From positions 224,694 to 288,693 of IMG/VR virus record IMGVR_UViG_3300017971_000185: 64,000 bases of DNA; one strand, 5' to 3'. Origin of the DNA: a virus. The position numbers were made by a program, and so were the translations under genes. Below are positions 1 to 64,000 of this stretch, piece by piece. Under the pieces are notes generated by a model. That model made no database searches. It saw nothing but the letters and a program-made list of their open reading frames with translations, and had not been told where the DNA came from. How positions within the stretch are numbered: the stretch's first letter is position 1; the number at the start of each line of letters is the position of its first letter.

Positions 1-117
1 AAGGGCCGGTGGTTCTCGCAGTACCCGACGACGTTCCACAAGGTAGTCATGCCGGACGGCAAGAAGATGCCTTCTCCGTCTGAGAAGCGCATGGTCCAGG
101 TATTCGCGGCAGTGTGA
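1..117 (+). CDS. C-terminal end of an unknown protein (5' partial)
   Basis: An open frame runs from the first base to a TGA at 115-117 and encodes 38 residues ending in MVQVFAAV. The stop overlaps the next start as TGATG, so the two genes are probably translationally coupled. Too little is present to assign a function. Confidence 0.6.
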   Translation, partial: KGRWFSQYPTTFHKVVMPDGKKMPSPSEKRMVQVFAAV

Positions 118-2900
118 TGGGTCGGCCGAAGTACATCGGGATCTTTCTCACGCCTCAGAGTAGGCGGGCGCTCCTGCGCACCTATCCGCCCGTCCATCCC
201 ACTGTCTACGCCGATCACGTCACGGTGATCTACGATCCCACCGATGCCGACTTGGAGAAGGTCGAATTGGGAGAGATCGTCACGGTCAAGCCGGTAGCTC
301 ATCTGGAGGACGAAAAGGCCCAGGTGTTGAGGGTGAGCATTCCGTCCTACCTGGCTCGGCTCACCAACCGGGTGCCGCACATCACAATCTCTACGGCTCG
401 CGGTGTTGCTCCCGTGTATGCGGGCGAGCTAGCCAAGTCGCACCACACCATGATCGCCCCGAAGCCAGGCAACTACACGGGCATCGTGGACGTGGACAAG
501 CGTAGCCATCCGGTGCGAACGAGGATGTTCCCGCTGGCCGCTGCTCCCAAGCACTACAAGATCGATCAGGGCGACGTTCGCAAGAAGACGCGCCGTGACA
601 AGAAGCAGGAGCTAGAGGAGGCGAAAGACCTTGGTTTCTATTCGTACACGGTGATGAAGGTCGTTCCCATCAAGCAGGTCAAGACTCCGCCGGTCTGGAA
701 CCAAGGGCGTATCGACAGGATCAAGAAGGGGCTCGCGTCTGGGAAAGCCTTTCCGCCCATCTCTCTTGCGGGGAAGCGTCCTCCCTATGAGATCAGTGAC
801 GGCATCCATCGGACCAACGCGAGTATCGACGCTGGCTACACGCACATCCCAGCGTACTTCACGGTGCTCGTAGAGCGCCCCGATCTCTACGAAGAGCCCG
901 AGAAGGAGAAGCCCAAGCTACGGCCAGGTACTTGGGTCAAGATGCGCGCGTCTCGGGACGGTTTCGATTGGGCGGTTGTGATCGAGTACGTGGGTCCTCG
1001 CGTGTGGAAGGGAGTCAAGCGTCACTTGTACGGTCTCGTAGCGGGCGATACGAACAAGTCCGACTTCATCGGAGACTGGATGGACTCCGAGTTTGATCCC
1101 GTGCGGGAAGGACAAGTACCGAGGAAGGTGCGTGAGACGATTCTGGCAGACCCGTTTGCTGATCATCTTCCGCAGCGACGTGTTGCTGCTCGCCATCTCA
1201 TCGCTCGTGACTATTTCGAGATAGGCGACATCATCTTGTACGGGAAGTACAAGAACAAAAAAGCACGGATTGTGGCGTGGGGCAAGGACCACAAGGGAAA
1301 CCCCACTGTCGAGATTGAGCCCATCCCCAAGGGCCGCAAGAAGAACAAGACCCTCGGCCTGTTCCGCATCTGGCACGCGCTCCCGCCAGAGGAGCGGAAG
1401 AAGGAAGCGCAGGTTCGGACGGCGGAATTTTCTCCCAATTGGGATTGGCCCAACGTCCTGAAGAATGTGGCCATCTTCAACCAAATCCACAAGACGGTGA
1501 AGGGATGGACGCGCCTGAGCGACAAGGACCGAGTACCGGCGCTCCAGAAAGAAAAGCCGTTCATCGGACAACTGAAGAAGGATGTCGCGGGCGGAACCTT
1601 CCCTGGTCAATGGGAAGCAGGTTTGGCTGAGTGGCTCTATCAGTGGTGGGGATTCGAGTGCCCCAAGAAAGGCACTTCTGATCTGCTTCATCATGAGCTT
1701 TCGGTTCTGTATCGTCATGTTGCCATCGAGCCCAACAACTATTTACTCAAGAAGGATGTCGAAAATACAGCACGAGTGTTAGACACGTACTCCAAGGAGG
1801 TCAACGACTGTCTCAAGCAAGCCGGGCCAGCGCGTCTGACCTACTCGGGGTTCAAGGTCTGGAATCCGCAGCGCATGCCCGACAAGATGATGCGCAAGCT
1901 GTTGAGCGGCGTCGATCACATCATGGCGATCTTCCGCAAACGAGGGATGGAGAAGGCGCTCACGAAAGGCGTCAAGGACATCCTCGTTCGCAAGTGGACT
2001 AGCAACGATGGAAAGTATGTTGCCTGGTACTTCTCCCGTGAGCGCCGCATCGTCCTGACCGATGCTGTTCTCAAACCCGGCGGTGGTCGGCTCATGGATC
2101 GCTGGATCTCCGAAGTGTTCCTCCATGAGTTTGGGCATCATGTCCACATGACGTACCTCCATCCCAACGCTAAGAAGGAATGGGATGCCGGGTGGAGTCC
2201 TGTTGAGTCGGCACGGGAGAAGGTCGAGCAAGAATTCAAGATCACCGGGAAGGACCGAAGGCGGTTCTTCGATCTCATCGAACGGAATGATTGGAGTCCG
2301 TCGAAAGCGGCACGAAAGCTCAAGGGCTTGGACAAGCTACGGTTCATGGCGTGGCTGCGCAACCCTGGTTTGGGAGAGCCCTTGATTACACCTAAGATTG
2401 TTCGGTTGACGCGTCGAGGGAAGGACGTGTTTGATTTCTTGCGGGACCCAGAGGGGCATTGGCGTCAACAACACCCTGGAGACCTGCTCAGTCATCTCCA
2501 ATATGAGTCGAAGGAGCAGCAGAGAGCGGAAGAGGATGCTTATGTGGCAAAGCAAGTAGCTCAGAAGCTCCGCCGCCTTCGCAACGATGTTTTGTCTCTC
2601 GATTGGGAAGGCGCAGACAAGATTCCCCGAGCGTTGCAAGACGAGATTCGCAAAGAGGACAAGAGCGTAGACGCTGCGATAGATGCTTTGGAAGTCCCCA
2701 CGGATTATGCGAGAACGAATGAGATGGAGGACTTTGCCGAGTCTTTTGTTGCCTTCGTGGCGAACCCGGCAAAGCTCTCGGACCAGGCCAAGTTCCGCAT
2801 GCAGCGTGCTCTCAGCCTCTCCGGGCTCTACGGCAAGCCGATTATGAGGCTGGCTGAGCGGGTCGCTCAGACCTGGCGTCGAAGGCAGGCCGCAGCCTAG
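117..2900 (+). CDS. multidomain protein: 2H phosphoesterase-like, ParB-like and zinc metallopeptidase domains
   Basis: This 927-residue protein is the largest in the first 30 kb. The N-terminal region has two HxT motifs (HVT at 34-36, HIT at 88-90), as in 2H phosphoesterases that act on cyclic phosphates or RNA ends. Around 160-250 a DGIHR motif at 228-232 followed by an IPAYF strand resembles the ParB/sulfiredoxin-like fold. The C-terminal third has HEFGHH at 670-675 and a later NEMEDFAESF segment (about 868-877) that could supply the third zinc ligand, as in gluzincin peptidases. Domain identities are inferred from motifs only. The ATG at 117 overlaps the upstream stop, and a GTG at 114 is the alternative start. 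Its size and composite build would suit a virion or injected protein, but that is inference. Confidence 0.6.
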   Translation: MGRPKYIGIFLTPQSRRALLRTYPPVHPTVYADHVTVIYDPTDADLEKVELGEIVTVKPVAHLEDEKAQVLRVSIPSYLARLTNRVPHITISTARGVAPVYAGELAKSHHTMIAPKPGNYTGIVDVDKRSHPVRTRMFPLAAAPKHYKIDQGDVRKKTRRDKKQELEEAKDLGFYSYTVMKVVPIKQVKTPPVWNQGRIDRIKKGLASGKAFPPISLAGKRPPYEISDGIHRTNASIDAGYTHIPAYFTVLVERPDLYEEPEKEKPKLRPGTWVKMRASRDGFDWAVVIEYVGPRVWKGVKRHLYGLVAGDTNKSDFIGDWMDSEFDPVREGQVPRKVRETILADPFADHLPQRRVAARHLIARDYFEIGDIILYGKYKNKKARIVAWGKDHKGNPTVEIEPIPKGRKKNKTLGLFRIWHALPPEERKKEAQVRTAEFSPNWDWPNVLKNVAIFNQIHKTVKGWTRLSDKDRVPALQKEKPFIGQLKKDVAGGTFPGQWEAGLAEWLYQWWGFECPKKGTSDLLHHELSVLYRHVAIEPNNYLLKKDVENTARVLDTYSKEVNDCLKQAGPARLTYSGFKVWNPQRMPDKMMRKLLSGVDHIMAIFRKRGMEKALTKGVKDILVRKWTSNDGKYVAWYFSRERRIVLTDAVLKPGGGRLMDRWISEVFLHEFGHHVHMTYLHPNAKKEWDAGWSPVESAREKVEQEFKITGKDRRRFFDLIERNDWSPSKAARKLKGLDKLRFMAWLRNPGLGEPLITPKIVRLTRRGKDVFDFLRDPEGHWRQQHPGDLLSHLQYESKEQQRAEEDAYVAKQVAQKLRRLRNDVLSLDWEGADKIPRALQDEIRKEDKSVDAAIDALEVPTDYARTNEMEDFAESFVAFVANPAKLSDQAKFRMQRALSLSGLYGKPIMRLAERVAQTWRRRQAAA

Positions 2901-3041
2901 CTCTGAGGCTCTGAGGAGCGTCTCCAGAGGCTTCTGGGCCGCCAGGATGCGGCTGTAGTCTCGGGGCTCTGGAGGCTCAGGGAGGCTCCCAGGGCGTCCT
3001 ACGGGTTGCGGGCAACGCGCACCGCGCCGGGCGCGCATTTC
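2901..3041. other. intergenic spacer rich in GGCTC/GAGCC blocks
   Basis: No gene is visible. The stretch carries repeated GAGGCTC, CTCTGAGG and GGAGGCTC blocks that could form alternative hairpins and may end transcription of the preceding gene. Similar spacers occur near 35230-35300 and 54240-54400. The next promoter-like motif starts at 3042. Confidence 0.4.
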
Positions 3042-3071
3042 GTATGCACTTTTGGTAGATTCTGGCGTAGA
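3042..3071 (+). promoter_or_regulatory. phage promoter-like motif
   Basis: A copy of the recurrent motif: an ACTTTT block, then GATTCTGGCGTAGA, with the standard 24 bases from ACT to the end of GTAGA. It departs from consensus in the first four bases. It ends 10 bases before the FHA gene start. Confidence 0.6.
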
Positions 3072-3081
3072 GGGCGTAGAG

Positions 3082-4221
3082 ATGAAGGTTCTCAAGCTAC
3101 AGATCTTCCATGGCAACGAGATGAAGGAATGGCGCACGATCGAGGACGACGTGACCAAGATCGGGACGCTCCAGTCCTCGCACATCCAGCTTGAAGGGCT
3201 AGCGCGCATGCACGCGGTGATCGAGCGCAGCACGGACACGTTCCGGCTCATCGATCTCGGCGGCGTGCCTCCGACTTTCGTCAATGGCGAGCAGATCAGG
3301 CAGGCCGAGATTCAGAATGGCGACATGATCCACTTCGGTCGAGAGGGTCCGTGGAGTATGCGCGCGACCATCGAGACAGCCGTCGAGGTTGACGTGGACC
3401 GCAAGCCGGAGGCCCCTGACTCTTTGTCACGGGATGAGCTTTTCGAGACTTTCGCCAACGCAGCCCAACGACGCAAGGAGCGAGAGGACAAGGAGGATAT
3501 TCCAGACGATGAGCTTTTTGATCATTACTATCGCAAGTACCAACGTCGTAAGGCTCAGGAGCAAGAGCGCGAGAAGGACTCGGGGCAAGAGAAGTTGTTT
3601 GAGAGCCTGTGCGAACAGATGGAGGAGCTTGTAGAGGAGCGCTCAGAAGACCAGAAGAATGACATTACACGGATGCTTACCCAGGTGAAGTCTCTGTGGA
3701 AGAGCAAGGATCCTGAAAGAAAGCAAGATCAGATCCGACGCCTTGAGGATATTATTCAGGCTCTCAAGCAAGACAGGCAAGAGAAGGAGCAGATGGCGCA
3801 CGCTTTGATCGATGCCACGAGCCAAATCATTGCGGAAGGCACGATGGAAGAGGCGTTCAAGATCTCCGAAGAAGAGGCGCTTGAGAAAGCCGCCGATCTC
3901 GTCATGGAGGTCAGTCAGTACAAGGATGCCCTCGGTCTCCTTCAGGTGTTTTCTGGGCCAAAAGAAGGCGGAGCAGGGGACAAGAAAGTCTTTCTCAAGG
4001 GGAAACATCTCTTGGAGAAACAATTGTCGGGGGAGGTCGCTAGAAAGAGTCTGTTCTTGAGTCTCTACATCGCGCGGGCAGGCGGCTGGACGTGGGAGCA
4101 ACAACAAAAGGAAATGCTGAAAGCGCGGCGTAACCTGACTGAGGAGGAGCTTCAAGTGCTTGAAAACCATCCCGCAGTCAAGAAGGTTTTTGAAGCCATG
4201 GAGAGGCAGAGCGGTAGCTAG
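3082..4221 (+). CDS. FHA-domain protein with long coiled-coil tail
   Basis: The N-terminal 90 residues match the forkhead-associated phosphothreonine-binding fold: KIG at 26-28, SSHIQL from 32, RMHAVIE from 42 and FVNGE at 66-70. The rest (about 110-380) is highly charged and mostly helical, with probable coiled coil rich in E, K, R and Q. FHA domains recruit threonine-phosphorylated partners, so this protein may bind a host or phage Ser/Thr-kinase substrate. ATG 3082 is preferred over upstream in-frame starts because it follows the promoter motif and an AGGG/GAG ribosome site. It is 379 residues long. Confidence 0.75.
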   Translation: MKVLKLQIFHGNEMKEWRTIEDDVTKIGTLQSSHIQLEGLARMHAVIERSTDTFRLIDLGGVPPTFVNGEQIRQAEIQNGDMIHFGREGPWSMRATIETAVEVDVDRKPEAPDSLSRDELFETFANAAQRRKEREDKEDIPDDELFDHYYRKYQRRKAQEQEREKDSGQEKLFESLCEQMEELVEERSEDQKNDITRMLTQVKSLWKSKDPERKQDQIRRLEDIIQALKQDRQEKEQMAHALIDATSQIIAEGTMEEAFKISEEEALEKAADLVMEVSQYKDALGLLQVFSGPKEGGAGDKKVFLKGKHLLEKQLSGEVARKSLFLSLYIARAGGWTWEQQQKEMLKARRNLTEEELQVLENHPAVKKVFEAMERQSGS

Positions 4222-4245
4222 TCGATAAACCACGGTTTACAGGAG

Positions 4246-4920
4246 ATGCTGAAGCCGCAGGACATCGTGCATGTAGGAGGGACGCTGACCGCCGCTAGCG
4301 TGTTGGCTGCCTACCACCAAGGAGTGTTTCCTTGGTTCTCGCACGATGGCAGCGACGTGCTTTGGTGGTCGCCAGATCCTCGATTCGTGCTCGACGTGAA
4401 CGAGGTACACAGAGGGCGCACCGTTCGGAAAGCGCTCAAGAAGCTCGACTTCACGATCGACGCTGAGTTTGACCAAGTGATACAGGAGTGTGCCGACAAG
4501 CGCTATGCAGCCAGGTCTGCGATGGGAACCGATCGGACCGACACTTGGATCACTCCCCGGATGTTGAAGGTGTACCGGAAGCTCTATCGAGAAGGCTACG
4601 CGCACAGCGTCGAGGCGTGGAAGGATGGCGATCTAGTAGGTGGTCTTTACGGTCTGTGCCTGGGCAACGTGTTCTTTGGCGAGTCCATGTTTGCGCACAT
4701 GCCCAATGCGTCCAAGGCGGCTCTTGTGTTCCTTTGCGATAAGCTGAAGGAAGCGGGTGTCGGAAGGATCGATTGTCAGATGGAGACTCCGCTGATGCGC
4801 TACATGGGAGCCAAATTTGTCAGTCGGGCGCAGTTTCGAGATGGTCTCTTGTTGGGCTTGCTCACCAAGCCCACGCTCCGAGGAAAGTGGTCTGTAGATG
4901 GGTTGCCAGACGCAGAGTGA
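4246..4920 (+). CDS. aat: leucyl/phenylalanyl-tRNA--protein transferase
   Basis: Aat transfers Leu or Phe from aminoacyl-tRNA to proteins with N-terminal Lys or Arg, marking them for ClpS/ClpAP degradation. The 224-residue protein has the family hallmarks: GVFPWF near 26-31, WWSPDPR at 40-46, TWITPRM at 100-106 and FGESMF at 144-149 followed by NASKAAL. Its length is near that of the E. coli enzyme, so it appears complete. An AGGAG site precedes the ATG. The gene overlaps the next one by 23 bases and lies downstream of the FHA gene, probably in one transcript. A phage-borne Aat could redirect the host N-degron pathway. Confidence 0.93.
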   Translation: MLKPQDIVHVGGTLTAASVLAAYHQGVFPWFSHDGSDVLWWSPDPRFVLDVNEVHRGRTVRKALKKLDFTIDAEFDQVIQECADKRYAARSAMGTDRTDTWITPRMLKVYRKLYREGYAHSVEAWKDGDLVGGLYGLCLGNVFFGESMFAHMPNASKAALVFLCDKLKEAGVGRIDCQMETPLMRYMGAKFVSRAQFRDGLLLGLLTKPTLRGKWSVDGLPDAE

Positions 4921-5263
4921 CGTAGTTTCCCTGCCCAACCCGCCGCCAGACGGCTCGACCGTGGAGGAGATCTTGACTTACCTGGACACGATCAGGGTCA
5001 TCGATCCGGTGCCGCACGCCGTGGTCACGTTGAACGGCTACACCTTCAGGCTCGACTGGCCTCGCATTCCGATGCTGCCGCCTACGATGTGGTACATCAC
5101 GTCAACGAGCCCAGCCACAGCGAGGGATACACAGATAGCTCGTCCCCGTCTCGGATGGCAGTGGTGTTGGGAATATGCAATCGACACGATCAAAGCCGAG
5201 ATTGAGCGGGTATTAACCGCTATACCAACCCCAGACCCAGGCCCATGGCCACCACCCCTATGA
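4898..5263 (+). CDS. unknown protein
   Basis: This 121-residue protein overlaps the end of aat by 23 bases and the next gene by 19. It has a proline-rich C-terminus (PTPDPGPWPPPL) and several aromatic residues in its middle. I recognise no domain. Confidence 0.6.
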   Translation: MGCQTQSDVVSLPNPPPDGSTVEEILTYLDTIRVIDPVPHAVVTLNGYTFRLDWPRIPMLPPTMWYITSTSPATARDTQIARPRLGWQWCWEYAIDTIKAEIERVLTAIPTPDPGPWPPPL

Positions 5264-5694
5264 TCAACCTGACCCCAAAGGCTCTCTGCAAGCGAATTTT
5301 CCAAGGTAGTGAAGGCATCCAAGCCGCTGCTATAGCACGGTGCAGCGAAAGCGGTTGGGATGGGAGGCTCTGGCTGGCTGACGGGAAATCCGAGCATACC
5401 CCGCCTCCCTTTTCTACTCCTTGGGAAGATACCTTTTCGAAGCTCTTGCTCTTGCTGGGGACGCTTTCCGTCGACAAGTTTCATGTCAACACAGAGGCCC
5501 GTCGCATAGCCGATCCCGCGCATAGTCTTGTAGTCGAGAAGCAAGACGAGTGGGTCGTGCTTGTGGCCGTGGCTTTGGGACACCCAATCCGTAAGAGCTT
5601 GCGCCGAATGATTGCCAAGACGTTCCGCGATCTTCGGAAGGATGGACCGCCGCAGAAGGTGATTCCCTTCACGCCAGTCGCCGTTGAGGAGTAG
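5245..5694 (+). CDS. unknown protein
   Basis: The 149-residue product has a hydrophobic helix (FSKLLLLLGTL) followed by a strand-rich part with VVEKQDEWVVLVAVAL. No family was recognised. It sits two bases before the next start, within the same plus-strand run. Confidence 0.6.
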   Translation: MATTPMINLTPKALCKRIFQGSEGIQAAAIARCSESGWDGRLWLADGKSEHTPPPFSTPWEDTFSKLLLLLGTLSVDKFHVNTEARRIADPAHSLVVEKQDEWVVLVAVALGHPIRKSLRRMIAKTFRDLRKDGPPQKVIPFTPVAVEE

Positions 5695-5696
5695 CG

Positions 5697-5942
5697 ATGC
5701 CTGATACTGAGGAAGAGGTTGTCTACATCGAGGACGATGACTTTGAGCGGCTAGTGGACGACTACTTCGCCGGCATCTATACCGACTTGGGAGAGATGGG
5801 CGTGCCGGAGGACCGGATGCCCACGTCTCTGCAAGTGCTCTCGCACGTCATGGACTGTATAGATGAGTCTCGGCTCAAGGCATGGATGGAAGCCTATGCC
5901 GCGGCCGAGGGCAAGGCTGAGCCGCCACAACAGGAGTTGTGA
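5697..5942 (+). CDS. small acidic protein
   Basis: This 81-residue, strongly acidic protein begins MPDTEEEVVYIEDDDFE. It starts directly after the preceding stop (TAGCG then ATG). No family was recognised. Confidence 0.6.
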   Translation: MPDTEEEVVYIEDDDFERLVDDYFAGIYTDLGEMGVPEDRMPTSLQVLSHVMDCIDESRLKAWMEAYAAAEGKAEPPQQEL

Positions 5943-5981
5943 TCGGTAGAGTCCGATCACCTGGCAAACCAGGAGGATCAG

Positions 5982-6266
5982 ATGCCGATCAAGAAGAAAA
6001 CAAAGACGACCAAAGCTAGACCGACCAAGGCCGCATCGACAAACGTCGAGGAAGCCATCTCTGTGAAGAACGGAATCAAGGCCACAGTCTACAAGGACAA
6101 GGCTGGCGAGTTTCGTTGGCGAGTTGTCAAGAAGGGTCGGGTTATCGGAGCGAGCAGCGAGGGCTACAAGCGTCGAGGGAGTGCTGTGTCCAACTTCACG
6201 AATCTCTGCGAAGCCATGCGACTCGTCAGGCCGAAACCGAAGAAAGCCGCGGCGAAGAGAGCATGA
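5982..6266 (+). CDS. DUF1508 (YegP-like) domain protein
   Basis: A lysine-rich N-terminus of about 25 residues precedes one DUF1508-type repeat: a YKDKAGEFRWRVV strand pair, then IGASSEGYKRRGSA. The family is widespread in bacteria and of unclear function. The lysine-rich tails at both ends suggest nucleic-acid binding (inference). An AGGAGG site precedes the ATG. Confidence 0.75.
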   Translation: MPIKKKTKTTKARPTKAASTNVEEAISVKNGIKATVYKDKAGEFRWRVVKKGRVIGASSEGYKRRGSAVSNFTNLCEAMRLVRPKPKKAAAKRA

Positions 6267-6376
6267 TCACCAAGCCTGTCAAGGACCCTGAGCGTCGAAA
6301 GGCTCGAAAGCGCAAGAAGGCGCCGAAGGATCCTCGACAGGGGCTTCGCTTGTACGCTATCCTGCGAAGCCAGTGA
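6263..6376 (+). CDS. small basic protein
   Basis: A 37-residue frame rich in Lys and Arg (PERRKARKRKKAPKDPR) starts at an ATG overlapping the preceding TGA and ends overlapping the next GTG. The tight coupling on both sides supports it. It may bind nucleic acid. Confidence 0.5.
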   Translation: MITKPVKDPERRKARKRKKAPKDPRQGLRLYAILRSQ

Positions 6377-6627
6377 CGTTTGGGTACAGGAAGTCACGTG
6401 ACGAGTGGTCATGCTACGACTGCGGCATGGTGCGGCCGGAGTACCACATGCTCTGGGATGGTGTGTGGGAGAAAGCGTGGGACGGAAAGCAGCCACCGCA
6501 CGAGGATCCTCGCGATCCTCGTCAGCCGTTGCAGTTGTGCTTCGCGTGCTTAGAGAAGCGACTCGGGCGTCCGTTGGCCAACGCAGACTTCACCACCGCG
6601 CCGGTCAACAATTTCTGGCTTCGTTGA
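6373..6627 (+). CDS. small zinc-binding protein (CxxC...CxxC)
   Basis: The 84-residue protein has CYDC near 14-17 and CFAC near 57-60, a treble-clef or zinc-ribbon spacing, followed by LEKRLGRPL. Related small proteins are common in phages and actinobacteria, with no known function. The start is GTG 6373, overlapping the upstream TGA. Confidence 0.65.
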   Translation: MTFGYRKSRDEWSCYDCGMVRPEYHMLWDGVWEKAWDGKQPPHEDPRDPRQPLQLCFACLEKRLGRPLANADFTTAPVNNFWLR

Positions 6628-6651
6628 GCGCGTTGTCTGTTTCCTATGCGT

Positions 6652-6826
6652 CTATGCGTCAAACGCCTCGACGCGGATCAGCGGCGCCGCGCCTCCACCG
6701 ATCATCATGATACGGCCGGGGCTCAGCGAGCAGAGGTTCTCGATCTCCTGCTCATCGAGTCCGTCCCGATTGTCCGTCGAGTGGATAGCGCTGGCTGTTG
6801 GTGATCGTCTCTCTCGTCCGTGCCAT
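6652..6826 (-). CDS. small protein, apparently frameshifted
   Basis: An ATG at 6826 with an AGGAG site opens a 24-residue frame (MARTRETITNSQ...) that stops at 6752. A different frame continues to 6652 with a convincing tail (LDEQEIENLCSLSPGRIMM then IGGGAAPLIRVEAFDA). Joining the two near 6755-6775 gives a protein of about 57 residues. This is either a frameshift mutation, a sequencing error or recoding. It is the last gene of the minus-strand operon. Confidence 0.4.
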
Positions 6827-6845
6827 CGTCTCAGTCTCCTGTGGG

Positions 6846-7112
6846 TTACGAATTCTTCGGAAAGTGCTCCTGTAGGTACGCCGCGACTGCGCGGCCGAGG
6901 GGGGTGATGTCCCACGTACGCTCACAATCGCCGTAGGACACAGAGAGCACGCCAAGATCAACAAGCGGATTCAGGTTGACCGCGGTTTGGCGATTACCAC
7001 GCCGCGGCTCGGTCCAGGGGCCACACTTTGCAAAGTCGGTGAGATAGAGGCGCTGGTGAACCTCCAGCCCCTCCGCTACCTCTGCCGGTGTCCGCTCTGG
7101 TGTGGGGGTCAT
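6846..7112 (-). CDS. small winged-helix-like protein
   Basis: This 88-residue protein ends with LGVLSVSYGD...ITPLGRAVAAYLQEH, the strand-turn-helix pattern seen in several small proteins of this window (7401, 9679, 10565). The pattern suits the wing and last helix of a winged helix-turn-helix. A GAGGAGG site precedes the ATG. Confidence 0.6.
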   Translation of the reverse strand: MTPTPERTPAEVAEGLEVHQRLYLTDFAKCGPWTEPRRGNRQTAVNLNPLVDLGVLSVSYGDCERTWDITPLGRAVAAYLQEHFPKNS

Positions 7113-7115
7113 GGC

Positions 7116-7373
7116 CTAGATGACCTCCTCTGCGACGACGGGAAGGCCCGTCTCTCGGCTCAGTTCCTCGGCCGCCGCAAGCGCATCGTCTCGGTCTAGG
7201 TGGGTGTCCAGCGTCTCTGTGGTGATCGCGCCGCCAGACGCGTCGAGTCGGTCCCGGCTCACGATCCATAGAGGATCGGCGCCCGGGTCGCTGTCCGAGT
7301 CGAGCCAGACGCTCAGGACGGTGCGCGTCTCGTCGGCGCTGCGCAGGGCCGGGGTGATCTTTGTCCGTGCCAT
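7116..7373 (-). CDS. unknown small protein
   Basis: ATG 7373 has a GGAGG site eight bases upstream and is preferred over ATG 7391. The 85-residue product begins MARTKIT, like the frameshifted gene at 6826 (MARTRET), which suggests duplicated 5' ends. No fold was recognised. Confidence 0.6.
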   Translation of the reverse strand: MARTKITPALRSADETRTVLSVWLDSDSDPGADPLWIVSRDRLDASGGAITTETLDTHLDRDDALAAAEELSRETGLPVVAEEVI

Positions 7374-7400
7374 TGTCTCTGCCTCCGTCATCGGTGGGGG

Positions 7401-7586
7401 TCATGGGATCCTCCCCTCGACACGATTGTGATAGTCTGCCCGTGCCTTCAAGTAGTCCGCGACTGCGCGGCCGAGCGGCGTGCGCCGTCCACCCCGCTGC
7501 ACGAGACCGGCAGCGACAAGGGCATCAAGATCGACGCCATACAGGACAGCGCGCGCGTCGTCGGTGACTTGGATGATGATGCTCAT
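7401..7586 (-). CDS. small winged-helix-like protein
   Basis: This 61-residue protein has LDALVAAGLVQRGGRRTPLG followed by RAVADYLKARA, matching the small winged-helix pattern at 6846 and 10565. The start at 7586 overlaps the preceding TAA by one base, so translation is probably coupled to the membrane peptide upstream. Confidence 0.6.
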   Translation of the reverse strand: MSIIIQVTDDARAVLYGVDLDALVAAGLVQRGGRRTPLGRAVADYLKARADYHNRVEGRIP

Positions 7587-7696
7587 TACTTCGTCCCACT
7601 CACGAAGATCAGCACCTTGCCGAGCAGCCAAAGGCCGAGTCCGGCCGGGATGCAAATGACCGCGGTAAGTACGAGCAGACTGAGGATCGCTTCCAT
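7586..7696 (-). CDS. 36-residue single-pass membrane protein
   Basis: The frame MEAILSLLVLTAVICIPAGL continues through a second hydrophobic part to VSGTK. It is one long transmembrane segment with almost no soluble part. It is the first gene of the minus-strand operon, ten bases after the promoter motif at 7706-7733, with a GAGGG ribosome site. Small phage membrane proteins of this kind often act on host membranes, but no function can be assigned. Confidence 0.65.
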   Translation of the reverse strand: MEAILSLLVLTAVICIPAGLGLWLLGKVLIFVSGTK

Positions 7697-7705
7697 TTCA
7701 CCCTC

Positions 7706-7733
7706 TCTACGCGGGATTCCGGCGAAAGTATAT
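7706..7733 (-). promoter_or_regulatory. phage promoter-like motif (minus strand)
   Basis: Read on the minus strand it has TATACTTTCG, then GGAATCCCGCGTAGA, with 24 bases from ACT to the end of GTAGA. It lies back to back with the plus-strand copy at 7797, forming a divergent promoter region. Confidence 0.75.
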
Positions 7734-7796
7734 TGCGGGAGGCGCGCGCTCTACAAGGCTGTGGAACGCTGTCTAAAAGCGAAATTCGGAGCCTCT

Positions 7797-7824
7797 ATGC
7801 ACTTTTCCTTCGATTCCGCGTAGA
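7797..7824 (+). promoter_or_regulatory. phage promoter-like motif
   Basis: ACTTTTCCTT, then CGATTCCGCGTAGA, with the standard 24-base spacing. The GTAAA part is replaced by ATGC. It ends 16 bases before the GTG start of the cysteine-peptidase-like gene. Confidence 0.65.
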
Positions 7825-7840
7825 CACGAAAGAGGGATTG

Positions 7841-8284
7841 GTGCGCAAACCGCACAAAGGCACCTTACGAGCACTCGCCAAACGATTCCGGGCTTGGCTC
7901 GTCACGCTTCCTCAGATCGCCTCTTTCGATGAGGATCTCTGTGGGGCGTGTGCGATTGCTTCGGATGGTCTGGCTCGCTTTCTTCGTAAAGAAGGTTTCG
8001 ACGCTTGGTTTGTCGAGGGCCAGTACGTTCCTTGCGCCAACAGCACTCGGTCAGAGGACTTTTACGGTGCCGAGACCAACCATTGTTGGGTCGAGGTTGG
8101 TCGGAAGTGGATCGTGGACATCACTGCTAGGCAGTACAGTGGGCGATTCCCCGAGGTCTACATTGTGCCCACAGAGCATGAGGACTATCATAGATTCCGG
8201 CGAGGGCCGTATGCTCTTCGATGCGTGCGGCGGGAGTGGCCGAAAGACCACCATCCACTCGGTCGAAAGCTACGCATCAGGTAG
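7841..8284 (+). CDS. transglutaminase/papain-like cysteine protein
   Basis: The 147-residue product shows the Cys-His-Asp order of transglutaminase-like or NlpC/papain-type folds: LCGACAIAS (C34/C37), NHCWVEV (H81) and WIVDITARQY (D93). This would suit a small peptidase, amidase or acyltransferase. The start is GTG 7841 with an AGAGGG site. Upstream in-frame codons would place the start before the promoter motif. The stop falls five bases before the kinase gene, probably in the same transcript. Confidence 0.6.
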   Translation: MRKPHKGTLRALAKRFRAWLVTLPQIASFDEDLCGACAIASDGLARFLRKEGFDAWFVEGQYVPCANSTRSEDFYGAETNHCWVEVGRKWIVDITARQYSGRFPEVYIVPTEHEDYHRFRRGPYALRCVRREWPKDHHPLGRKLRIR

Positions 8285-8288
8285 GAGT

Positions 8289-9230
8289 ATGACTGAGATT
8301 TACATGATGGCTGGCGTGCCGGGTTCGGGCAAGAGCACGGAAGTCAAGAAGTTGCCGCCGCACGTTTACCTGAGCCGGGACAAGGAAGGCGGCAAGGTTT
8401 TGAGCTTGCTTCCGAAAATGCATAAGGCGATTGCGGACGGGGCCGAGATCATCGTGCTCGACTGTACTTTCCTTTTGCCTGAGCACCGTGAGCCCTTTCT
8501 TCAAGCCGCGGAAAAGGCTCAGGTGCCGGTTCATCTCAAGTTTCTCGATGTCAGTAAGGAACAGGCTCAATTCAACTTGTGCTGGCGCATGTGCGAGCGC
8601 TACGGGCACGTGCTGCGGTCCGAAGAGATGGACGAGTACAAGCACGATCCAAACATGTTCCCGCCGACTGTTCTGTTCGGATGGTTCAAGAAAATGGTGC
8701 GGCCTCAGTATGCTGAGGGTTTCGATTCGGTCGAGGTCATCAAGATCGGGCGCTGGCCTTTGCCTTCTGAATTCAAGAACAAGGCGTTCATCGTGGATTA
8801 CGACGGGACGGTACGGGAGACCAAGAGCGGAGAGATCTACCCGACTGATCCCTCCGACGTGCGAGCACTCCCACAGGCGGCTGAGAAACTCCAGAAGATA
8901 GCCAAGGAAGGAAGGCTGTTGCTTGGAGCGAGCAATCAGTCTGGTGTCGCCAAGGGTCTTCTGACCATGGAGACGGCCAGGGCATGTTTCGAGGAGGCCA
9001 ATCGCCAGCTTGGCGTAGACATCGAGTATGCCTTCGACTACAGTCGGTCTGGGCCGATCACTTCCTGGCACCGAAAGCCCATGCCGGGAATCGGGGTAGA
9101 CTTCATCTGGAAGCATCGGCTGGACCCGAGCCAGTGTGTTTTTGTGGGCGACATGACTTCGGACGAGACCTTCGCCCAGCGATGCGGTTTCCAGTTTGAG
9201 TGGGCAAAGGATTTCTTCGGACATGAATGA
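8289..9230 (+). CDS. polynucleotide 5'-kinase / 3'-phosphatase
   Basis: The 313-residue protein has the T4 Pnkp layout. The N-terminal kinase has the P-loop GVPGSGKST at 9-17, and the C-terminal HAD phosphatase has DYDGT at 170-174 and later FVGDMTSD. It would remove 3' phosphates and phosphorylate 5' hydroxyls, healing RNA or DNA ends before ligation, for example after host anticodon-nuclease cleavage. Length is close to the 301 residues of T4 Pnkp. ATG 8289 has a GTAGGAGT site and immediately follows the preceding stop. No RNA ligase is visible in this window, but the 2H domain of the gene at 117 could process cyclic phosphates. Confidence 0.88.
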   Translation: MTEIYMMAGVPGSGKSTEVKKLPPHVYLSRDKEGGKVLSLLPKMHKAIADGAEIIVLDCTFLLPEHREPFLQAAEKAQVPVHLKFLDVSKEQAQFNLCWRMCERYGHVLRSEEMDEYKHDPNMFPPTVLFGWFKKMVRPQYAEGFDSVEVIKIGRWPLPSEFKNKAFIVDYDGTVRETKSGEIYPTDPSDVRALPQAAEKLQKIAKEGRLLLGASNQSGVAKGLLTMETARACFEEANRQLGVDIEYAFDYSRSGPITSWHRKPMPGIGVDFIWKHRLDPSQCVFVGDMTSDETFAQRCGFQFEWAKDFFGHE

Positions 9231-9516
9231 ACCTGCGAAACGAAAATCTGCGTGGCCACCGCTCAACTTGACAGGTGGTGACTCTCTAGACGGAGATCTG
9301 CTCAAGCGGCTGGAGATGAAGCGAGAAGCTCAGATCGAAATGTGGCGGCGGAATACGACATACGGATCGTTCGCTGTGTGGCCGTGGTGGGCTGTGGGCT
9401 GGTGCGTGGGGTTCGTGGTGACGATGGTTCGTGGGTTGTGGTGGAACCTTGCGAACGGCTACAAGCGTTGGACAACACACTGGACAGACGAATGGCAGCA
9501 TCCCGATGATCACTGA
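9223..9516 (+). CDS. single-pass membrane protein
   Basis: A 97-residue protein with one tryptophan-rich transmembrane segment (WPWWAVGWCVGFVVTMV) near the middle and a hydrophilic N-terminus. ATG 9223 overlaps the end of the kinase gene by eight bases. Confidence 0.65.
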   Translation: MNEPAKRKSAWPPLNLTGGDSLDGDLLKRLEMKREAQIEMWRRNTTYGSFAVWPWWAVGWCVGFVVTMVRGLWWNLANGYKRWTTHWTDEWQHPDDH

Positions 9517-9682
9517 ATCTGAGATTAGGAAGAACGCAGAGAGGGCGTGTCCTTACGCGCGAGGATACGTTGGGTATGGGCCTTGGATCGGTGGCTACAC
9601 CCACGCAGCGGAAGAGTATGAGAAGAAGCTCGAAAAGTTGCGTGAAGTGATAAGGATCTTTGAAAGGCGCGGTTTCCGATGA
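9506..9682 (+). CDS. unknown small protein
   Basis: This 58-residue protein starts MITESEIRKNAERACPYARG and ends in a charged helix. It overlaps the preceding stop by 11 bases and the next start by four. Confidence 0.6.
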   Translation: MITESEIRKNAERACPYARGYVGYGPWIGGYTHAAEEYEKKLEKLREVIRIFERRGFR

Positions 9683-10155
9683 CACAGGATGACATGATGG
9701 AGATTCGCGCTGAGGTTCCGGCGGACGACTACGTGTTGATCACCAAGTCGGAGCTAGGCAAGCTCGTAGAGATGCTGCGCAAGTATGACGAGACCGTGCC
9801 TGGCTTGTGGGATGCCTTTCAGGCGCTCGACATCCGAGCCCGCAGCGTCAAGTACCGCAACCCCAAGATTCACGATCTTGTGTCTCAACTCACTGACCCG
9901 CAGAAGCGTGCGCTGCTGTTCATGGCCGAGGGCGATCCTGACGTTCTCTACGATGAGAACAGTCGCCTTCTCGGCATGCCGGGGCTTAGTCGGCGCACGT
10001 TGAATGTCTTGGCGAAGCACGGGTTAGTGGTGTCAACGAAGGTCGAGCGTGAGGTGATGAAGGGGCCGTTCAAGTACAAAGACGGATACCACACGTCGTT
10101 CACCATCACCGATCTTGGTCGGGAAGTCGCGGACATCGTGGTTCCTCATGAGTAA
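9679..10155 (+). CDS. winged-helix-like protein
   Basis: In this 158-residue protein a LTDPQKRALLFMAEG helix is followed by LNVLAKHGLVVSTKV and ITDLGREVADIVV. This is the complete helix-turn-wing pattern shared by the small winged-helix set of this window (6846, 7401, 10565, 36803, 39458). It probably binds DNA or a protein partner. Confidence 0.6.
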   Translation: MTQDDMMEIRAEVPADDYVLITKSELGKLVEMLRKYDETVPGLWDAFQALDIRARSVKYRNPKIHDLVSQLTDPQKRALLFMAEGDPDVLYDENSRLLGMPGLSRRTLNVLAKHGLVVSTKVEREVMKGPFKYKDGYHTSFTITDLGREVADIVVPHE

Positions 10156-10561
10156 CAAACTCCGAATCAGAAATCCGAAAGGCGAGGATCTCATCGTCAT
10201 CGACTTGCACACCGGGAAAGTCCATAGCGACATGCCCGATCGCTTAATCTATCCGAAGGTGGCTGAGACTTGGTGGGAAGCCGTGAGGACGGCTTACACA
10301 GCGGCCAACAAGGAGTCGGGCAAGAGCTTCAAAGACCTGATTTTGCAAGGAGTCGGTGTGGGTGGAGAGGATGACGGGGATATCATCTTTCAGCCAGGAC
10401 AAGGAAACAAGGGAGGAAAGGGGGGCGATGTCATGGTTTCAAACAAGACGGGTATCGAGGGAGACGAACCTTGCCCTGAGTGTCATGGCGATCCTCGCGG
10501 TGTCTTGATGCTGGACAAGTACCACCCGTGCAAGACTTGCGGTGGCTCTCGGAAAGAGTAG
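10148..10561 (+). CDS. protein with C-terminal zinc ribbon
   Basis: The first 70 residues are mixed alpha/beta. A glycine-rich linker leads to CPEC and CKTC knuckles near the C-terminus, spaced as in a zinc ribbon. ATG 10148 overlaps the preceding stop. It is 137 residues long. Confidence 0.6.
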   Translation: MSNKLRIRNPKGEDLIVIDLHTGKVHSDMPDRLIYPKVAETWWEAVRTAYTAANKESGKSFKDLILQGVGVGGEDDGDIIFQPGQGNKGGKGGDVMVSNKTGIEGDEPCPECHGDPRGVLMLDKYHPCKTCGGSRKE

Positions 10562-10564
10562 GTC

Positions 10565-10777
10565 ATGCAGATCGCTATATTAGTCGAGAGGCTCGCGCAG
10601 AGCCTCTATCCCTCTCAGAAACGTGAGCTACTAGCCGAAGCGACCAAGACAGAATGGCGGAGACCGGGGCCGGAGTTGCGCGACTTGGAGATTCATGGCC
10701 TGACTGTTCGACGCGGGGCCTACTGGCGTCTCACTCCTTTTGGTTTCGCTTTCGCTGCCTATCTCCAGAGAGAGTAG
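10565..10777 (+). CDS. small winged-helix-like protein
   Basis: This 70-residue protein has LRDLEIHGLTVRRGAYWRLT and PFGFAFAAYLQRE, matching the winged-helix pattern of 6846 and 7401. It starts three bases after the preceding stop. Confidence 0.6.
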   Translation: MQIAILVERLAQSLYPSQKRELLAEATKTEWRRPGPELRDLEIHGLTVRRGAYWRLTPFGFAFAAYLQRE

Positions 10778-10781
10778 ACTC

Positions 10782-11057
10782 ATGCCTCTCATAGCTCTTG
10801 ACCGTGACCCGCAGCATGCGCCATGCTGTTACCTCATCTGTCGAGTCACGAATCCCGATGCGGGTGAGGGAAACTACGATTGGTCCACGCGAGATCCAGA
10901 CAACACTGTGCTCGTGCAGACGGATCTCGACTACCCTGGGGTCGCCAGATCGTTCGGATGGGACGGCGACGATGACGACATCAATGGAGCAACGGACTAC
11001 CTGGAGCGCTGTGTAGCGCACGGTACGGTAGTTGAAGATCCGGGGTACTTCGGATGA
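10782..11057 (+). CDS. unknown acidic protein
   Basis: The 91-residue product contains an acidic stretch (GWDGDDDDINGATDYLE). ATG 10782 is preferred to an earlier in-frame GTG because it follows the previous stop. It overlaps the next start by four bases. Confidence 0.55.
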   Translation: MPLIALDRDPQHAPCCYLICRVTNPDAGEGNYDWSTRDPDNTVLVQTDLDYPGVARSFGWDGDDDDINGATDYLERCVAHGTVVEDPGYFG

Positions 11058-11365
11058 TCGTTGTGAAGCTGGAGTTGTGGCCTGGTGGTGACCGCAGCCG
11101 GGCCACGGAGATCGGGCGGACGTACGTCTGGAGAGAACATCTCCATAGCCCCGGCAAGGCTGACTACGAAGTCCGGGTTTGCCGGCGAGGCCATTACGAG
11201 GTCGCGTCGAGAGCGTTTCTCGATAGCAAAGGATTCACGCGCACGGGGCGAGTCGAGAATTGGCCGCGGTTGAGCTACAACGTGTGGCGTCTGATTTGCC
11301 GCTGTCTCAAAGCTGCGTTTCCCGAGGAGAACAAGAAAAGCAATGGCTGTTCTACTTCCCGGTAA
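11054..11365 (+). CDS. unknown basic protein
   Basis: A 103-residue protein rich in Arg and Trp with RLICRCLKAAF near the C-terminus. It overlaps its neighbours by four and 23 bases. No family was recognised. Confidence 0.55.
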   Translation: MIVVKLELWPGGDRSRATEIGRTYVWREHLHSPGKADYEVRVCRRGHYEVASRAFLDSKGFTRTGRVENWPRLSYNVWRLICRCLKAAFPEENKKSNGCSTSR

Positions 11366-12095
11366 GTTGCTCTACCTAGCTGTCCCTCGCACGGCGTCCG
11401 TATCTACCGAGACTGCGTTGCTCGCTTTCGAGGGCGCCATCCGTTTGGAAAAGCACATCACCTATGGGCAGGTGAAGGCTGATCCGTCGATCCCGTTCCA
11501 AGGCACGGAAGTGGTCTTCACGACCATTCGCAATCCCTATGACATACTGACGACAGACTTCTACTACGAGGAGGATCGCTACCCGCACTTCCTTACGTTC
11601 GTTCGCGAGTACGAACACTGGCCGTTCGTGGTCCAGGGTAAACTGTTCTGGTTGCTCGATGAGGTCGATGAAGCGTGGAATGCGATCGGGGTAGACTTCG
11701 AGGACTTCTATCAAGGAGAAGGACCTTTCTTCGTGGTTCTACAGTATGAGAACCTGTCGGAAGAATTAGACGCGCTGTTGAGAACCGTAGGGTTACCCAC
11801 GGTCAACCTGCCACGAAAGAACATCTCCAAAGACAAGAAGCCGTGGCGAACCTACTACACGCCGGAGGCAATCGAGGCTGTCAATGAACGTTTCGGGGAG
11901 GAGATCAAGAAGTGGGGGTACGATCTACTCGACCCGGTGCGTAAATCCCGCGGCGACCTGAAACGCTACGTCGTGCCCGTCACACTGGAGATTGATGCGG
12001 AATCTCCCGAGCACGCTCAGGAAGTCTTGGAGGCTCTCCAGCATGTTGGGGTAAGCATTACTGACTGGAGTGAGCCCGAAGAGACGAGACGATGA
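11343..12095 (+). CDS. sulfotransferase-like protein
   Basis: The 250-residue protein has a YLAVPRTASVSTET loop near the N-terminus, like the 5'-phosphosulfate-binding loop of PAPS sulfotransferases, and TTIRNPYDIL near 60-69, like the 3'-phosphate motif. The family moves sulfate from PAPS to sugars, proteins or small molecules. A truncated paralogue lies at 16738. No PAPS synthesis gene is visible. Assignment rests on the two motifs. Confidence 0.6.
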   Translation: MAVLLPGKLLYLAVPRTASVSTETALLAFEGAIRLEKHITYGQVKADPSIPFQGTEVVFTTIRNPYDILTTDFYYEEDRYPHFLTFVREYEHWPFVVQGKLFWLLDEVDEAWNAIGVDFEDFYQGEGPFFVVLQYENLSEELDALLRTVGLPTVNLPRKNISKDKKPWRTYYTPEAIEAVNERFGEEIKKWGYDLLDPVRKSRGDLKRYVVPVTLEIDAESPEHAQEVLEALQHVGVSITDWSEPEETRR

Positions 12096-12391
12096 GCGAG
12101 CTACGGACGATTCTGGAGCGCATTGGCGGGATGGTGAGGAAGTCCGATCTCAGAGGATGGGAAGACCCGGCGACGGATGCGATCCATCTCTCATGGTACG
12201 TCGAGCGTCTCGTGTCGCAGGTTCATGTCTTGAATCAGATGCGTCCCGAGCCCAAGGATTTGTGCCCTGCGTGTGCGGGGGAGACGTGGGGGCGACCTTC
12301 TGGGCCGGACGGGTCTGCGCTGGACTGGACAAGGCGTAAGTGTCGCGAGTGCGGTGAGCTTAGACCCGAGCCAAAGGATCAGAAGGCGTGA
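12092..12391 (+). CDS. small zinc-ribbon protein
   Basis: The 99-residue protein has CPAC and CREC knuckles about 30 residues apart in its C-terminal half and an N-terminal helical part. It overlaps the preceding stop and the next start by four bases each. Confidence 0.6.
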   Translation: MSELRTILERIGGMVRKSDLRGWEDPATDAIHLSWYVERLVSQVHVLNQMRPEPKDLCPACAGETWGRPSGPDGSALDWTRRKCRECGELRPEPKDQKA

Positions 12392-12882
12392 CGGTAACCA
12401 AGGAAGAAGTCGAGGGGATCGTAGCCCACCACATGGCGACGGCTGTGGCCCAGATCGGCAAAGATCTTGAGGCCAAGTACGCGACCAAAGACGAAGTCGT
12501 CCAGAGAATCAAGGAGTTTGCTCAGGGCATCGGAGAGATGGCGACTGGCTGGGGCAAGAAATTCTGCGAAGATTTGAAGGAGGGGAAGGATCTTCCAGAT
12601 GACCATCCGCTCCGTTTGGTGGTGCAGATTGTGGATGACATTTTGACGCTTCAGCTTCAGGTGATGGAGTTGGGGTTGCTCATGATCCTGAGCAACGAGA
12701 AGGGGATGGTCGGCCGGGACATCAACAAGACCATGCGTCTGGTCCAGATGACGCAAAAGCTCATGGAGCGTCAGCGTGAGCGGGTTTTCGGTGAGATGGA
12801 AAAGCACATGGCACGGAATCCCGAGTCGCCGTTCGTACCCATTCTGCAAGAGATTCGTGAGCTAACCGAGCCGGGAGGCTGA
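12388..12882 (+). CDS. unknown helical protein
   Basis: This 164-residue protein is predominantly helical, with a hydrophobic segment (LTLQLQVMELGLLMIL) in its middle flanked by charged helices. It could form a coiled coil or associate with membrane. It begins with GTG. Confidence 0.55.
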   Translation: MTVTKEEVEGIVAHHMATAVAQIGKDLEAKYATKDEVVQRIKEFAQGIGEMATGWGKKFCEDLKEGKDLPDDHPLRLVVQIVDDILTLQLQVMELGLLMILSNEKGMVGRDINKTMRLVQMTQKLMERQRERVFGEMEKHMARNPESPFVPILQEIRELTEPGG

Positions 12883-12884
12883 AG

Positions 12885-13208
12885 ATGACGCTGAGGGGAT
12901 ACTTCAAAACTGAGGAAGAAGCGCAAGAGGCTGCTCGGAAGTACCCAGAGAAGGACTACGACGTGGAGATCGTAGAGCGTGTCGTGCTTTCGTACCAAGG
13001 CTGTCGCAAGACGCGCTGGATGCTCTACGCGACTAGAATCCTGCACTGCTCATGTGGCAGGGACGTAGCTCTTTACGGCGCTACCAACATGTGCCGGTGC
13101 GGTGCTGACTACAACTGGACAGGCCAGCGTCTCGTGCCTCGTTCGCTCTGGGGCGAGGAGACAGGCGAGCATTGGGCCGACACCATGTTGCCACCCGAAG
13201 ACTGGTAG
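12885..13208 (+). CDS. zinc-knuckle protein with YFKTEEEA motif
   Basis: The 107-residue protein starts with GYFKTEEEAQEAARKYPEK, a stretch repeated almost unchanged in the next gene. Cysteines at CSC and CRC near the middle could bind zinc. It starts two bases after the preceding stop. Confidence 0.6.
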   Translation: MTLRGYFKTEEEAQEAARKYPEKDYDVEIVERVVLSYQGCRKTRWMLYATRILHCSCGRDVALYGATNMCRCGADYNWTGQRLVPRSLWGEETGEHWADTMLPPEDW

Positions 13209-13218
13209 GAGAAGATCG

Positions 13219-13809
13219 ATGACTTCACACGTTCGTGTCTACAGTGATGGTCGCTTGTGCGTCCCAGCCCCGGTGCTCAAGGAAGCAGCGCAGGCGGCCG
13301 GGAAGAAAAAGCTGCCCCGCAGCATTTGGGTCGGAGCCTTGGACGGAGAGATCTTTCTAACCTGGGATCGCTCGCACTTGGGCTCGTACTTCAAAACCGA
13401 GGAAGAAGCGGAAGAGGCTGCTCGGAAATACTTGCTGAAGGAGTATGATCTCAGTGTTCGGCAGCGGGTTCTGTTCGGTTCGTATCCCAAAGGCAGGACG
13501 TTTCCAGTCCAGGTCACGAGTAGTGGAAACATAGTGATCCGGGGGGCGAACACACGCGATGCCGTTCTTCGCGACCGTAGTCCGTCTACGGAAGGAAGCA
13601 CGAAGGGGATGGCGCTAACGCTGAGAGCGATGAAAGCCAAAGATCGCAAGTCCAAGAAGAAGAGTCTGAAGCAGACGTGGACGGACATGGATCACAAGGT
13701 ACGGCTCCAGGTGGCCGCGATGTTGCGCAAGGAATACCCCGAGGCCACGGTGGCCGAGATCGCTAGGAGTTTACCTGACTTGACAGTGGCGGAGTTGGTG
13801 GGGCAGTAA
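13219..13809 (+). CDS. protein with YFKTEEEA motif
   Basis: This 196-residue protein carries SYFKTEEEAEEAARKYLLKE at about 56-75, nearly the same as the N-terminus of the upstream protein. This points to shared ancestry of a segment of about 20 residues. The C-terminal part is basic and helical. ATG 13219 has a strong TAGGAGA site. Confidence 0.6.
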   Translation: MTSHVRVYSDGRLCVPAPVLKEAAQAAGKKKLPRSIWVGALDGEIFLTWDRSHLGSYFKTEEEAEEAARKYLLKEYDLSVRQRVLFGSYPKGRTFPVQVTSSGNIVIRGANTRDAVLRDRSPSTEGSTKGMALTLRAMKAKDRKSKKKSLKQTWTDMDHKVRLQVAAMLRKEYPEATVAEIARSLPDLTVAELVGQ

Positions 13810-13828
13810 CGAAGAGAAGGAGCAAGAA

Positions 13829-14092
13829 ATGAGCAAGAAAGTGTTTTGTGGTGGCCTTCCGTGGGCAACCGATGATTCTGGTCTGGCAACGGCGATGTCC
13901 GAGTTTGGGGTCGTCGTAGAAGCGAAGGTGATCACGGACCGGGAGACAGGAAGATCACGAGGTTTCGGCTTCGTGACCTTTGCCAGCGAGGAAGAGGCAG
14001 AGGAGGCTCTCCAGGTTGGCACCCTTCAGATAGATGGCCGGGCGATCCGCATTGACGAGCCCAACGAACGGCCACGCGGAAAGCGTAAATAG
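13829..14092 (+). CDS. RRM-type RNA-binding protein
   Basis: The 87-residue product is a single RNA recognition motif with RNP2 (VFCGGL, 5-10) and RNP1 (RGFGFVTF, 44-51), followed by a basic tail. It resembles the small bacterial and cyanobacterial RRM proteins that bind RNA. A GAAGGAG site precedes the ATG. It lies close to infA and may act on translation. Confidence 0.9.
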   Translation: MSKKVFCGGLPWATDDSGLATAMSEFGVVVEAKVITDRETGRSRGFGFVTFASEEEAEEALQVGTLQIDGRAIRIDEPNERPRGKRK

Positions 14093-14105
14093 TCTGGCCT
14101 AGGTG

Positions 14106-14477
14106 ATGGGCGAGTACACGGACAAGCTACAAAAGCGCAAGAAGGGCCCAAAGCCCTTCGGCCAGGGCACGGCCGCGATGAAAGTCGCGGTGCTGGACTC
14201 CAACATGGAAACGACCGTGGATCAGTTTGTCACGGCATATGCAGGGGCCGATGCGTTGCACGACATGTGCGATTGGCTGAAGGAAGCTCCGCCCAATGAG
14301 AAGTGGTTGTGCGAGGCCCCAAACCAAGTCCACAACCTGATTGTCTACCTCGATCCCAACGATCTGATTGTCTTGGCTCGCGAGACTCCAAAGGGTAAGT
14401 GGCTTCCGCTTTCTCATCCTTGCGCATCGTTCTATCCCGATGCTTCCTTGAAGGTACTGGAAGACATGATTCCCTAG
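14106..14477 (+). CDS. unknown protein
   Basis: A 123-residue protein with a basic N-terminus (KLQKRKKGPKPFGQG) and a later NLIVYLDPNDLIVLARE segment. A GTG three bases earlier is an alternative start. No family was recognised. Confidence 0.55.
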   Translation: MGEYTDKLQKRKKGPKPFGQGTAAMKVAVLDSNMETTVDQFVTAYAGADALHDMCDWLKEAPPNEKWLCEAPNQVHNLIVYLDPNDLIVLARETPKGKWLPLSHPCASFYPDASLKVLEDMIP

Positions 14478-14487
14478 GTGTGTTCGG

Positions 14488-14706
14488 ATGTCCAAAGAAG
14501 ACCAGATCGAGTTTGATGGGAAGATCACGGAGGTTCTCCCTGCGGGGTTGTTCCGGGTGAAAGTCAGCGATGACCATGAGGTACTTGCCCATCTGAGCGG
14601 CAAGATGCGGAAGTTTCGGATTCGTGTAGTGTTGGGCGACGCTGTGACGGTCGCCGTTTCTCCCTACGATCCGAAGCGAGGGCGTATCACGTTTCGAGCA
14701 CGATGA
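14488..14706 (+). CDS. infA: translation initiation factor IF-1
   Basis: The 72-residue product has the length and OB-fold signature of bacterial IF-1: MSKEDQIEFDGKITEVLP, then EVLAHLSGKMRKFRI and a C-terminal SPYDPKRGRITFR. IF-1 occupies the ribosomal A site during initiation. It is complete, with the conserved HLSGKMR loop. A chromosomal gene this essential is unexpected in a phage-like context. It lies among small unknown genes and near an RRM protein, and overlaps the next start. Confidence 0.95.
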   Translation: MSKEDQIEFDGKITEVLPAGLFRVKVSDDHEVLAHLSGKMRKFRIRVVLGDAVTVAVSPYDPKRGRITFRAR

Positions 14707-15068
14707 TGACGACAGCCAAACAGAATCGTCTCCAGCTTCACTTCCCCAAGGGAACGTCGAGCGAGAACGCGAAGAAGATGCTGAAAGCCATCGACGCGCT
14801 CGCGGAAGCCACGGGGCAGCCTCCAGCCGAGATTCTGGATCTGCGTATGCACTTCGACAAGCCAGGTCCAGATGGGGTGATGATCAGCGATGAGGGCTAC
14901 GCGCTCCATTTCGTCAAGAACATCCCGACAAACGATGAAGATGGTTGGTACGTGTACAAGGACGGGGAGTGCATTCACGAAGGTCCTATTGACAATCCAC
15001 ACATAGCTGAGCGTCGTGCGGCAGAGCACTTTCTCGGTTGGGAAGCTGACAAGAAAGACATCTCATGA
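14703..15068 (+). CDS. unknown protein
   Basis: A 121-residue alpha/beta protein starting inside the end of infA by four bases, which suggests coupled translation. It contains GWYVYKDGECIHEGPI near its C-terminus. No family was recognised. Confidence 0.6.
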   Translation: MMTTAKQNRLQLHFPKGTSSENAKKMLKAIDALAEATGQPPAEILDLRMHFDKPGPDGVMISDEGYALHFVKNIPTNDEDGWYVYKDGECIHEGPIDNPHIAERRAAEHFLGWEADKKDIS

Positions 15069-15442
15069 GAAGACCGAGCACAGCCGTACTAGAGGACTGG
15101 GCGCAGCAAGGCGGCCGTCTTCCGCAGATCTGCAACGAATGTCTCCGGTTGCGCAAGATCCTTCGCGATCTTCACGAGGAAGCATCCACCACAGAAGATG
15201 CTGGAGACTTCATTTTGGGGATTCTCGAAACCTTCCCTGGAGAGATTGAGTCCTGGGGTGAGGAGGCTTTCGAGTCCGAACATGCACGAGTGACCCGTGA
15301 GGAAGCTGAGCTAAAGGCGGAGGAGCGCGCCGAGTTGGCCCGACTCATCAGCAAGTACCTGCCTGCGGAAGTGGTGAGGTTGCTCAAGAAGTATGTGTCG
15401 TTGGATGAGGAAGCTGAAGATAATGGCGACGAGAATCAGTGA
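15065..15442 (+). CDS. unknown helical acidic protein
   Basis: The 125-residue protein has an early CNEC pair and a long acidic helical C-terminus. It overlaps the preceding gene by four bases and the next by 20. Confidence 0.55.
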   Translation: MRRPSTAVLEDWAQQGGRLPQICNECLRLRKILRDLHEEASTTEDAGDFILGILETFPGEIESWGEEAFESEHARVTREEAELKAEERAELARLISKYLPAEVVRLLKKYVSLDEEAEDNGDENQ

Positions 15443-16565
15443 AGACACCGAAGTGAACATGGAGCGAGAGGGTTCTACTCGTCTCGCGTTCGCCAACATC
15501 GAGGAGCGCGAGGTTGCGTGGCGTATCATCGAGACGTGGTACGGCATGGTCAAGACTCTGCGCGAGATGGGCGAACACTTGGTGGAGAACGGTGAGGCGC
15601 TCAAAGAGTACGGAGGCTTCGATTGGCTGGAAGGCCGAGCCCGCATCCATGCAGGCATGGAGATCACGAGCCTTGCGGAGATCGTCGTGATGGAAGCTCA
15701 GTCGGACGAGCGCGGGATGGCTGCGGACACCGCTAGCCGGCTACTGGAGAAATTCAAGAAGATTGACAAAGCCATCGAGACCGAAGATCCCGAGCTATTC
15801 AAGGAGTGGCGGGAGGAGTTTCCGCCCCGAGATCCAGTGAAGGTGAGGTCTGAGGCTGAGGCTCGTCTCGTCAAATTGCGGGAGAACCTAGACTACCTAG
15901 AGCGGCAGCCGTGTGTGAAGAAGAACGTCGAGGAGTGGTACGACCTAGTCCGCAACATTCGCCAGTGCGAGCGCACGATCTCTGTCCAGGTCAGTGCCGA
16001 AGAATACGAGAAACACGCCGAGAAGCCGGACCCCGTTGCCGAGGAGGAGATCAATCTCAAGGTCCGGGTTTTGGCGCATGAAGGCAACCTCGTGATGGTT
16101 CCCCTTGCGCCAGAGGAAGGCATCGATGACGATTGGTGGCCGACTGGAGGAGACAAGATGGGCTGTGTCGTGGGGGACACGCGGCGGCGACTTGGTGTCT
16201 CGAAAGAGGCTATCGGTCTCATGCGTGGCATCAAGCGCAACCGTGATGCCATTGGTGACATTGGTTGGTGGCGATGCCACGACGGCACATACGCGTTTAG
16301 CTGGTGGGGGCCTATTTTCCGCATCATTCATCCGAACGATGCGGAAGGCAGTCGAGACTTCGCGACACATCCAGATCAGTACGTCGAGATCCCGAATGAC
16401 GTACCGCCCGAGGTCATCGAAGGCTGTAGGAAGGCAGCCGCAGGCGAGATGCTGCTTAGTGGAAAAGCGGCGGAAACTATGTGGAAAATGCCATTCAAGA
16501 TCGAGCCCAATCCCTATGAGGATGAGAGCAGCAAAGAAAGCTCTGATGTGTACCCGGAAGGGTAG
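15423..16565 (+). CDS. unknown 380-residue protein
   Basis: The first 220 residues are charged and helical, with probable coiled coil. The last 160 are richer in Trp and Gly (IGWWRCHDGTYAFSWWGPIF) and look like a compact domain. ATG 15423 is preferred because an earlier in-frame start would lengthen the overlap with the previous gene. No family was recognised. Confidence 0.6.
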   Translation: MATRISEDTEVNMEREGSTRLAFANIEEREVAWRIIETWYGMVKTLREMGEHLVENGEALKEYGGFDWLEGRARIHAGMEITSLAEIVVMEAQSDERGMAADTASRLLEKFKKIDKAIETEDPELFKEWREEFPPRDPVKVRSEAEARLVKLRENLDYLERQPCVKKNVEEWYDLVRNIRQCERTISVQVSAEEYEKHAEKPDPVAEEEINLKVRVLAHEGNLVMVPLAPEEGIDDDWWPTGGDKMGCVVGDTRRRLGVSKEAIGLMRGIKRNRDAIGDIGWWRCHDGTYAFSWWGPIFRIIHPNDAEGSRDFATHPDQYVEIPNDVPPEVIEGCRKAAAGEMLLSGKAAETMWKMPFKIEPNPYEDESSKESSDVYPEG

Positions 16566-16567
16566 CC

Positions 16568-16738
16568 ATGGAAGACCACAAAGGCGATGTGTACGATCTT
16601 GGGCGCAAACGCGAACGTGCGGACGTATTGGCGTGGCTACGGAGCGAAAGCGTATTTTCTGACGCGGCCGAGTTTCTCGCGGACAGGATCGCGGAAGGCT
16701 GTCATGAGGGGGCGGCTGCTCGTTTTGAAAAGGACTGA
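16568..16738 (+). CDS. small protein
   Basis: A 56-residue frame (MEDHKGDVYDLGRKRERADV...) fills the gap between neighbours and its TGA overlaps the next ATG. It is mixed-charge and probably helical. Confidence 0.55.
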   Translation: MEDHKGDVYDLGRKRERADVLAWLRSESVFSDAAEFLADRIAEGCHEGAAARFEKD

Positions 16739-17058
16739 TGGCGGTCATCCTTCCAGGCAAGTTTCTCTATCTGGCGAACCCGCGGACGGCATCCACGTCC
16801 ACGCGCATCGCTCTTGGCAAGCTGCCAGAAGCCAAGATGCTCTGGCCACAGCATCAACTGCTGCATGAGTGCCATCTGTACGATGGTGAGCAGCCGGTCA
16901 CTGCTGTTCGCAATCCCTACGATGTCCTTGCAACGTGGTTCCAGCTTCAAGTGAAGTATGAGGATTTCGTGGAGTTTCTCGCCAAGTTTCAGCACAAGCA
17001 GTTTCTCCTTGGCGATCCACCTGACTTGTTCTGGCAGTGTGGTGAGGGGTTTGGGTAG
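16738..17058 (+). CDS. truncated sulfotransferase-like paralogue
   Basis: This 106-residue protein starts MAVILPGKFLYLANPRTAST and has VTAVRNPYDVLATWF, mirroring both motifs of the sulfotransferase-like gene at 11343. Similarity ends at DLFW, about halfway through the longer protein, where it changes to QCGEGFG and a stop. It looks like the remnant of a duplicated gene that lost its C-terminal half close to the TnpB locus. Confidence 0.65.
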   Translation: MAVILPGKFLYLANPRTASTSTRIALGKLPEAKMLWPQHQLLHECHLYDGEQPVTAVRNPYDVLATWFQLQVKYEDFVEFLAKFQHKQFLLGDPPDLFWQCGEGFG

Positions 17059-17082
17059 CCGCAGTGGAGGCACTGGTAGACT

Positions 17083-17226
17083 GTGGGCTGGTGCTGTCAC
17101 CAGTGCGGTGAAGAGAAGCATCCTCAAGTCGATTGTCCTCAGTGCGGGGAGCTAGACCGCTCCTGCCTCCACTGTGGCCATCTCTACATCAAGTGGGTCA
17201 ACTACGAAGAGTGGCGAGCCAAGTAA
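17083..17226 (+). CDS. small double zinc-knuckle peptide
   Basis: GTG 17083 opens a 47-residue frame with CCHQC, CPQC and CLHC knuckles and a YIKWVNYEEW tail. It is in the same frame as the truncated paralogue upstream, separated by two stops (17056-17058 and one near 17080). It could be an independent small gene or a decayed continuation. Confidence 0.45.
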   Translation: MGWCCHQCGEEKHPQVDCPQCGELDRSCLHCGHLYIKWVNYEEWRAK

Positions 17227-17250
17227 CGCTCAGCTACCGTACTCCGAAAT

Positions 17251-18669
17251 CTACTCAAAGGTAAGCATCGGATTCGAGGCTGTGCCGGTCTCGCCTTGGC
17301 GGCGATGCTCCGGTAGTGAGCCTCCGGCCTGACGGTTCAGGCGCCTTGGTATGAGTCCTGCGGAACTGTCCCGACGACGCCGGTATCGCCCTCGCAGCAA
17401 CTCCCCCACGTCTCGGTGATGATCGTCGAGACCGACCTGTTCGTCCTGAGAACGTCTCAGCAGGTTGATCCCTCCCACCACGTCGGCATGAGAACGTCTA
17501 CCGCAACTGCGGCAGACGAAATCGATTCCTGATCGGTTCCGTCGAGAAACGTAACCACAGGAGGGGCAAGTCTGGGACGTGTACGCCGGGTTCACCTTGA
17601 TCACCGCTGCCTTCGTCTCCAAAGAGTGGGCCAAGGCCCGGTAGGCGAACCTCTTCTGTCCCCGACATCCTTGAAGGTCGAGATCTTCGATCACGAACAC
17701 GGTGCCCTTCGGCGCATCACGGACCAGCTTGTTCGCCGTCTCTCCCGTGATGGTTTTCACCATCCCGGTGAGCTTCGACTCCAAGCGGTCGAGCCGAGGG
17801 CTGTTCTCCTTGAAACCTTGGCGCTGTCGGTTCGCACGAAGGTTCCTGACGCGTTCGTAGAGCCTGTCGAATTTGGGTTTGAGGTCGGCACCGAACGTTC
17901 GGCCGTCAGACGTGGCCGCCACCACGTTCAGGCCGACATCGACACCGATTTTAGGAGCATCTGGCTGAGGCTCGGGGACGACCCACTCCTTCTTCTCGAC
18001 AACCTCGAACCGCCATCGGCCCCGCTTGTCCTTGCGAGCGTGGACTCCCTTCGACACGTCCGAAGAGGACCCGACGTAAGGATTTCCGTTCAGCGGAAGC
18101 CAGATGACTTTCCGGCTGACCAACGTGGAGATCTTGATCCACATCGGAGCCATCGCAGCTTCGTTGGCGTCGGCCAGCGTGCAGGTGTTCTCCGACATCC
18201 GCATGGGGATACGGTCAGACACTCTCGGCGGGTTCCCGGAGACCTCGGGGTCGAGGAGAAGTTTCCAGTAGGCGTCGATGGCTTCCTGGGTGACATGCTT
18301 CCAAGGAACGGAGATCAGGTGCTTGCCCACGGTGCAGAGGGCATGTCGCTCATCTTGGGAGATCTGGCCGAACCTATGGAGACGGGTGAGGTGCTTCTTG
18401 ATGGCACGCTCGTAGGTTGCCTTGGCCCAGGTACTTACGATCTGGATGGCGTGGTCTCGTGCGTTCTTCTGGATCTGGGACGTGAGCTTTTCAGCCTTTG
18501 GGAAGAAGGCTTGTTTCTTGGACCGCTTGAGGTTGAGCCTCCGGCCATCGAACATCGCCTGCACGCAAATACGGACGTACTTGACGTACTCCACATGCAG
18601 GGCCTCCAGGGCAGCGACCTTGCCTTGGTTGGTCTCCGGGTGGAGATAGAGGTGGCGTGACTTCTTCAC
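17251..18669 (-). CDS. tnpB: TnpB-type RNA-guided nuclease (IS200/IS605 group)
   Basis: The 472-residue protein has the TnpB RuvC-like core with all three acidic residues (D244 in IGVDVGLN, E329 in VIEDLDL, D396 in HADVVGG). It also has the zinc ribbon between the last two (CPSC at 368-371, CRSC at 386-389). TnpB proteins are guided by an omega RNA from the element's right end and cut DNA, keeping the element in place. No tnpA is present, so this is a stand-alone copy. The C-terminal 60 residues after RuvC-III are low-complexity and probably overlap the omega RNA. The start is GTG 18669. It lies beside a truncated gene, which hints at insertion. Confidence 0.88.
   Translation of the reverse strand: MKKSRHLYLHPETNQGKVAALEALHVEYVKYVRICVQAMFDGRRLNLKRSKKQAFFPKAEKLTSQIQKNARDHAIQIVSTWAKATYERAIKKHLTRLHRFGQISQDERHALCTVGKHLISVPWKHVTQEAIDAYWKLLLDPEVSGNPPRVSDRIPMRMSENTCTLADANEAAMAPMWIKISTLVSRKVIWLPLNGNPYVGSSSDVSKGVHARKDKRGRWRFEVVEKKEWVVPEPQPDAPKIGVDVGLNVVAATSDGRTFGADLKPKFDRLYERVRNLRANRQRQGFKENSPRLDRLESKLTGMVKTITGETANKLVRDAPKGTVFVIEDLDLQGCRGQKRFAYRALAHSLETKAAVIKVNPAYTSQTCPSCGYVSRRNRSGIDFVCRSCGRRSHADVVGGINLLRRSQDEQVGLDDHHRDVGELLRGRYRRRRDSSAGLIPRRLNRQAGGSLPEHRRQGETGTASNPMLTFE
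17262..17480 (-). ncRNA. candidate omega RNA at the tnpB 3' end
   Basis: The last part of tnpB is unusually structured. On the minus strand GCCTGA/TCAGGC (17327-17342) and CGCC/GGCG (17292-17301) form hairpins, and further complementary GC blocks occur nearby. Known omega RNAs overlap the tnpB 3' end and carry the guide just beyond it. Exact ends and guide cannot be fixed from this sequence. Confidence 0.4.
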
Positions 18670-18800
18670 GAAAAACGGTAGTTTAGCATGGAAACGGGCG
18701 GTAGGTTCTCTCAGGAATGCTTAGGTTTACTGGGATTTGGCGTCAACAGTTCGCAACCCCGATACTCCTTCAGCACGGTGACCTTGGGAGTTGCGCTTTT

Positions 18801-19865
18801 CTATTGGAGAAGAGGCAGGATCTTGTCCCGAGCCTCGGGATGCTCGTAAGCAAGTCGGATGAGAGCCTTCCGCAGACTCCCTTCCTTCTTGAGCTTGCTC
18901 TTGTGCTTCTCCTTGTATTTTTTCTGCTTGTCCTCGGCAAGCGGTTCGCCTTGGAAGTCGGCTTGATAGACACCGGGTTGGGACGCTGCTTCATGGAGCA
19001 GATCGTCCATGTCCATGTCAATCACTACGACTTCCATGGTGCGCTTGGGATCGATTGTGAGCACGGCTGCCCAACGGTGGTGTCCGTCGAGGATGTAGCC
19101 GTCGCGTGAGATCATCACCTTGGGTTCTTCGGTCAGCGCGTTGAATTTGCCTTTGAGATGGGCGTCTGCGATGCCGAAGGTCTTGGCCGCCTTGATCTCT
19201 TTCTGCGTGGCCTTTAGCTCTCCAACACGAACGCGGGATTGCTTCGATCCGGCTCCCGCTTCCTCGAAACGGTCGAGCATCTGACGCATGATGGGGCGGT
19301 CGTCATCGGGATCGGCTCCCGCCTGGACCATCGCCTGACCTTTCTTGCGCTCTAGCTCGTCATCGGAATCGAGCATCTCGCGGACTGACTTGCCGCCTTC
19401 GATCTGGGGCATCTTGTCTCGCGTGAGCCCTTTGTTCTCGACACAGACGGGAGGGCTCATCTTGCAGACATCGGCGCCAGCTTCAATGCCTTCCCTGACT
19501 TTCTGGGCGATCTCGGCAGCCTGGATCGCGTCGTCTCCGACAATCTCCAGGTTGTACTCTTTGATGGCTTCGCGATGCTCTTTCGGCAAGTCCTTGGGTT
19601 CCGCAGGAGGCTTGCCTTTGCGCTTTTCGAGCATCTTCTCGCCTCCTTTGGGGCTCTCCACGGGGATCTTCTCCGTGTCTGCTGGGCCTTTCTTCTCCTC
19701 TTTCGGCTTGCCCTTGGTCTTTTTCTCCGCGACTGTGTGAGCCTTGGGATCGGCGTCGGGGTGCTCCTCAAGATACTTCTTGAGTGCCTTCTCGGTGGGA
19801 AACTCCCCGGCCTCTCGCTCCATTCGAAGAGCGAGCACACGAGCCTGCTGGCGAAGATCGTGCAT
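18801..19865 (-). CDS. ParB-like domain protein with C-terminal LIRLAYEHP module
   Basis: The 354-residue protein has a long lysine/glutamate-rich N-terminus (about 45-100) and a ParB/sulfiredoxin-like core with ISRDGYILDGHHRWAAVL around 255-275. It ends exactly with LRKALIRLAYEHPEARDKIL followed by PLLQ, the two-helix module shared with eight other proteins here. It starts directly after the stop of 19866-20222, so the two form an operon. Confidence 0.65.
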   Translation of the reverse strand: MHDLRQQARVLALRMEREAGEFPTEKALKKYLEEHPDADPKAHTVAEKKTKGKPKEEKKGPADTEKIPVESPKGGEKMLEKRKGKPPAEPKDLPKEHREAIKEYNLEIVGDDAIQAAEIAQKVREGIEAGADVCKMSPPVCVENKGLTRDKMPQIEGGKSVREMLDSDDELERKKGQAMVQAGADPDDDRPIMRQMLDRFEEAGAGSKQSRVRVGELKATQKEIKAAKTFGIADAHLKGKFNALTEEPKVMISRDGYILDGHHRWAAVLTIDPKRTMEVVVIDMDMDDLLHEAASQPGVYQADFQGEPLAEDKQKKYKEKHKSKLKKEGSLRKALIRLAYEHPEARDKILPLLQ

Positions 19866-20222
19866 CTAGCTCAGCTTGCCAATGACGTTTCGGATGCGCT
19901 CACGCAATTGTCGAAGCTGCCTGAATCCGAAATTCATGTTGGCTGGTGCGCCGTGGGTCATGTCTGTCTCGATTGCGTCCATCAATCGTCCACAAACATC
20001 AGCGAGGATCATCATCCGCATTCTCGGTTGCTTCGGCATGGCTTGCCGTAGCAGTGGGATGATCTCTTGGATCTGATCCTTGATTTTGTCGCCCGCCGTC
20101 TCCTCGGGTAGCTCCTCTGAGTACCCTTCCTTGATTAGCGGAAGAACCGCGTCCCGAACCTCACCGGGGTTCTCGTGAGCCAGTCGGATCAGGGCTTTGC
20201 GTAGTTCTTGCGAGTCAGCCAT
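19866..20222 (-). CDS. LIRLAHENPGEV-module protein
   Basis: The 118-residue protein starts with the module (LRKALIRLAHENPGEVRDAV then LPLIKEG at about 7-33). A helical, basic C-terminus follows. It is the first gene of a two-gene minus-strand operon and its stop overlaps the next start (TAGATG). Confidence 0.65.
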   Translation of the reverse strand: MADSQELRKALIRLAHENPGEVRDAVLPLIKEGYSEELPEETAGDKIKDQIQEIIPLLRQAMPKQPRMRMMILADVCGRLMDAIETDMTHGAPANMNFGFRQLRQLRERIRNVIGKLS

Positions 20223-20319
20223 CTCACCGGAGTCAGATCCATAGCCAAATCAATGGCGGCGTATGCGCAGGCGCTCCAAGGCAGCTAGCGGGGCGGTAGA
20301 AGAGATAATCGGCCGTAAG

Positions 20320-20347
20320 GTAAACTTCTTGCTGAATTTCGCGTAGA
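20320..20347 (+). promoter_or_regulatory. phage promoter-like motif
   Basis: GTAAACTT, then seven bases, then AATTTCGCGTAGA, with the standard 24-base ACT-to-GTAGA spacing. It ends 13 bases before the next ATG. Confidence 0.8.
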
Positions 20348-20360
20348 GAAATCGCAAGCC

Positions 20361-20786
20361 ATGGGTACGTCAAAGATCACGGCGAAGGATTGTCGCAAGT
20401 GTGGCTTGTGTTGCGTCTCTCTACACGATCAAGATGCTTTGGCCGACGTGACTCAAAAAGACATGGACCGACTCAATCCTCGTTGGGCTTCCGCTAACGT
20501 CCTAGCCATGTCTTCGTTCGATTTTGTGGTGGCTGCCGTGAATGGGCGTCGTCTGCCGCCGGGTGCTATCCGAACCAAGTGGAAGCTCCAACGATGTGGC
20601 CCGCTTCGGGGCGTAGCGGCGTGTGCTTGCGTGGCTCTCCGAGGGTCTGTACTACACCGCACGTCGTGTTCGATCTACAAGAGACGCCCGGATAGTTGTC
20701 GGACAGCCGTGAAACCAGGAGACCAGGCTTGTTTGGAGATCCGGCGACACTGGTCAGAACATGTACAAGAGGTATGCGATGACTGA
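20361..20786 (+). CDS. YkgJ-like cysteine-cluster protein
   Basis: The 141-residue protein has CRKCGLCC at 11-18 and further cysteines later (CGPL, CACV, CSIYKRRPDSCR), the arrangement of the YkgJ/UPF0153 family. The family is predicted to bind zinc or iron. The role in a phage is unknown. It is the first gene after the promoter at 20320. Confidence 0.75.
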   Translation: MGTSKITAKDCRKCGLCCVSLHDQDALADVTQKDMDRLNPRWASANVLAMSSFDFVVAAVNGRRLPPGAIRTKWKLQRCGPLRGVAACACVALRGSVLHRTSCSIYKRRPDSCRTAVKPGDQACLEIRRHWSEHVQEVCDD

Positions 20787-21531
20787 CGTGTGGTACGACA
20801 CTCGTGAAGGTTTGCAGGCGCGGCTGGAGAGCGGTCTTCCGGGTTTGCGAGAGATCGCCAAGGCTCGCCATGAAGCACACTACGACCGTGGTGAAACCAT
20901 GAAGTCGTGGTGCCTCCTGGGCATCTTCTTTGCGGACAGCCTGGGAAACCTCTCGTTGATTACTGAGGGCGCTCCGGCCGATGCCTTCCTCGACTACCGA
21001 GAGCCGCCCGTGCCTGTTGTGATGCTGCGGGAAGAGATGGGAAGGTACACACAGCGTTGGGTGGCTACCCACGGATCATGCATTCCGCCAGGAGACGACC
21101 GGTGTGATCGGTGTGGCCGTGGCTGGACTGTGAACAACGTGCGTGACTTCATCGATCGAGAGCCTAAGTCTCCACGACACTTGGCTTGTCATCGACTGGC
21201 GATCATCGAAGGTGAACGGCGGGACATGGTGGAGATCGTGAAGCGTTCGGAGATTCCGTACACGGACCTTTACATGATCCCGAACGAGTACGTACCAAAC
21301 TCCGATCACTACGGACCTTGGGTCATGGTGGTGACGGCGGTCGGCCGCATCAAGATTGGATGGCGCTTGCGAGTCATCCAGATCGATTGGAGCGAAACGG
21401 CTCTTGCAGCGACGGGCGATGTCGTGGTTGAGAAGCCAAACGTGACTCACGGACCCAAATACGTTCACGCATGGAGCAAGGACAAAGCCGTCGAGGCTCT
21501 CCGCAAACTGTGGAACGGAGGGACTAGCTGA
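20779..21531 (+). CDS. unknown protein with CDRCG motif
   Basis: The 250-residue product has a CDRCGRGW knuckle near 112-119 and alpha/beta character. ATG 20779 has an AGAGG site and overlaps the preceding stop by eight bases. An upstream ATG at 20761 is possible. No family was recognised. Confidence 0.6.
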   Translation: MTDVWYDTREGLQARLESGLPGLREIAKARHEAHYDRGETMKSWCLLGIFFADSLGNLSLITEGAPADAFLDYREPPVPVVMLREEMGRYTQRWVATHGSCIPPGDDRCDRCGRGWTVNNVRDFIDREPKSPRHLACHRLAIIEGERRDMVEIVKRSEIPYTDLYMIPNEYVPNSDHYGPWVMVVTAVGRIKIGWRLRVIQIDWSETALAATGDVVVEKPNVTHGPKYVHAWSKDKAVEALRKLWNGGTS

Positions 21532-21535
21532 GCCT

Positions 21536-21563
21536 GTATACTTTTTGGGGATTTTTGCGTAGA
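21536..21563 (+). promoter_or_regulatory. phage promoter-like motif
   Basis: GTATACTTTTTGG, then GATTTTTGCGTAGA, with exact 24-base spacing. The GTAGAGGAG end is also the ribosome site of the next gene, whose ATG follows nine bases later. This limits the transcript leader to very few bases. Confidence 0.75.
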
Positions 21564-21572
21564 GGAGACAAC

Positions 21573-22301
21573 ATGGGAAAGCTGTTCAAATTCTTGGGGG
21601 GCGACTGCGATTGGGCCACTTACGGAGGAAAGTGGTATCGCCAGACTGGTGACAACACCTACCACGTCATTGAGTTGTTCAACTGGGAAGAAGCATGCGG
21701 AAGAGACGCACCAGACGACACCTATCATGTGGGTCTGAGCGAAGTGGACATTTCTGATTTGGAGCGCGTCCAAGAAGCCTTGTCCTCATGCGGATGGAAA
21801 CTAAGTCTTGTTTCGACGGGCGGCGCCGTGTTGTCTGGCCTGCGTGTGGTAGTCGTTGACGACTACAGCGGAGACTGCGTCGCAACGCACAAAAGCACGG
21901 TTCGTTTGTGTCTTGTGGAGGCGCTTCACAGCTATGGTGCGAAAGCGCCACTCGGTCAGTGGAATGGAAACAACCACGCAGTGCTACGGCGGCAAGCTCG
22001 GGAGTTGTCCTTAGAGCTTGACGATCCTACGAAGTACGAGGCAGCCATGGAGAAGCCGGTGAACCAAATCGGCTCGTCTGCACGAGAGTATCAACGAGGA
22101 GACATCCAAGCCGCAGTGAGGCGCGGCGTCAAGGCCGGGAGTGTGGAGGCAGAAATCATCCACAAGATGCAGTTGGCAACCGAAGGACACACTCTAGGTG
22201 GCAAAACCATTCCAGGCTATGGTTGCGCTCCTTGTCCGGCTTGCGGACAGACTACGTGCGACCCAAATTCATGTCCAGAGTGGGTTGGGGCAACAAAATG
22301 A
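21573..22301 (+). CDS. unknown protein with C-terminal zinc knuckle
   Basis: The 242-residue protein has an aromatic N-terminus, a central alpha/beta part and a cysteine-rich end (APCPACGQTTCDPNSC). ATG 21573 follows the promoter's GAGGAG. An earlier in-frame start at 21555 would lie inside the promoter motif and is rejected. Confidence 0.6.
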   Translation: MGKLFKFLGGDCDWATYGGKWYRQTGDNTYHVIELFNWEEACGRDAPDDTYHVGLSEVDISDLERVQEALSSCGWKLSLVSTGGAVLSGLRVVVVDDYSGDCVATHKSTVRLCLVEALHSYGAKAPLGQWNGNNHAVLRRQARELSLELDDPTKYEAAMEKPVNQIGSSAREYQRGDIQAAVRRGVKAGSVEAEIIHKMQLATEGHTLGGKTIPGYGCAPCPACGQTTCDPNSCPEWVGATK

Positions 22302-22624
22302 GCGCGTTCATGATTCCCGAGTACGACCACGGCGTGTTCTGGAGCGTCGAGAGCGAGAAGGGATGGTCCACGCTCGTGCCTGGACATCTTGTTGGCTCCG
22401 ATCCTGCTCTACAGGACTTCACGGACTACACCGAATGCGGCGAGCCCCTGTCTTTCGAGAAGGCGGAAGGCTGGTTTGCTCGCTTGTCTGCGCCGGGCTA
22501 CCTGGACTCGACCGACTGGAGTGGCCCTTTCGAGACGGAGAAGGAAGCCCGCGAACACGTCAGGGACTTCTACGAAGTAGACGATGACACGGGAGAATGC
22601 CTCGATGAGCATAACCAAGATTGA
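22298..22624 (+). CDS. unknown protein
   Basis: A 108-residue acidic protein starting ATGA across the preceding stop. It contains FETEKEAREHVRDFYEVDD, a helix similar in type to other short repeats in the window. No family was recognised. Confidence 0.6.
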   Translation: MSAFMIPEYDHGVFWSVESEKGWSTLVPGHLVGSDPALQDFTDYTECGEPLSFEKAEGWFARLSAPGYLDSTDWSGPFETEKEAREHVRDFYEVDDDTGECLDEHNQD

Positions 22625-23090
22625 CCTTCGCCCCATCTGCCGAAATGCAGACAAGGTTGATTGCCTCGTTACGATGCGTGAGGGAGGCCGCGAACAAGAG
22701 TGGCTGCATCTTGGCGCTGTCAGCTTGACGGAGCGTGGCATCCTGAATGCACGCATGGACAAGGGAGCCACCGATTTCGAGCACGATTCGGCTTACGCTT
22801 GTTGTCTTCCGCTGATCGGCGTGAAGATGGAATACATCGACAGCCACGTGACCATCCTGACTGCGTGGATCAATCCGCAGCATGAGCCGTTTTCACCCGA
22901 ATTCAACGTGCCGCCCTCGGACTACAACCCGATGGAGCATCCAGACACGGTCATGTGTGATCAGTGCGAGGAGCCACATCCCATCGTGCCAGAGGGATTC
23001 TACACGCCGCCTTTCGATGAGGAGCTTTTCGAGGCTGTTCGTGGCAAGAAGGTAACCATCTACATTGGGCCCGTGTGGCCGGAGGAGTGA
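22605..23090 (+). CDS. unknown protein
   Basis: The 161-residue protein has a MCDQCEEPHPIVPEGFYTPP segment with two cysteines. ATG 22605 overlaps the preceding gene by 20 bases. Its stop overlaps the next start (TGATG). Confidence 0.6.
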   Translation: MSITKIDLRPICRNADKVDCLVTMREGGREQEWLHLGAVSLTERGILNARMDKGATDFEHDSAYACCLPLIGVKMEYIDSHVTILTAWINPQHEPFSPEFNVPPSDYNPMEHPDTVMCDQCEEPHPIVPEGFYTPPFDEELFEAVRGKKVTIYIGPVWPEE

Positions 23091-23383
23091 TGTCTATTCA
23101 GGTTGAAGACAAGACAGAGATCGAGTGGGGCCATTGCGTCGATTGGGGACGTGTCAACGAGGCTGGCGTCTGCTGGTGTCATCGGAACGACGGGCTCACT
23201 AGGCGCGTTGCACTGGTAGTCCGGCAGAAGCCCGGCAAGTACCGTCTGAGTTGCTATCCCGACTGGCGTCTGGTAGGTGCCCAAGATGGGCTCTCCTTGC
23301 GTAGCGCGGTGAGGAAGGCATATCGTTTCATACGGTTCAACAACGACGTGTATTTGTGGGGCGGACAGGAGTTGCAGTCGTGA
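23090..23383 (+). CDS. unknown protein
   Basis: A 97-residue protein with several Trp and Cys residues (CVDWGRVNEAGVCWCHRNDG). It starts in TGATG with the preceding stop. Confidence 0.6.
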   Translation: MSIQVEDKTEIEWGHCVDWGRVNEAGVCWCHRNDGLTRRVALVVRQKPGKYRLSCYPDWRLVGAQDGLSLRSAVRKAYRFIRFNNDVYLWGGQELQS

Positions 23384-23420
23384 AGCCGAAGATCGAACAA
23401 CTAGAAGGTCGTGGAGGTAA

Positions 23421-23735
23421 ATGATGTCGAATCCCCACTGTAGTCCGAGGTACATCGAGACGGCGCAAAACAAGATCGAGGGGGCCAAGGGTGTTCTTGA
23501 CCGTGCGAGTCGGGAAGTGTCGGAGCGGTACCAGAAGGCGAAGGAAGAGGCTCAGGCTCGGTTTGAGGAGACGGTTCGCCCGTACAGAGAAGAGTGCAAG
23601 CGACGAGAGGCCGAGGCAGCCAAGGTGCTTCTCGCTGAGCTAGACGAGATCGGAGAGGCATGGCAACGGGAGGCGAAGGAAGTGGATGAAGCCTTCATGC
23701 GCACGGTAAGAGAAGCCAAAGGAGAAGAAGCATGA
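23421..23735 (+). CDS. coiled-coil protein
   Basis: The 104-residue protein is almost entirely charged helix from residue 12 on (for example EVSERYQKAKEEAQARFEET), typical of a coiled coil. A GTGGAGG site precedes the double ATG. It overlaps the next gene by four bases. Confidence 0.65.
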   Translation: MMSNPHCSPRYIETAQNKIEGAKGVLDRASREVSERYQKAKEEAQARFEETVRPYREECKRREAEAAKVLLAELDEIGEAWQREAKEVDEAFMRTVREAKGEEA

Positions 23736-23992
23736 CGCGCACCGAGCACTATCGGCCGGACGAGATCTTCATTGTGAAGGTCCAGCTTTCGGTGATGACC
23801 ATGTATGAGGAACCCATCTTTCTGGTCTACGATGAGCACAGGATCATCATGGACCAATTCCCGCAGTCGGAGCTTCCCGAGCTAGCCGAGGCGATGGGAA
23901 AGGACTTGAAGCGGTTTTTCTACGCCGACATCTCAGAGAAAGGGCTGCTCAACATCAATACCCTGGATCCTGTTCCCTGGCAGGACTGGTGA
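23732..23992 (+). CDS. unknown protein
   Basis: An 86-residue alpha/beta protein with an IFIVKVQLSVMTMYEEPIFL strand pair. It is the last gene before the promoter at 24016. Confidence 0.6.
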   Translation: MTRTEHYRPDEIFIVKVQLSVMTMYEEPIFLVYDEHRIIMDQFPQSELPELAEAMGKDLKRFFYADISEKGLLNINTLDPVPWQDW

Positions 23993-24015
23993 CGCGCATC
24001 TGGCGCGCCTCCTCT

Positions 24016-24043
24016 GTAAACTCTCGGCGGAATCCCGCGTAGA
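24016..24043 (+). promoter_or_regulatory. phage promoter-like motif
   Basis: GTAAACTCTCGG, then CGGAATCCCGCGTAGA, with exact 24-base spacing. The gene start follows 16 bases after it. Confidence 0.8.
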
Positions 24044-24059
24044 TGGGATGGAGAGCGCC

Positions 24060-24494
24060 ATGACAGCAACACCAGCCCAAATCGAGGAAATGAATGCCGA
24101 GGAGTTTCTGGCCGAGGTAGATGGTGTCGAGCTTGACGACCCGGACGATCTTCTCGACGCAGCGATCGAGTGCGAGGGTGTCAGGGCCGATCACGGTTGT
24201 ATGGAGAGCCGGTGGGTGTTCACCGCTGACCCGTGCGACGGCGAGATCGAGATACGCTGGAAGCAGCAAGAGGCTCCAGACCTGGACTACTTGGCGTTTC
24301 GCGAAGTGTACAAGAGGCTCACTTGCGAGTCGCGGGATCACTACACGGGGGAAATATCCTACATCATCATCATCGAAGCGTCTCTCCTTTCGCTCACCGT
24401 GACGCGGCATGAGGCCCATCGGTGGCGGCGACACGAAGTGTATTGGGAGTGCGAGGCGAAGTATGCCTGGAGGTACGACGACTCGCATCTGTAA
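24060..24494 (+). CDS. unknown acidic protein
   Basis: The 144-residue protein has an acidic N-terminal half and an aromatic C-terminus (YWECEAKYAWRYDDSHL). ATG 24060 has a GGAG site and is preferred to ATG 24048, which is too close to the promoter. Confidence 0.6.
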   Translation: MTATPAQIEEMNAEEFLAEVDGVELDDPDDLLDAAIECEGVRADHGCMESRWVFTADPCDGEIEIRWKQQEAPDLDYLAFREVYKRLTCESRDHYTGEISYIIIIEASLLSLTVTRHEAHRWRRHEVYWECEAKYAWRYDDSHL

Positions 24495-24508
24495 GGAAGA
24501 CTACTAAG

Positions 24509-24985
24509 ATGGACGCCAAGATCATCGCGGAAACCAACGCTGCCACGCAGGCACACATCGACAAGGTGCGTGAGTACCTGGAGCGGGCGATCACTGAGCT
24601 AAAGAAGCGCGGTGAGGAGCACGACGCCTCCAAGATGGAGGAGCCCGAGCTTAGCTACTTCTGCACCTACACGCCCAAGCTCAAGAACCTGAAGTACGGC
24701 AGTGCCGACTACCAAGACTGTCTGTTGCGGCTAGCTCCCGCTCTTGATCACCACTATGAGCACAACCGTCACCATCCCGAGCACTTCGACAACGGGATCG
24801 ATGGCATGACGTTGGTGGATCTGCTGGAGATGCTCTGCGACTGGAAGGCTGCCACGCTGCGGACTGCGGATGGCAGCATGGAAAAGAGCCTGGAGCACAA
24901 CCGCAAGAGGTTCAAGATCTCGGATCAGTTGTTCAACATCCTGCGGAACACGGCAGAGGAGTTGTTCGCGGGGACGGACGAATGA
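24509..24985 (+). CDS. DUF5662 family protein
   Basis: The 158-residue product matches the DUF5662 pattern found in many phages. It has HDASKMEEPELSYF, then a TPKLKNLKYGS segment, then LDHHYEHNRHHPEHF, DGMTLVDLLEMLCDWKAAT and FKISDQL. The conserved H/D residues resemble an HD-type metal site, but activity is not established. The start is ATG 24509. Confidence 0.85.
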   Translation: MDAKIIAETNAATQAHIDKVREYLERAITELKKRGEEHDASKMEEPELSYFCTYTPKLKNLKYGSADYQDCLLRLAPALDHHYEHNRHHPEHFDNGIDGMTLVDLLEMLCDWKAATLRTADGSMEKSLEHNRKRFKISDQLFNILRNTAEELFAGTDE

Positions 24986-26088
24986 GAATTCCGCCACTCC
25001 ACTTCGACTGGTATCGCAAGCACGACTCGTACCAGATCTACGAGATGGGCGAACAAGCGTTGGAGTCGCTGTCGGTTGAGAAATTCCTTGCTGGGTACTC
25101 GACGCAAACCTACGATGACACGTTCCAGAAGTTTGGGCCGACCGCACACAGCACCATGATCTCGATGGTGATGTGGGCGCGTTGCGGACAACATGCTTAC
25201 GTCGTTGGGCCAAAGGTCGCGGATGCCCTGTGCCGTACAAACCTGACAGGCATCAAGCCCAGCATGCTCACGCCTACCCATTCGGTGTTCTACATCGCTC
25301 TCCCTGATTGCCCCTGGGAACAGTGGGGCGGTGCTGAAACGCAGTGGCATCGAGTCACAGGCGTCTACGTCTTGTACACGACGCGAATGAACCGTGAAAC
25401 GATGAAGCCGGAGTTGGGCATCCACTGCGTTGTCTGGGGCGCGCCCAATGAACATTCGCGCAATCCGCTGGACGACATCGTTTACTGGTTTTCGGTTCCG
25501 GTAGGAGAGGCCGAAGGTAGCGACCTGGAAACGCACTATGGCGAAGCGCCCGTTGCCACGGAAGGGGTTTTCGGTGCGTCGGTCGATGAAGCCTTCCAAG
25601 AAGAGTTTTCCTCGACTAACGAGGAGCACAAGACCAAGCAGCGGGAGATGGCTCGCAATGTGTTCCGTCTAGCCGTGAACCTGATTCTCTACATCCAGAG
25701 CGAGGATGCAGAAGTCGAGCTTCTCGACCGAGACCCCGAGCGCAAGAAACTCAGCGCTGCGATCAAGCGGGCCAAGAAGCCAGGCAACAAGAAGAAGTTA
25801 CAGCGGCGGCTAGACAACCTGCCCAAGACGGTCATCCGCTACATCGGTCCGAAGATGGAGCGTAAGCTCGCTACTGCCGAACGCGAGCAAGCCGAGCGGG
25901 AAGTCGGCGCACGGTCTTCGCCAGTGCGCCATCTCGTGCGCCCTCATTGGAATTACTACTGGGTTGGTTCGGGTGAGAACAAGAGACGAGTCAGCCGGTG
26001 GATCGCTCTTTACGAGCGAGGAGTTACTGCTGAGCGCACGGTCACGGTCGTCCGAGAGACGGCCCAGCTAGATAAGGAAAGGACATAG
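24982..26088 (+). CDS. AcrVA2-like anti-CRISPR protein (candidate)
   Basis: This 368-residue protein shares the layout of the AcrVA2 family. A central SVFYIALPDCPW segment parallels SIFLNLPDW in the Moraxella protein. A hydrophobic LILYIQSEDAEVELLDRDPE segment precedes a charged region. The C-terminus has RHLVRPHWNYYWVGSG (H317, H322, W323, Y326, W327) followed by a basic RWI stretch, like HIRRGHWHGYWQGTG...RVRW. AcrVA2 lowers Cas12a by acting on its nascent chain and message. The match is recalled from the family, not searched. It overlaps DUF5662 by four bases. Confidence 0.65.
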   Translation: MRIPPLHFDWYRKHDSYQIYEMGEQALESLSVEKFLAGYSTQTYDDTFQKFGPTAHSTMISMVMWARCGQHAYVVGPKVADALCRTNLTGIKPSMLTPTHSVFYIALPDCPWEQWGGAETQWHRVTGVYVLYTTRMNRETMKPELGIHCVVWGAPNEHSRNPLDDIVYWFSVPVGEAEGSDLETHYGEAPVATEGVFGASVDEAFQEEFSSTNEEHKTKQREMARNVFRLAVNLILYIQSEDAEVELLDRDPERKKLSAAIKRAKKPGNKKKLQRRLDNLPKTVIRYIGPKMERKLATAEREQAEREVGARSSPVRHLVRPHWNYYWVGSGENKRRVSRWIALYERGVTAERTVTVVRETAQLDKERT

Positions 26089-26092
26089 GATC

Positions 26093-26857
26093 ATGGGTTT
26101 TTCAAGTCGAATCTGTAAGCACTGCGGTCACAGCATCCTGAGCCACCATAGCGTTGATGCAGGGATCAACGACTGGATGAAGGATGTGGTCGTTCTGCAA
26201 GCGAATGGGACACGACTCATCGGAGAGCACAATGGCTATCTATCGATCGACTGCGAGTTTGCCGATGAAGTCGGGCCTATCTACGGTGGAGTGTGGGTTC
26301 ACGAGGCATGTTGGGAAGTTGCCGGGAAGCCGAGCTACGACACCTATGATGGCCCAAGCGATGACGCGAGTGATCAAGGCTACTGCTTCGAGGATGGCGA
26401 CCACGACATGATTGATCCACGTGTCACCGATGAAGCGGAGCGTGAGCGGCTGCTGGAAAAGGGGCGAGCAGCACGAGCTAAGCGACGGTATGACGATGCT
26501 GCTCTGAAGGTGTACCGGTGGTTGCACACGGGCTGGAGTTGGGAAGAGGAGCGGGGGGAGCCTTGGCGTCATCGCTTCGGGTACGACTACACTTCCCATC
26601 ATGACGAGAACGGCGAGATCGTGTGCGATGAGACCGGAAAGGCAGAGCGAGATCCCGGTCACTGGCGTGTGAAGGACGATCTCTACCTGTGTGACGGGGA
26701 GATCTTCGAAGGCACCCAAGACGAGTGCGAGGCATGCCTCGCTGCCAAGTGGGAGCACTTCATCGAGAGCGATGAGTGCAAGGCGTACCTGGCTCGTTTC
26801 GAGGAGATGCAGGAGGAAGAGAGACGAGAGCGGGATGCCGCTACGTGTAGTGCATGA
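26093..26857 (+). CDS. unknown protein with N-terminal zinc knuckle
   Basis: The 254-residue protein begins with CKHCGHS (residues 8-14). It has aromatic and acidic stretches, a second cysteine pair (CEACLAAKW) and a charged helical end. It runs 17 bases into the convergent minus-strand gene. Confidence 0.6.
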   Translation: MGFSSRICKHCGHSILSHHSVDAGINDWMKDVVVLQANGTRLIGEHNGYLSIDCEFADEVGPIYGGVWVHEACWEVAGKPSYDTYDGPSDDASDQGYCFEDGDHDMIDPRVTDEAERERLLEKGRAARAKRRYDDAALKVYRWLHTGWSWEEERGEPWRHRFGYDYTSHHDENGEIVCDETGKAERDPGHWRVKDDLYLCDGEIFEGTQDECEACLAAKWEHFIESDECKAYLARFEEMQEEERRERDAATCSA

Positions 26858-27212
26858 AGCGGTCGAGATCTTTGATCGTACCGCGCACCTTGAAGATTGC
26901 TCGTGACGTGTCATCGAGCACGGTCACGAGTTTCTTCATCTCTTTCCACGCCGCTTCTGCCTTGCGCTTCTCTTGAGGAGTGAGGGTTGGTTTGTCCTCG
27001 TCATACGGATCGCGTGCTCCCTCACCAACCAAGCGATAGTGGAGCAGCCCCTCGATGCCGCGGGCTCCTTCATGCGCGTCTCGGATGCCTTTGGACATCA
27101 GGTTGTAGTTGCCCTGGAAAGCCGTTCCAGACTGCTTGAGAAGCCCCAGGATCTTGTCTTGAACCTCACCGGGATTCTCGTGAGCTAGACGGATGAGGGC
27201 TTCGTCGCTCAT
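26841..27212 (-). CDS. LIRLAHENPGEV-module protein
   Basis: The 123-residue protein starts MSDEALIRLAHENPGEVQDK then ILGLLKQ, the shared two-helix module. A helical part follows, with KLVTVLDDTSRAIFKVRGTI. It is the last gene of a four-gene minus-strand operon and overlaps the upstream gene by four bases. Confidence 0.65.
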   Translation of the reverse strand: MSDEALIRLAHENPGEVQDKILGLLKQSGTAFQGNYNLMSKGIRDAHEGARGIEGLLHYRLVGEGARDPYDEDKPTLTPQEKRKAEAAWKEMKKLVTVLDDTSRAIFKVRGTIKDLDRFMHYT

Positions 27213-28201
27213 TTCTCAGTAGCCTTTGTCTTGACGTATTTGATCCACTTGTCGAGAAGGGCCGGAGTGAGCTTGCCGAAGTAGACTTCGTTGCTCACCG
27301 TGAAGTCTTGGATTGCACGACCCGTTCGCTCGCGAACCACCACGCGAAGGGTCCGTTTGGATTCACGGATGAAGGCTCCTACTTTGTCTCGCCAGCCACG
27401 AACGCCCCAGTAGGCATACTTAGTGCCTCCTGCGACGACATCGAGCCCATCGTTGGTCAAGTAGGAGCGAATGGCGTCGGGCGTCATTCCCACGCCGGGT
27501 TTCTTCTTCTGGGCTCGCTTCACTTCTTGGAAGCTGATCGACTGGTAGCGTCCGCTTGGGTACTCCCACGTAACCCAGGCTTCCTTGTCCTTGACGACTA
27601 CATCGAAGATGGTTCCTTTGCCGAAGCGTGAGAGTGCCTTGTAGAGATCGTCAGCGGTTGTCTCGGGCGGCAAACGTTGGGTTCGGCTCTTGGAACCGAA
27701 GGGTCTCCAGTAGGTCCAGCGGCCACCACGACTGGTGCTGGCATCGAAGGGCACCCAGGGAACCTCATGCCGGTAGATGACTTGGCGTAGGTGCTTGTCC
27801 AGTACATCCTGAGCAAACTTCTTGAGATCTGAGTCGGAGTAGCGGCCACTTGGCTTGGGGCCGAAGCGTTGCTTGTAGCGGCCCCAATAGGCTTCCTCTC
27901 GTTGCTCGTGTGTTGGTGTCGGGCGCTTGATCGAGCCGCCGCTCTCGATCGTTTCGCGAGCGACGTTGAGCTTCTGCATCTTGACGAGATCGCCGCCACG
28001 GTCGGGATGGTACTTGAGCGAGAGCTTTCGGTAGGCTCCCTTTACATCTTCGGGTGAGGCGTTAGGGCTGAGACCCATGAAGCGATACGCCTCATCGAGA
28101 GACATGGTGAACGCAAACTTGAGTATCTCAAGAACCTTGCGGCGCACCACACCCGGATGCTCATAGGCAACCCGGATCAGTCTCTTGCGGAACGTGCTCA
28201 C
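27209..28201 (-). CDS. J-domain protein with N-terminal LIRVAYEHP module
   Basis: The 330-residue protein begins with the module (FRKRLIRVAYEHPGVVRRKV). A J domain follows at about 33-80, with HPD at 65-67 inside KLSLKYHPDRGGD. J domains stimulate Hsp70 ATPase, so the protein may recruit host DnaK. The C-terminal 230 residues hold strand-rich repeats of unknown function. It overlaps both operon neighbours by four bases. Confidence 0.8.
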   Translation of the reverse strand: MSTFRKRLIRVAYEHPGVVRRKVLEILKFAFTMSLDEAYRFMGLSPNASPEDVKGAYRKLSLKYHPDRGGDLVKMQKLNVARETIESGGSIKRPTPTHEQREEAYWGRYKQRFGPKPSGRYSDSDLKKFAQDVLDKHLRQVIYRHEVPWVPFDASTSRGGRWTYWRPFGSKSRTQRLPPETTADDLYKALSRFGKGTIFDVVVKDKEAWVTWEYPSGRYQSISFQEVKRAQKKKPGVGMTPDAIRSYLTNDGLDVVAGGTKYAYWGVRGWRDKVGAFIRESKRTLRVVVRERTGRAIQDFTVSNEVYFGKLTPALLDKWIKYVKTKATEK

Positions 28202-28578
28202 TTGGCTCTCTTGAGGTCGCGGGCAAGCACTTCGAGACTGTTCGCCACGTTGTACATGGCGTGATTCGTCTCGTCTACCTCGTCTCTGACCCTTTTCAGC
28301 CTATCTGAGAATTGGGTAGCCACATCGCCCGAAAACCCAACACCGGTTCCACGCGAATCCATGTAAGCCTTCCCGAGCACGTCGAGCATATCGCTCATTC
28401 CCGCACGAGCCTTGTAGATCTTGTTTGCCACGTCCGTCGCAAACTTGATGACTTCTTTTGGAGGGGGATATCTGGATCCGGCTCCTGTCTTCAGCAGCGG
28501 AAGCAGAGCCTCACGAACCTCACCAGGGTTCTCATGAGCGACTCGGATGATTGCCTTGCGGAGATCTTGGTCGTTCAT
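28198..28578 (-). CDS. LIRVAHENPGEV-module protein
   Basis: The 126-residue protein opens LRKAIIRVAHENPGEVREAL then LPLLKTG. The rest is helical (VIKFATDVANKIYKARAGM). It lies between the J-domain gene and the large coiled-coil gene in the same operon. Confidence 0.65.
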   Translation of the reverse strand: MNDQDLRKAIIRVAHENPGEVREALLPLLKTGAGSRYPPPKEVIKFATDVANKIYKARAGMSDMLDVLGKAYMDSRGTGVGFSGDVATQFSDRLKRVRDEVDETNHAMYNVANSLEVLARDLKRAK

Positions 28579-28586
28579 GTTGTCCT

Positions 28587-29993
28587 CTATGCGGCTGCTG
28601 CCTTGTCCATCAAACGGTTGATCTTGCCTGCTGTGGTGAACAGCCCTTTCACCCAGCTAGCAACACTACCAAACAGCTTCTTGGCCTTGTCCCATACCTT
28701 GAGGAGAGCCTTTCCGATGTCCTCGATCATCGGAGAGTACGGAGCGACGCCTAGGTGTGTTGCCGCCACGCGAGCAGCGGAAGTTTCGGCGTCCAACTCG
28801 GAGTTGAATTGAGCCAGCGCAGTGAGCACCTTGTTCGTGATCGCCTGAGCGGATAGCTCTTTCTGGGCCGCCTTGAGTAGGTTTTGGAATTCCTTTTCGA
28901 AGGCAACGGTCGGAGCCTTGTGTGTCGCGTGCCTTTCCGCAGCTTCGCGTACCTTCTCGACACCTTCGGCGGCTTCTCCAAGCTCGCCTTCTAGGGCTCG
29001 CAACTCAGATTCGGCTTTCGCGAGCCACTTTTCACGCTGCGACACCCGTGACCCTGCTGCAATCCCAGCGCGATGCTTCTCGATCTTCGCCTTGGTCTCG
29101 GCAATTCGTCGCTGGAGGCTGTCGATTCCCATCTCGGCTTGCTCTGCTGACACGCCAACGTCATCAATCAAGCCTTCGCTCTTGAGTCGAGCACGAACCC
29201 AATCTTCAATCTGGTCTCCGCCCTTGACCAAGAAGCCCGAGGTTGCTCCGGCTCCGCCGCCGCCTGTGGCATACCCTCCCAGATCGATTCCTTCTTTCTT
29301 GCACTTGTTTCGCCAGTATGCAATCGCAGCCCCGTAGGCTCTCTTGTCGTCATAGTGGAGACCCAGCTTGTCTACGACGTACTTCCAGATCAAGAGAACC
29401 TTGGGATCGAGCTTTCCATCGTTGACCGCAGCAGCGATCCACTTCGGCGGACGATACTGCATCACGGGAACCCGTTGTGTCACTCGCGCGAGAACCGGCA
29501 TTAGTTTCTCGCGGATCTCACCGGGGTTCTCGTAGGCTAGCTTGATTGCGGCTCTGTGGAGATCAGTCATGTCGCTTCCTCGAAACGGGAAGGGTTTTTT
29601 CCGCCCACGGCTTGGGGGCTTGCCTTGTTGAGTCTCGGGCTTTCGGTAGCGCGAGAGCTTCTCGGTCTTGAGTTTGAATTTCTTGCCGATGCCTTGGATG
29701 GCTTTGTACGCCTCGCGAGAAGACCCCTTCGGGATGGAAAGGGTGACGATTACCTCACGCTCTTTGCCCTTCTGTTCCAGGGCGTGGGAGAGGGGACCGC
29801 TGCTCTTGTGGCTCGTGACATCAATCGCCGTGTTTTCTTGCTGTTCGCCCTCATCGTCATGGAATTTGATGGGGGTGTACTCGATTGCCCGGATTGTGTC
29901 TCTGTTGAAGGGAGCATTCCCGACAAACGATACGAACATCTTTTCGACCGCGTACGAGTATCCCGCGTGTTTTTGTGTAGCAGCGGCTTGCAT
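28587..29993 (-). CDS. two-part protein: N-terminal domain fused in frame to a module-bearing coiled-coil protein
   Basis: The open frame spans 468 residues. Residues 1-141 look like a small independent domain ending in a basic linker. Residue 142 is an ATG (29570) with a GAGGAAG site, followed by the module LHRAAIKLAYENPGEIREKL then MPVLARV. The rest is largely coiled coil (KIEKHRAGIAAGSRVSQREK) with a helical C-terminus. The internal start is likely used, giving a 327-residue protein. The upstream part may be a separate gene whose stop was lost, or the true N-terminus. It is the first gene of the operon. Confidence 0.6.
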   Translation of the reverse strand: MQAAATQKHAGYSYAVEKMFVSFVGNAPFNRDTIRAIEYTPIKFHDDEGEQQENTAIDVTSHKSSGPLSHALEQKGKEREVIVTLSIPKGSSREAYKAIQGIGKKFKLKTEKLSRYRKPETQQGKPPSRGRKKPFPFRGSDMTDLHRAAIKLAYENPGEIREKLMPVLARVTQRVPVMQYRPPKWIAAAVNDGKLDPKVLLIWKYVVDKLGLHYDDKRAYGAAIAYWRNKCKKEGIDLGGYATGGGGAGATSGFLVKGGDQIEDWVRARLKSEGLIDDVGVSAEQAEMGIDSLQRRIAETKAKIEKHRAGIAAGSRVSQREKWLAKAESELRALEGELGEAAEGVEKVREAAERHATHKAPTVAFEKEFQNLLKAAQKELSAQAITNKVLTALAQFNSELDAETSAARVAATHLGVAPYSPMIEDIGKALLKVWDKAKKLFGSVASWVKGLFTTAGKINRLMDKAAAA

Positions 29994-30233
29994 GGCGTTT
30001 CATCCGTGTCCTATTGATAGGAGAGATACCGTAGGCAGCCTATAGGCTACCCCTGAGTAGGCCCAGATGGGGAAACGAGCCTGGGACCGCCTGTCCTTGA
30101 TGAACGTCCGATTGAAACACCCTGGAGCAGATCCCGCGGCACGCTGGGAGCCGGAATGGTCCGGTAGTTGGCTCGTCTCACTGCTCCCTGGGCCGCTTTT
30201 CGCGAAATCGTCTATAGCCCGCGGATAGACAGG

Positions 30234-30608
30234 ATGAACCTCCGAGATCAGTGGACCTTCCTGCCTCCGCAGCCGAAGATCGCTCGGGGGATGTCTCGCG
30301 TCGTCAAGATGCCCCTGAGCGTCAGCCTGACGGTGGAAAGCGCCAAGCCCATCGATGAAGCGCCCCGTACCTTTGCGGGGATTCCTGACGGCTCCGAGGT
30401 CTGGGGCGTCAAGGGGAAACTCGATGTGTTTCCCATCATGGGGACGAGCACTCCTCTCCAGGCACTTTTCTACTTGCCGCCGCGAGGAAATCGCCTTTTC
30501 GTGACCGACATCAAGAGCCCAGAGATGGGGCGTTGTGGTGTCGTGATCGTCAGAGCGCTGGATCACCTGCTAGAGCAGGAAGGCACCAAGCTGACCAAGC
30601 TATTCTGA
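30234..30608 (+). CDS. unknown protein
   Basis: A 124-residue strand-rich protein with QALFYLPPRGNRLFVTDIKS. ATG 30234 lies right after a degenerate GATAGACAGG sequence. Earlier in-frame starts are possible. It is flanked by two short intergenic stretches. Confidence 0.55.
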   Translation: MNLRDQWTFLPPQPKIARGMSRVVKMPLSVSLTVESAKPIDEAPRTFAGIPDGSEVWGVKGKLDVFPIMGTSTPLQALFYLPPRGNRLFVTDIKSPEMGRCGVVIVRALDHLLEQEGTKLTKLF

Positions 30609-30646
30609 CGTTTCGGCTGTCCTCGCTCCGCAGGCAGGAAAATGGC

Positions 30647-30674
30647 GTATATACCCGCTAGCCCCTGCGCGGGA
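30647..30674 (+). promoter_or_regulatory. degenerate promoter-like motif
   Basis: GTATATACCCGCTAG, then CCCCTGCGCGGGA, aligns with the consensus at most positions but lacks GTAGA. It ends seven bases before the next ATG. It is weak support only. Confidence 0.3.
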
Positions 30675-30681
30675 GGACAAC

Positions 30682-30984
30682 ATGGCGAAGAAAAAGAAGA
30701 AAGTCAGGCCCATTGACGATCGGATCAAGGAGGCCGAAGCGCAACTGCAAAAGTTGAAGAGTCAGAAAGCCGTCGAGGCGATCAAGGGAACGGAAGAGGA
30801 GAAAATCGTCCGGGCTCTCCGCAAAGCCATCAGTTGCATCGAGCAGTTGTGGGACGATGACGACTTCGACACGACGACCGATCTCAAAGCGCTGGTCACC
30901 GATCTGGATACTCTTGTCACCGACATACTGATGCAGGTCGAGGCCGCCGAGGAGGATGGTGACGATGAGGAGGACGGCGAATGA
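30682..30984 (+). CDS. small coiled-coil protein with acidic tail
   Basis: The 100-residue protein has a lysine-rich start (MAKKKKKVRPIDD), a helical middle (IKEAEAQLQKLKSQKAVEAI) and an acidic tail (EAAEEDGDDEEDGE). GGGAGG precedes the ATG. Confidence 0.6.
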   Translation: MAKKKKKVRPIDDRIKEAEAQLQKLKSQKAVEAIKGTEEEKIVRALRKAISCIEQLWDDDDFDTTTDLKALVTDLDTLVTDILMQVEAAEEDGDDEEDGE

Positions 30985-31020
30985 GACGGGTTCTGTAGGC
31001 GCCGGTTGTGACAAAGACTG

Positions 31021-31218
31021 ATGTGCTGGTCAGGTTGGACAGAGCCACGGCCCATCGAGAGGCTCGCACCAACGCCGATCTGTGGGCTTTGCCACAATCC
31101 CATGGTGTTGGAGGAACAAAGCCCCAAGGGTATTCTCTGGCGTTGTGGGAAGTGTAAGATCAAGGTGTTAATCCCTCCGGTCCCTCGGCCACGACAGTGG
31201 CCTCGTTACTACAGATGA
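31021..31218 (+). CDS. small zinc-ribbon protein
   Basis: The 65-residue protein has CGLC and CGKC knuckles about 20 residues apart, followed by a basic, proline-rich tail. It overlaps the next start by four bases. Confidence 0.6.
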   Translation: MCWSGWTEPRPIERLAPTPICGLCHNPMVLEEQSPKGILWRCGKCKIKVLIPPVPRPRQWPRYYR

Positions 31219-31709
31219 TGCGAGTGCTCATTTACGCCGGTCTTTGTGAGCCCCCTCTGAGCGACGCAGCAGTGCGACGACTCCGAGAGCTAGGCTGGAA
31301 GTACGCCTACCATCCTGAAGAATTCGAGTCGGAGGAGGAGTCATGGCAATACGGCCATGGCATGGTTCTCCAAGGCGACCTAGACCACGGGGGCAAAAAA
31401 GAGCTACAGCGTAGCTATTGCCCACTGGAGTGGAGGGAAGGCCAACGTCACGATCCGCTCGTGCTTCAGGTGTTCGATGAGATGGGCCAGGACATGTTCA
31501 CCGAGAAGCAACAGCACCTAGACGACGGAAGGTCCTTTCCCAACCCCGAGGACCCGTATCCCAGCATCGTGCAGGCGATTGAGATTCCAGACGGGACGGA
31601 GTACGAGATCTATCAGTGGGAAGGTGGCTGGGAATCGATACACGAGAAGCATCGTGTCTGGGGTGTTGATGTGGAGAAGATAGAGGGTTACGTGAAAGAA
31701 GATGCGTAA
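31215..31709 (+). CDS. unknown acidic protein
   Basis: A 164-residue protein starting MMRVLIYAGLCEPPL and continuing with acidic, aromatic sequence (YEIYQWEGGWESIHEKHRVW). Its stop overlaps the next ATG by eight bases. Confidence 0.6.
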   Translation: MMRVLIYAGLCEPPLSDAAVRRLRELGWKYAYHPEEFESEEESWQYGHGMVLQGDLDHGGKKELQRSYCPLEWREGQRHDPLVLQVFDEMGQDMFTEKQQHLDDGRSFPNPEDPYPSIVQAIEIPDGTEYEIYQWEGGWESIHEKHRVWGVDVEKIEGYVKEDA

Positions 31710-31842
31710 ACTCAGTGAAGAACAGTGGCATACGCTCATGTGGTCTGGTCTCTGGCTCTGGATGTCGCCCTCTCAGATCACACGGGAGACGTGTGGCGGG
31801 CGATGGACGATGTGTGGGAAATCCTCGGGTTGGAGCCAGTGA
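31702..31842 (+). CDS. small protein, possibly frameshifted
   Basis: The ATG at 31702 gives MRKLSEEQWHTLMWSGLWLW and stops after 46 residues. A different frame over 31740-31870 reads ALDVALSDHTGDVWRAMDDV followed by WEILGLEPVKFDDEGYP and looks more natural. This suggests that one base was gained or lost. That second frame runs into the restriction-modification gene, making an artificial fusion. Confidence 0.4.
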   Translation: MRKLSEEQWHTLMWSGLWLWMSPSQITRETCGGRWTMCGKSSGWSQ

Positions 31843-31940
31843 AATTCGATGATGAGGGTTACCCAGTGCCAAGCACGTCGTCATCTGCGAGAGTCTCCGT
31901 TGCGCGGACAACGCGAGATCCTCTCATCAGACAGGTCGCT

Positions 31941-34700
31941 ATGCCGCTCAGTTGGAACGAGATCAGAGACCGCGCGGTTCGCTTCGGCCACGAGTGGAAG
32001 GACGAGACGCGGGAGCGCGCCGAGGCCAAGTCATTCTGGGATGGGTTCTTCCGCGTATTCGGGCGTGAGCGCCGAGTCGTTGCCAGTTTCGAGCATCCGG
32101 TCAAGAAGCTGGACAAGGCCGCCTACGGGTTCATCGATCTGCTGTGGAAGGGCGTTCTCCTCGTCGAGCACAAATCGGCGGGGAAGGACCTAGCGAAGGC
32201 AGAGACGCAGGCGTTCGACTACATCCAGGCGTTGATCGCGGATGGTCGGGAACATGAAGTACCGCGCTACATCGTTGTCTCCGACTTCGCGAGGATCGCT
32301 CTGCACGATGTGATCGAGGATACCAGCCTGATCTTCGATCTTGCGGACCTCCACAAGCACGTCCATGACTTCGCTTTCATCGCCGGCTACCGAACGGCGC
32401 ACGTCGATCCCCCAGCCAATATCAAGGCCGCAGAGATTATGGCGGCGCTGCACGATGCGCTGGAGGAAGGCGGATACGAGGGAGGTGACCTTGATCGCCT
32501 CCTGACTCGCATCCTGTTCTGTCTGTTCGCCGAGGACACCGGGATCTTTGAACCCAACACGTTCGCCGCGTTCATCGAGAACCGCACGGCCGAAGATGGA
32601 AGCGACCTTGGACCACGGCTGGCGCAGTTCTTTCAGACGTTGAATACCCCGCTAGAGAAGAGACAGAAGCGCCTGGACGAGCAGCTTGCCAGTTTGCCCT
32701 TCGTCAATGGTGAGCTGTTCGAGACGGCGTTAAGTGTGGCTGCCTTCGACGCGGAGATGCGTGGCAAACTCGTGGACTGCGCGGCGTTCGATTGGTCTGC
32801 GATCAGCCCGGCGATATTCGGGTCCATCTTCCAGGGCGTGATGGAATCGCCCGAACGTCGCCAGATCGGAGCGCACTACACCGGCGAAGCCGACATCATG
32901 AAGGTCCTTCGCGGGTTGTTCCTCGATGAGCTTGAGACGCAGTTGGCCGCCGCCAAGGCCCTGAAGCGCGGAAAGGAGCAGCGACTGAAGGAACTGCACG
33001 AACGGATTGCCAGGCTGCGGTTCCTGGATCCCGCGTGCGGCTGCGGCAATTTCCTGATCCTGGCCTATCGCGAGTTGCGACGAATAGAACAGGAACTCCT
33101 CGTTGCAATCCACACGAATCGACTCGGGCATGTAGTGCTGACGACGGACATCGCCCACCTGAACAAGGTCTCGGTGGAGCAGTTCTACGGGATTGAGATT
33201 CTCGACTTCCCGGCTGAGATTGCTCGTGTGGGCATGTGGCTCATGGACCACCAGATGAATGTGAATCTGTCCGAAGCGCTCGGGAAGTACTTCGTTCGCC
33301 TCCCGTTGAAGGGCTCAGCGCACATCCTCTGTGGGAACGCTCTAGCCGTTGACTGGGCGACGCTGCTGGCGCCGGAGGACGATGTGTTTGTGTTGGGGAA
33401 TCCGCCCTACGCAGGCAAGAAGGAGCAGAACGCCGATCAGAAAGCCGACATGAAGGCAGTTTGGGACGAGGTGAAGGGAAGCGGAATCCTCGACTACGTC
33501 ACGGCTTGGTACCGTCGTGCAGCCGAATACGTCCAGGGAACGAGAATCAGGTGCGCCTTCGTTTCGACCAATAGCATCGCGCAGGGGGAACAGGTAGGTG
33601 TGCTTTGGCGGGATTTGTTCGAGACCTGGAACTTGAAGATCCACTTTGCTCATCGCACGTTCGGCTGGACGAGCGAAGCTCGGGGGCGCGCTCACGTCCA
33701 CGTCGTGATCATTGGCTTTGGGAACTTCGACGTGGAGAGCAAGTACATCTTCGACTATGCTCAGCCGAAGGCCGAGCCGACCGTCCAGAAGGCGAAGAAC
33801 GTGAACCCGTATCTCGTTGAAGGTGGGGACACGGTCGTCACCTCGCGGCGGTCGCCGATCAATGGTGCGCCGGAGATCTTCTACGGCAGCATGATGATCG
33901 ACAAGCCCCGCAAGAAGGACCCGGAGGCCGGCCTCGTGCTGCTGCCCGGGCAGCGAGCACGGCTCCTTGAGGAGTGCCCAGCGCTGAAGCGGTACATCCT
34001 CAGACTCTATGGCGGGAACGAGTATCTCAACGGCATCGAACGTTGGTGTCTCTGGCTTGTGGACGCACCGCCGTCGCTTCTGCGGCAGTCGGATCTCTTG
34101 AAGGCACGAATCGAGGGCGTTCGTAGGTTCCGCAAGAGCAGTTCACGAGCACAAACCAGGGAGCTTGCAGCAACACCGACCCTGTTCGGAGAGATTCGCC
34201 AACCGGATGCCGAGTACCTCTTCATTCCCAAAGTCTCCTCAGAATCGAGACGGTATCTGCCGATGGGCTTCCTGCCGCCAGAGATCATCGCGAGTGGCAG
34301 CGCGCTCATCGTGCCGGAGGCGTGCCTGTTTCAATTCGGCATCCTGCACTCGGCGATGCACAACGCTTGGATGCGGAGCGTGTGCGGCCGGATGAAGAGC
34401 GACTACCAGTATTCAAACAACATCGTGTACAACAACTTCCCGTGGCCGGAGGACGTTACGGAGAAGGCGACGGGGGCAGTTGAAGATGCGGCGCAGAACG
34501 TGTTGGATGTGCGCGAGGATTACGAGGCGGCGACGCCTGCGGAACTCTACGACCCTGTAGCGATGCCGGCGAAGCTCGCCAAGGCCCACGCCAAGCTCGA
34601 CCGGGCCGTGGACAGATGCTACCGGTACAAGAAATTCGTCAATGACCGGGAGCGCGTGGAGCACCTGTTCGCGCTCTACGAGAAGCTCACAAGCGGCTGA
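31941..34700 (+). CDS. single-chain restriction-modification enzyme (type IIL/MmeI-like)
   Basis: This 919-residue protein combines nuclease and N6-adenine methyltransferase. The N-terminus has a PD-(D/E)XK-type site (FIDLLWKGVLLVEHKS, D66, E76, K78). The methyltransferase has the AdoMet motif FLDPACGCGNF (361-371) and the catalytic NPPY (487-490, followed by AGKKEQN). The C-terminal third should recognise the target. Such enzymes methylate one strand and cut unmodified DNA. ATG 31941 fits the family's usual MPLSWNEIR start. An upstream in-frame extension to 31725 belongs to the preceding gene. The cassette may protect or compete for the host. Confidence 0.88.
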   Translation: MPLSWNEIRDRAVRFGHEWKDETRERAEAKSFWDGFFRVFGRERRVVASFEHPVKKLDKAAYGFIDLLWKGVLLVEHKSAGKDLAKAETQAFDYIQALIADGREHEVPRYIVVSDFARIALHDVIEDTSLIFDLADLHKHVHDFAFIAGYRTAHVDPPANIKAAEIMAALHDALEEGGYEGGDLDRLLTRILFCLFAEDTGIFEPNTFAAFIENRTAEDGSDLGPRLAQFFQTLNTPLEKRQKRLDEQLASLPFVNGELFETALSVAAFDAEMRGKLVDCAAFDWSAISPAIFGSIFQGVMESPERRQIGAHYTGEADIMKVLRGLFLDELETQLAAAKALKRGKEQRLKELHERIARLRFLDPACGCGNFLILAYRELRRIEQELLVAIHTNRLGHVVLTTDIAHLNKVSVEQFYGIEILDFPAEIARVGMWLMDHQMNVNLSEALGKYFVRLPLKGSAHILCGNALAVDWATLLAPEDDVFVLGNPPYAGKKEQNADQKADMKAVWDEVKGSGILDYVTAWYRRAAEYVQGTRIRCAFVSTNSIAQGEQVGVLWRDLFETWNLKIHFAHRTFGWTSEARGRAHVHVVIIGFGNFDVESKYIFDYAQPKAEPTVQKAKNVNPYLVEGGDTVVTSRRSPINGAPEIFYGSMMIDKPRKKDPEAGLVLLPGQRARLLEECPALKRYILRLYGGNEYLNGIERWCLWLVDAPPSLLRQSDLLKARIEGVRRFRKSSSRAQTRELAATPTLFGEIRQPDAEYLFIPKVSSESRRYLPMGFLPPEIIASGSALIVPEACLFQFGILHSAMHNAWMRSVCGRMKSDYQYSNNIVYNNFPWPEDVTEKATGAVEDAAQNVLDVREDYEAATPAELYDPVAMPAKLAKAHAKLDRAVDRCYRYKKFVNDRERVEHLFALYEKLTSG

Positions 34701-34906
34701 CAGTCCTGTTCTTCGCGTTGACTCTCGGTCTCGCTTCTGGCTGTGTGGTTGAGGCCGGATGGTGCCTCCATCGCCGAGTCCTGTACCCGCCCACCTGAAC
34801 GCGCTACGACACTCGGCGCCCAGAAGCTGACCGCGGCGCCGAGGGCCTCGACGGCGGGTGCGTGCAGCCAGTGCTGTTGCCCCACGCGATGGGCGGGAAG
34901 AGCCTG
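34701..34906. other. non-coding stretch with perfect inverted repeat
   Basis: No gene is visible. CTCGGCGCC at 34812-34820 and GGCGCCGAG at 34835-34843 form a nine-base perfect stem with a 14-base loop. It has no T-tract. It may end the RM transcript or mark the border of an acquired cassette. Confidence 0.45.
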
Positions 34907-35224
34907 ATGGATTTACGTGACGAGTGGGAAAGGAAAGCTGACACGAACAAGGAAGCTCCAACGAAGTGGTTGGCGGAGGCGGAGCAAGTGGTCGGCAACG
35001 TGTGGGCGAATCGTTATGTCATGCTCGCGCTGGCTCACCAGAATCTTGAGGCGCTTCTGGATGAGGCGCACAAGATGATCGCGGTCTGGTACTGCTACAA
35101 GGATTCGCGAGAGGTCAATCAGGATCAGGCCGCTCAGGTGGCCGACTGGATCAAGCGGGTGACAGCCCTGACGACGCAAAAGGCGCAAACCCCGCCTCTT
35201 GAGAGCCGCCCTGAGACGCTCTGA
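34907..35224 (+). CDS. unknown helical protein
   Basis: The 105-residue protein is helical and charged (MDLRDEWERKADTNKEAPTK). ATG 34907 with GGGAAGAG upstream is preferred over 34862. Confidence 0.55.
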   Translation: MDLRDEWERKADTNKEAPTKWLAEAEQVVGNVWANRYVMLALAHQNLEALLDEAHKMIAVWYCYKDSREVNQDQAAQVADWIKRVTALTTQKAQTPPLESRPETL

Positions 35225-35312
35225 GAGCCGTTGTTCCGTGGTGGCTCTCCCCCAGGAGCAGGAAAATGCTGGGCTCTCTTGGTGGCGTCCTGGGGGCTCT
35301 GGTAGAGTGTGT

Positions 35313-35337
35313 CTAGGCTGCTTCGGCGCCTAGTTTT
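35313..35337 (+). terminator. hairpin with T-tract
   Basis: CTAGGC/GCCTAG forms a stem around a nine-base loop and is followed by TTTT. Outer AGTGTG/CACACT arms extend it. It fits a rho-independent terminator for the preceding genes. Confidence 0.55.
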
Positions 35338-35346
35338 GCCACACTG

Positions 35347-35380
35347 AGCCCATCCCGTGAATCGGCGCGGGGTGGGCTCT
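35347..35380 (+). repeat. second intergenic hairpin
   Basis: GAGCCCA/TGGGCTC arms with inner CCCG/CGGG pairing form a strong hairpin just before the next gene. It could be a regulatory leader or a processing site. The rest of 35225-35405 holds GGCTCT blocks and no gene. Confidence 0.45.
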
Positions 35381-35405
35381 CTATTTGGTTGGCGTAGTAT
35401 GAGAC

Positions 35406-35606
35406 ATGAAGTTTGTCGTGACGGTTGAGATCGAGAGGGAGTCGGCGACTCCGAAGCAGCTTCTCCCCAAGATAGACGAGTGGGTGGAGAAGCTGGTTAG
35501 CGATCGGATGGGTGGTATCAAGCGGGCGACCAAAGCCTTCACCAAAGGCTCGCGTCGCTACAAGGCGTGGATTGACGAGATCGCGGTCGAGCGAGCCGAT
35601 GACTAG
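35406..35606 (+). CDS. small unknown protein
   Basis: The 66-residue protein has an MKFVVTVEIERES strand and a basic helix (RATKAFTKGSRRYKAW). A weak GGCGTAGTA sequence, related to the promoter end, lies 11 bases upstream. Confidence 0.6.
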   Translation: MKFVVTVEIERESATPKQLLPKIDEWVEKLVSDRMGGIKRATKAFTKGSRRYKAWIDEIAVERADD

Positions 35607-36156
35607 CTCGGAGTATCTCGGACAAGTACGTCCGGGTATGTGCTGCACACCGATCGCGATGTGCAACGCACTTCGGTACTGGGGATTGCGGTCGCCGGAA
35701 CCAGACAGTCCAGCGTGGGATGTCATGGTCGAGATCGCGGCGTGTCGTCATGGGGCGACGATCAATGAGGACCGCGTAGCCGAATGGTTGGGTCTGGTTA
35801 GTTGTCCAACGTCGCTTCACTTCTTGCGTCGCGGAGAGCATCTTCCTGCGATGGTGTGTTGTCGGAGCCCGGACGGTGGTTTGCATGCCGCACTCGTGAT
35901 CGACGCGCGAGAAGGCTGTCGTCCGTGGGCGCCCGATTTGCTTCTGGTGAATTATCGCTACGAGAGTGGTCCGCTTCTGGAGTGGCTTGCGTGGGACGAG
36001 ATCGCATGGGCGGACGGCAATCAGGATCGGTCGATGATGCGTTGGCTTGTGCCGCGATGGACAGTCGTGCTGGCGAATGAAACCTGGGAAATCGAAGGCA
36101 AACTAGCAGCAGAATACGCACGCGAGAGGGCGAAACGCCGCCTGGTGCGCGACTGA
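35599..36156 (+). CDS. C39/papain-like cysteine protein
   Basis: In this 185-residue protein GMCCTPIAMCNALRYWG (C15 or C16) resembles the C39-type catalytic helix, and GGLHAALVID (H96) supplies the histidine strand. This arrangement is used by peptidases and toxin-like hydrolases. ATG 35599 overlaps the preceding stop by eight bases. It has no signal peptide. A structure prediction would be needed to confirm activity. Confidence 0.55.
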   Translation: MTSSEYLGQVRPGMCCTPIAMCNALRYWGLRSPEPDSPAWDVMVEIAACRHGATINEDRVAEWLGLVSCPTSLHFLRRGEHLPAMVCCRSPDGGLHAALVIDAREGCRPWAPDLLLVNYRYESGPLLEWLAWDEIAWADGNQDRSMMRWLVPRWTVVLANETWEIEGKLAAEYARERAKRRLVRD

Positions 36157-36160
36157 CGCA

Positions 36161-36188
36161 GTAAACTTCCCGCCGAATCCTGCGTAGA
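36161..36188 (+). promoter_or_regulatory. phage promoter-like motif
   Basis: GTAAACTTCCCGCC, then GAATCCTGCGTAGA, the best match to the consensus, with exact 24-base spacing. The next GTG start is six bases beyond, so GTAGAGGGG doubles as ribosome site. Confidence 0.85.
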
Positions 36189-36194
36189 GGGGTT

Positions 36195-36446
36195 GTGCAG
36201 ACGGCTACCACAACGCACGACTGCCATGCGGCGCTGAGGGGCTCGAACGGTCATCTCCAGCACACGTCTGTGGTGATCCCGAAAGGGACGACGGTGACTG
36301 TCGTCGGATTCTGGAGCGGTTCTGAGTGGCCGAAGGAGATCCCTGGGCAGTACGTTCTGTGCAAGTGGTCGATGCCGAAGTGGGCCAACCCAACGCCCGA
36401 GCAGGTTTGGATCTCAGCGTGGTATCTGGAGCGAAGCGATGTTTGA
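36195..36446 (+). CDS. unknown small protein
   Basis: The 83-residue product, from a GTG start, has strand-rich VVIPKGTTVTVVGFW and WISAWYLE segments, suggesting an SH3-like barrel. It overlaps the next gene by eight bases. Confidence 0.55.
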   Translation: MQTATTTHDCHAALRGSNGHLQHTSVVIPKGTTVTVVGFWSGSEWPKEIPGQYVLCKWSMPKWANPTPEQVWISAWYLERSDV

Positions 36447-36606
36447 GAACATCAATACTCTCATCGAGCGTTACGTGACCGCCGTTTTCGACGGGTGCTT
36501 CGCAACCGCTTTCTTTCTGAAGCCGTACCTGCCTCCCGTGGAGGTAAAGGCGATTCACTCGCATGGGAAGGACAGAGCGTTTGCCTCTGGGGAGATCGTG
36601 TCGTGA
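36439..36606 (+). CDS. small protein
   Basis: A 55-residue frame (MFENINTLIERYVTAVFDGC...) bridges its neighbours with overlaps on both sides, which supports expression. It is partly hydrophobic (FATAFFLKPYLPP). Confidence 0.5.
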   Translation: MFENINTLIERYVTAVFDGCFATAFFLKPYLPPVEVKAIHSHGKDRAFASGEIVS

Positions 36607-36803
36607 CCGAGCGCAAGACATGGACGTTCGCAGGCGAGCACACCGTCTACACTTACCAGGATGAAGTGCGCGACGGGATCACCTACTCCACCATGATCGC
36701 CAGCCGCCCGAGGACACCCGAGGACCCGCCTTACCAACCGATGAAGGGTACCTGGGAACAGAAGGGCAACGCCTACATTTTCACTCCTGCACCGAAGGCG
36801 TAA
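36603..36803 (+). CDS. unknown small protein
   Basis: GTG 36603 has a GGGGAG site at the right distance. The 66-residue product is strand-rich (TFAGEHTVYTYQDE). The previous and next genes overlap it by four bases and one base. Confidence 0.55.
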   Translation: MTERKTWTFAGEHTVYTYQDEVRDGITYSTMIASRPRTPEDPPYQPMKGTWEQKGNAYIFTPAPKA

Positions 36804-37078
36804 TGTCTACCAAGCTACAAGACTTCTGCCCCGACTCGACCACCCATCTCGATCCCGAGCAGGTTTGGGAACGGCTGACGCCAAGACAGCGCAAGGCGCT
36901 GATGGGTCGGACGCAGGATAAGAGATCGATCAACGCTCTCATCCGCAGAGGGCTCATGGTCCTCAGCGGAACGAAGGTTGGTACGTTTCGTTTCGAGTCG
37001 GTTCGCCGGGAGATCTTCAGCACAACGTCGTGGGGCGATGCCGTGGTCGCCTGGGCGAAACGGCACGGAAAGCGGTAA
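36803..37078 (+). CDS. winged-helix-like protein
   Basis: In this 91-residue protein LTPRQRKALMGRT is followed by INALIRRGLMVLSGTKVG, matching the helix and wing pattern of the small winged-helix set. It lacks the usual LGRAVA end. Confidence 0.55.
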   Translation: MSTKLQDFCPDSTTHLDPEQVWERLTPRQRKALMGRTQDKRSINALIRRGLMVLSGTKVGTFRFESVRREIFSTTSWGDAVVAWAKRHGKR

Positions 37079-37091
37079 GCGCGCAACCCAC

Positions 37092-37119
37092 GTAAACTTC
37101 CGCTCAAATCTCGCGTAGA
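37092..37119 (+). promoter_or_regulatory. phage promoter-like motif
   Basis: GTAAACTTCCGCTC, then AAATCTCGCGTAGA, with exact 24-base spacing. It precedes the NADAR operon start by 21 bases. Confidence 0.85.
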
Positions 37120-37140
37120 AGGGGTGGAGAGCACGAAGAA

Positions 37141-37440
37141 ATGAGCCGCATCGATTTCATCGCGAAGGCGATTACTGATCACTACATCGAGACGGGCAAT
37201 GGAGCTTCGGTGGAGGAGCTAGCTGCGCGTATCGGGAAGTCAATCGGGTATGTGCGGAAAGTTCTCGGCGCTGTGACTCGATGGAAGAACAAGAGAGACT
37301 ACAGCGAACGCAACTACGACTTCGCTCCGTATGGTTTCGAGGAGGGGTCGGGGATGAGGGGAAGATGGGAGCATCGAGTGTACTTTCCGCTGCTGCGGAC
37401 GCTGCGACGACGAATTCTTGACACGAAGGAAGACAGCTAA
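37141..37440 (+). CDS. helix-turn-helix protein
   Basis: The 99-residue protein has a clear HTH (SVEELAARIGKSIGYVRKVL) near 20-40 and a basic C-terminus. It probably binds DNA. It ends one base before the NADAR gene. Confidence 0.65.
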   Translation: MSRIDFIAKAITDHYIETGNGASVEELAARIGKSIGYVRKVLGAVTRWKNKRDYSERNYDFAPYGFEEGSGMRGRWEHRVYFPLLRTLRRRILDTKEDS

Positions 37441-37441
37441 G

Positions 37442-37873
37442 ATGTGCCGAGTGATTGACAGTTTCTCAGGCGACTTCCGCTGGTTGTCTAACTTCGCTCC
37501 GGCTCCGGTCATGCTGGACGGTGTGGAATACCCGACGACGGAGCACGCGTACCAAGCGGCCAAGACAACGGACGACGCCGAGCGCGAGGCTGTTCGCCAA
37601 TGTGCGACTCCCGGCCGTGCGAAGCGGATGGGCCGCGAGATCACTATGCGTTTCGATTGGGACGACGTGAAGGAGGCGGTCATGCTCGATCTCACGCGTC
37701 AGAAGTACGCGCTGCCTGAGTACCGTGAACGTTTGCTCGCAACGGGCGAGCGCGAGATCGTGGAAGGCAATACTTGGGGCGACACGTTCTGGGGCGTCTG
37801 CAACGGAGTAGGTAAGAACAAGCTGGGCCGTATTCTGATGCAGGTCCGCGATGAGATAAGGAGAACGGCATGA
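37442..37873 (+). CDS. NADAR-domain protein
   Basis: The 143-residue protein is a full NADAR (YbiA-like) domain: FSGDFRWLSNF at 8-18, YPTTEHAYQAAK at 30-41 (E34) and NTWGDTFWG at 110-118 followed by NKLGRILM. NADAR enzymes cleave ADP-ribose from modified guanosine in DNA. Phage-encoded members are known to counter DarT-type DNA ADP-ribosylation. ATG 37442 directly follows the HTH gene. The next start overlaps its stop. Confidence 0.88.
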   Translation: MCRVIDSFSGDFRWLSNFAPAPVMLDGVEYPTTEHAYQAAKTTDDAEREAVRQCATPGRAKRMGREITMRFDWDDVKEAVMLDLTRQKYALPEYRERLLATGEREIVEGNTWGDTFWGVCNGVGKNKLGRILMQVRDEIRRTA

Positions 37874-38493
37874 ACGTAGAAGTCAAGTGCGGTCAGTGGT
37901 GGGCGGACAACGACTCGCGAACCATCATCAACGGTGTGTTTCAGCGTGTCGGGCAAGTAGTTGAGTTTCGCGAGCATCCGACCAAGGGTACGCAAGTGCT
38001 GGTCTCCTGGCGTCCGCCTCCTCATCCCAGCTATGGAGTGAACCGAGGGAACACGTGGGTGTCGATTCGACGCTTCAGGCCCGGCAGCAGTGGCTATCGG
38101 TATATCGGAACCCATGCCCCGTCACAAGACGTGGGTCCAAACAACGTCCATCTTCAGATGCCACAGCACCAACACAAGCCAACCTCTGATCAGGAGGCGG
38201 CTCGCAAGCTGGCAGCGGCGTGCGATGATCTCGCGAAAACGCCTTCGGGAGATTCGAGACGTGCGGAGGAAGCTCGCGAGACGGTCGTCAAGCATGTGGT
38301 GGGGTTGCTTGAGGAGTTTGGGCTGTTGGATGTGGCGCGGGCGTTACGGAAAGAGGTTTCACAATTCGATGGTCGGCATCTTTCCGATGGGCTGCGCGGT
38401 CTGTGGGAATGCGCCGGGTGTCATGAGATGGTCGAGCAACTAAGCAGACATGACGGAAAGCTCCTCTGTCAGCGTTGTATCAAGAAAGGCTAG
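37870..38493 (+). CDS. unknown protein with C-terminal zinc knuckle
   Basis: The 207-residue protein has an SH3-like N-terminal part, a His/Gln-rich middle (LQMPQHQHKP), a helical segment and C-terminal CAGC and CQRC knuckles. It overlaps the NADAR gene by four bases. Confidence 0.6.
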   Translation: MNVEVKCGQWWADNDSRTIINGVFQRVGQVVEFREHPTKGTQVLVSWRPPPHPSYGVNRGNTWVSIRRFRPGSSGYRYIGTHAPSQDVGPNNVHLQMPQHQHKPTSDQEAARKLAAACDDLAKTPSGDSRRAEEARETVVKHVVGLLEEFGLLDVARALRKEVSQFDGRHLSDGLRGLWECAGCHEMVEQLSRHDGKLLCQRCIKKG

Positions 38494-38495
38494 AC

Positions 38496-38897
38496 ATGGA
38501 ATTCACGGTTGATCCCTATGGCCGGGTTGAATTCAACCTGCGAAGCACAACGCATGGAGGCGGCGCTCTCAAGCAATACGAAGATGACCGCACGCTCACT
38601 TCCCACGGGAACCTTCATTCCCGCGTGTCGCTGAAGGACATCGGCATCGTAGTGACGATGGATTCTGACCCTGATGGGAAGTGGGACGATCCTGAATGGT
38701 CACGTGCCGCGGCGTGGAAGGCTCTCCGTCCTCACCTGACTCTGGAGATTCTGGTTGTCATTCTCGATGAGGCCAAGAAAGCCGCATTCCAGGCGGGACA
38801 GGTCTCGAAGCAAATCGATGTCTGCAAGGCACTCGGGCTGTCGGGCGATCTCGTCTACAACAACTACATGGCTAATCGCCTTCCCCGAGTTGGATGA
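38496..38897 (+). CDS. unknown protein
   Basis: A 133-residue alpha/beta protein with a helical C-terminal part (LTLEILVVILDEAKKAAFQA). ATG 38496 follows the preceding stop by two bases. Confidence 0.6.
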   Translation: MEFTVDPYGRVEFNLRSTTHGGGALKQYEDDRTLTSHGNLHSRVSLKDIGIVVTMDSDPDGKWDDPEWSRAAAWKALRPHLTLEILVVILDEAKKAAFQAGQVSKQIDVCKALGLSGDLVYNNYMANRLPRVG

Positions 38898-39844
38898 CGC
38901 CTGAGCTTCCAGAAGGCCAATGGCTCTGGCCGCTGATTGAAGGTCCGTGTGAGTGGCCCGGACCGGAAGGACAGTTTGGTGCCGTGCGAAAGCACGACAT
39001 TCACACGGGCATCGATCTCTACACATATCCAGGGATGCCGGCTCTCGCAGTCGAGGATGGTCGCATCGTTGCCATCGAGGATTTCACCGGACCCAAGGCA
39101 GGCTCACCGTGGTGGGAGGATACCCAAGCCGTGCTCATCGAGGGTGTGTCTGGAGTCGTGTGCTATGGAGAGTTGACGCCATTGCGCTCCGTGAAGATCG
39201 GAGAGCGGGTGAAGCAGGGCACCTGTCTGGGCTGCGTGAAGCGTGTGCTGAGGCGTGACAAGGGGAGGCCCATGACCATGCTCCATCTGGAGTTGTACCG
39301 TCCAGGGACACGTGAGAGCGTGTGGTGGCGTCTTGGGGCGGCCCAGCCTGCCGAGTTGCTGGACCCCACTGGGCTGCTCCGAGGGGCTTTCGAGCGAGAG
39401 CGCGAACAGCGCCAAGAAAGTAAACTTCCTCACAAAACCCACGTAGACAGGGCTGAGATGGGACGACCCAGAAAAACCCTCCCCGGACAGCCCAAGTTGA
39501 CGAAACGTCAGCGGGCGGTGCTCGAAACCCTCGTTGCGCTGGACAATCTTCAGCGTTCGGACATCGTGGAGGAGAAGTGGGAGCTTGAAAAGCTCGGGTT
39601 GATCAAGGGGGAGTGGGAAGGACCGGGCGTACCCACGGCAGCGGGAAGGGCTCTGTGCCAGCATGAGAACGTCGAGCCCGAGCCTGAGTCAACGCCCGAG
39701 GGGCGCGACTACCAGGGCGATGCCGCCGCGCTCGCTGGAGCCGTCATCGGTTTCATCGACGCTGAGGGGCACATCAGCAACGACCATGCGGTGCTACTAC
39801 AACTTGCCAAGGATGTCTTGGCAGGAAAGCCAGAGGAGTTGTAA
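38894..39844 (+). CDS. M23-type peptidase joined in frame to a winged-helix-like protein
   Basis: Residues 1-180 fit the LytM/M23 fold: HTGIDLYTYPG supplies the first His and Asp, ALAVEDGRIVAIE is the beta-hairpin, and MLHLELYRPGT has the third ligand motif. M23 enzymes cut peptidoglycan cross-bridges, so a lysis or entry role is possible. There is no signal peptide. After residue 188 the frame continues into a second protein that has its own promoter motif and ATG (39458). This frame therefore encodes either a fusion or two overlapping products. Confidence 0.7.
   Translation: MTPELPEGQWLWPLIEGPCEWPGPEGQFGAVRKHDIHTGIDLYTYPGMPALAVEDGRIVAIEDFTGPKAGSPWWEDTQAVLIEGVSGVVCYGELTPLRSVKIGERVKQGTCLGCVKRVLRRDKGRPMTMLHLELYRPGTRESVWWRLGAAQPAELLDPTGLLRGAFEREREQRQESKLPHKTHVDRAEMGRPRKTLPGQPKLTKRQRAVLETLVALDNLQRSDIVEEKWELEKLGLIKGEWEGPGVPTAAGRALCQHENVEPEPESTPEGRDYQGDAAALAGAVIGFIDAEGHISNDHAVLLQLAKDVLAGKPEEL
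39420..39447 (+). promoter_or_regulatory. phage promoter-like motif inside an open frame
   Basis: GTAAACTTCCTCAC, then AAAACCCACGTAGA, with exact 24-base spacing, inside the codons of the M23 frame. ATG 39458 follows ten bases after it. Confidence 0.7.
39458..39844 (+). CDS. winged-helix-like protein (internal start)
   Basis: Starting at ATG 39458, this 128-residue protein has LTKRQRAVLETLVAL, LEKLGLIKGEWEGPGVPTAA and GRALCQ, the winged-helix pattern of the window, and then an acidic helical end. It is in frame with the M23 gene, but its own promoter motif makes separate expression likely. Confidence 0.6.
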   Translation: MGRPRKTLPGQPKLTKRQRAVLETLVALDNLQRSDIVEEKWELEKLGLIKGEWEGPGVPTAAGRALCQHENVEPEPESTPEGRDYQGDAAALAGAVIGFIDAEGHISNDHAVLLQLAKDVLAGKPEEL

Positions 39845-40035
39845 TGCGTTGGATCACTTTCACCCGCGACGACGGTACGACCGCCGAGTGCTACTTCGCC
39901 GGAAGAGACGGCAACAAGTACATGATCGAAGGCGTAGACGACCTGACTTCCACGGAGCTTGCTCGCATCGAGCAAGATCTGCGGGACGATGAGATCACCA
40001 TGGCCGAGTTGGCCCTTGATGACATCGGCTTCTGA
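39844..40035 (+). CDS. small unknown protein
   Basis: The 63-residue protein is strand then helix (WITFTRDDGTTAECYFAGRD). It overlaps the previous stop by one base (TAATG). Confidence 0.6.
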   Translation: MRWITFTRDDGTTAECYFAGRDGNKYMIEGVDDLTSTELARIEQDLRDDEITMAELALDDIGF

Positions 40036-40059
40036 TGAAGAGATGAGGGGGAAGTTGCT

Positions 40060-40548
40060 ATGAGATTCAAGATCAGGGGAACGGCAATGGATTGTTCGCG
40101 CGAGTACATCCGTGCGTGGTTACATGCCTCCGCTTGCGTCCTTGCGTATCACGGCAAGATTCTCCCTGGCGAGATCAAAGTGAGGATCGCCTACATGCCA
40201 GGCGGAGACCATGGCGAGTGGGATGCGCCCAAACGAACGATCTGGCTCCATCGTCGGTTGGATGCCGAGGACATGGCGACCACGATTCTCCACGAAGTCA
40301 TCCACGCGACGTGTGGCAGTTTCGGAGCGGATACAGACGAGAAGTGTACTTCGACTTTGACGGCGAGGCTCAGGCCGGATGTGAAGGTGCTGGCGCAGAC
40401 GTTGGTTGATGGAACCTACAAGAGAGCGGGCTACCTGGCACACACGAAGCTGAGCTACATTACGGATGAAGACCACTACGACTCCGCCGAGGACGATCCG
40501 ATTGGGGTAAAGGATCGGTACGGCAAACGGAAGAAAGAGGTAGCATGA
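40060..40548 (+). CDS. small zinc metallopeptidase-like protein
   Basis: In this 162-residue protein the metal motif HEVIH lies at 78-82 (TTILHEVIHATCGSF). A short helix TSTLTARLRPDVKVLAQTL follows. This fits minimal SprT/gluzincin-type proteins found in phages. GGGGA precedes ATG 40060. It overlaps the next small gene (ATGA). Confidence 0.65.
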   Translation: MRFKIRGTAMDCSREYIRAWLHASACVLAYHGKILPGEIKVRIAYMPGGDHGEWDAPKRTIWLHRRLDAEDMATTILHEVIHATCGSFGADTDEKCTSTLTARLRPDVKVLAQTLVDGTYKRAGYLAHTKLSYITDEDHYDSAEDDPIGVKDRYGKRKKEVA

Positions 40549-40649
40549 GAGTCTTGGGACGCAAGGAGCGAGTTGAGGACTTTCTCAACGGAGTGAGCCT
40601 GATGAGTTTCCTGCGAAGGTCAGCCATCTCATTGTGGGGAGAGCGATAG
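40545..40649 (+). CDS. 34-residue peptide
   Basis: The frame MRVLGRKERVEDFLNGVSLM continues to a TAG at 40649. ATGA overlaps the preceding stop. It is basic and partly amphipathic. Confidence 0.4.
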   Translation: MRVLGRKERVEDFLNGVSLMSFLRRSAISLWGER

Positions 40650-40700
40650 CGAGAAAACCGCCGCGCGCCCAGCGCACGCTGAACGGGGTAAAACATACTC

Positions 40701-40967
40701 ATGGCTCTCAGCACCGATTTGGATTATCGGTTGTTCCGGCTCAACCTCTGGATGGAGGATGAGAAGTGGTTATCTGATGACGGCCGTGCAGCGGAGCGCA
40801 TTTCAGAGGCCACGACGGCAATCAAGAATCTCAAGAGTGGCAAGTGGCGTCTCGTTCGGTTGACGAGTGAGCAACACGTTGCCTGCAAGGTACTCGGCTA
40901 CGACGCCGAGCTTTGCGACGGGCTCTACAAGCTGATGCGGAAGGCAAGCAGACGTGAAAGCAACTGA
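40701..40967 (+). CDS. unknown small protein
   Basis: An 88-residue, mainly helical protein. Its leader has GGGGTAAAA before the ATG, as does the gene at 55957, which may mark a second type of start signal. Confidence 0.6.
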   Translation: MALSTDLDYRLFRLNLWMEDEKWLSDDGRAAERISEATTAIKNLKSGKWRLVRLTSEQHVACKVLGYDAELCDGLYKLMRKASRRESN

Positions 40968-41136
40968 CATCCTTTCGCTGTGTCAAGACATCCTGACGCA
41001 GAACAAAGAGCCGAGTGCCCTGTCGAAAGAGGAAATACGGACGCTGGCTTACTTGGCTGAGTGGAAGGTGGCGTCTCTGCAAGCTCTGTGGAAGGGCAAG
41101 GACGAGTACTACTTTGAGCGTATGGAGATGACATAG
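40954..41136 (+). CDS. unknown small protein
   Basis: A 60-residue helical protein from a GTG start that overlaps the previous gene by 14 bases. It contains LSKEEIRTLAYLAEWKVASL. Confidence 0.5.
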   Translation: MKATDILSLCQDILTQNKEPSALSKEEIRTLAYLAEWKVASLQALWKGKDEYYFERMEMT

Positions 41137-41176
41137 CAAGACCGAACCAATGTTCCGTCCCCGTGCAGGTGAGCAG

Positions 41177-41545
41177 ATGCCCAAGTCCAAAGCCATGCAG
41201 GCTGCCTACAAGGCGGCGAAGAAACTGCGGATCAAGATCGTGGAAGACGATGCTCCGATGCGTCAGGCTGGTATGTGGCGCGGCGGTAGGACGATCACGA
41301 TCAACCCCAAGAAAGCCAACCCGTACATCGTGCTTCACGAAATCGGTCACGTGCTCTGCGGCTACGCCTGTTGCCGTGAGCACTGCGAGTATCAGGCCCA
41401 CGGGGCTGCGATTGCGTTAGCTCGCGTTCACGGGATTCGCCTTCGCCGTGAGTGGGTGGAGAGAATCGATGTCTACGCTGGATGGAGCGCTCGGCGAGCC
41501 TGCGGAGCTTACAAGAGAGGGAAAGATGGAAATCAGGACTCGTAG
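41177..41545 (+). CDS. HEIGH zinc-peptidase-like protein
   Basis: The 122-residue protein has YIVLHEIGHVLCGY (H54, E55, H58), followed by EHCEYQAHGAAIALARVHGI, an arrangement like ImmA/IrrE-type peptidases. ATG 41177 is preferred over 41150 since it follows a GTGAGCAG site. It is the third HExxH protein in the window. Confidence 0.65.
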   Translation: MPKSKAMQAAYKAAKKLRIKIVEDDAPMRQAGMWRGGRTITINPKKANPYIVLHEIGHVLCGYACCREHCEYQAHGAAIALARVHGIRLRREWVERIDVYAGWSARRACGAYKRGKDGNQDS

Positions 41546-42047
41546 TATCACGGACAAGTACGACGTTTGTTACACGGTGATCCATTGGGCACAGCTAGCC
41601 AAAGGATCTAGACGGTGGAGAAAGAAGGGCTATGCCGTGGAGTTGCTGTTTCGATGTCCCGTGCAAATAGTCGTGAGAGAGATCTCTCCTGAAACAACGT
41701 GGACAGAGCTTTTCGACAAGCCGAAGATAGTACCTGCGCGCAGGGAGCTACGGCTGTCGTTCAAGAGCATCGACTACGATCTGGGGCCGCAGATCTCCGA
41801 ATTCTTCATCCAGAGTCAAGAGACCAGCGCGGAGTTGTATCTCCCGCACCCAGAAGCAGCGTTTGTCAGCGAGCATTGGGAACGGACGGACAGGGTATGT
41901 ATTGAATGGACCCATTGGACCAAGGACGGCAAAGAGGTTGAACAACTGTGGTCGGGGCCTGTATGCTTCGTACGAGCAAGGGTGAAGAACGGTTTGTTGG
42001 CGTTGTCCAACACGAACAGCCGTGGAGCGATCAATCCAGTCGCGTGA
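41526..42047 (+). CDS. unknown protein
   Basis: A 173-residue strand-rich protein with an aromatic central part. ATG 41526 has a GAGAGGG site and overlaps the preceding gene by 20 bases. It is the last gene before the structured intergenic region. Confidence 0.6.
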   Translation: MEIRTRSITDKYDVCYTVIHWAQLAKGSRRWRKKGYAVELLFRCPVQIVVREISPETTWTELFDKPKIVPARRELRLSFKSIDYDLGPQISEFFIQSQETSAELYLPHPEAAFVSEHWERTDRVCIEWTHWTKDGKEVEQLWSGPVCFVRARVKNGLLALSNTNSRGAINPVA

Positions 42048-42065
42048 GTGGAACCAAAACAAGAA

Positions 42066-42092
42066 GGGCCTGAGGCTTAGCTCCTCAGGCCC
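42066..42092 (+). terminator. perfect GC-rich hairpin
   Basis: GGGCCTGAGG and CCTCAGGCCC form a perfect ten-base stem with a seven-base loop 18 bases after the stop. There is no T-tract, so it may be a factor-dependent terminator or mRNA stabiliser. Confidence 0.6.
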
Positions 42093-42341
42093 GTGAGCTT
42101 TCAAGGGCTGCGCCCCGGTAGCCCGATTTCCTCCCCGACGAGGCGAACGATTTGGCCGCAGGCATAGTCGGGCATGCCCTATGGCTTTGTCGTTCCTGGC
42201 CAGAGCGTCTTCTCAATCAGTGAAGGAGGGATGGTAAAACCCCGACTCTGGCCGGCGCAGGCTTGGTCGCTCAGGGCTACTATACACCCTCTGGAGACGG
42301 TAGGCGAAAACCTCAATGGTTTTGCCCCCTTGGCTCGAAAT
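42093..42341 (+). ncRNA. structured intergenic region, candidate non-coding RNA
   Basis: About 250 bases have no coding frame of quality but several stems: GGGCT/AGCCC near 42105-42124, a CGGGCATGCCC palindrome near 42170 and CTGGCCAGAG (42196-42205) with CTCTGGCCGG (42246-42255). The last pair encloses an AAGGAGGGATGG loop that resembles a ribosome site. It may be a small RNA or a leader. It ends at a promoter motif. Confidence 0.35.
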
Positions 42342-42369
42342 GTAAACTATCCGCCAGATCCCGCGTAGA
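42342..42369 (+). promoter_or_regulatory. phage promoter-like motif
   Basis: GTAAACTATCCGCC, then AGATCCCGCGTAGA, with exact 24-base spacing. It precedes the gene at 42391. Confidence 0.8.
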
Positions 42370-42390
42370 AGGTCTGACAGGGAGCCCATC

Positions 42391-42549
42391 ATGTCCGACC
42401 ATGAGATCCGAATCCAAGAAGCTGTCGCGTTCCTGAGAGAGAACGCGGGCGACGATCGCTCGATTGTGATCGAGCTTTTGAAGGATGACGGCTACGACGG
42501 CAACGAGATCATGGAGGCGCTGGGTCGCCTTTCGACGGAGGGCAACTGA
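42391..42549 (+). CDS. small protein
   Basis: A 52-residue acidic helical protein (MSDHEIRIQEAVAFLRENAG) directly downstream of a promoter motif, with GGGAG before the ATG. It resembles a small dimeric helical domain. No family was recognised. Confidence 0.6.
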   Translation: MSDHEIRIQEAVAFLRENAGDDRSIVIELLKDDGYDGNEIMEALGRLSTEGN

Positions 42550-42550
42550 G

Positions 42551-42898
42551 ATGAACGAATCAGAGGTTCAACTGGTTATTTCGGTGATTCGCTTCACCGA
42601 GGAGCAAGCCAAAGCCGTGGGTTTCAGGCACATGTGCTACGTCAGTCTCAAGGCGTGGATTGTCAAGCTGGGGCTCGACGCGGTTGGCGTCGTGTACGAG
42701 GCGCGGCCCGACGATCGGTGGCATGGCGAGAAGCATGGTGGCAGATGGGTCTGGGAGGGAGCAGGAAGTGGCTGCTCGCTGGATGAGGACCAGGGGGAGT
42801 CGAGCTACGAAACGCGTCAGGAGGCCATCTGGGCGCTCCTGGCCCAACACGAGCAGGACCAGATCGCTGCTCGGGAGAGGCCCATCTTTGGCCCTTGA
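42551..42898 (+). CDS. unknown protein
   Basis: A 115-residue protein with a central RWHGEKHGGRWVWEGAG segment. ATG 42551 overlaps the preceding stop region (TGAGATG). Confidence 0.6.
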   Translation: MNESEVQLVISVIRFTEEQAKAVGFRHMCYVSLKAWIVKLGLDAVGVVYEARPDDRWHGEKHGGRWVWEGAGSGCSLDEDQGESSYETRQEAIWALLAQHEQDQIAARERPIFGP

Positions 42899-43023
42899 GC
42901 CCCGGGCGGGTACTGGGCCAGATTCGCCAGAAGTCGGCTAATTTGGTGGATCGTCCATGTCGGGGTCAACTTTCTCGCCCACGATGTGCAACGCCATCGC
43001 CTCCCGGCCGACCTTTCTAAGCG

Positions 43024-44856
43024 ATGAGCCAGATCCTTGACCGCTGGCAGGGACCGCCGGAAGGTGCCGTTGTGACAAACAAGCTCTACTACGGCGACAA
43101 CCTGGACGTCCTCACCGAGAAGATCGCCCAGGAGAGCGTTGACCTGATCTACCTCGATCCACCGTTCAACTCACAGCGAGCCTACAACCTGCTCTTCACG
43201 AGTCCGACCGGTGACGATGCGCAGGCGCAAGTCAGGGCGTTCGAGGATATGTGGCTGTGGACACCCTCGGTACGATCCGAGTACGAACGGATCACAAGCG
43301 GTGGGCTTCCAGGCGGCGTGAGCGATACGCTGCAGGCTCTCTACCGGATCATCAAAGAGAACGCCATGATGGCCTACCTCGTGATGATGGCACCACGTCT
43401 CGTTGCGATGCGTCGCGTGCTGAAATCTTCCGGCTCGATCTATCTCCACTGCGATCCCACAGCAAGCCACTACCTGAAGATCCTCATGGATGCCATCTTT
43501 CGCCCAACGTGCTTCCAGAATGAGATCATTTGGCGCAGGACTGGTTCGCACAAGGGTACCAAGAGGTACGGCCCTCTACACGATGTCATCCTCTTCTACA
43601 CGAAGAGCACGAGCGGCTACTGCTTCAACGTGGTGAAGCGTCCGTACATGCGGGGACATGTGGAGCGTCGGTATACCCGCACAGAGGATGGCCGCATGAA
43701 GTTCACGAGCGGTGGCAACGTGCTCACCGGCCAGGGTCTCCGCAAAGGGGAGTCGGGTTTGCCATGGCGAAGTTTCGATCCCAGTTCCAAAGGGCGTCAC
43801 TGGGCCATCCCTGGATTCTTGGCGCAGCAGATGTCTCCCGAGTTTGCAGAACTAGGCGTCATCGAGAGGTTGGATGCACTGTACGACGCCGGACTGGTGG
43901 AGATAACGAAGGGAGCCGCGTGGCCAACTCCCGTTCGGTACCTACAGCCTGGAGACGGGAACCTGATTTCTGATATCTGGGCCTACCAGCCTTACACCGA
44001 GGGCACCGTGCAGGATACGGAAGACGGGATAGACCGAGACGTCGCGTGGCTTGGGCCCACCGATCCCGAGCGACTCGGGTATCCCACGCAGAAACCGGTC
44101 GGGTTGCTTCAACGCATCATTGAATGCTCGACCAATCCCGACGACCTCGTGATGGATCCGTTCTGTGGCTGTGGTACGGCTCTGGACGCTGCACAGCGGC
44201 TCGGACGCCGATGGATTGGCATTGATATCTCGTTTCTGTCTGTCGACGTGCTCGACACGCGAATACGAAACACCTTCGGTGAACAAGCAGTTTACGAGGT
44301 TGATGGGGTGCCTCGCGATGTTTCGGGAGCAAACGACCTATTTGCGCGGAATCCTCTCGACTTCGAGCGGTGGGCGGTCTCATTGGCCAACGGCGAGCCG
44401 AATGACAAGCAGGTTGGCGACGAGGGTATCGACGGCCGCATTCGGTTTCCCAGTAGCGAGAAGAACCGAACGTGCACATCGATCGTCTCGGTCAAGGGTG
44501 GCGACACGGTGAATCCCTCGATGGTTAGGGACCTCGTTGGCACAGTAGCGTCCGAGCATGCAGAGATGGGTTTGCTCATCACACGCATGGACCCGACGCC
44601 AGGTATGAAAAAAGCTGCGACGAAGGCTGGCACGTACACATGGCCTGTGGCCAACGCGAAGTTTCCAAAGGTCCAGATCCTCACCGTCGCCGAGTTTTTA
44701 GACGGCAACAAACCGCAGATGCCAACACCGCTGACGCCGTACATGAAGGCGGAGGGTCGCGGCATCGGGATGCAGGCCGGTCTTTTCAATGGCTCCTTGG
44801 TCTCCCCGAAAAAGAAGGCGCAAAAGCGGAAGAAGAGGTCAAAACGCGGCAGCTAG
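43024..44856 (+). CDS. DNA methyltransferase with C-terminal Mrr-like nuclease domain
   Basis: In this 610-residue protein the methyltransferase part has the catalytic DPPFNS (45-50) before the AdoMet motif DPFCGCGTALDAA (from 378), the order of beta-class N4/N6 enzymes. The C-terminal part has an Mrr-like arrangement: FERWAVSLAN near 447, GDEGIDG (D466-G471) and VSVKGG (488-493), where the usual glutamate or glutamine of the metal site is replaced by Ser489. A basic tail follows (KKKAQKRKKRSKRG). It may modify and restrict DNA in one chain. Gaps on both sides suggest it was acquired as a cassette. Confidence 0.85.
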   Translation: MSQILDRWQGPPEGAVVTNKLYYGDNLDVLTEKIAQESVDLIYLDPPFNSQRAYNLLFTSPTGDDAQAQVRAFEDMWLWTPSVRSEYERITSGGLPGGVSDTLQALYRIIKENAMMAYLVMMAPRLVAMRRVLKSSGSIYLHCDPTASHYLKILMDAIFRPTCFQNEIIWRRTGSHKGTKRYGPLHDVILFYTKSTSGYCFNVVKRPYMRGHVERRYTRTEDGRMKFTSGGNVLTGQGLRKGESGLPWRSFDPSSKGRHWAIPGFLAQQMSPEFAELGVIERLDALYDAGLVEITKGAAWPTPVRYLQPGDGNLISDIWAYQPYTEGTVQDTEDGIDRDVAWLGPTDPERLGYPTQKPVGLLQRIIECSTNPDDLVMDPFCGCGTALDAAQRLGRRWIGIDISFLSVDVLDTRIRNTFGEQAVYEVDGVPRDVSGANDLFARNPLDFERWAVSLANGEPNDKQVGDEGIDGRIRFPSSEKNRTCTSIVSVKGGDTVNPSMVRDLVGTVASEHAEMGLLITRMDPTPGMKKAATKAGTYTWPVANAKFPKVQILTVAEFLDGNKPQMPTPLTPYMKAEGRGIGMQAGLFNGSLVSPKKKAQKRKKRSKRGS

Positions 44857-45268
44857 AAGAGTGACAGCTTCGTGGCTGGCGCTCGCACGAAATCGACGAT
44901 TCTGTTTCCAGCGATGATGTCGCGTAGCCGCTACGCAAGACTAGTTCCACCGTCGCCGTCCCCGTCGATGATCCGTGGGAACGGGACGCTGGTCGGTCGC
45001 TCGACCGGCTCACCATCCTGAGGCTCTCTGTCAGCCTCATGAATCCGCGGGTCGTCGTCGCGGGGAGTCTGGTTGCCGGGTGTCTCCTCGGCTTGCTGCC
45101 CCAGAACTCGATCGACAGCTTCAGGCGGCCTCGCGGTGATGGAAGGACAGGATTCCGCAACAGCCGCTCGCGCCGACCGTCGGATCGATGGCCCCAACAT
45201 GTGCCCTGTATCTCAAGGCGCAGCATGAACACCAAAAAGCAATTCTATATCGCCTTCGCAGAGCTTTA
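44857..45268. other. stretch without a confident gene, with short palindrome
   Basis: Open frames on both strands look like shadows or remnants. GCGTAG-CCG-CTACGC at 44922-44936 is a perfect inverted repeat whose arm matches the GCGTAG end of the promoter motif. The region separates convergent transcription units and may be the scar of cassette insertion. Confidence 0.4.
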
Positions 45269-45433
45269 CTACGCCGCAGGCGACAGCGCCCTAGAGGGTG
45301 ACCTCGACGGCGTAGCGGCAGCCTTGAAGCTGCTGATTCCGTGCTCTCCAATATACCGCTCGCGATACGGACGCCGCGCGATGTGGTACTCGGCTAGCCA
45401 ATCGAGCCTGCGCTCAAAGTCGGTCTTCGGCAT
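45269..45433 (-). CDS. small protein
   Basis: The 54-residue frame MPKTDFERRLDWLAEYHIAR ends with Ser/Pro/Arg-rich sequence. It overlaps the upstream gene by 20 bases and is the last of the long minus-strand operon. Confidence 0.45.
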   Translation of the reverse strand: MPKTDFERRLDWLAEYHIARRPYRERYIGEHGISSFKAAATPSRSPSRALSPAA

Positions 45434-45659
45434 CGAGCTTACTCCGTCGTGCATCTCTCGCCTCTCCGTTCTTCAGCGGCGCGAGCAAGCCATCCCGCTC
45501 GTCCAACCACTCCAGAGCATCCGCAATGTCTGGGTGAGGCGTGAGCGTCCGAGCCAACCGCTCGATGGCTAGTTGCAGACGAGGCCCCTTACGATCTGAC
45601 AATCGCGTCTCGTGCCAGACCGCAACGACCGCTCTCGCCGCAATCTCTTGCTCAGCCAT
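45414..45659 (-). CDS. unknown helical protein
   Basis: An 81-residue helical protein (MAEQEIAARAVVAVWHETRL). ATG 45659 overlaps the preceding gene by eight bases. Confidence 0.6.
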   Translation of the reverse strand: MAEQEIAARAVVAVWHETRLSDRKGPRLQLAIERLARTLTPHPDIADALEWLDERDGLLAPLKNGEARDARRSKLDAEDRL

Positions 45660-46053
45660 GGGTGGCCTCCGGCAGATCGACATGAAAATATGGCATCCCT
45701 CCAGGGAGGGAAGACCACATCTCCCTCGGAAACGAATACTTTGCGAGCCCCGCTCCGACCGCCATGCACATCAGAAGCTCCATGGTCGGATGCTCAGCCC
45801 AGTGGTTCCCGTGCCGATCCATGCACATTGCCAGAAACGAGTGCCCGCCTCCCTTGTCCTTCATGAATTCGTCGGGCAAGTCACGGAGCATCTCGATGAG
45901 CCGCGGTTTGCTCTCTTCCAGGCGCCTTGGATGGAACCCGAATTTGTGCATGATCCCAACCACGACTATCGCATCGTCAGGCACACCACCGGGCTCATCG
46001 TCATCGAACAAGCAGCCCTTGAACAACTCCCGCACTTCTTCGCCTTTCAGCAC
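45652..46053 (-). CDS. unknown protein
   Basis: A 133-residue protein with a Gly/Asp-rich N-terminal part and HSFLAMCMDRHGNHWAEH in the middle. It overlaps both neighbours by seven or eight bases. Confidence 0.6.
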   Translation of the reverse strand: MLKGEEVRELFKGCLFDDDEPGGVPDDAIVVVGIMHKFGFHPRRLEESKPRLIEMLRDLPDEFMKDKGGGHSFLAMCMDRHGNHWAEHPTMELLMCMAVGAGLAKYSFPREMWSSLPGGMPYFHVDLPEATHG

Positions 46054-46241
46054 TCATCACCTTCCTTGTCTGCAAGCTCCGCGAGCACGGCGTAGCGTTT
46101 TTCGTCCAAACGACCCTCAACCACCAAACCAAGCTGGAGCAGTTGCTTGTGTTGCTTCGGAGCATCCGCCCAAGGCAAAAGACCCCCTGCTGCCTTCAGC
46201 GCGTCGAGCCTCTTCTGTAGTTTTTCACTCAGGGTTGTCAT
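46047..46241 (-). CDS. small winged-helix-like protein
   Basis: In this 64-residue protein LLQLGLVVEGRLDEKRYAVL fits the wing of the small winged-helix set. It overlaps the Topo mini-A-like gene by four bases. Confidence 0.5.
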   Translation of the reverse strand: MTTLSEKLQKRLDALKAAGGLLPWADAPKQHKQLLQLGLVVEGRLDEKRYAVLAELADKEGDEC

Positions 46242-47155
46242 GCCAGGTCGTCCCCCTGCCCGAAATCTTCCACTACCTCATCCCACCGATCCGAGACTTC
46301 TCTCAGAAGACGGCGGCCTTCCTGCTCTACCTCGACACGTTCGTTGTAGAGATCGATGTCGAGGTAGTGCTGGATGCGATTCTGAATCAGCCGGTTGAGC
46401 GTGGCAGGCTCCAGAGCATCTAGCTCCCAGGAGTCTTCACCAAACTCGGCACGATAGCTCTCGAATCGAGAATCCGTCGTCTTGGCCGGGTTGGGTGGCG
46501 GCTGGTGCTTCAAGATCTGGTCCATGTTGAGCGCGATGCGATCGATCTTCACGGAGACACCGAACAACTCGTTGTTGCGGTCATCGATGTCTCTGGTCAT
46601 GTCGATGCCGCTTGGATCGTGGTCACCCAGGTGGATGATGACCGGCTCCTGCCCCTGCCGTCGATAGCCCTCAAACCGCCTGGCCGCGCGCCACATCTCG
46701 CTCTGACTCGTATACCCCTTGCACGCGAAGTAGGGGCAGTCCCACGCATCGGCAGCTTGTCCGACGACACTTACAAGGGCCTCCTTCTCGATCCACGTCT
46801 CACAGCGATACTCCTGTCCTTCCCATTTGTCCACGGCAAACGTGCGGGCACAGACTTCCACGATGTCGGCGGGAGTCTCCCAATGCGGATTCTTCTGTAG
46901 TGCGCGGGTACGGTCCTCGATGGCTTCCCAATCGAGCATACCAGCGAGACGACCGTCGTTGATGATGCTCCCGAGACGCGAATAGCTCGTCTGCGTGTTG
47001 GGGATCATGTCCGCCGCCACGAAGCGGTAGTAAAGCTGGCGCAGAGTGAGAGTCAGCCCTTGCCTGGCGTAGTCCTCGATGATGCGGTTCGCGTACTCGA
47101 TGATGTCGAGCGACGACCGTCTGAAATTCCTCTCGATGTATGCGATCTTCGGCAT
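46238..47155 (-). CDS. Spo11/Topo VI-A-like protein (Topo mini-A type)
   Basis: The 305-residue protein has an N-terminal winged-helix part with LRQLYYRFV at 38-46 (Y42/Y43 as possible DNA-linked tyrosine). It has a TOPRIM domain with EKEALVSVVG (E123/E125) and HLGDHDPSGIDM (D178, D180), the metal-binding pattern of Topo VI A and Spo11. No B subunit is visible, as in the mini-A proteins reported from mobile elements. It may make DNA breaks for replication, recombination or attack on competing DNA. It belongs to the long minus-strand operon. Confidence 0.75.
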   Translation of the reverse strand: MPKIAYIERNFRRSSLDIIEYANRIIEDYARQGLTLTLRQLYYRFVAADMIPNTQTSYSRLGSIINDGRLAGMLDWEAIEDRTRALQKNPHWETPADIVEVCARTFAVDKWEGQEYRCETWIEKEALVSVVGQAADAWDCPYFACKGYTSQSEMWRAARRFEGYRRQGQEPVIIHLGDHDPSGIDMTRDIDDRNNELFGVSVKIDRIALNMDQILKHQPPPNPAKTTDSRFESYRAEFGEDSWELDALEPATLNRLIQNRIQHYLDIDLYNERVEVEQEGRRLLREVSDRWDEVVEDFGQGDDLA

Positions 47156-47158
47156 CGC

Positions 47159-47410
47159 TCACTCCTGCACACCCGGCGGCACGAATCCTCTTTCTCGGAT
47201 CCGAGCCGCCTTTTCATCCGCTTCCCTCATTTCCCTCATGAGAGCATCGTCAAGGTCCTTGTACATCGCGTAAACAAGCCGGTCTCTTGCCCAAACCAAT
47301 GGCGAAACAGTCGTTTTCTCTGGGGCGACACCGCTGTTTCGGGCATCCTCCATCGCCCACACGTCATGCATCATGCGGGCTTCTCTCGCTGGTATGTGGT
47401 CCCACGTCAT
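47159..47410 (-). CDS. unknown helical protein
   Basis: An 83-residue helical protein with a charged middle (MYKDLDDALMREMREADEKA). It overlaps the upstream gene by four bases. Confidence 0.6.
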   Translation of the reverse strand: MTWDHIPAREARMMHDVWAMEDARNSGVAPEKTTVSPLVWARDRLVYAMYKDLDDALMREMREADEKAARIRERGFVPPGVQE

Positions 47411-47754
47411 GCTTCCTCGGTGTAATCATCTATATCCGCAGCAATCGCTTCTCGTATCTTTTCCCTCAATACGTGAAGGTCGTCATCCCTGTTTCGAGAC
47501 TCCTGATACTCCTGATCGCCCACGTGGAGAACCAAGCCATCCCACTGGGCCACACGCATACACAAAGCCCGAAACCGATCTGCCCGAGCACGTTGCCGTT
47601 CCCACTGCCTCGTGATCGCGTCGAGCATCGTCTGGATGTTCTGCGGGATCTCAACCGGAGGTTTGCGCCGCCGCGCCGCAACAGCATAGCCGCCCACGAA
47701 TCCGGCGACGGCCACGGCAATGACAATGAGTGAGGGTATCCACGCTTCCATCAT
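47407..47754 (-). CDS. membrane-anchored protein (paralogue 2)
   Basis: The 115-residue protein has an N-terminal transmembrane helix (IPSLIVIAVAVAGFVGGYAV) and a helical soluble part with RARADRFRALCMRVAQWDG and LREKIREAI. The same pattern appears in the adjacent gene, so the two arose by tandem duplication. This build resembles spanin-like or Rz-like proteins, but no lipobox partner is visible. Confidence 0.65.
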   Translation of the reverse strand: MMEAWIPSLIVIAVAVAGFVGGYAVAARRRKPPVEIPQNIQTMLDAITRQWERQRARADRFRALCMRVAQWDGLVLHVGDQEYQESRNRDDDLHVLREKIREAIAADIDDYTEEA

Positions 47755-48092
47755 GGCACTGACCTTCCCGTCTCATCGAGATCAGGACCGAGCCAGTCCG
47801 TGCGAATGGCGCTCCGAATCTCGTCTCTCAAAGCCTCGAAAGGCTTGGCGTGCTCATCGAGAACAACCGTGCCTCTCCACTGCTCCACACGCCGACACAG
47901 ATCCGAGTACCGATCCGCGCGCTTCTGCTCACGTGTCGTCTGTTTCACGGACGAATCCAGCGCGTCTCCGAGAGTCTTTTCGAGACATCGTTTGGTCTCC
48001 CGAAACGAAGTCCAAGCAGCGACGTAGCCAGCCCCGAGACCAGCAAGGGCCGACGCGAGCATGAGCAGCAATAGTAGCCATCCTTCGATCAT
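47751..48092 (-). CDS. membrane-anchored protein (paralogue 1)
   Basis: The 113-residue protein has an N-terminal membrane helix (WLLLLLMLASALAGLGAGYV), then KRADRYSDLCRRVEQWRG and LRDEIRSAI, parallel to its downstream neighbour. Its start and ribosome site lie in a 60-base tandem duplication. Confidence 0.65.
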   Translation of the reverse strand: MIEGWLLLLLMLASALAGLGAGYVAAWTSFRETKRCLEKTLGDALDSSVKQTTREQKRADRYSDLCRRVEQWRGTVVLDEHAKPFEALRDEIRSAIRTDWLGPDLDETGRSVP

Positions 48093-48196
48093 TGTCGTCT
48101 CCTACAAGTCACGCACGTGCCCGCGCCGACGCGGGAGCCATCCTTCGATCATTGTCGTCTCCTACAAGTCACGCACGTGCCCGCGCCGACGCGGGA
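48077..48196 (-). repeat. 60-base perfect tandem duplication
   Basis: The two 60-base copies (48077-48136, 48137-48196) are identical. Each holds the last ten codons and stop of the upstream gene, the ribosome site and the first five codons of the membrane-protein gene. The extra copy creates a mini-frame, MIEGWLPRRRGHVRDL. Confidence 0.9.
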
Positions 48197-48353
48197 GGCT
48201 CTCGACGCTCCAGCCATGATCGGTGTCGATGCTTCCATCCGGCAGATGGAATTCCCAAATACCCTCCGCGTCCCTTCGATTACGAGCACAGACAACCGTG
48301 CGATGCTCATCTTGGTTCACGTCCGTCCACTCGATGAGATAGAAACGCAGCAT
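48162..48353 (-). CDS. small unknown protein
   Basis: A 63-residue protein (MLRFYLIEWTDVNQDEHRTV) ending in PRRRGHVRDL. ATG 48353 overlaps the preceding stop. Its last codons lie in the tandem duplication. Confidence 0.6.
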   Translation of the reverse strand: MLRFYLIEWTDVNQDEHRTVVCARNRRDAEGIWEFHLPDGSIDTDHGWSVESLPRRRGHVRDL

Positions 48354-48751
48354 CACAGGTTCCACCTTTCCTCGCGAGCCTCCTCGACCTTGATCTTGAG
48401 AGCCTGTAATGGTTCGGCGTGTTCCTTCTTCCACCGTAGGAGCCCAGAAGTCCCCAACGGAGGCTGCTTGTCATGCTCGTCATACAACACGCGTTCCTCA
48501 TCGGAGAGTCCGCAGTACTTCCACTCATCGAGAAACTTGTGATAGTGCTCCTTGAATTCCTCAGGCGAATGCCTAGCCATGTCCGACACCTTCTCGTTTC
48601 CAACGAGCGCGTCGCCCACCCACTGAGTGAACGCTTCGGCCATCTCTCCCGACTCGAAAACGGGACCAAAGGCCCACATCGTCACGGCGTCGAAGAGTAT
48701 GGCCCCTTCTTCGTTGTTGTAGCCGTCTGTCGTCAAGATGCGCGTGCCCAC
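48353..48751 (-). CDS. unknown protein
   Basis: The 132-residue protein starts at GTG 48751 with a GAGGAG site. It contains an aromatic, acidic part (MWAFGPVFESGEMAEAFTQW) and a charged helical end. It follows a degenerate promoter motif. Confidence 0.6.
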   Translation of the reverse strand: MGTRILTTDGYNNEEGAILFDAVTMWAFGPVFESGEMAEAFTQWVGDALVGNEKVSDMARHSPEEFKEHYHKFLDEWKYCGLSDEERVLYDEHDKQPPLGTSGLLRWKKEHAEPLQALKIKVEEAREERWNL

Positions 48752-48763
48752 GGTGGTCTCCTC

Positions 48764-48791
48764 TCTACGGGGTATCCTCAGCCAACTCCGT
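48764..48791 (-). promoter_or_regulatory. degenerate promoter-like motif (minus strand)
   Basis: AGTTGGCTGAGG, then ATACCCCGTAGA, keeps the 24-base spacing and the GTAGA end but lacks GTAAACT. It precedes the GTG start at 48751 by 12 bases. Confidence 0.4.
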
Positions 48792-49049
48792 GCAGTAGAG
48801 GGCAAACTTGTGACCGTAGTCGAAGTGGCCTACCGCAGCCTGCTCCACGCGCTCGATCTCTTCGGCGGTAACGGGGCTCTTGCCAAGCTCAACGCGCCGT
48901 TCGTTGACTATCGCAAGCATCACATTTCGCTCGGTCTCGATCCAATTCGGATCCTGGTCTCGCTTCTTCGCCTGCGCGATGAGAGCCTGCTCCAGCTTGT
49001 GGTGAAGCTGGTCTCGGTAGCACTGGCCGTCTTTGTAGAGAATGCTCAT
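48765..49049 (-). CDS. unknown helical protein
   Basis: The 94-residue protein is helical and charged (KLEQALIAQAKKRDQDPNWI). ATG 49049 is preferred over upstream in-frame starts inside the neighbouring gene. Confidence 0.6.
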   Translation of the reverse strand: MSILYKDGQCYRDQLHHKLEQALIAQAKKRDQDPNWIETERNVMLAIVNERRVELGKSPVTAEEIERVEQAAVGHFDYGHKFALYCTELAEDTP

Positions 49050-49087
49050 TTCTGCACCTTGGCCTTCTTTGCAGCTTGACGTAGCTC

Positions 49088-49537
49088 CTACACGTGCTTC
49101 TCGACCCACTCTTTGGCTTCCTTGAGTGTCTTGCGAGTAGCATGGCCTAGCCATGTGGAGGCCACCCAGCCTCCGCCTTCCGCCGGGTGAACAACTCCCA
49201 CACCACCCGCTTTGGACTCGTAGTAGCGATAGCCACCCGCGCCATGACGCCACATGTACTTGCCGCTTCGCTTCTGGATGTGTCTGTCAATCGCCTTCCC
49301 CAGTTTCCATGCGAGATTCTCTGACCATCCCATCTTGCTCGCCGTCGTGGCGAGTTTTTGCAACTTCAGAAGTTGCTCCTTGGTGCCCTCCAGGTAGTTT
49401 TGTACTCCGCGCTGTGGGCCGGTCGTGCGAAAGAGACGAATCCCGCGAGCGAGCCTGCCGTCTGGCGAATTCAACATCCACTCGACCTGCTCAACCTCGC
49501 GGCGAGAGAGTCTGACCTTGACAGTTTCCTGCGCCAC
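49088..49537 (-). CDS. unknown protein
   Basis: The 149-residue protein has a basic helical N-terminal half and a Gly/aromatic-rich C-terminal part (YMWRHGAGGYRYYESKAGG). It starts one base after the preceding stop. Confidence 0.6.
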   Translation of the reverse strand: MAQETVKVRLSRREVEQVEWMLNSPDGRLARGIRLFRTTGPQRGVQNYLEGTKEQLLKLQKLATTASKMGWSENLAWKLGKAIDRHIQKRSGKYMWRHGAGGYRYYESKAGGVGVVHPAEGGGWVASTWLGHATRKTLKEAKEWVEKHV

Positions 49538-49538
49538 C

Positions 49539-49817
49539 CTATTTCCCCCGCTTCTTCAACTCGTCAAAGAGACGCGGACATTTGGCTAGCCCTGCGTTAT
49601 CGGATGTCAGGCCGTGGATGGCACACTCATTGACCATCTGACGAGCGATGCTCTCGTGACGCTCCACGCCGCGCTTGGGAAACCGCGATCGTCCGCGCAC
49701 GTCTTCGACCGTCGCCAGTTGACACTCGGTGAAGTACATGAGTCGTTCCTTCAGACGATTGAACCCGCGCTGTAACGCCAGCCCAACTGCCTGGACACCT
49801 TGTTCATGTGTACTCAT
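49539..49817 (-). CDS. unknown protein, paralogue of 49860
   Basis: A 92-residue protein with LALQRGFNRLKERLMYFTEC in its N-terminal half. The frame at 49860 has a comparable LNRHLCDGYIRLKERTDYAQ. It is the first gene after the promoter at 49837. Confidence 0.6.
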   Translation of the reverse strand: MSTHEQGVQAVGLALQRGFNRLKERLMYFTECQLATVEDVRGRSRFPKRGVERHESIARQMVNECAIHGLTSDNAGLAKCPRLFDELKKRGK

Positions 49818-49836
49818 GGTTCCTTCCGTGTCCTCT

Positions 49837-49864
49837 CTACGCGAGATTCCGTCAATAGTTTACG
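49837..49864 (-). promoter_or_regulatory. phage promoter-like motif (minus strand)
   Basis: GTAAACTATTGACG, then GAATCTCGCGTAGA, with exact 24-base spacing. It starts within the stop codon of the upstream gene. Confidence 0.8.
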
Positions 49865-50430
49865 ATTCGCAGGGCTCGACTGAAACCGTGGCCCCAGCAT
49901 GCTCCAAACGGAACCGGAGCCCCTCACAAGAGGCTGGGGAGAGTACGAGCGCCTCGGCCTGAGATCCCGGCCTCCGGTTTGGAAGAAGCATGCCTTCGTT
50001 CTCGACAATCCCTTTGGCGTCGGCGAGTGAAAGACGTGTCTGACGATCGCGTTCGTAGAACGTGCGAAGCACCTTGATGACTTCGATCTTTCGCTCTCCA
50101 TGGGCAACAAGACGCAAGTGCGCCTGCGCGTAGTCCGTCCGTTCCTTGAGCCGAATATATCCATCGCAAAGATGACGATTCAACAAGTCCAGCGTGCGCG
50201 ATGGGCGCCTCGCCGTCCGGGAAGCCACCGACGGGCACCCTCTGCGCGCGGTAATCCGTGCCCGCGGAGATCTCCCAATTCTGCCCGGGTTCGTGATGCT
50301 GGAGAGGAGCGTCGTACGGGTAGGCTCTTTCTAGAGCGTAGAGGAGATGCCTGAGCAGGTTCTCCTCCATCTCGGTCTGTGCTTGGACGAGCCACTCGCC
50401 TTTGTTCTCGGTGGGTTTGGCGATCATCAA
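49860..50430 (-). CDS. unknown protein, probably frameshifted
   Basis: ATG 50430 opens a natural-looking frame (MMIAKPTENKGEWLVQAQTE and on to VPVGGFPDGEAPIAH). After about 50200 a different frame looks real, with LDLLNRHLCDGYIRLKER and SLADAKGIVENEGMLLPN, and ends at 49860. One base gained or lost near 50190-50230 would join them. The C-terminal part resembles the protein at 49539. Alternatively these are two overlapping genes. Confidence 0.45.
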
Positions 50431-50573
50431 TGCACACTACCCAGCGGGGTCGAGTTCCGGCTGTAGCGTTCGTGGCGAGCGTCCCACTCTGCGTAGTGAG
50501 CGCCGGGTTACATGTGCAGGTTGGACTGCACTTCCAGACAAGCCACGGTTGATGCAAACTAGCGTGGGGAGCC
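50431..50573. other. divergent intergenic region
   Basis: No gene is visible between the minus-strand gene starting at 50430 and the plus-strand gene at 50574. A CTGCACT/AGTGCAG-like pair occurs near 50515-50535. No copy of the promoter motif was found. Confidence 0.35.
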
Positions 50574-50738
50574 ATGGGAAAGCACCTGTTCGCAAGAACC
50601 TGGGAAGCGTACATAGGAATGCGCCGTTGGGCACGCGGCGAGCACAATTTCCCGCCGGGGAAAGGACGATGCTGGAATTGTGGTGAGCCGAGATGGAAGG
50701 TGATTGATGGCAACGAGTCAGAAGAAGGAAATCTGTGA
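50574..50738 (+). CDS. small zinc-knuckle protein
   Basis: A 54-residue protein (MGKHLFARTWEAYIGMRRWA) with CWNC near its C-terminus. It overlaps the next start by 32 bases. Confidence 0.5.
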   Translation: MGKHLFARTWEAYIGMRRWARGEHNFPPGKGRCWNCGEPRWKVIDGNESEEGNL

Positions 50739-51062
50739 CTACCCGCTCCTGTGCGTCGGGTGTGGTCAACGCTTTCGCGCTGTTCGTGGAGAGGTTCGGG
50801 ACTTCATCACCAAGTGCTCGGAGGGGAAGAGTGCGGATGGGTGCCTCGCCTATGCAAGTGCCCGAAGTGGCATGAGGATCAAGAGTTTTGTCGGTGGAAA
50901 ACGCGAAAGTCGATTGCGATGCGATGCCGTCTGCAAGGTGCCTCGCATAACTTCCTCCCGCGGTGGCACATCAGATCTCCGTTTGGGGTAAGCAAGGTGC
51001 ATGGGACGGTCCTACAACCCGGTCACGATTCCCTTTGTTCTCTACGCCACGGAACATATTGA
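50707..51062 (+). CDS. cysteine-rich protein, probably frameshifted
   Basis: ATG 50707 gives MATSQKKEICDYPLLCVGCG up to about 50830. After that a different frame looks coding, with CKCPKWHEDQEFCRWKTRKS and HNFLPRWHIRSPFG. A base change in the GGAGGGGAAG run near 50820 would join them. Together they provide several CxxC/CxC pairs for zinc. The first frame alone would end at 50991. Confidence 0.4.
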
Positions 51063-51339
51063 CCTAGACGAGCACCCCTTGGGCGTAAGCTGGGAGGAAC
51101 CAGAGGAGTGGGACGACAAGCCAGTCAACGGATGGGTGCCGACAGGCGAAGGGAACATCGTCGGGGAAACAGCCTGGGAGAAAGGCGCTCTCTACGTGGA
51201 GGTTGGTTATGCCGACCTCGTAGGAGGAACCGATGCGTTCTTCGCCAGTCACGACCGCGAATCGATGGAGACCTGGAAGCGCGACCACAAGCTGAAAGGT
51301 CCGATCTTGGAAGGCGAGACTGTCGTCCTGCGGGGGTGA
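51001..51339 (+). CDS. unknown acidic protein
   Basis: The 112-residue protein has WEEPEEWDDKPVNGWVPTG and a strand-rich C-terminus. It overlaps the next gene by four bases. Confidence 0.6.
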   Translation: MGRSYNPVTIPFVLYATEHIDLDEHPLGVSWEEPEEWDDKPVNGWVPTGEGNIVGETAWEKGALYVEVGYADLVGGTDAFFASHDRESMETWKRDHKLKGPILEGETVVLRG

Positions 51340-51599
51340 GCGTGACTACCTACAACATTCGACACTGGCGCGGATGGCCCACTTCCCCTCGGATGCAGTC
51401 GGGCAAGAAGCCCCATCCGAAGGCGCTCAAGTGGGGCGACGAGTGGAAGGTTGACCTGACTCCCGAAGAGATTGTACAGCTTGCTACGGACTACGATGTC
51501 ATGCTGCGCCGAACGAAACAACGCACACGAGAAGGCTCGGTCGTCTGGTCAGACGAGATCTGGCTGGATGAACGAGGCGGCTTCTTCAGAAGGAGATAG
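51336..51599 (+). CDS. unknown small protein
   Basis: An 87-residue basic protein from GTG 51336 (or GTG 51342) with LTPEEIVQLATDYDVMLRRT. It overlaps the preceding stop. Confidence 0.55.
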   Translation: MSVTTYNIRHWRGWPTSPRMQSGKKPHPKALKWGDEWKVDLTPEEIVQLATDYDVMLRRTKQRTREGSVVWSDEIWLDERGGFFRRR

Positions 51600-51601
51600 C
51601 G

Positions 51602-51823
51602 ATGGCTGAGTCGATGGAATTCATCGTAACCGTGGAGTCGATGGAACGCGAGAGTGTTTCGGGCGCGTCTGTAGTCCTCACGGGCCGGGACAACGCGACC
51701 GCGGGCTCCAAGACACTCATCATGGTGAAGCTGGATACGCTACCTCACAAGGCGAGGGCGATGCCCTTCGCCTCCAACTGGCGTGTTACACTGGAGCCGA
51801 TCGAGCATGACTCTGAATCTTGA
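51602..51823 (+). CDS. unknown small protein
   Basis: The 73-residue protein is strand-rich (MEFIVTVESMERESVSGASV), with a GGAGATAGCG leader. It overlaps the next gene by 17 bases. Confidence 0.6.
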   Translation: MAESMEFIVTVESMERESVSGASVVLTGRDNATAGSKTLIMVKLDTLPHKARAMPFASNWRVTLEPIEHDSES

Positions 51824-52019
51824 AAAGATCTTCGTGGACAGCACAGCCTATCCCGAGCGTAAACGCGATGAGGATGAGACGCTGAAGCAGTACAAGAGCC
51901 ACGTGCTCGTGCAAGAACTGCTCAGACGGGGCTGGCACCACGTGCCTGAGCACGTGAAAACGATTCACGTGGAGCCCGGAAGTCAACTTCTGTCGTGGTC
52001 ATGGTGGAAGGCGCAGTGA
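51807..52019 (+). CDS. small protein with RRGW motif
   Basis: The 70-residue protein has LVQELLRRGWHHVPEHVKT and GSQLLSWSWW. The same arrangement appears in the gene at 52472 (LVGELFRRGWQRPT then GTELLWKLP), so the two are paralogues. Confidence 0.6.
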   Translation: MTLNLEKIFVDSTAYPERKRDEDETLKQYKSHVLVQELLRRGWHHVPEHVKTIHVEPGSQLLSWSWWKAQ

Positions 52020-52023
52020 GGCC

Positions 52024-52497
52024 GTGACTCTCTGGACGTTCTACCAACAAGCTGTCGCCATGGCGAGAAGGTCCGATTCTGCCTTTCCCCGCTTTGATCA
52101 TGCGTGCTTTGTTGAGGCGCTCGTAGAGGTTGGCGACATGCTGTGGGAAGGGATGCGGCCGTACATCAAAGGGTCCCGCTACGAGGAGTATCGCGCCACA
52201 CTGACGCCGAGGGAACGTCTGTGGCAATGGCTTCTCTCTACGATTCGGTGGGGGAGTTACGGATCGTGTGTGCGTCCGTGGCCCGCGGGACTGGAGTATT
52301 CCCACTATGACCCGGCCACTCCGGGCGTTCCGGCTCCGGTTCCAGCGGCGCAGGAGATCTTGGGAGGCTCTGCTGAGGCCATCGAATTCAGCGATGACGA
52401 AAAGATACGGGTAAACCGTTGCGCGTGGCTTGAGTGCCAGCACATCGAGAAAGACGCGCAGCGAGAAACCAATGAAACTGACCAAAGCAGACAGTGA
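52024..52497 (+). CDS. unknown protein
   Basis: A 157-residue protein from a GTG start, with a Pro-rich middle (PATPGVPAPVPAA) and an acidic C-terminus. It overlaps the next gene by 26 bases. Confidence 0.55.
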   Translation: MTLWTFYQQAVAMARRSDSAFPRFDHACFVEALVEVGDMLWEGMRPYIKGSRYEEYRATLTPRERLWQWLLSTIRWGSYGSCVRPWPAGLEYSHYDPATPGVPAPVPAAQEILGGSAEAIEFSDDEKIRVNRCAWLECQHIEKDAQRETNETDQSRQ

Positions 52498-52690
52498 GAA
52501 AATGCTTCGCGATCTCGCAGCAAGGATTGCGCCTTTGCTGACGGAGCACAACATCCGAGAGATCTTGCTGCCCTACTATCCCGAGCGTGACTTGGTGGGC
52601 GAGTTGTTCCGTCGAGGTTGGCAGCGACCCACTCGCATGGACGTGGCCGAGCCGCCCGCGGGGACTGAGCTACTCTGGAAGTTGCCATGA
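52472..52690 (+). CDS. small protein with RRGW motif
   Basis: The 72-residue protein has LLPYYPERDLVGELFRRGWQ and GTELLWKLP, paralogous to the gene at 51807. It overlaps the next start by four bases. Confidence 0.6.
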   Translation: MKLTKADSEKMLRDLAARIAPLLTEHNIREILLPYYPERDLVGELFRRGWQRPTRMDVAEPPAGTELLWKLP

Positions 52691-53166
52691 GCGATATGAT
52701 TGTCATTGGGCCGAGAGACCCCAGGGATTTCGTTCTCTGTCCCGCGTGTGCTTGTTCCTACTCGCAACGCTATGTAGATCGCGTCACGATGGAGTGTCCC
52801 ATGTATGCCTGCGACTGGGTTTGGGATGCAGAGGAGCTAGACAGAGCCATCTGGGGTGTTCGGGAAGCCAAGCGTGGTTCTCCTCCGAGCAAGCCGAAAG
52901 AGGAATCTACTCACTGGCTTTCGTACACGTCCCGAGTCCTCACACTCTCCGATGGATCTTGGGTCTCTGTCGAGGACGATCCCGATGGCGGCTTCTTTGC
53001 GAAGGTTCACGTCGACACGGGCGGCCACACGCTCCTCGATGCAACACGCGGAGAGATCGAGACGTTGGATAAAGCGAAGGAGTGGGCGACGGACACTACG
53101 CCCGTCTTCTTGATCTGGAGGACGTATGATGGTTGGGATCGCCCACGTTCGCAGCCGTGCGAATGA
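52687..53166 (+). CDS. unknown protein with N-terminal zinc knuckle
   Basis: The 159-residue protein has CPACACSY near 18-25 and a further CPMYAC, then strand-rich sequence. It overlaps the convergent gene at 53096 by 71 bases, which is unusually long here. Confidence 0.6.
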   Translation: MSDMIVIGPRDPRDFVLCPACACSYSQRYVDRVTMECPMYACDWVWDAEELDRAIWGVREAKRGSPPSKPKEESTHWLSYTSRVLTLSDGSWVSVEDDPDGGFFAKVHVDTGGHTLLDATRGEIETLDKAKEWATDTTPVFLIWRTYDGWDRPRSQPCE

Positions 53167-53659
53167 GAGGCAGTAGCGCGTCGCGAACCTTGCCGGGATT
53201 CTCATGTGCGATGCGAATCAGTTGCTTGCGAAGATGTGACGTGGCTACTCTTGCTGGAGCGGGACGGCGTACAGGCGTGGTCGCTCGGGGTCGAGGAGCG
53301 CGGACCATGGACTTGGGCGGAGCCGGAGGTTGCTGTCTCGAAATGAGCGCGATCAGATCGGGCACTTCCCCCTTCATCTGCTCCCGTGCATCCAAACCAA
53401 CATCGCCTATTCGCATAGCACGTCGGACGAGACCTTTGAGGTTGCCCAACGCCGACTTCTCGTTCGGACGCAGCGCGGAAACGTCGATGGCTTTCAGAAT
53501 CCCCTGGATCATCCTCGCGGGCTGCTCCTTCTGGAGCGCACGTTCGGCGTCTTTGAGATTCGTGAGAGCATCCTGACGAGCCGCCACGATCTCCTCTGGC
53601 TCCCTACGGGCTTCTTTGAGGAAGGAAAGAAGCGCCTCGTGAATGATGTGGTCGATCAT
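53096..53659 (-). CDS. protein with C-terminal LIRIAHENPGKV module
   Basis: The 187-residue protein is helical, then has a Pro/Arg-rich linker (RAPRPRATTPVRRPAPARV), then the shared module (LRKQLIRIAHENPGKVRDAL then LPLIR) near 150-175. Here the module is close to the C-terminus. The last 15 residues run into the convergent gene and look like overrun. It starts three bases after the upstream stop. Confidence 0.65.
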   Translation of the reverse strand: MIDHIIHEALLSFLKEARREPEEIVAARQDALTNLKDAERALQKEQPARMIQGILKAIDVSALRPNEKSALGNLKGLVRRAMRIGDVGLDAREQMKGEVPDLIALISRQQPPAPPKSMVRAPRPRATTPVRRPAPARVATSHLRKQLIRIAHENPGKVRDALLPLIRTAANVGDPNHHTSSRSRRRA

Positions 53660-53661
53660 GG

Positions 53662-53988
53662 CTAGTAGCTCAACTCTTTGTAGGTTTGCTTGTCCTCGTA
53701 GCGAATCCGAGTGGCCCCACCACGTTTCCCGTCGTACATGGGTCCCAGCAACCCCTGCAACTTCGGGGCTCCCTGCAACTCCTTGCGCGTCCCTGGTCTC
53801 GAAAAACGCCCGGTGATTCGGTACTTTCGCGCGAGCGCTTCCTCAGAGTTGAAGGTCTCCGTCCCGCGAGTGGTCCTGACGACATAGACTTTCTTGTCGT
53901 TGGCTTCCTTCAGGAGTGGAAGGATCGCGTCCCGAACCTCACCAGGATTCTCGTGCGCGAGCCGAATCAGTTGCTTGCGTAGATCCAT
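53662..53988 (-). CDS. LIRLAHENPGEV-module protein
   Basis: The protein starts MDLRKQLIRLAHENPGEVRD then AILPLLKEA at ATG 53988. An upstream in-frame ATG at 54012 adds eight residues. The C-terminal 80 residues are basic and strand-rich (KKVYVVRTTRGTETFNSEEA). It forms a pair with the downstream gene. Confidence 0.7.
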   Translation of the reverse strand: MDLRKQLIRLAHENPGEVRDAILPLLKEANDKKVYVVRTTRGTETFNSEEALARKYRITGRFSRPGTRKELQGAPKLQGLLGPMYDGKRGGATRIRYEDKQTYKELSY

Positions 53989-54226
53989 GTTGGCTCTCTT
54001 TCCCAGCGTCACTTCCTCGGCAAAGAAGTTGGATCTGACTGGATTGATGAGGAGCGGCCGAACCCTCTCGTTGAAACAACCGCGGATTGTGTTTCGCCTG
54101 CCGGAACGTCTTGTCCAGAGCTTCCCGAGCAGAGCTTGCTGGGACCGTGTGGACCAGAAACGTGCGCCCGGCCGCCCGAACCCTCACGTCAAAGTGCTTG
54201 CGGGTGCCGGTGTGAAGATCGGACAT
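53939..54226 (-). CDS. unknown basic protein
   Basis: The frame begins MSDLHTGTRKHFDVRVRAAG and looks coding for about 55 residues (SSAREALDKTFRQAKHNPRL). It then overlaps the start of the next gene by some 50 bases. The true end may be earlier if a base is wrong. Confidence 0.4.
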   Translation of the reverse strand: MSDLHTGTRKHFDVRVRAAGRTFLVHTVPASSAREALDKTFRQAKHNPRLFQREGSAAPHQSSQIQLLCRGSDAGKESQHGSTQATDSARARESW

Positions 54227-54424
54227 CTCATCCGAAGCGCTTGTATAGGGAGAATCTCGGCCCCCAAGGCCCCCAGACAGCCCCAGAGCTTTCAGGCTCC
54301 CTGACGGCTCCTAGGAGACTTCCCAGAGCAGAGAGGCTCACAGAGGCTCAGAGGCGCTCAGGCGAGTGCGTGAAGCGCGCCTCCGGCTAGCTTGCCTATC
54401 GCGTGACCCGTGTGAGGACCGAGC
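54227..54424. other. intergenic spacer with GGCTC/GGCCCCC repeats
   Basis: No gene is visible. GGCCCCCAAGGCCCCC and repeated AGGCTC blocks (CTCACAGAGGCTCAGAGGCGC) fill the gap between divergent genes. It resembles the spacers at 2901-3041 and 35225-35300. Confidence 0.4.
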
Positions 54425-54814
54425 ATGCCTACCCTCCGCAAGCAACTGATCAGACTCGCCTACGAGAATCCCCAGATGCAGGAGAAATTGCTTCCGCTGC
54501 TCAAAGAGGGAGCGGTTATGAGCGAGCCGCTCGATCGGGCGCTCAGGGACATCCTCCGCAAAGCCTACATCGCAGGGACGGAAGCTGGTTTCGTTCGTGA
54601 GCAAGATGAAGGGGACGAATTCGTGCGCACCGCAGGACGGGAAAGCCTCGCCGCGTACAAGGAAGTGAAGCACGCCATCGCCAAGCTGGAGCCGAAGAAT
54701 TGGGGAAGAGCAGGCACCCTTGGCGGGGTTCCCATCGGCACGCTCAAGAATCTTTCCGCAGCACTCTGGGAGCTTGCCTATTGGAATGGGGCTTTCCAGG
54801 GACCAAGCAAGTAG
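54425..54814 (+). CDS. LIRLAYENP-module protein
   Basis: The 129-residue protein opens LRKQLIRLAYENPQMQEKLL then PLLKEG. A helical part follows (LDRALRDILRKAYIAGTEAG). It is the only module protein on the plus strand. Confidence 0.65.
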   Translation: MPTLRKQLIRLAYENPQMQEKLLPLLKEGAVMSEPLDRALRDILRKAYIAGTEAGFVREQDEGDEFVRTAGRESLAAYKEVKHAIAKLEPKNWGRAGTLGGVPIGTLKNLSAALWELAYWNGAFQGPSK

Positions 54815-54932
54815 GCTGCGATAAACGGTAAGGGCTCTAAGCGGGTCCGTCCATCCAGCCCGCGGAGATCGCCCTAGCACTCCTCGGTGGCCACGTCGCC
54901 GGGGAGTGCGCCTTTGGTATGGTTCTGGGGAC

Positions 54933-55133
54933 ATGGAAGAATTCACCTTCACTGGCTACCCCATCCCCCTGACTCGTAAAGAACGATGCGCCATGGCTGC
55001 GAGGAAGGTGAAGGAAGCCAACGAGATTCTCGCCTACGAAGCCGAGAATCTCCCCGAGCCCCAAAGGACAGAGAACGCGGCAGTACGAGGATCGTTGATG
55101 CATCTGTCCGACAGACTGGAAAAGCTCCGCTAG
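54933..55133 (+). CDS. small unknown protein
   Basis: A 66-residue protein with a charged helix (RKERCAMAARKVKEANEILA). ATG 54933 follows GGGGAC. Confidence 0.55.
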   Translation: MEEFTFTGYPIPLTRKERCAMAARKVKEANEILAYEAENLPEPQRTENAAVRGSLMHLSDRLEKLR

Positions 55134-55145
55134 GGATGGCGTAGA
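55118..55145 (+). promoter_or_regulatory. degenerate promoter-like motif
   Basis: GGAAAAGCTCCGCTAGG, then GATGGCGTAGA, keeps the spacing, the CCGC block and GTAGA. It overlaps the end of the previous gene and precedes the small gene at 55158 by 12 bases. Confidence 0.35.
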
Positions 55146-55157
55146 GACCCACTGACC

Positions 55158-55310
55158 ATGCTAGACGTGCGCACGATAGACGACAATCGAGAGTTGTACG
55201 AAGGACGCTGGATTCCCTCGCGCCCATTGCCAGGGCCGTTCCTCAGACGACTGTTGGACGCCTGGGCTGTTTTACGGGGCCGTGCAGAGGCAGTCCACTG
55301 GCCGCGATGA
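55158..55310 (+). CDS. small protein
   Basis: A 50-residue frame (MLDVRTIDDNRELYEGRWIP) with Pro/Arg-rich end. It is supported by a GTAGAG sequence just upstream and by filling the gap before the next gene. Confidence 0.5.
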   Translation: MLDVRTIDDNRELYEGRWIPSRPLPGPFLRRLLDAWAVLRGRAEAVHWPR

Positions 55311-55326
55311 CGGTATCGTGGGTTGC

Positions 55327-55800
55327 ATGGACCAGGAAAGTCTCCGTGACATCCAGAGCCGGCTGAAGCACGTTGGGGACTTGCTCGAATCAGCAAGTCA
55401 AGCCCCTGACTCCCGCTACTTTGCACGAGAAGCGAAGAGAGTACTTCGCAATGTGACCGACACGATCGAGATCAAGACGGAGCGGTGCTTTACGTCTATC
55501 GAAGCATTCGTGCAAGCCTGTGAGGATCTCCAAACCGAAGATCCTGAGGAGCTTCCTTCTGACATCCGGCCACGCCGAGGAGACATGTTACGTCCCTGGT
55601 TTCAGCCATTCGAGGACGCACGGCGGAGAGTGCTTGGTGTTCAAGAGATTCTATCAGGCGACCGCCTGACGATGCCGCTCACGGCGTTGAAAGAAGCACC
55701 GCCGGAATGGAAAGCTCTCGTGAGCAAATTCGTGAAGCCAGAAGGCCGAAAACTCCTGGCTGACGCCCTCACGAGGGGAGAGTACCCCGGCGTGTTGTAA
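55327..55800 (+). CDS. unknown helical protein
   Basis: The 157-residue protein is helical and charged (MDQESLRDIQSRLKHVGDLL). A GTG at 55282 is an alternative start but would overlap the preceding gene. Confidence 0.6.
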   Translation: MDQESLRDIQSRLKHVGDLLESASQAPDSRYFAREAKRVLRNVTDTIEIKTERCFTSIEAFVQACEDLQTEDPEELPSDIRPRRGDMLRPWFQPFEDARRRVLGVQEILSGDRLTMPLTALKEAPPEWKALVSKFVKPEGRKLLADALTRGEYPGVL

Positions 55801-55956
55801 TCGCAACCGCCCCGTAGCAGAGCGGAAACCCTCGCGCCCTCAGAAGCACCCGCTCACTGATTCGAGCGGCAAGCTGACGCGCACCCTAGTGAACCTCGAA
55901 AACGGAGGGATGTCAAGTGGGCACCCGTTGTGAAGGAAATGGGGTAAAAGATCAAG
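55801..55956. other. intergenic region
   Basis: No gene and no tRNA is visible. GGGGTAAAAGATCA precedes the next ATG, like the leader of the gene at 40701 (GGGGTAAAACATAC). Confidence 0.35.
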
Positions 55957-56167
55957 ATGCCAGACGACCCCAAGTACTTCTGCGCCGACTGCCTGCGCTA
56001 CCAGCCCTCGATGAAACGACCCTGCCCCGACTGCGGATCAATCCGCGTGACCCTGCCCCGACTGCGGATCAATCCGCGTGATCCTGCTGTCGATCGTGGA
56101 CCAGATCGCAGACCCGGCAGACAAAGAGAGGACTCTCGCTGACATCCGAAAGGCAAACGAGGTCTAG
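55957..56167 (+). pseudogene. small zinc-ribbon gene disrupted by a 31-base tandem duplication
   Basis: The gene begins MPDDPKYFCADCLRYQPSMK and has CADC and CPDC knuckles. A 31-base direct repeat then shifts the frame. Removing one copy restores a 59-residue protein that continues RVILLSIVDQIADPADKERT and ends at the TAG at 56165-56167. The disruption could be a recent slippage event or an assembly error. Confidence 0.65.
56018..56081 (+). repeat. 31-base tandem repeat
   Basis: Positions 56020-56050 and 56051-56081 are identical, and two more bases match on the left. The unit length is not a multiple of three, so it breaks the reading frame of the zinc-ribbon gene. Confidence 0.9.
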
Positions 56168-56168
56168 T

Positions 56169-56492
56169 ATGGGAAGCGGTCTCAGACACGTCATGGAAGT
56201 GCCCCAGGATCACGGCCCAAACTGGCTGTGCGATGTGCGAACAGACGGTGCCTACGCCGGCACGCGCATCGCCACCAAGCTCAAGCCGAACAACGAGATC
56301 CTGACCCAGCTTGAATGGGCCGATCGCGAAGGCGATGACATGTATGAGGAGCACAATCAAGGGCTCCTCATCGTGCTCAACGGGCCAGGTACAGAGTCGG
56401 TCCCCCGGAAGGTGCTCGAATGGCTCATGAACGGCCAACCGAGCGAAGAGAAGGACGAGATGGATGTGCTTCTGGATCAGATGGGCTACTGA
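56169..56492 (+). CDS. unknown protein
   Basis: A 107-residue protein with GLLIVLNGPGTESVPRKVLE in the middle. It begins one base after the previous stop. Confidence 0.6.
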   Translation: MGSGLRHVMEVPQDHGPNWLCDVRTDGAYAGTRIATKLKPNNEILTQLEWADREGDDMYEEHNQGLLIVLNGPGTESVPRKVLEWLMNGQPSEEKDEMDVLLDQMGY

Positions 56493-56507
56493 GGAAAGGA
56501 AAAAACG

Positions 56508-56984
56508 ATGCCACTGTTCAAACTAGATGGCGAGTACGCCATGCCCGAGATAGAATTCACCGTCTTTGTCGAGGCCAAGGATCAAGCCGAAGCAGACAAA
56601 CTGCTCAAAGAGCTACGTGACTGGGATAGCAGGATAGACGGTGCGATAGAAGATGAGATCCATGAAGCCCTGATAGAACGCAGGGGCGGTCACCAAGGCA
56701 CCCAATGGAATTTCGCCAACCCTGTGGAGAAGGTTCCTGAGGGCGCCACGGTGGTGAAGCTCCCAGACGGCTGGGATTGGCATGGGGTGAGTATGACCAG
56801 CGTGCGCCAAATCCGTTGTCCCAACTGCGATTCTCTCTCGTTCACGACAGAGCGACTGGAGAAGAACAACCATTCCTTGAACGTGAGAGCAAAGCTCACC
56901 TGCAAAAAGTGTGGGCACGTCTGGGAATGCAACGTGTCAAATCCTGATCACCGAGTGAGTCGGGGGCGCCTCGGGTTGCCGTAA
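56508..56984 (+). CDS. protein with C-terminal zinc ribbon
   Basis: The 158-residue protein has an N-terminal strand-helix part (IEFTVFVEAKDQAEADKLLK) and a zinc ribbon with CPNC and CKKC near 105-130. A GGAAAGGAAA leader precedes the ATG. Confidence 0.65.
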   Translation: MPLFKLDGEYAMPEIEFTVFVEAKDQAEADKLLKELRDWDSRIDGAIEDEIHEALIERRGGHQGTQWNFANPVEKVPEGATVVKLPDGWDWHGVSMTSVRQIRCPNCDSLSFTTERLEKNNHSLNVRAKLTCKKCGHVWECNVSNPDHRVSRGRLGLP

Positions 56985-56995
56985 AGGGCTGATAC

Positions 56996-57502
56996 ATGCG
57001 AGTGTCTTTTCAAGTAGCTGTCAACCTCAAGGGAAAGCCTGCTCCGAAAGCCGTCATGATGGCGCGGCTAGAAGAGTGGGAGGGCCCGCTTCCAAGAGCA
57101 GGCGAATTGGTGCGTATAGGAGAGCTTACGCGGTCCGTCAGGAACGTCATCCATGCGCTCGATACGACTGCTCCCCTCGAAATCTGTCTGGTCTCTCTAG
57201 ACACCTGCCGGGCTCAAGACTTTGAAGAGACCGTCGCCTACCTGACGAGCATGGGATTCGAGATCGTTGTCTCTGCCCACGACGTTTTTGACGAGGCGAA
57301 AGAAGCTGTCATGGGGGAGAACGTTCAAAAGAGCGGCACCTATGGCGACTGGCATCCAGACGGGCGCATCGACGTGAGCACCGACGACCGGCCAATCTGG
57401 GTCCGCGCTCGTGTGGAAACGGGGGCGAAAGTACCAGGCCAAGGAACCTTGATGCGCGTGCTTCGTATCGAGGACGGATACGCAGTCGTGGAGGTAGCAT
57501 GA
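56996..57502 (+). CDS. unknown alpha/beta protein
   Basis: The 168-residue product has alternating strands and helices (LEICLVSLDTCRAQDFEETV) and a C-terminal beta part. No family was recognised. It overlaps the next start by four bases. Confidence 0.6.
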   Translation: MRVSFQVAVNLKGKPAPKAVMMARLEEWEGPLPRAGELVRIGELTRSVRNVIHALDTTAPLEICLVSLDTCRAQDFEETVAYLTSMGFEIVVSAHDVFDEAKEAVMGENVQKSGTYGDWHPDGRIDVSTDDRPIWVRARVETGAKVPGQGTLMRVLRIEDGYAVVEVA

Positions 57503-57711
57503 GCCGCGTGTACCTAGTGATCAACATCATGCAGAGCGAGACCGGCTACGCGGTCATGGTCAACTCGTCGCGAGACTACAGGGGTGTAGATCCCGAGACC
57601 AAGGGAATTGCTCGCGGCGAGAATCTCGATGCCGATGCTGCGGCGGCGACCGTTGCTGCTGCGTTGGAGCAGTGGACGGAACACGAGGAAAAGCAAGGGT
57701 GGGTCGAGTAG
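57499..57711 (+). CDS. small unknown protein
   Basis: A 70-residue protein with a strand pair (VYLVINIMQSETGYAVMVNS) and an alanine-rich helix (ADAAAATVAAALEQW). Confidence 0.6.
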   Translation: MSRVYLVINIMQSETGYAVMVNSSRDYRGVDPETKGIARGENLDADAAAATVAAALEQWTEHEEKQGWVE

Positions 57712-57712
57712 G

Positions 57713-57943
57713 ATGATGGAAGGCAACGGCGAATCACCGCAGGGCACCACCTGGACGGAATGGGGGAAAGCTCTGAAAGCCAAGTTCGAGACGATCTGTG
57801 ACGAATGGACGGAGAGTCTCAAAGCGCTTTGCCGGATGGAACGGGCTCCCCAGCGGAAACGCAGGAAACGTGTCGCTAAGAAGATCGCGGCACGCAACGG
57901 ATATCTCCACCACAACTGCTTCGGCTACTACGACTGGAAATGA
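57713..57943 (+). CDS. small basic protein
   Basis: A 76-residue protein whose C-terminal half is basic (RAPQRKRRKRVAKKIAARNG) and ends in aromatic residues. It begins in TAGGATGATG next to the previous stop. Confidence 0.55.
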   Translation: MMEGNGESPQGTTWTEWGKALKAKFETICDEWTESLKALCRMERAPQRKRRKRVAKKIAARNGYLHHNCFGYYDWK

Positions 57944-58152
57944 AACTCTATAGCATGATCCAACTCATGGAGATCGCCCACATCTTCCGGCGGCAGTTTG
58001 GCGAACAGATCATGCGAGAAGCCATCGAGAAGCTGACGGACCGTGAGTTTGTCGAGTTTCAAATGCGATTCCATGCGATGCTTCGCCTGCTAGAGCAGAT
58101 GCAGCACGATTTCGAGATTTCGCTCAAGCACGTGGAAGGAGGCAAGGCATGA
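57940..58152 (+). CDS. small helical protein
   Basis: The 70-residue protein is all helical (FRRQFGEQIMREAIEKLTDR). It overlaps both neighbours by four bases. Confidence 0.6.
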   Translation: MKLYSMIQLMEIAHIFRRQFGEQIMREAIEKLTDREFVEFQMRFHAMLRLLEQMQHDFEISLKHVEGGKA

Positions 58153-58508
58153 GCAAGAGTGACTTCTTGGTGAAGGGGACGGACGCCATCAAGCATAAGC
58201 CTTGTGAGCCGTGCAACGGGACAGGACATGACCCGCGATCGGAAGACATCCAGTTTCCCTGCAAAGACTGCATGGCGTCTGGGGTGGACTGCTCAGACTG
58301 GACGCGGGAAGAGTTGGACCGAAACATGCTGGCCTACATCGTCTACCATTGGGCGCCAAGTAAGGTGGTTCTGTCAGGCATCTGGATGCACGACCTAGAG
58401 AAATGGGTGCGTGCGGTAGAAGAGAAGTTTCCGGCAGACTTTCTGCGCCGCTTCGCGCAAGACCCGATCGCGGATGAAGATGCGGAGGAGCCAGATGGAC
58501 CTGCATGA
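58149..58508 (+). CDS. protein with DnaJ-type zinc-finger motif
   Basis: In this 119-residue protein CEPCNGTG at 19-26 and CKDCMASG near 38-45 have the CxxCxGxG spacing of DnaJ zinc fingers, without a J domain. The C-terminus is helical and acidic. It overlaps the next gene by 14 bases. Confidence 0.65.
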   Translation: MSKSDFLVKGTDAIKHKPCEPCNGTGHDPRSEDIQFPCKDCMASGVDCSDWTREELDRNMLAYIVYHWAPSKVVLSGIWMHDLEKWVRAVEEKFPADFLRRFAQDPIADEDAEEPDGPA

Positions 58509-58755
58509 CGCAATCGAAAGAGCCCAGCTTCGCGCTGACAGCAAGTATCTTCGCCAACGGTGGGAGTGTCCAGAAATCCTGTGGAACCTTCTGCACAATC
58601 TCGGTGAGGGCAGCCCGGACATGGGGCTTGATCGGCTACTTGAGTTAGTGGCCGCGACGCATCGGCCAAAGGAATATAGCTACTTGACACGACCCACTGG
58701 AGTGGCGACGAGACTGATAGATCTAGAGCAGTGGTGCCCGAAGGAGGAGCCATGA
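58495..58755 (+). CDS. unknown protein
   Basis: An 86-residue helical protein (MDLHDAIERAQLRADSKYLR). ATG 58495 overlaps the previous gene by 14 bases and its stop overlaps the next start. Confidence 0.6.
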   Translation: MDLHDAIERAQLRADSKYLRQRWECPEILWNLLHNLGEGSPDMGLDRLLELVAATHRPKEYSYLTRPTGVATRLIDLEQWCPKEEP

Positions 58756-58988
58756 CCCATTGGGGGCAAACGTGCGAGCATCGTTTCGAGTATCGTGGTG
58801 TGGTGTACCGTGTCGGTCACCAGTTGGCAGGCAGCGGCGCCAGGCACGTTTCGTACTACGACTGCTATTTCTGCTCGCGTTGCTTGGAGACTCGCATCGA
58901 CAAATTGGACTGCGAGTCTGATACTTACACCGATCTCAAATTCGGAGCGACGCCCGCTCCGAAGAAAGCGATGCCGCTTTCACCATGA
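58752..58988 (+). CDS. small zinc-knuckle protein
   Basis: The 78-residue protein has CYFCSRC in the middle and an early CEHRF. A 15-codon frame (58985-59032) follows and is probably not a gene. Confidence 0.6.
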   Translation: MTHWGQTCEHRFEYRGVVYRVGHQLAGSGARHVSYYDCYFCSRCLETRIDKLDCESDTYTDLKFGATPAPKKAMPLSP

Positions 58989-59051
58989 GCACCCCCAACG
59001 AACAATGCATCTGTCGCTACAGCAATTATTGAAAGAGAGACGAGACACCCC

Positions 59052-59351
59052 ATGAGCGATATCCACATCATCGTAGATTTCTACGATGTCACCGCAGAGC
59101 CAGGGGACGATTCCGTGTGGCAGATGAACACATGCGCAGTGCCCCGAGTCGGGGAGCGTTGTCTGGTGCATGCCTACGTCGAGCGTGGATGCGAACCCTC
59201 TGCTTGGAAAGATTGGGATCTGCCACGTAAGCTGGAAGGCGTCGTAGAGCGCGTGGAGTGGACATTCGAGTCGCGCTCGTACCAACACCCGCGCCACAAA
59301 GAGATGTGTTTTGCCCAGGTCTTCATTAGACCGGACACGGAGCGAGAATGA
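59052..59351 (+). CDS. unknown strand-rich protein
   Basis: The 99-residue protein starts MSDIHIIVDFYDVTAEPGDD and ends in VFIRPDTERE. A GAGACGAGAC leader precedes it. It overlaps the next gene by four bases. Confidence 0.6.
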   Translation: MSDIHIIVDFYDVTAEPGDDSVWQMNTCAVPRVGERCLVHAYVERGCEPSAWKDWDLPRKLEGVVERVEWTFESRSYQHPRHKEMCFAQVFIRPDTERE

Positions 59352-59584
59352 TCGACCAAGGCCCGGTGTTGAAAACGCTCCAAGAGGCAGACGACGTGTT
59401 GCTCAAGTACGAGGCAGCCATGGAGTGGTGGGGAGAGCACCCAGGGGTTTCGGAAGAGCATCCAGAGGTTTCGTCCCCGCCGATGGTCCTTGTTGCCCTA
59501 CGTGACGCGATCAAACACGTCTCGAAAGCTGTCCGCCTGGAGCACGAAGCAAGGATCCAGGCCGAGGAACGTACGAGCGTGTGA
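59348..59584 (+). CDS. unknown helical protein
   Basis: A 78-residue protein (MIDQGPVLKTLQEADDVLLK) ending EERTSV at a UGA followed by C. The next coding frame overlaps in a different phase, and a +1 shift at this stop would join them. Confidence 0.6.
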   Translation: MIDQGPVLKTLQEADDVLLKYEAAMEWWGEHPGVSEEHPEVSSPPMVLVALRDAIKHVSKAVRLEHEARIQAEERTSV

Positions 59585-59792
59585 CTGCGGCCACTTCTTA
59601 CTACCCATCGACAAGGAACAGGGGTCGTGGTGGTGCGGAGCGTGTGGCCGGATGCTCATGGAGGACGACGACGGAGACTCCTGGTTTGTCCCAAACCACA
59701 ACCTCGAAGGGGTGTCATGGGAGGATCAGAGACGCGAAGAGGAGGAGTTGCTACGCGTCCCCGACGAGGCACAGGCGCCGCCGTCGAGTTGA
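59490..59792 (+). CDS. zinc-knuckle protein without a clear start
   Basis: The frame CDCGHFLLPIDKEQGSWWCG plus ACGRML is a clear zinc ribbon with an acidic helical tail. No ATG or GTG lies near its beginning. The only in-frame start is a TTG at 59490 inside the previous gene. It may be made by +1 frameshifting at GUG-UGA-C, or a base error may have split one gene. Confidence 0.45.
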   Translation: MLPYVTRSNTSRKLSAWSTKQGSRPRNVRACDCGHFLLPIDKEQGSWWCGACGRMLMEDDDGDSWFVPNHNLEGVSWEDQRREEEELLRVPDEAQAPPSS

Positions 59793-60008
59793 TCGCGAAG
59801 TGAGACCATGAAGACGACGCGGATGATTCGTCTCCAGCAAGCTCGTGTCAGGCCACGCAGTGAAGGTTCAAGTGAAAGGTAAAATCGCCTACTTGTGGTA
59901 CGATGGTCCTCCAGGTAGGACACTATAGCGCGTTCTAGGGCTTCGGGAGTCGGGCAGGGTACTTCGGTCCAATCATCAAAGCTCAACTTAGAGCGCTCCG
60001 ACGAGTCA
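59793..60008. other. stretch without a confident gene
   Basis: A 24-residue plus-strand frame (from 59808) and a minus-strand frame (TTGAGCTTTGATGATTGG onward, with EVPCPTPEALERAIVSYLED) are both possible. I cannot choose between them. No promoter motif was seen. Confidence 0.3.
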
Positions 60009-60281
60009 ATGGCTGACGCAAAGAAAGAGTTGCTCCAGACGATCAACGCCATGGCGGATGCGTGGGGCTACATGTGCGGCACGGGATGCAATGACGACTC
60101 GAAAGTTGCCGAGCTACAAGCCAAGATCGAGAAGCAGATCGATGCCTTGATAGCCGGGCAGCGTGATGGATCGCGCACTGAGTGCATCTTGTGTGATGAG
60201 CCGGCAACCTGGATAGCGGTGGAGTCGGATCACGAGATCTCGCGAGCGAGCGACCCCGCTGAGCAAAGGGACAGATGGTAG
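60009..60281 (+). CDS. small zinc-knuckle protein
   Basis: The 90-residue protein has a helical N-terminus (KKELLQTINAMADAWGYM) and CILCDEPATW near 60-69. It overlaps the next start by seven bases. Confidence 0.55.
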   Translation: MADAKKELLQTINAMADAWGYMCGTGCNDDSKVAELQAKIEKQIDALIAGQRDGSRTECILCDEPATWIAVESDHEISRASDPAEQRDRW

Positions 60282-61000
60282 ACATAAAGCTCACCGAGAA
60301 AGAGCTAGAAGCGATCGATACGATCGCCAAATCAACGCTCAGTTACCGCGAAGTCGCCAGGTGCGTAGATGCCTACCGCGAAGGACTCAAAGATTACCAG
60401 ACGCACCTGACTCGTGACCCACCCTTTGACGCCCTGTTTGAAGCCGGACAGAAGGCAAGGAAAGCCGCGGAGTTGGCAGACGCCTATCGAGAGGAGATCT
60501 TGCCCTTGGTGGGTGCTGGGTATCAGCGTCGGGAGATTAGCCCTGCCTCGATAGGACTAGGACAGGAACAAGAGACCATCGAATGTCCCTCCTGCGGTGC
60601 TCAAACAACACACGTCTGGGACGAATGCTGCTCCCAATGCCACCCGAGTATCTCCAGGTCCTACGACGATCCGAGTCCTGAGGGAGACATGACAGAGAAA
60701 GAGAAGAAACCTTGGTGGATCGGGGAGTACGGGCCAGAGCTTAACCGTAAGACCTACGGCCGCATCTGGGTGCGAACCGAAGCGGACCGGGTGAAAGTGC
60801 TCGATCTCATCAAGGAGGTCGATCCGGGCGAGTACGAGACCTACATGCCCAAGGACTTCGTGGCCGTCATGCCCGAAGACCTGTCCAAAGCCAAGCTCGT
60901 GTACGGTCACAAATTCGAGATCCGTACCGACCAGCTTGAGTTGGCATGCTGGAAAGCCGGGGTCGAAATCTGGATCGTGACAGGCCATCGAGACGGGTGA
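60275..61000 (+). CDS. two-part protein with central zinc knuckle
   Basis: Residues 1-138 are helical, with CPSCGAQTTHVWDECCSQC near 103-121. Residue 139 is an ATG (60689) with a strong GAGGGAGAC site, followed by a compact domain (KTYGRIWVRTEADRVKVLDL). Two products or a fusion are possible, as at 28587 and 38894. Confidence 0.6.
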   Translation: MVDIKLTEKELEAIDTIAKSTLSYREVARCVDAYREGLKDYQTHLTRDPPFDALFEAGQKARKAAELADAYREEILPLVGAGYQRREISPASIGLGQEQETIECPSCGAQTTHVWDECCSQCHPSISRSYDDPSPEGDMTEKEKKPWWIGEYGPELNRKTYGRIWVRTEADRVKVLDLIKEVDPGEYETYMPKDFVAVMPEDLSKAKLVYGHKFEIRTDQLELACWKAGVEIWIVTGHRDG

Positions 61001-61005
61001 GCGAC

Positions 61006-61179
61006 ATGATCGAGGTCATCTTCTACTGGGGCGCAACGACAGGAGGTATCGTGGTCGTGGGCCTCAGTACCGCCCTCGCAATCCTAGAACCTCGCGACCG
61101 CCGCGAAGCCATACCTCTAGTGATCGTCGGCATCATCATGGTGGCCTTCGGGATCGCTGCGTTGAAAGGCTGGCTGTAG
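61006..61179 (+). CDS. small membrane protein
   Basis: The 57-residue protein has two transmembrane segments (GATTGGIVVVGLSTALAIL and IPLVIVGIIMVAFGIAAL) joined by a charged loop. It is five bases after the previous stop. Confidence 0.65.
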   Translation: MIEVIFYWGATTGGIVVVGLSTALAILEPRDRREAIPLVIVGIIMVAFGIAALKGWL

Positions 61180-61181
61180 CC

Positions 61182-61511
61182 ATGAGCATCGACTTTGGTA
61201 CGGTAACAGGCTTCGGTTTCGTCCTTTCACGAGCCGAGATTGAAGCAGCCCTCAAGCTCAAAAGCATCGAGTGGGACCACGACGAGCCCGAATACGAGTT
61301 GCTGGACAACTATAGCGTCCAGATGAACGAGTGCGGAAACTGTCTCGTTGAGAACGGTGTGCGGTATCTCTACCACGCGAAGCAAACCCGAGACGAGAAA
61401 ACCGGGTCCACACAGGCCGACCCAGAGCAGATCGCCGAGTTGAAACGCATGATCGAGGAGTGCAAGCTGGACGTGACCATCGACTTCAGGGAAGAAAGGC
61501 ACCTGTACTAG
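61182..61511 (+). CDS. unknown protein
   Basis: A 109-residue acidic protein with NECGNCLVENGVRYLYHAKQ in the middle and a helical end. Confidence 0.6.
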   Translation: MSIDFGTVTGFGFVLSRAEIEAALKLKSIEWDHDEPEYELLDNYSVQMNECGNCLVENGVRYLYHAKQTRDEKTGSTQADPEQIAELKRMIEECKLDVTIDFREERHLY

Positions 61512-61513
61512 CG

Positions 61514-62647
61514 ATGCGAGACCACAAAGAAGTGCTGGCCCTTTTTCGCGAAAACCATCGGCTGGCCGGGCTCCTGTTGTTGAATCTCGTGGATGGGCTC
61601 GGACCTACCCATGCCCATGACCATCGCTGGGAAGACAAAGGACACCTTCCACAAGCAAACTGGCTGCTAGATCCCGACAATGCACACTTTCTTCGAGAAG
61701 TGCTCCATGGCCTGGCCCTGGAACGACCAGCAAGACATATACCCTACTTCGCCCCCTTCCAAGTCACGTACTACGACGGCAATCCGCCCCATTCTACGCT
61801 GCTCGCTCGCCGCCTCCTGGACCGCCTACAACACGGCCTCGCCATGGTGAGCCACAACAACCAAGAAGGGTTAATGGGAACAACCTACGATGAGCAAGAC
61901 GTGGCGAGACGAATACAGGAGATCCGGCTAGTCGTGGAAGACATCGCATACGCGCTTCTGGGCGAGAAAGCACGGGAGTTGGTAAACTTCGAGTTGCCGC
62001 CGTTCGGAGACGTGACCTACCACCGTGAAGTGCCTCCTTGCATCGAAGCAGACGTGACCTACCACCGTGAAGTGCCTCCTTGCATCGAAGCAGAAGGCCC
62101 AGAAGCGGCAAGACAATGGCACGCATGGGCAGCCAACATCGTGGCCGAGTACTGCGATGGGTTCACGGAGGAAATGGAGAAGTGCTCAGACGATGAATTG
62201 AAAGCGTCGATAGAACGACTGCTCGCTGACCTGATGCAACAGGCTTACCCCGATACGCCTCCAGATCCCGAATCCGATACGCCTCCAGATCCAGAATCCA
62301 TCGTCCGTGGCTGGGTGGGGCCCATCGCCCGTGGCTTCAAACGCGTGCGGTACAGCTACCACCGAGACCTGTTCAAGCTCCTAGGGTATCCAGACATCGC
62401 CGCCCAATTCGACGCCATCTGGGCGCTCTGTGAACCCCACATGGAAACCGATCCACACGAGCCCCAAGTGCTAGGCCAAGAACCAGCACACTGGCTGCCA
62501 TACATCGACAACCCCACCTTCTACACGGCCCTCATCGAAGTCCTGGAATCCGAAGCCGCCGTAGATGAGGAAAAAGGCCGTACCCGACTCGCCTCCATGC
62601 TCCGTGCGGCCGTCCGGTTGATCAAAACGCGCGGGAAACGAACATGA
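61514..62647 (+). CDS. unknown protein with internal tandem repeats
   Basis: The 377-residue protein starts MRDHKEVLALFRENHRLAGL. It has two in-frame tandem repeats: DVTYHREVPPCIEA twice and DTPPDPES twice. The N-terminal part contains HAHDHRWEDKGH. An internal MGTTYDEQDV might be another start. No family was recognised. Confidence 0.6.
   Translation: MRDHKEVLALFRENHRLAGLLLLNLVDGLGPTHAHDHRWEDKGHLPQANWLLDPDNAHFLREVLHGLALERPARHIPYFAPFQVTYYDGNPPHSTLLARRLLDRLQHGLAMVSHNNQEGLMGTTYDEQDVARRIQEIRLVVEDIAYALLGEKARELVNFELPPFGDVTYHREVPPCIEADVTYHREVPPCIEAEGPEAARQWHAWAANIVAEYCDGFTEEMEKCSDDELKASIERLLADLMQQAYPDTPPDPESDTPPDPESIVRGWVGPIARGFKRVRYSYHRDLFKLLGYPDIAAQFDAIWALCEPHMETDPHEPQVLGQEPAHWLPYIDNPTFYTALIEVLESEAAVDEEKGRTRLASMLRAAVRLIKTRGKRT
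62009..62092 (+). repeat. 42-base in-frame tandem repeat
   Basis: Copies 62009-62050 and 62051-62092 are identical and encode 14 residues each. A second, 24-base near-identical repeat lies at 62252-62299 in the same gene. Confidence 0.9.
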
Positions 62648-62883
62648 GAGGTCATTTCCGTTACGTCATTTCAGAGATCCGATGCCTATCCACGACAGAT
62701 GGGAAGAACGACGTGCTCTCGATCTGGAGCCGAGGCAAGTTTGCCGGACACCTGAAGCTCGAAAAAGGCGACGGCGAAAAGGTGGAAAAGTACTTGCTCA
62801 ACCTCGGAGTCGGGGACTACGAAGGCACGTCCGATGGGATGGAAACGACATGGGCCTGGTCACCCGGCGAATTGAGAGACTAG
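62644..62883 (+). CDS. unknown small protein
   Basis: A 79-residue strand-rich protein (VLSIWSRGKFAGHLKLEKGD). It overlaps the preceding gene by four bases. Confidence 0.6.
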   Translation: MRGHFRYVISEIRCLSTTDGKNDVLSIWSRGKFAGHLKLEKGDGEKVEKYLLNLGVGDYEGTSDGMETTWAWSPGELRD

Positions 62884-62935
62884 GAAACCCGTGAAGAGGA
62901 CGGATGCGACAGACTGCGGCAGATGAGGAACAATC

Positions 62936-63265
62936 ATGAACAATGCATCGACGGAACAGCGGAAACCACTGGTTCTCCGGTTTGCCTCTTCGGGGGCAGC
63001 AAGTGAATTTGTGGAGGAGATGGCCAAAATGTCTCGTGACGCTCGACTGATTATGCTGGAGGCGCTGAGGGACGACACTGTGCCCGCTTCGAACCGTTGG
63101 CGGGAAAGCAAGATAGAAGACCAGCATGTCCCGGTCGCCCGCGAAAATCTGTCCTCGGCTGACGAGATTCGCCTGATTGTGAAACGCCTTGGGTGGTGTG
63201 GCGAAGATGTGCAGCATCTCAGTACCCTGTTGGCTGAGCGTATTGAAAAGCATCTCAACGGATAG
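62936..63265 (+). CDS. unknown helical protein
   Basis: A 109-residue protein whose leader GAGGAACAATCATGA is identical to that of the gene at 63545. It ends in LSTLLAERIEKHLNG. Confidence 0.6.
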   Translation: MNNASTEQRKPLVLRFASSGAASEFVEEMAKMSRDARLIMLEALRDDTVPASNRWRESKIEDQHVPVARENLSSADEIRLIVKRLGWCGEDVQHLSTLLAERIEKHLNG

Positions 63266-63277
63266 AAAGGCGAAACG

Positions 63278-63579
63278 ATGGCAGTCAACTTCACCAAAGC
63301 ACAGGCCCAGGAGATGCGGGACGATCCCGACTACAAGCCCCGGACTGAAACATGCCCACTCTGCAATCCCGATGTGCAAGTGGTGGGAGGTATCTCTCTC
63401 TACCTCACGTCTGCCAGAAATGTGGCAACGTGTGGCAACCAGCCCAAGTGCTGAGCGCACACCCGACCTGTATCATCGGGAATGGGGCAGTTTTCCCTGA
63501 CAAGCTACTACGAGCCAAGCTACTACGAGCCTTGAGGAACAATCATGAGCATTCTTCACGTCTTGACCGTCGAAAATGA
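63278..63579 (+). CDS. small zinc-ribbon protein, frameshifted at a CT tract
   Basis: ATG 63278 gives MAVNFTKAQAQEMRDDPDYK with CPLC, and then stops early at 63453. The next frame has the matching second knuckle (HVCQKCGNVWQPAQVLSAH) and runs to 63579. Removing one CT from the TCTCTCTCT run near 63391 joins them. The end has a 15-base tandem repeat (KLLRA twice, 63502-63531). Confidence 0.5.
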
Positions 63580-63907
63580 GAAGGATCTGACCGATCCCGT
63601 CGTGACGGTGGAACGTACCTGGGAAGGCCCTACCTTTGTCGTGGGATCAGAGGGTGAGAACATTCTCGCGGTCAATTCGCCTAACCGAGTTACGTTGCCC
63701 TTCTTTCGTAGGGATGGCGATGAACCAGACCGAGCAGAGGCACTACTGGAGGCGGCAAACGAACATGCCAGCTACGAGCCAGAAGTCCACATGGTGACAG
63801 TGAGACTCGTGAATGGAGACTCGGCCGAGAACCATACAAGGCTGGCGATGTTTGCCGCTCCCGAAAAAGCGAAGATTGACCTGTCGGTCCTTGGGACAAC
63901 GGACTAA
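63545..63907 (+). CDS. unknown protein
   Basis: The 120-residue protein is strand-rich at its N-terminus (MSILHVLTVENEKDLTDPVV). It shares its 15-base leader with the gene at 62936. Confidence 0.6.
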   Translation: MSILHVLTVENEKDLTDPVVTVERTWEGPTFVVGSEGENILAVNSPNRVTLPFFRRDGDEPDRAEALLEAANEHASYEPEVHMVTVRLVNGDSAENHTRLAMFAAPEKAKIDLSVLGTTD

Positions 63908-63908
63908 G

Positions 63909-64000
63909 ATGACCTTCTCTGACTTCGTGGCCAAGTCCGTAGGCCGGGATCTCTCCCCAGAGCAACAGGCTATCTGTGAGCAGTACGCCGACTGGAGACG
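63909..64000 (+). CDS. unknown protein (3' partial)
   Basis: ATG 63909 opens MTFSDFVAKSVGRDLSPEQQ and runs off the window in frame. It follows the previous stop by one base. Confidence 0.5.
   Translation, partial: MTFSDFVAKSVGRDLSPEQQAICEQYADWR

Follow-up and report, generated by a model that had tools for sequence, protein, structure and literature searches.

Mini-A in a jumbo phage: a stand-alone relative of the Topo VI/Spo11 DNA-cutting subunit

A Mini-A gene in a jumbo-phage record

Topo VI is an A2B2 assembly in which the DNA-cutting A subunits are paired with B subunits that combine a GHKL domain with a transducer. A phage gene whose product resembles the A subunit but stands without a visible ATPase partner raises the questions of what kind of protein it encodes and how that protein might act on DNA. 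We examined such a gene in a 64,000-nucleotide stretch (the window) of a virus record of 497,194 bases, a jumbo phage; the record carries no terminal repeats and so may be incomplete. The gene lies on the minus strand (46238–47155), starts with ATG, encodes 305 amino acids, and is present as a single copy in the record. Its product matches phrog_6247, “DNA topoisomerase”, across residues 3–296 of 305 (E = 1e-111), and tblastn recovers it from 74 phage records, each covering more than 80% of its length, which together rule out a chance reading frame. A first-pass annotation had proposed a Spo11/Topo VI-A-like protein here. The phrog_6247 match, the catalytic set, and the predicted folds agree on that identity, and the 305-residue product is an intact-looking, stand-alone relative of the Topo VI/Spo11 DNA-cutting subunit.

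The idea that a phage homolog of Topo VI-A without a B subunit would be undescribed does not hold, as the type has already been named and published. In PMC7614492, PMC8185306, and PMC11302465, B-less Topo VI-A homologs of viruses and mobile elements appear as Mini-A, described in 2020. They are characterized there as truncated Top6A homologs of archaeal viruses and bacteriophages, with the protein of phage NP1 drawn as an example (PMC7614492), and these three reviews report neither a function nor a biochemical activity for them. Over its full length, the window protein shares 45% identity with the Mini-A of Pseudomonas phage NP1 (E 7e-91), and its membership in the family is firm. It has in common with NP1-type Mini-A (phrog_6247) its size, the same invariant residues, the lack of a B subunit, and an association with viruses and mobile elements.

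Beyond the phage records, Mini-A relatives are found in 47 plasmids; in profile scans, bacterial and archaeal genomes yield 217 loci and viral contigs at least 583. A quick tree scatters the family over many bacterial phyla and archaea and groups the window copy weakly with two viral contigs. The other Mini-A phages examined are mostly of 35–90 kb, with some viral contigs reaching ~160–240 kb, whereas the window copy resides in a 497-kb jumbo record. The window gene is a jumbo-phage addition to an already known and widespread kind, an A subunit that occurs in nature with no evident B subunit.

Predicted fold and catalytic residues

The AlphaFold2 model of the window protein has a pLDDT of 93 and a pTM of 0.83. 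A Foldseek search of the PDB with this model returns three matches below E 1e-3, all of them Topo VI-A chains. The global TM-scores against Topo VI-A in Foldseek are low (0.33–0.38), which suggests that the angle between the two domains differs in the Mini-A model. The winged-helix (5Y-CAP-like) domain, predicted alone, spans residues ~12–83 (46907–47122, minus strand) and carries Tyr43. Its best VIA match is Topo VI-A 1d3y (Z 7.9, 2.1 Å over 69 residues), with model residues 12–83 paired to residues 72–143 of the chain; other winged helices score Z 6.2 and below in VIA-align. The TOPRIM domain, placed by VIA-align at residues ~115–264 (46364–46813, minus strand), contains E123-K124 and G177-D-H-D180-P-S-G183, and aligns with Topo VI-A 1d3y, MksG, JetD, and Spo11 at Z-scores of 11.2, 11.0, 10.6, and 9.2, respectively. 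Assuming gap-free alignment, the match ranges place Y43 on residue 103 of 1d3y and E123 on residue 197, which we take to be active-site residues of that protein. Structure prediction, a check named in the first-pass annotation, finds both the 5Y-CAP-like and the TOPRIM fold in the model and by VIA-align. Pfam Topo VI-A models (TP6A_N) miss Mini-A or match it at noise level, a sequence-profile search of the PDB with Mini-A found no chain, and hhalign against Topo VI-A is weak (P 0.03–0.05); the assignment therefore rests on the motifs, the fold, and direct similarity to a published Mini-A.

The YY motif of the winged-helix part and the TOPRIM E...DHD pattern that had been noted from the sequence are both present, as YY at positions 42–43, EK at 123–124, and GDHDPSG at 177–183. 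R39, Y43, E123, K124, G177, D178, D180, P181, and G183 are invariant among 26 diverse relatives with identities down to 24%. The same positions are invariant in 72 closer relatives, with the exception of G177, which is nearly so. Within the YY pair, only the second tyrosine is invariant among the 26, and Y42 is not. The codon of this presumed catalytic Tyr43, conserved in 26/26 and 72/72 aligned relatives, lies at 47027–47029 on the minus strand.

Two relatives carry irregular copies of the gene. In the Mini-A of Clavibacter phage 33 (L022:5989–6978), ~30 residues that include the catalytic EKEA segment of TOPRIM are duplicated in tandem, either genuinely or through an assembly error. In RDJL Phi 1 (NC_015466, L017), the Mini-A gene is broken across two frames, perhaps through a frameshift or a sequencing error, and its annotation lists a short topoisomerase and, antisense, a hypothetical protein.

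Mini-A resembles the A subunit of Topo VI in its winged helix, its TOPRIM domain, and its Tyr/E/DxD catalytic set. Genuine Topo VI-A proteins are ~360–370 residues long and carry extra N-terminal sequence ahead of the winged helix, whereas the 305-residue window protein lacks that stretch. The tyrosine accordingly falls at a median position of 43 in Mini-A versus 96–106 in genuine Topo VI-A, leaving Mini-A ~55–60 residues shorter before it. The window protein holds only the winged helix and TOPRIM, with no fused B-type ATPase part. Topo VIII enzymes are likewise type IIB and reside in mobile elements of bacteria and archaea (PMC7614492, PMC8185306), but they are characterized as larger, with B functions, and usually homodimeric, whereas Mini-A has no B part. 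The likeness to Spo11 lies in the A-subunit fold and the predicted tyrosine chemistry; mouse SPO11, acting alone in vitro, introduces covalent double-strand breaks, and it is also able to reseal single-strand nicks (PMC11922746). Spo11 is, however, a eukaryotic, meiotic protein that acts with B-like and other partners in vivo, while Mini-A is a phage gene. The MksG and JetD proteins of Wadjet systems share the TOPRIM dimer-type nuclease fold, but lack a 5Y-CAP tyrosine and act with SMC-type complexes (PMC10123090), whereas Mini-A has Y43. Family searches and PADLOC found no SMC-type complex genes near the window Mini-A.

The B subunit and a sacsin-like GHKL protein

The claim that no ATPase partner is visible was borne out by searching the rest of the genome, which revealed no Topo VI-B subunit in the 497-kb record. 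Searches of this possibly incomplete record with HATPase_c, the Topo-VIb transducer, and type IIA A-subunit models were all empty. HATPase_c_3 gave one weak GHKL match, to a truncated sacsin-like protein. The same HATPase_c_3 search matches all 14 of 14 control genomes, but none of 19 complete Mini-A phage and plasmid records and only 1 of 43 Mini-A viral contigs. Genuine Topo VI-A genes, taken as a yardstick, mostly adjoin their B gene. A recognizable B gene is missing here and from nearly all relatives examined, and the absence looks family-wide. In three archaeal bins that carry Mini-A and are probably incomplete, no Topo VI-A genes were found.

B-like subunits of eukaryotes may lack the GHKL domain entirely, as Rec102 does (PMC11746154), so a GHKL search is blind to a diverged, transducer-only partner. 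The interface between Spo11 and Rec102 is formed mostly by winged-helix helices, to which the N-terminal extension of Spo11 adds a smaller share (PMC11746154).

The weak match belongs to a family of ~485-residue proteins with a sacsin-like GHKL ATPase N-terminus and a HEFGH peptidase-like C-terminus. The family occurs in 61 viral contigs, several jumbo phages included, with members at L029:2995–4452 and L163:3750–5216 and in L215, L238, and L218. The copy in the present genome (at ~10.6 kb of G000:C1; L003:1156–1842, minus strand) is cut to 228 residues and lies ~260 kb from Mini-A. A scan of up to 10 kb on each side of 58 GHKL loci found Mini-A at 6 of them, each time on the GHKL strand and no more than 2 kb away; the six represent three independent phage groups and two gene orders. 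Around a methyltransferase gene used as control, none of 58 loci had Mini-A. With three groups by lineage and a control set of one protein family, this co-location is statistically infirm. When whole records are searched, 7 of the 50 with a GHKL protein also contain Mini-A, in one case only as a distant match, and the other 43 do not. Conversely, the GHKL protein was found in at most 1 of the 43 viral and in 0 of the 19 phage and plasmid Mini-A records. In the phages that have both, the association is genuine, yet it is uncommon and not obligatory.

As a general stand-in for the missing B subunit, the GHKL protein was rejected: a relative of 485 residues occurs in a jumbo phage that has no Mini-A, the family resembles sacsin and has a peptidase-like motif, the copy in this genome is truncated, and comparing profiles with Topo VI-B brought up no transducer similarity. 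Its co-location with Mini-A keeps it as a lead of low probability. It is very improbable that some phage Mini-A proteins work with this sacsin-like GHKL ATPase and its HEFGH peptidase-like domain as an unrecognized partner in trans. Such a pairing would constitute a new ATP- and protease-gated DNA-breaking machine, of which the present jumbo phage would hold a decayed version. Beside the GHKL gene of LR745208 is a gene (L029:4461–5489) for a 342-residue protein that, judged by eye, appears to combine an HNH domain with an RNA-ligase-like part.

Genomic context and possible functions

From 48092 to 45414, the window contains tightly packed genes for small proteins, all on the minus strand. An 83-residue ORF without a family (47159–47410) lies directly upstream of Mini-A, with a 3-bp gap. 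It is preceded by two further ORFs that have no family match and encode proteins of 115 (47407–47754) and 113 residues (47751–48092). Both products display the same layout of a hydrophobic N-terminus and a charged tail; judged by eye, the two adjacent proteins are probably paralogues. Downstream, a 64-residue ORF (46047–46241) shares a 4-bp ATGA overlap with the Mini-A stop and has no family, and the next gene encodes a 133-residue phage protein (phrog_26039; 45652–46053, E 1.7e-34). The first-pass annotation had placed Mini-A in an operon with small membrane proteins and a winged-helix protein: the tight one-strand packing and the small proteins with hydrophobic N-termini stand, while the winged-helix assignment of the 64-residue neighbor finds no significant family.

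Reading meaning into this setting proved uninformative. No neighbor is conserved across 188 Mini-A loci, the best family occurring in 23 of 188 and lying ~4 kb away. The directly adjacent genes encode repressors, helicases, polymerases, HNH nucleases, and unknowns, with no family above 4 of 75. A conserved operon partner for Mini-A was rejected on these counts. The window neighbors, small proteins without assigned function rather than replication genes, are unlike those in several cultured phages: PaMx25, NP1, Phobos, RDJL Phi 1, RcRudolph, BirdInFrench, and Delta have Mini-A among genes for replication or recombination. They include primase, RNase H, ThyX, ligase, a Sak4 annealing protein, and a Cas4 exonuclease in PaMx25, a DNA polymerase in RDJL Phi 1 and Phobos, and a RuvC-like resolvase in BirdInFrench.

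Some neighbors recur on a smaller scale. In PaMx25, Delta, and SPN19 (L018, L019, and L002), Mini-A has a ThyX-type thymidylate synthase gene next to it or nearby, and a gene for a DUF2786 protein directly precedes Mini-A in Pam3 (L001) and RHph_TM26 (L015). A ThyX/base-hypermodification context, seen in Pam3, PaMx25, SPN19, and Delta, was considered as a functional link and set aside; most phages lack it.

With moderate confidence, we propose that Mini-A is a homodimer that cuts DNA through 5′-phosphotyrosyl bonds, without ATP or a B subunit, likely in phage replication or recombination. On the model of Topo VI and mouse SPO11, we infer that two copies would pair through their TOPRIM domains, so that Tyr43 in the winged helix of one subunit would meet the metal site (E123, D178, and D180) of the other. 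The dimer would then cut duplex DNA by forming 5′-phosphotyrosyl links and might reseal it, ATP and a B subunit being unneeded, and the phage could use the controlled breaks or swivels for its own replication or recombination, a role that we suggest tentatively. Because mouse SPO11 alone cuts in vitro, the main objection to B-independence falls. A protein of this kind offers a clean test of ATPase-free type IIB cleavage and its control, a question long posed for Spo11.

A close rival to the break-making dimer is a small ATP-independent topoisomerase, which would relax supercoils through nicks or cuts that it then reseals, and so release replication stress; it is close because ATP-free relaxation of supercoils is on record for one Topo VIII enzyme (PMC7614492). 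Resealing of nicks by SPO11 (PMC11922746), the retention in Mini-A of all residues for reversible tyrosine chemistry, and the empty type IIA A-subunit search of the 497-kb record are consistent with this role, although no ATPase or transducer is present for directed strand passage. The two readings share their evidence base and are computationally inseparable; we regard the topoisomerase as possible but not probable. It is unlikely that Mini-A needs a partner in trans, whether a Rec102-like transducer-only protein, the sacsin-like GHKL/peptidase-like protein, or a host protein, to control cleavage or drive strand passage. Topo VI and Spo11 do both act with B-type partners in vivo (PMC11746154), and the GHKL genes close to Mini-A, along with the truncated member in this genome, point the same way. 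Weighing against such a partner are the rarity of joint occurrence in both directions, the sacsin-like and peptidase-like character of the GHKL protein, the shortened and distant local copy, and the lack of any other conserved neighbor.

Two further explanations take Mini-A away from service to phage DNA or from catalysis altogether. A counter-element nuclease resembling MksG/JetD, which would destroy host or competing DNA, would fit the TOPRIM domain, which scores almost as high against MksG and JetD as against Topo VI-A, and the presence of Mini-A on plasmids and in many bacterial genomes, at some loci with integrases or repressors. This role is less likely since the 5Y-CAP-like domain of MksG has no tyrosine (PMC10123090), while Y43 is invariant in Mini-A; PADLOC gives no match, and there is no SMC-type or other fixed partner, making the nuclease quite improbable. 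Mini-A might also have lost catalysis and only bind or bend DNA. To this reading we give the least credence, as Y43, R39, E123, K124, and D178/D180 are invariant across the 72 and 26 diverse sequences.

Elsewhere in the window, a plus-strand gene at 43024–44856 encodes a 610-residue N6/N4 DNA methyltransferase with a C-terminal Mrr/NA-iREase1-like domain, and a transposase-like gene (phrog_12300, phrog_506) lies within the jumbo phage at 17251–18669 on the minus strand.
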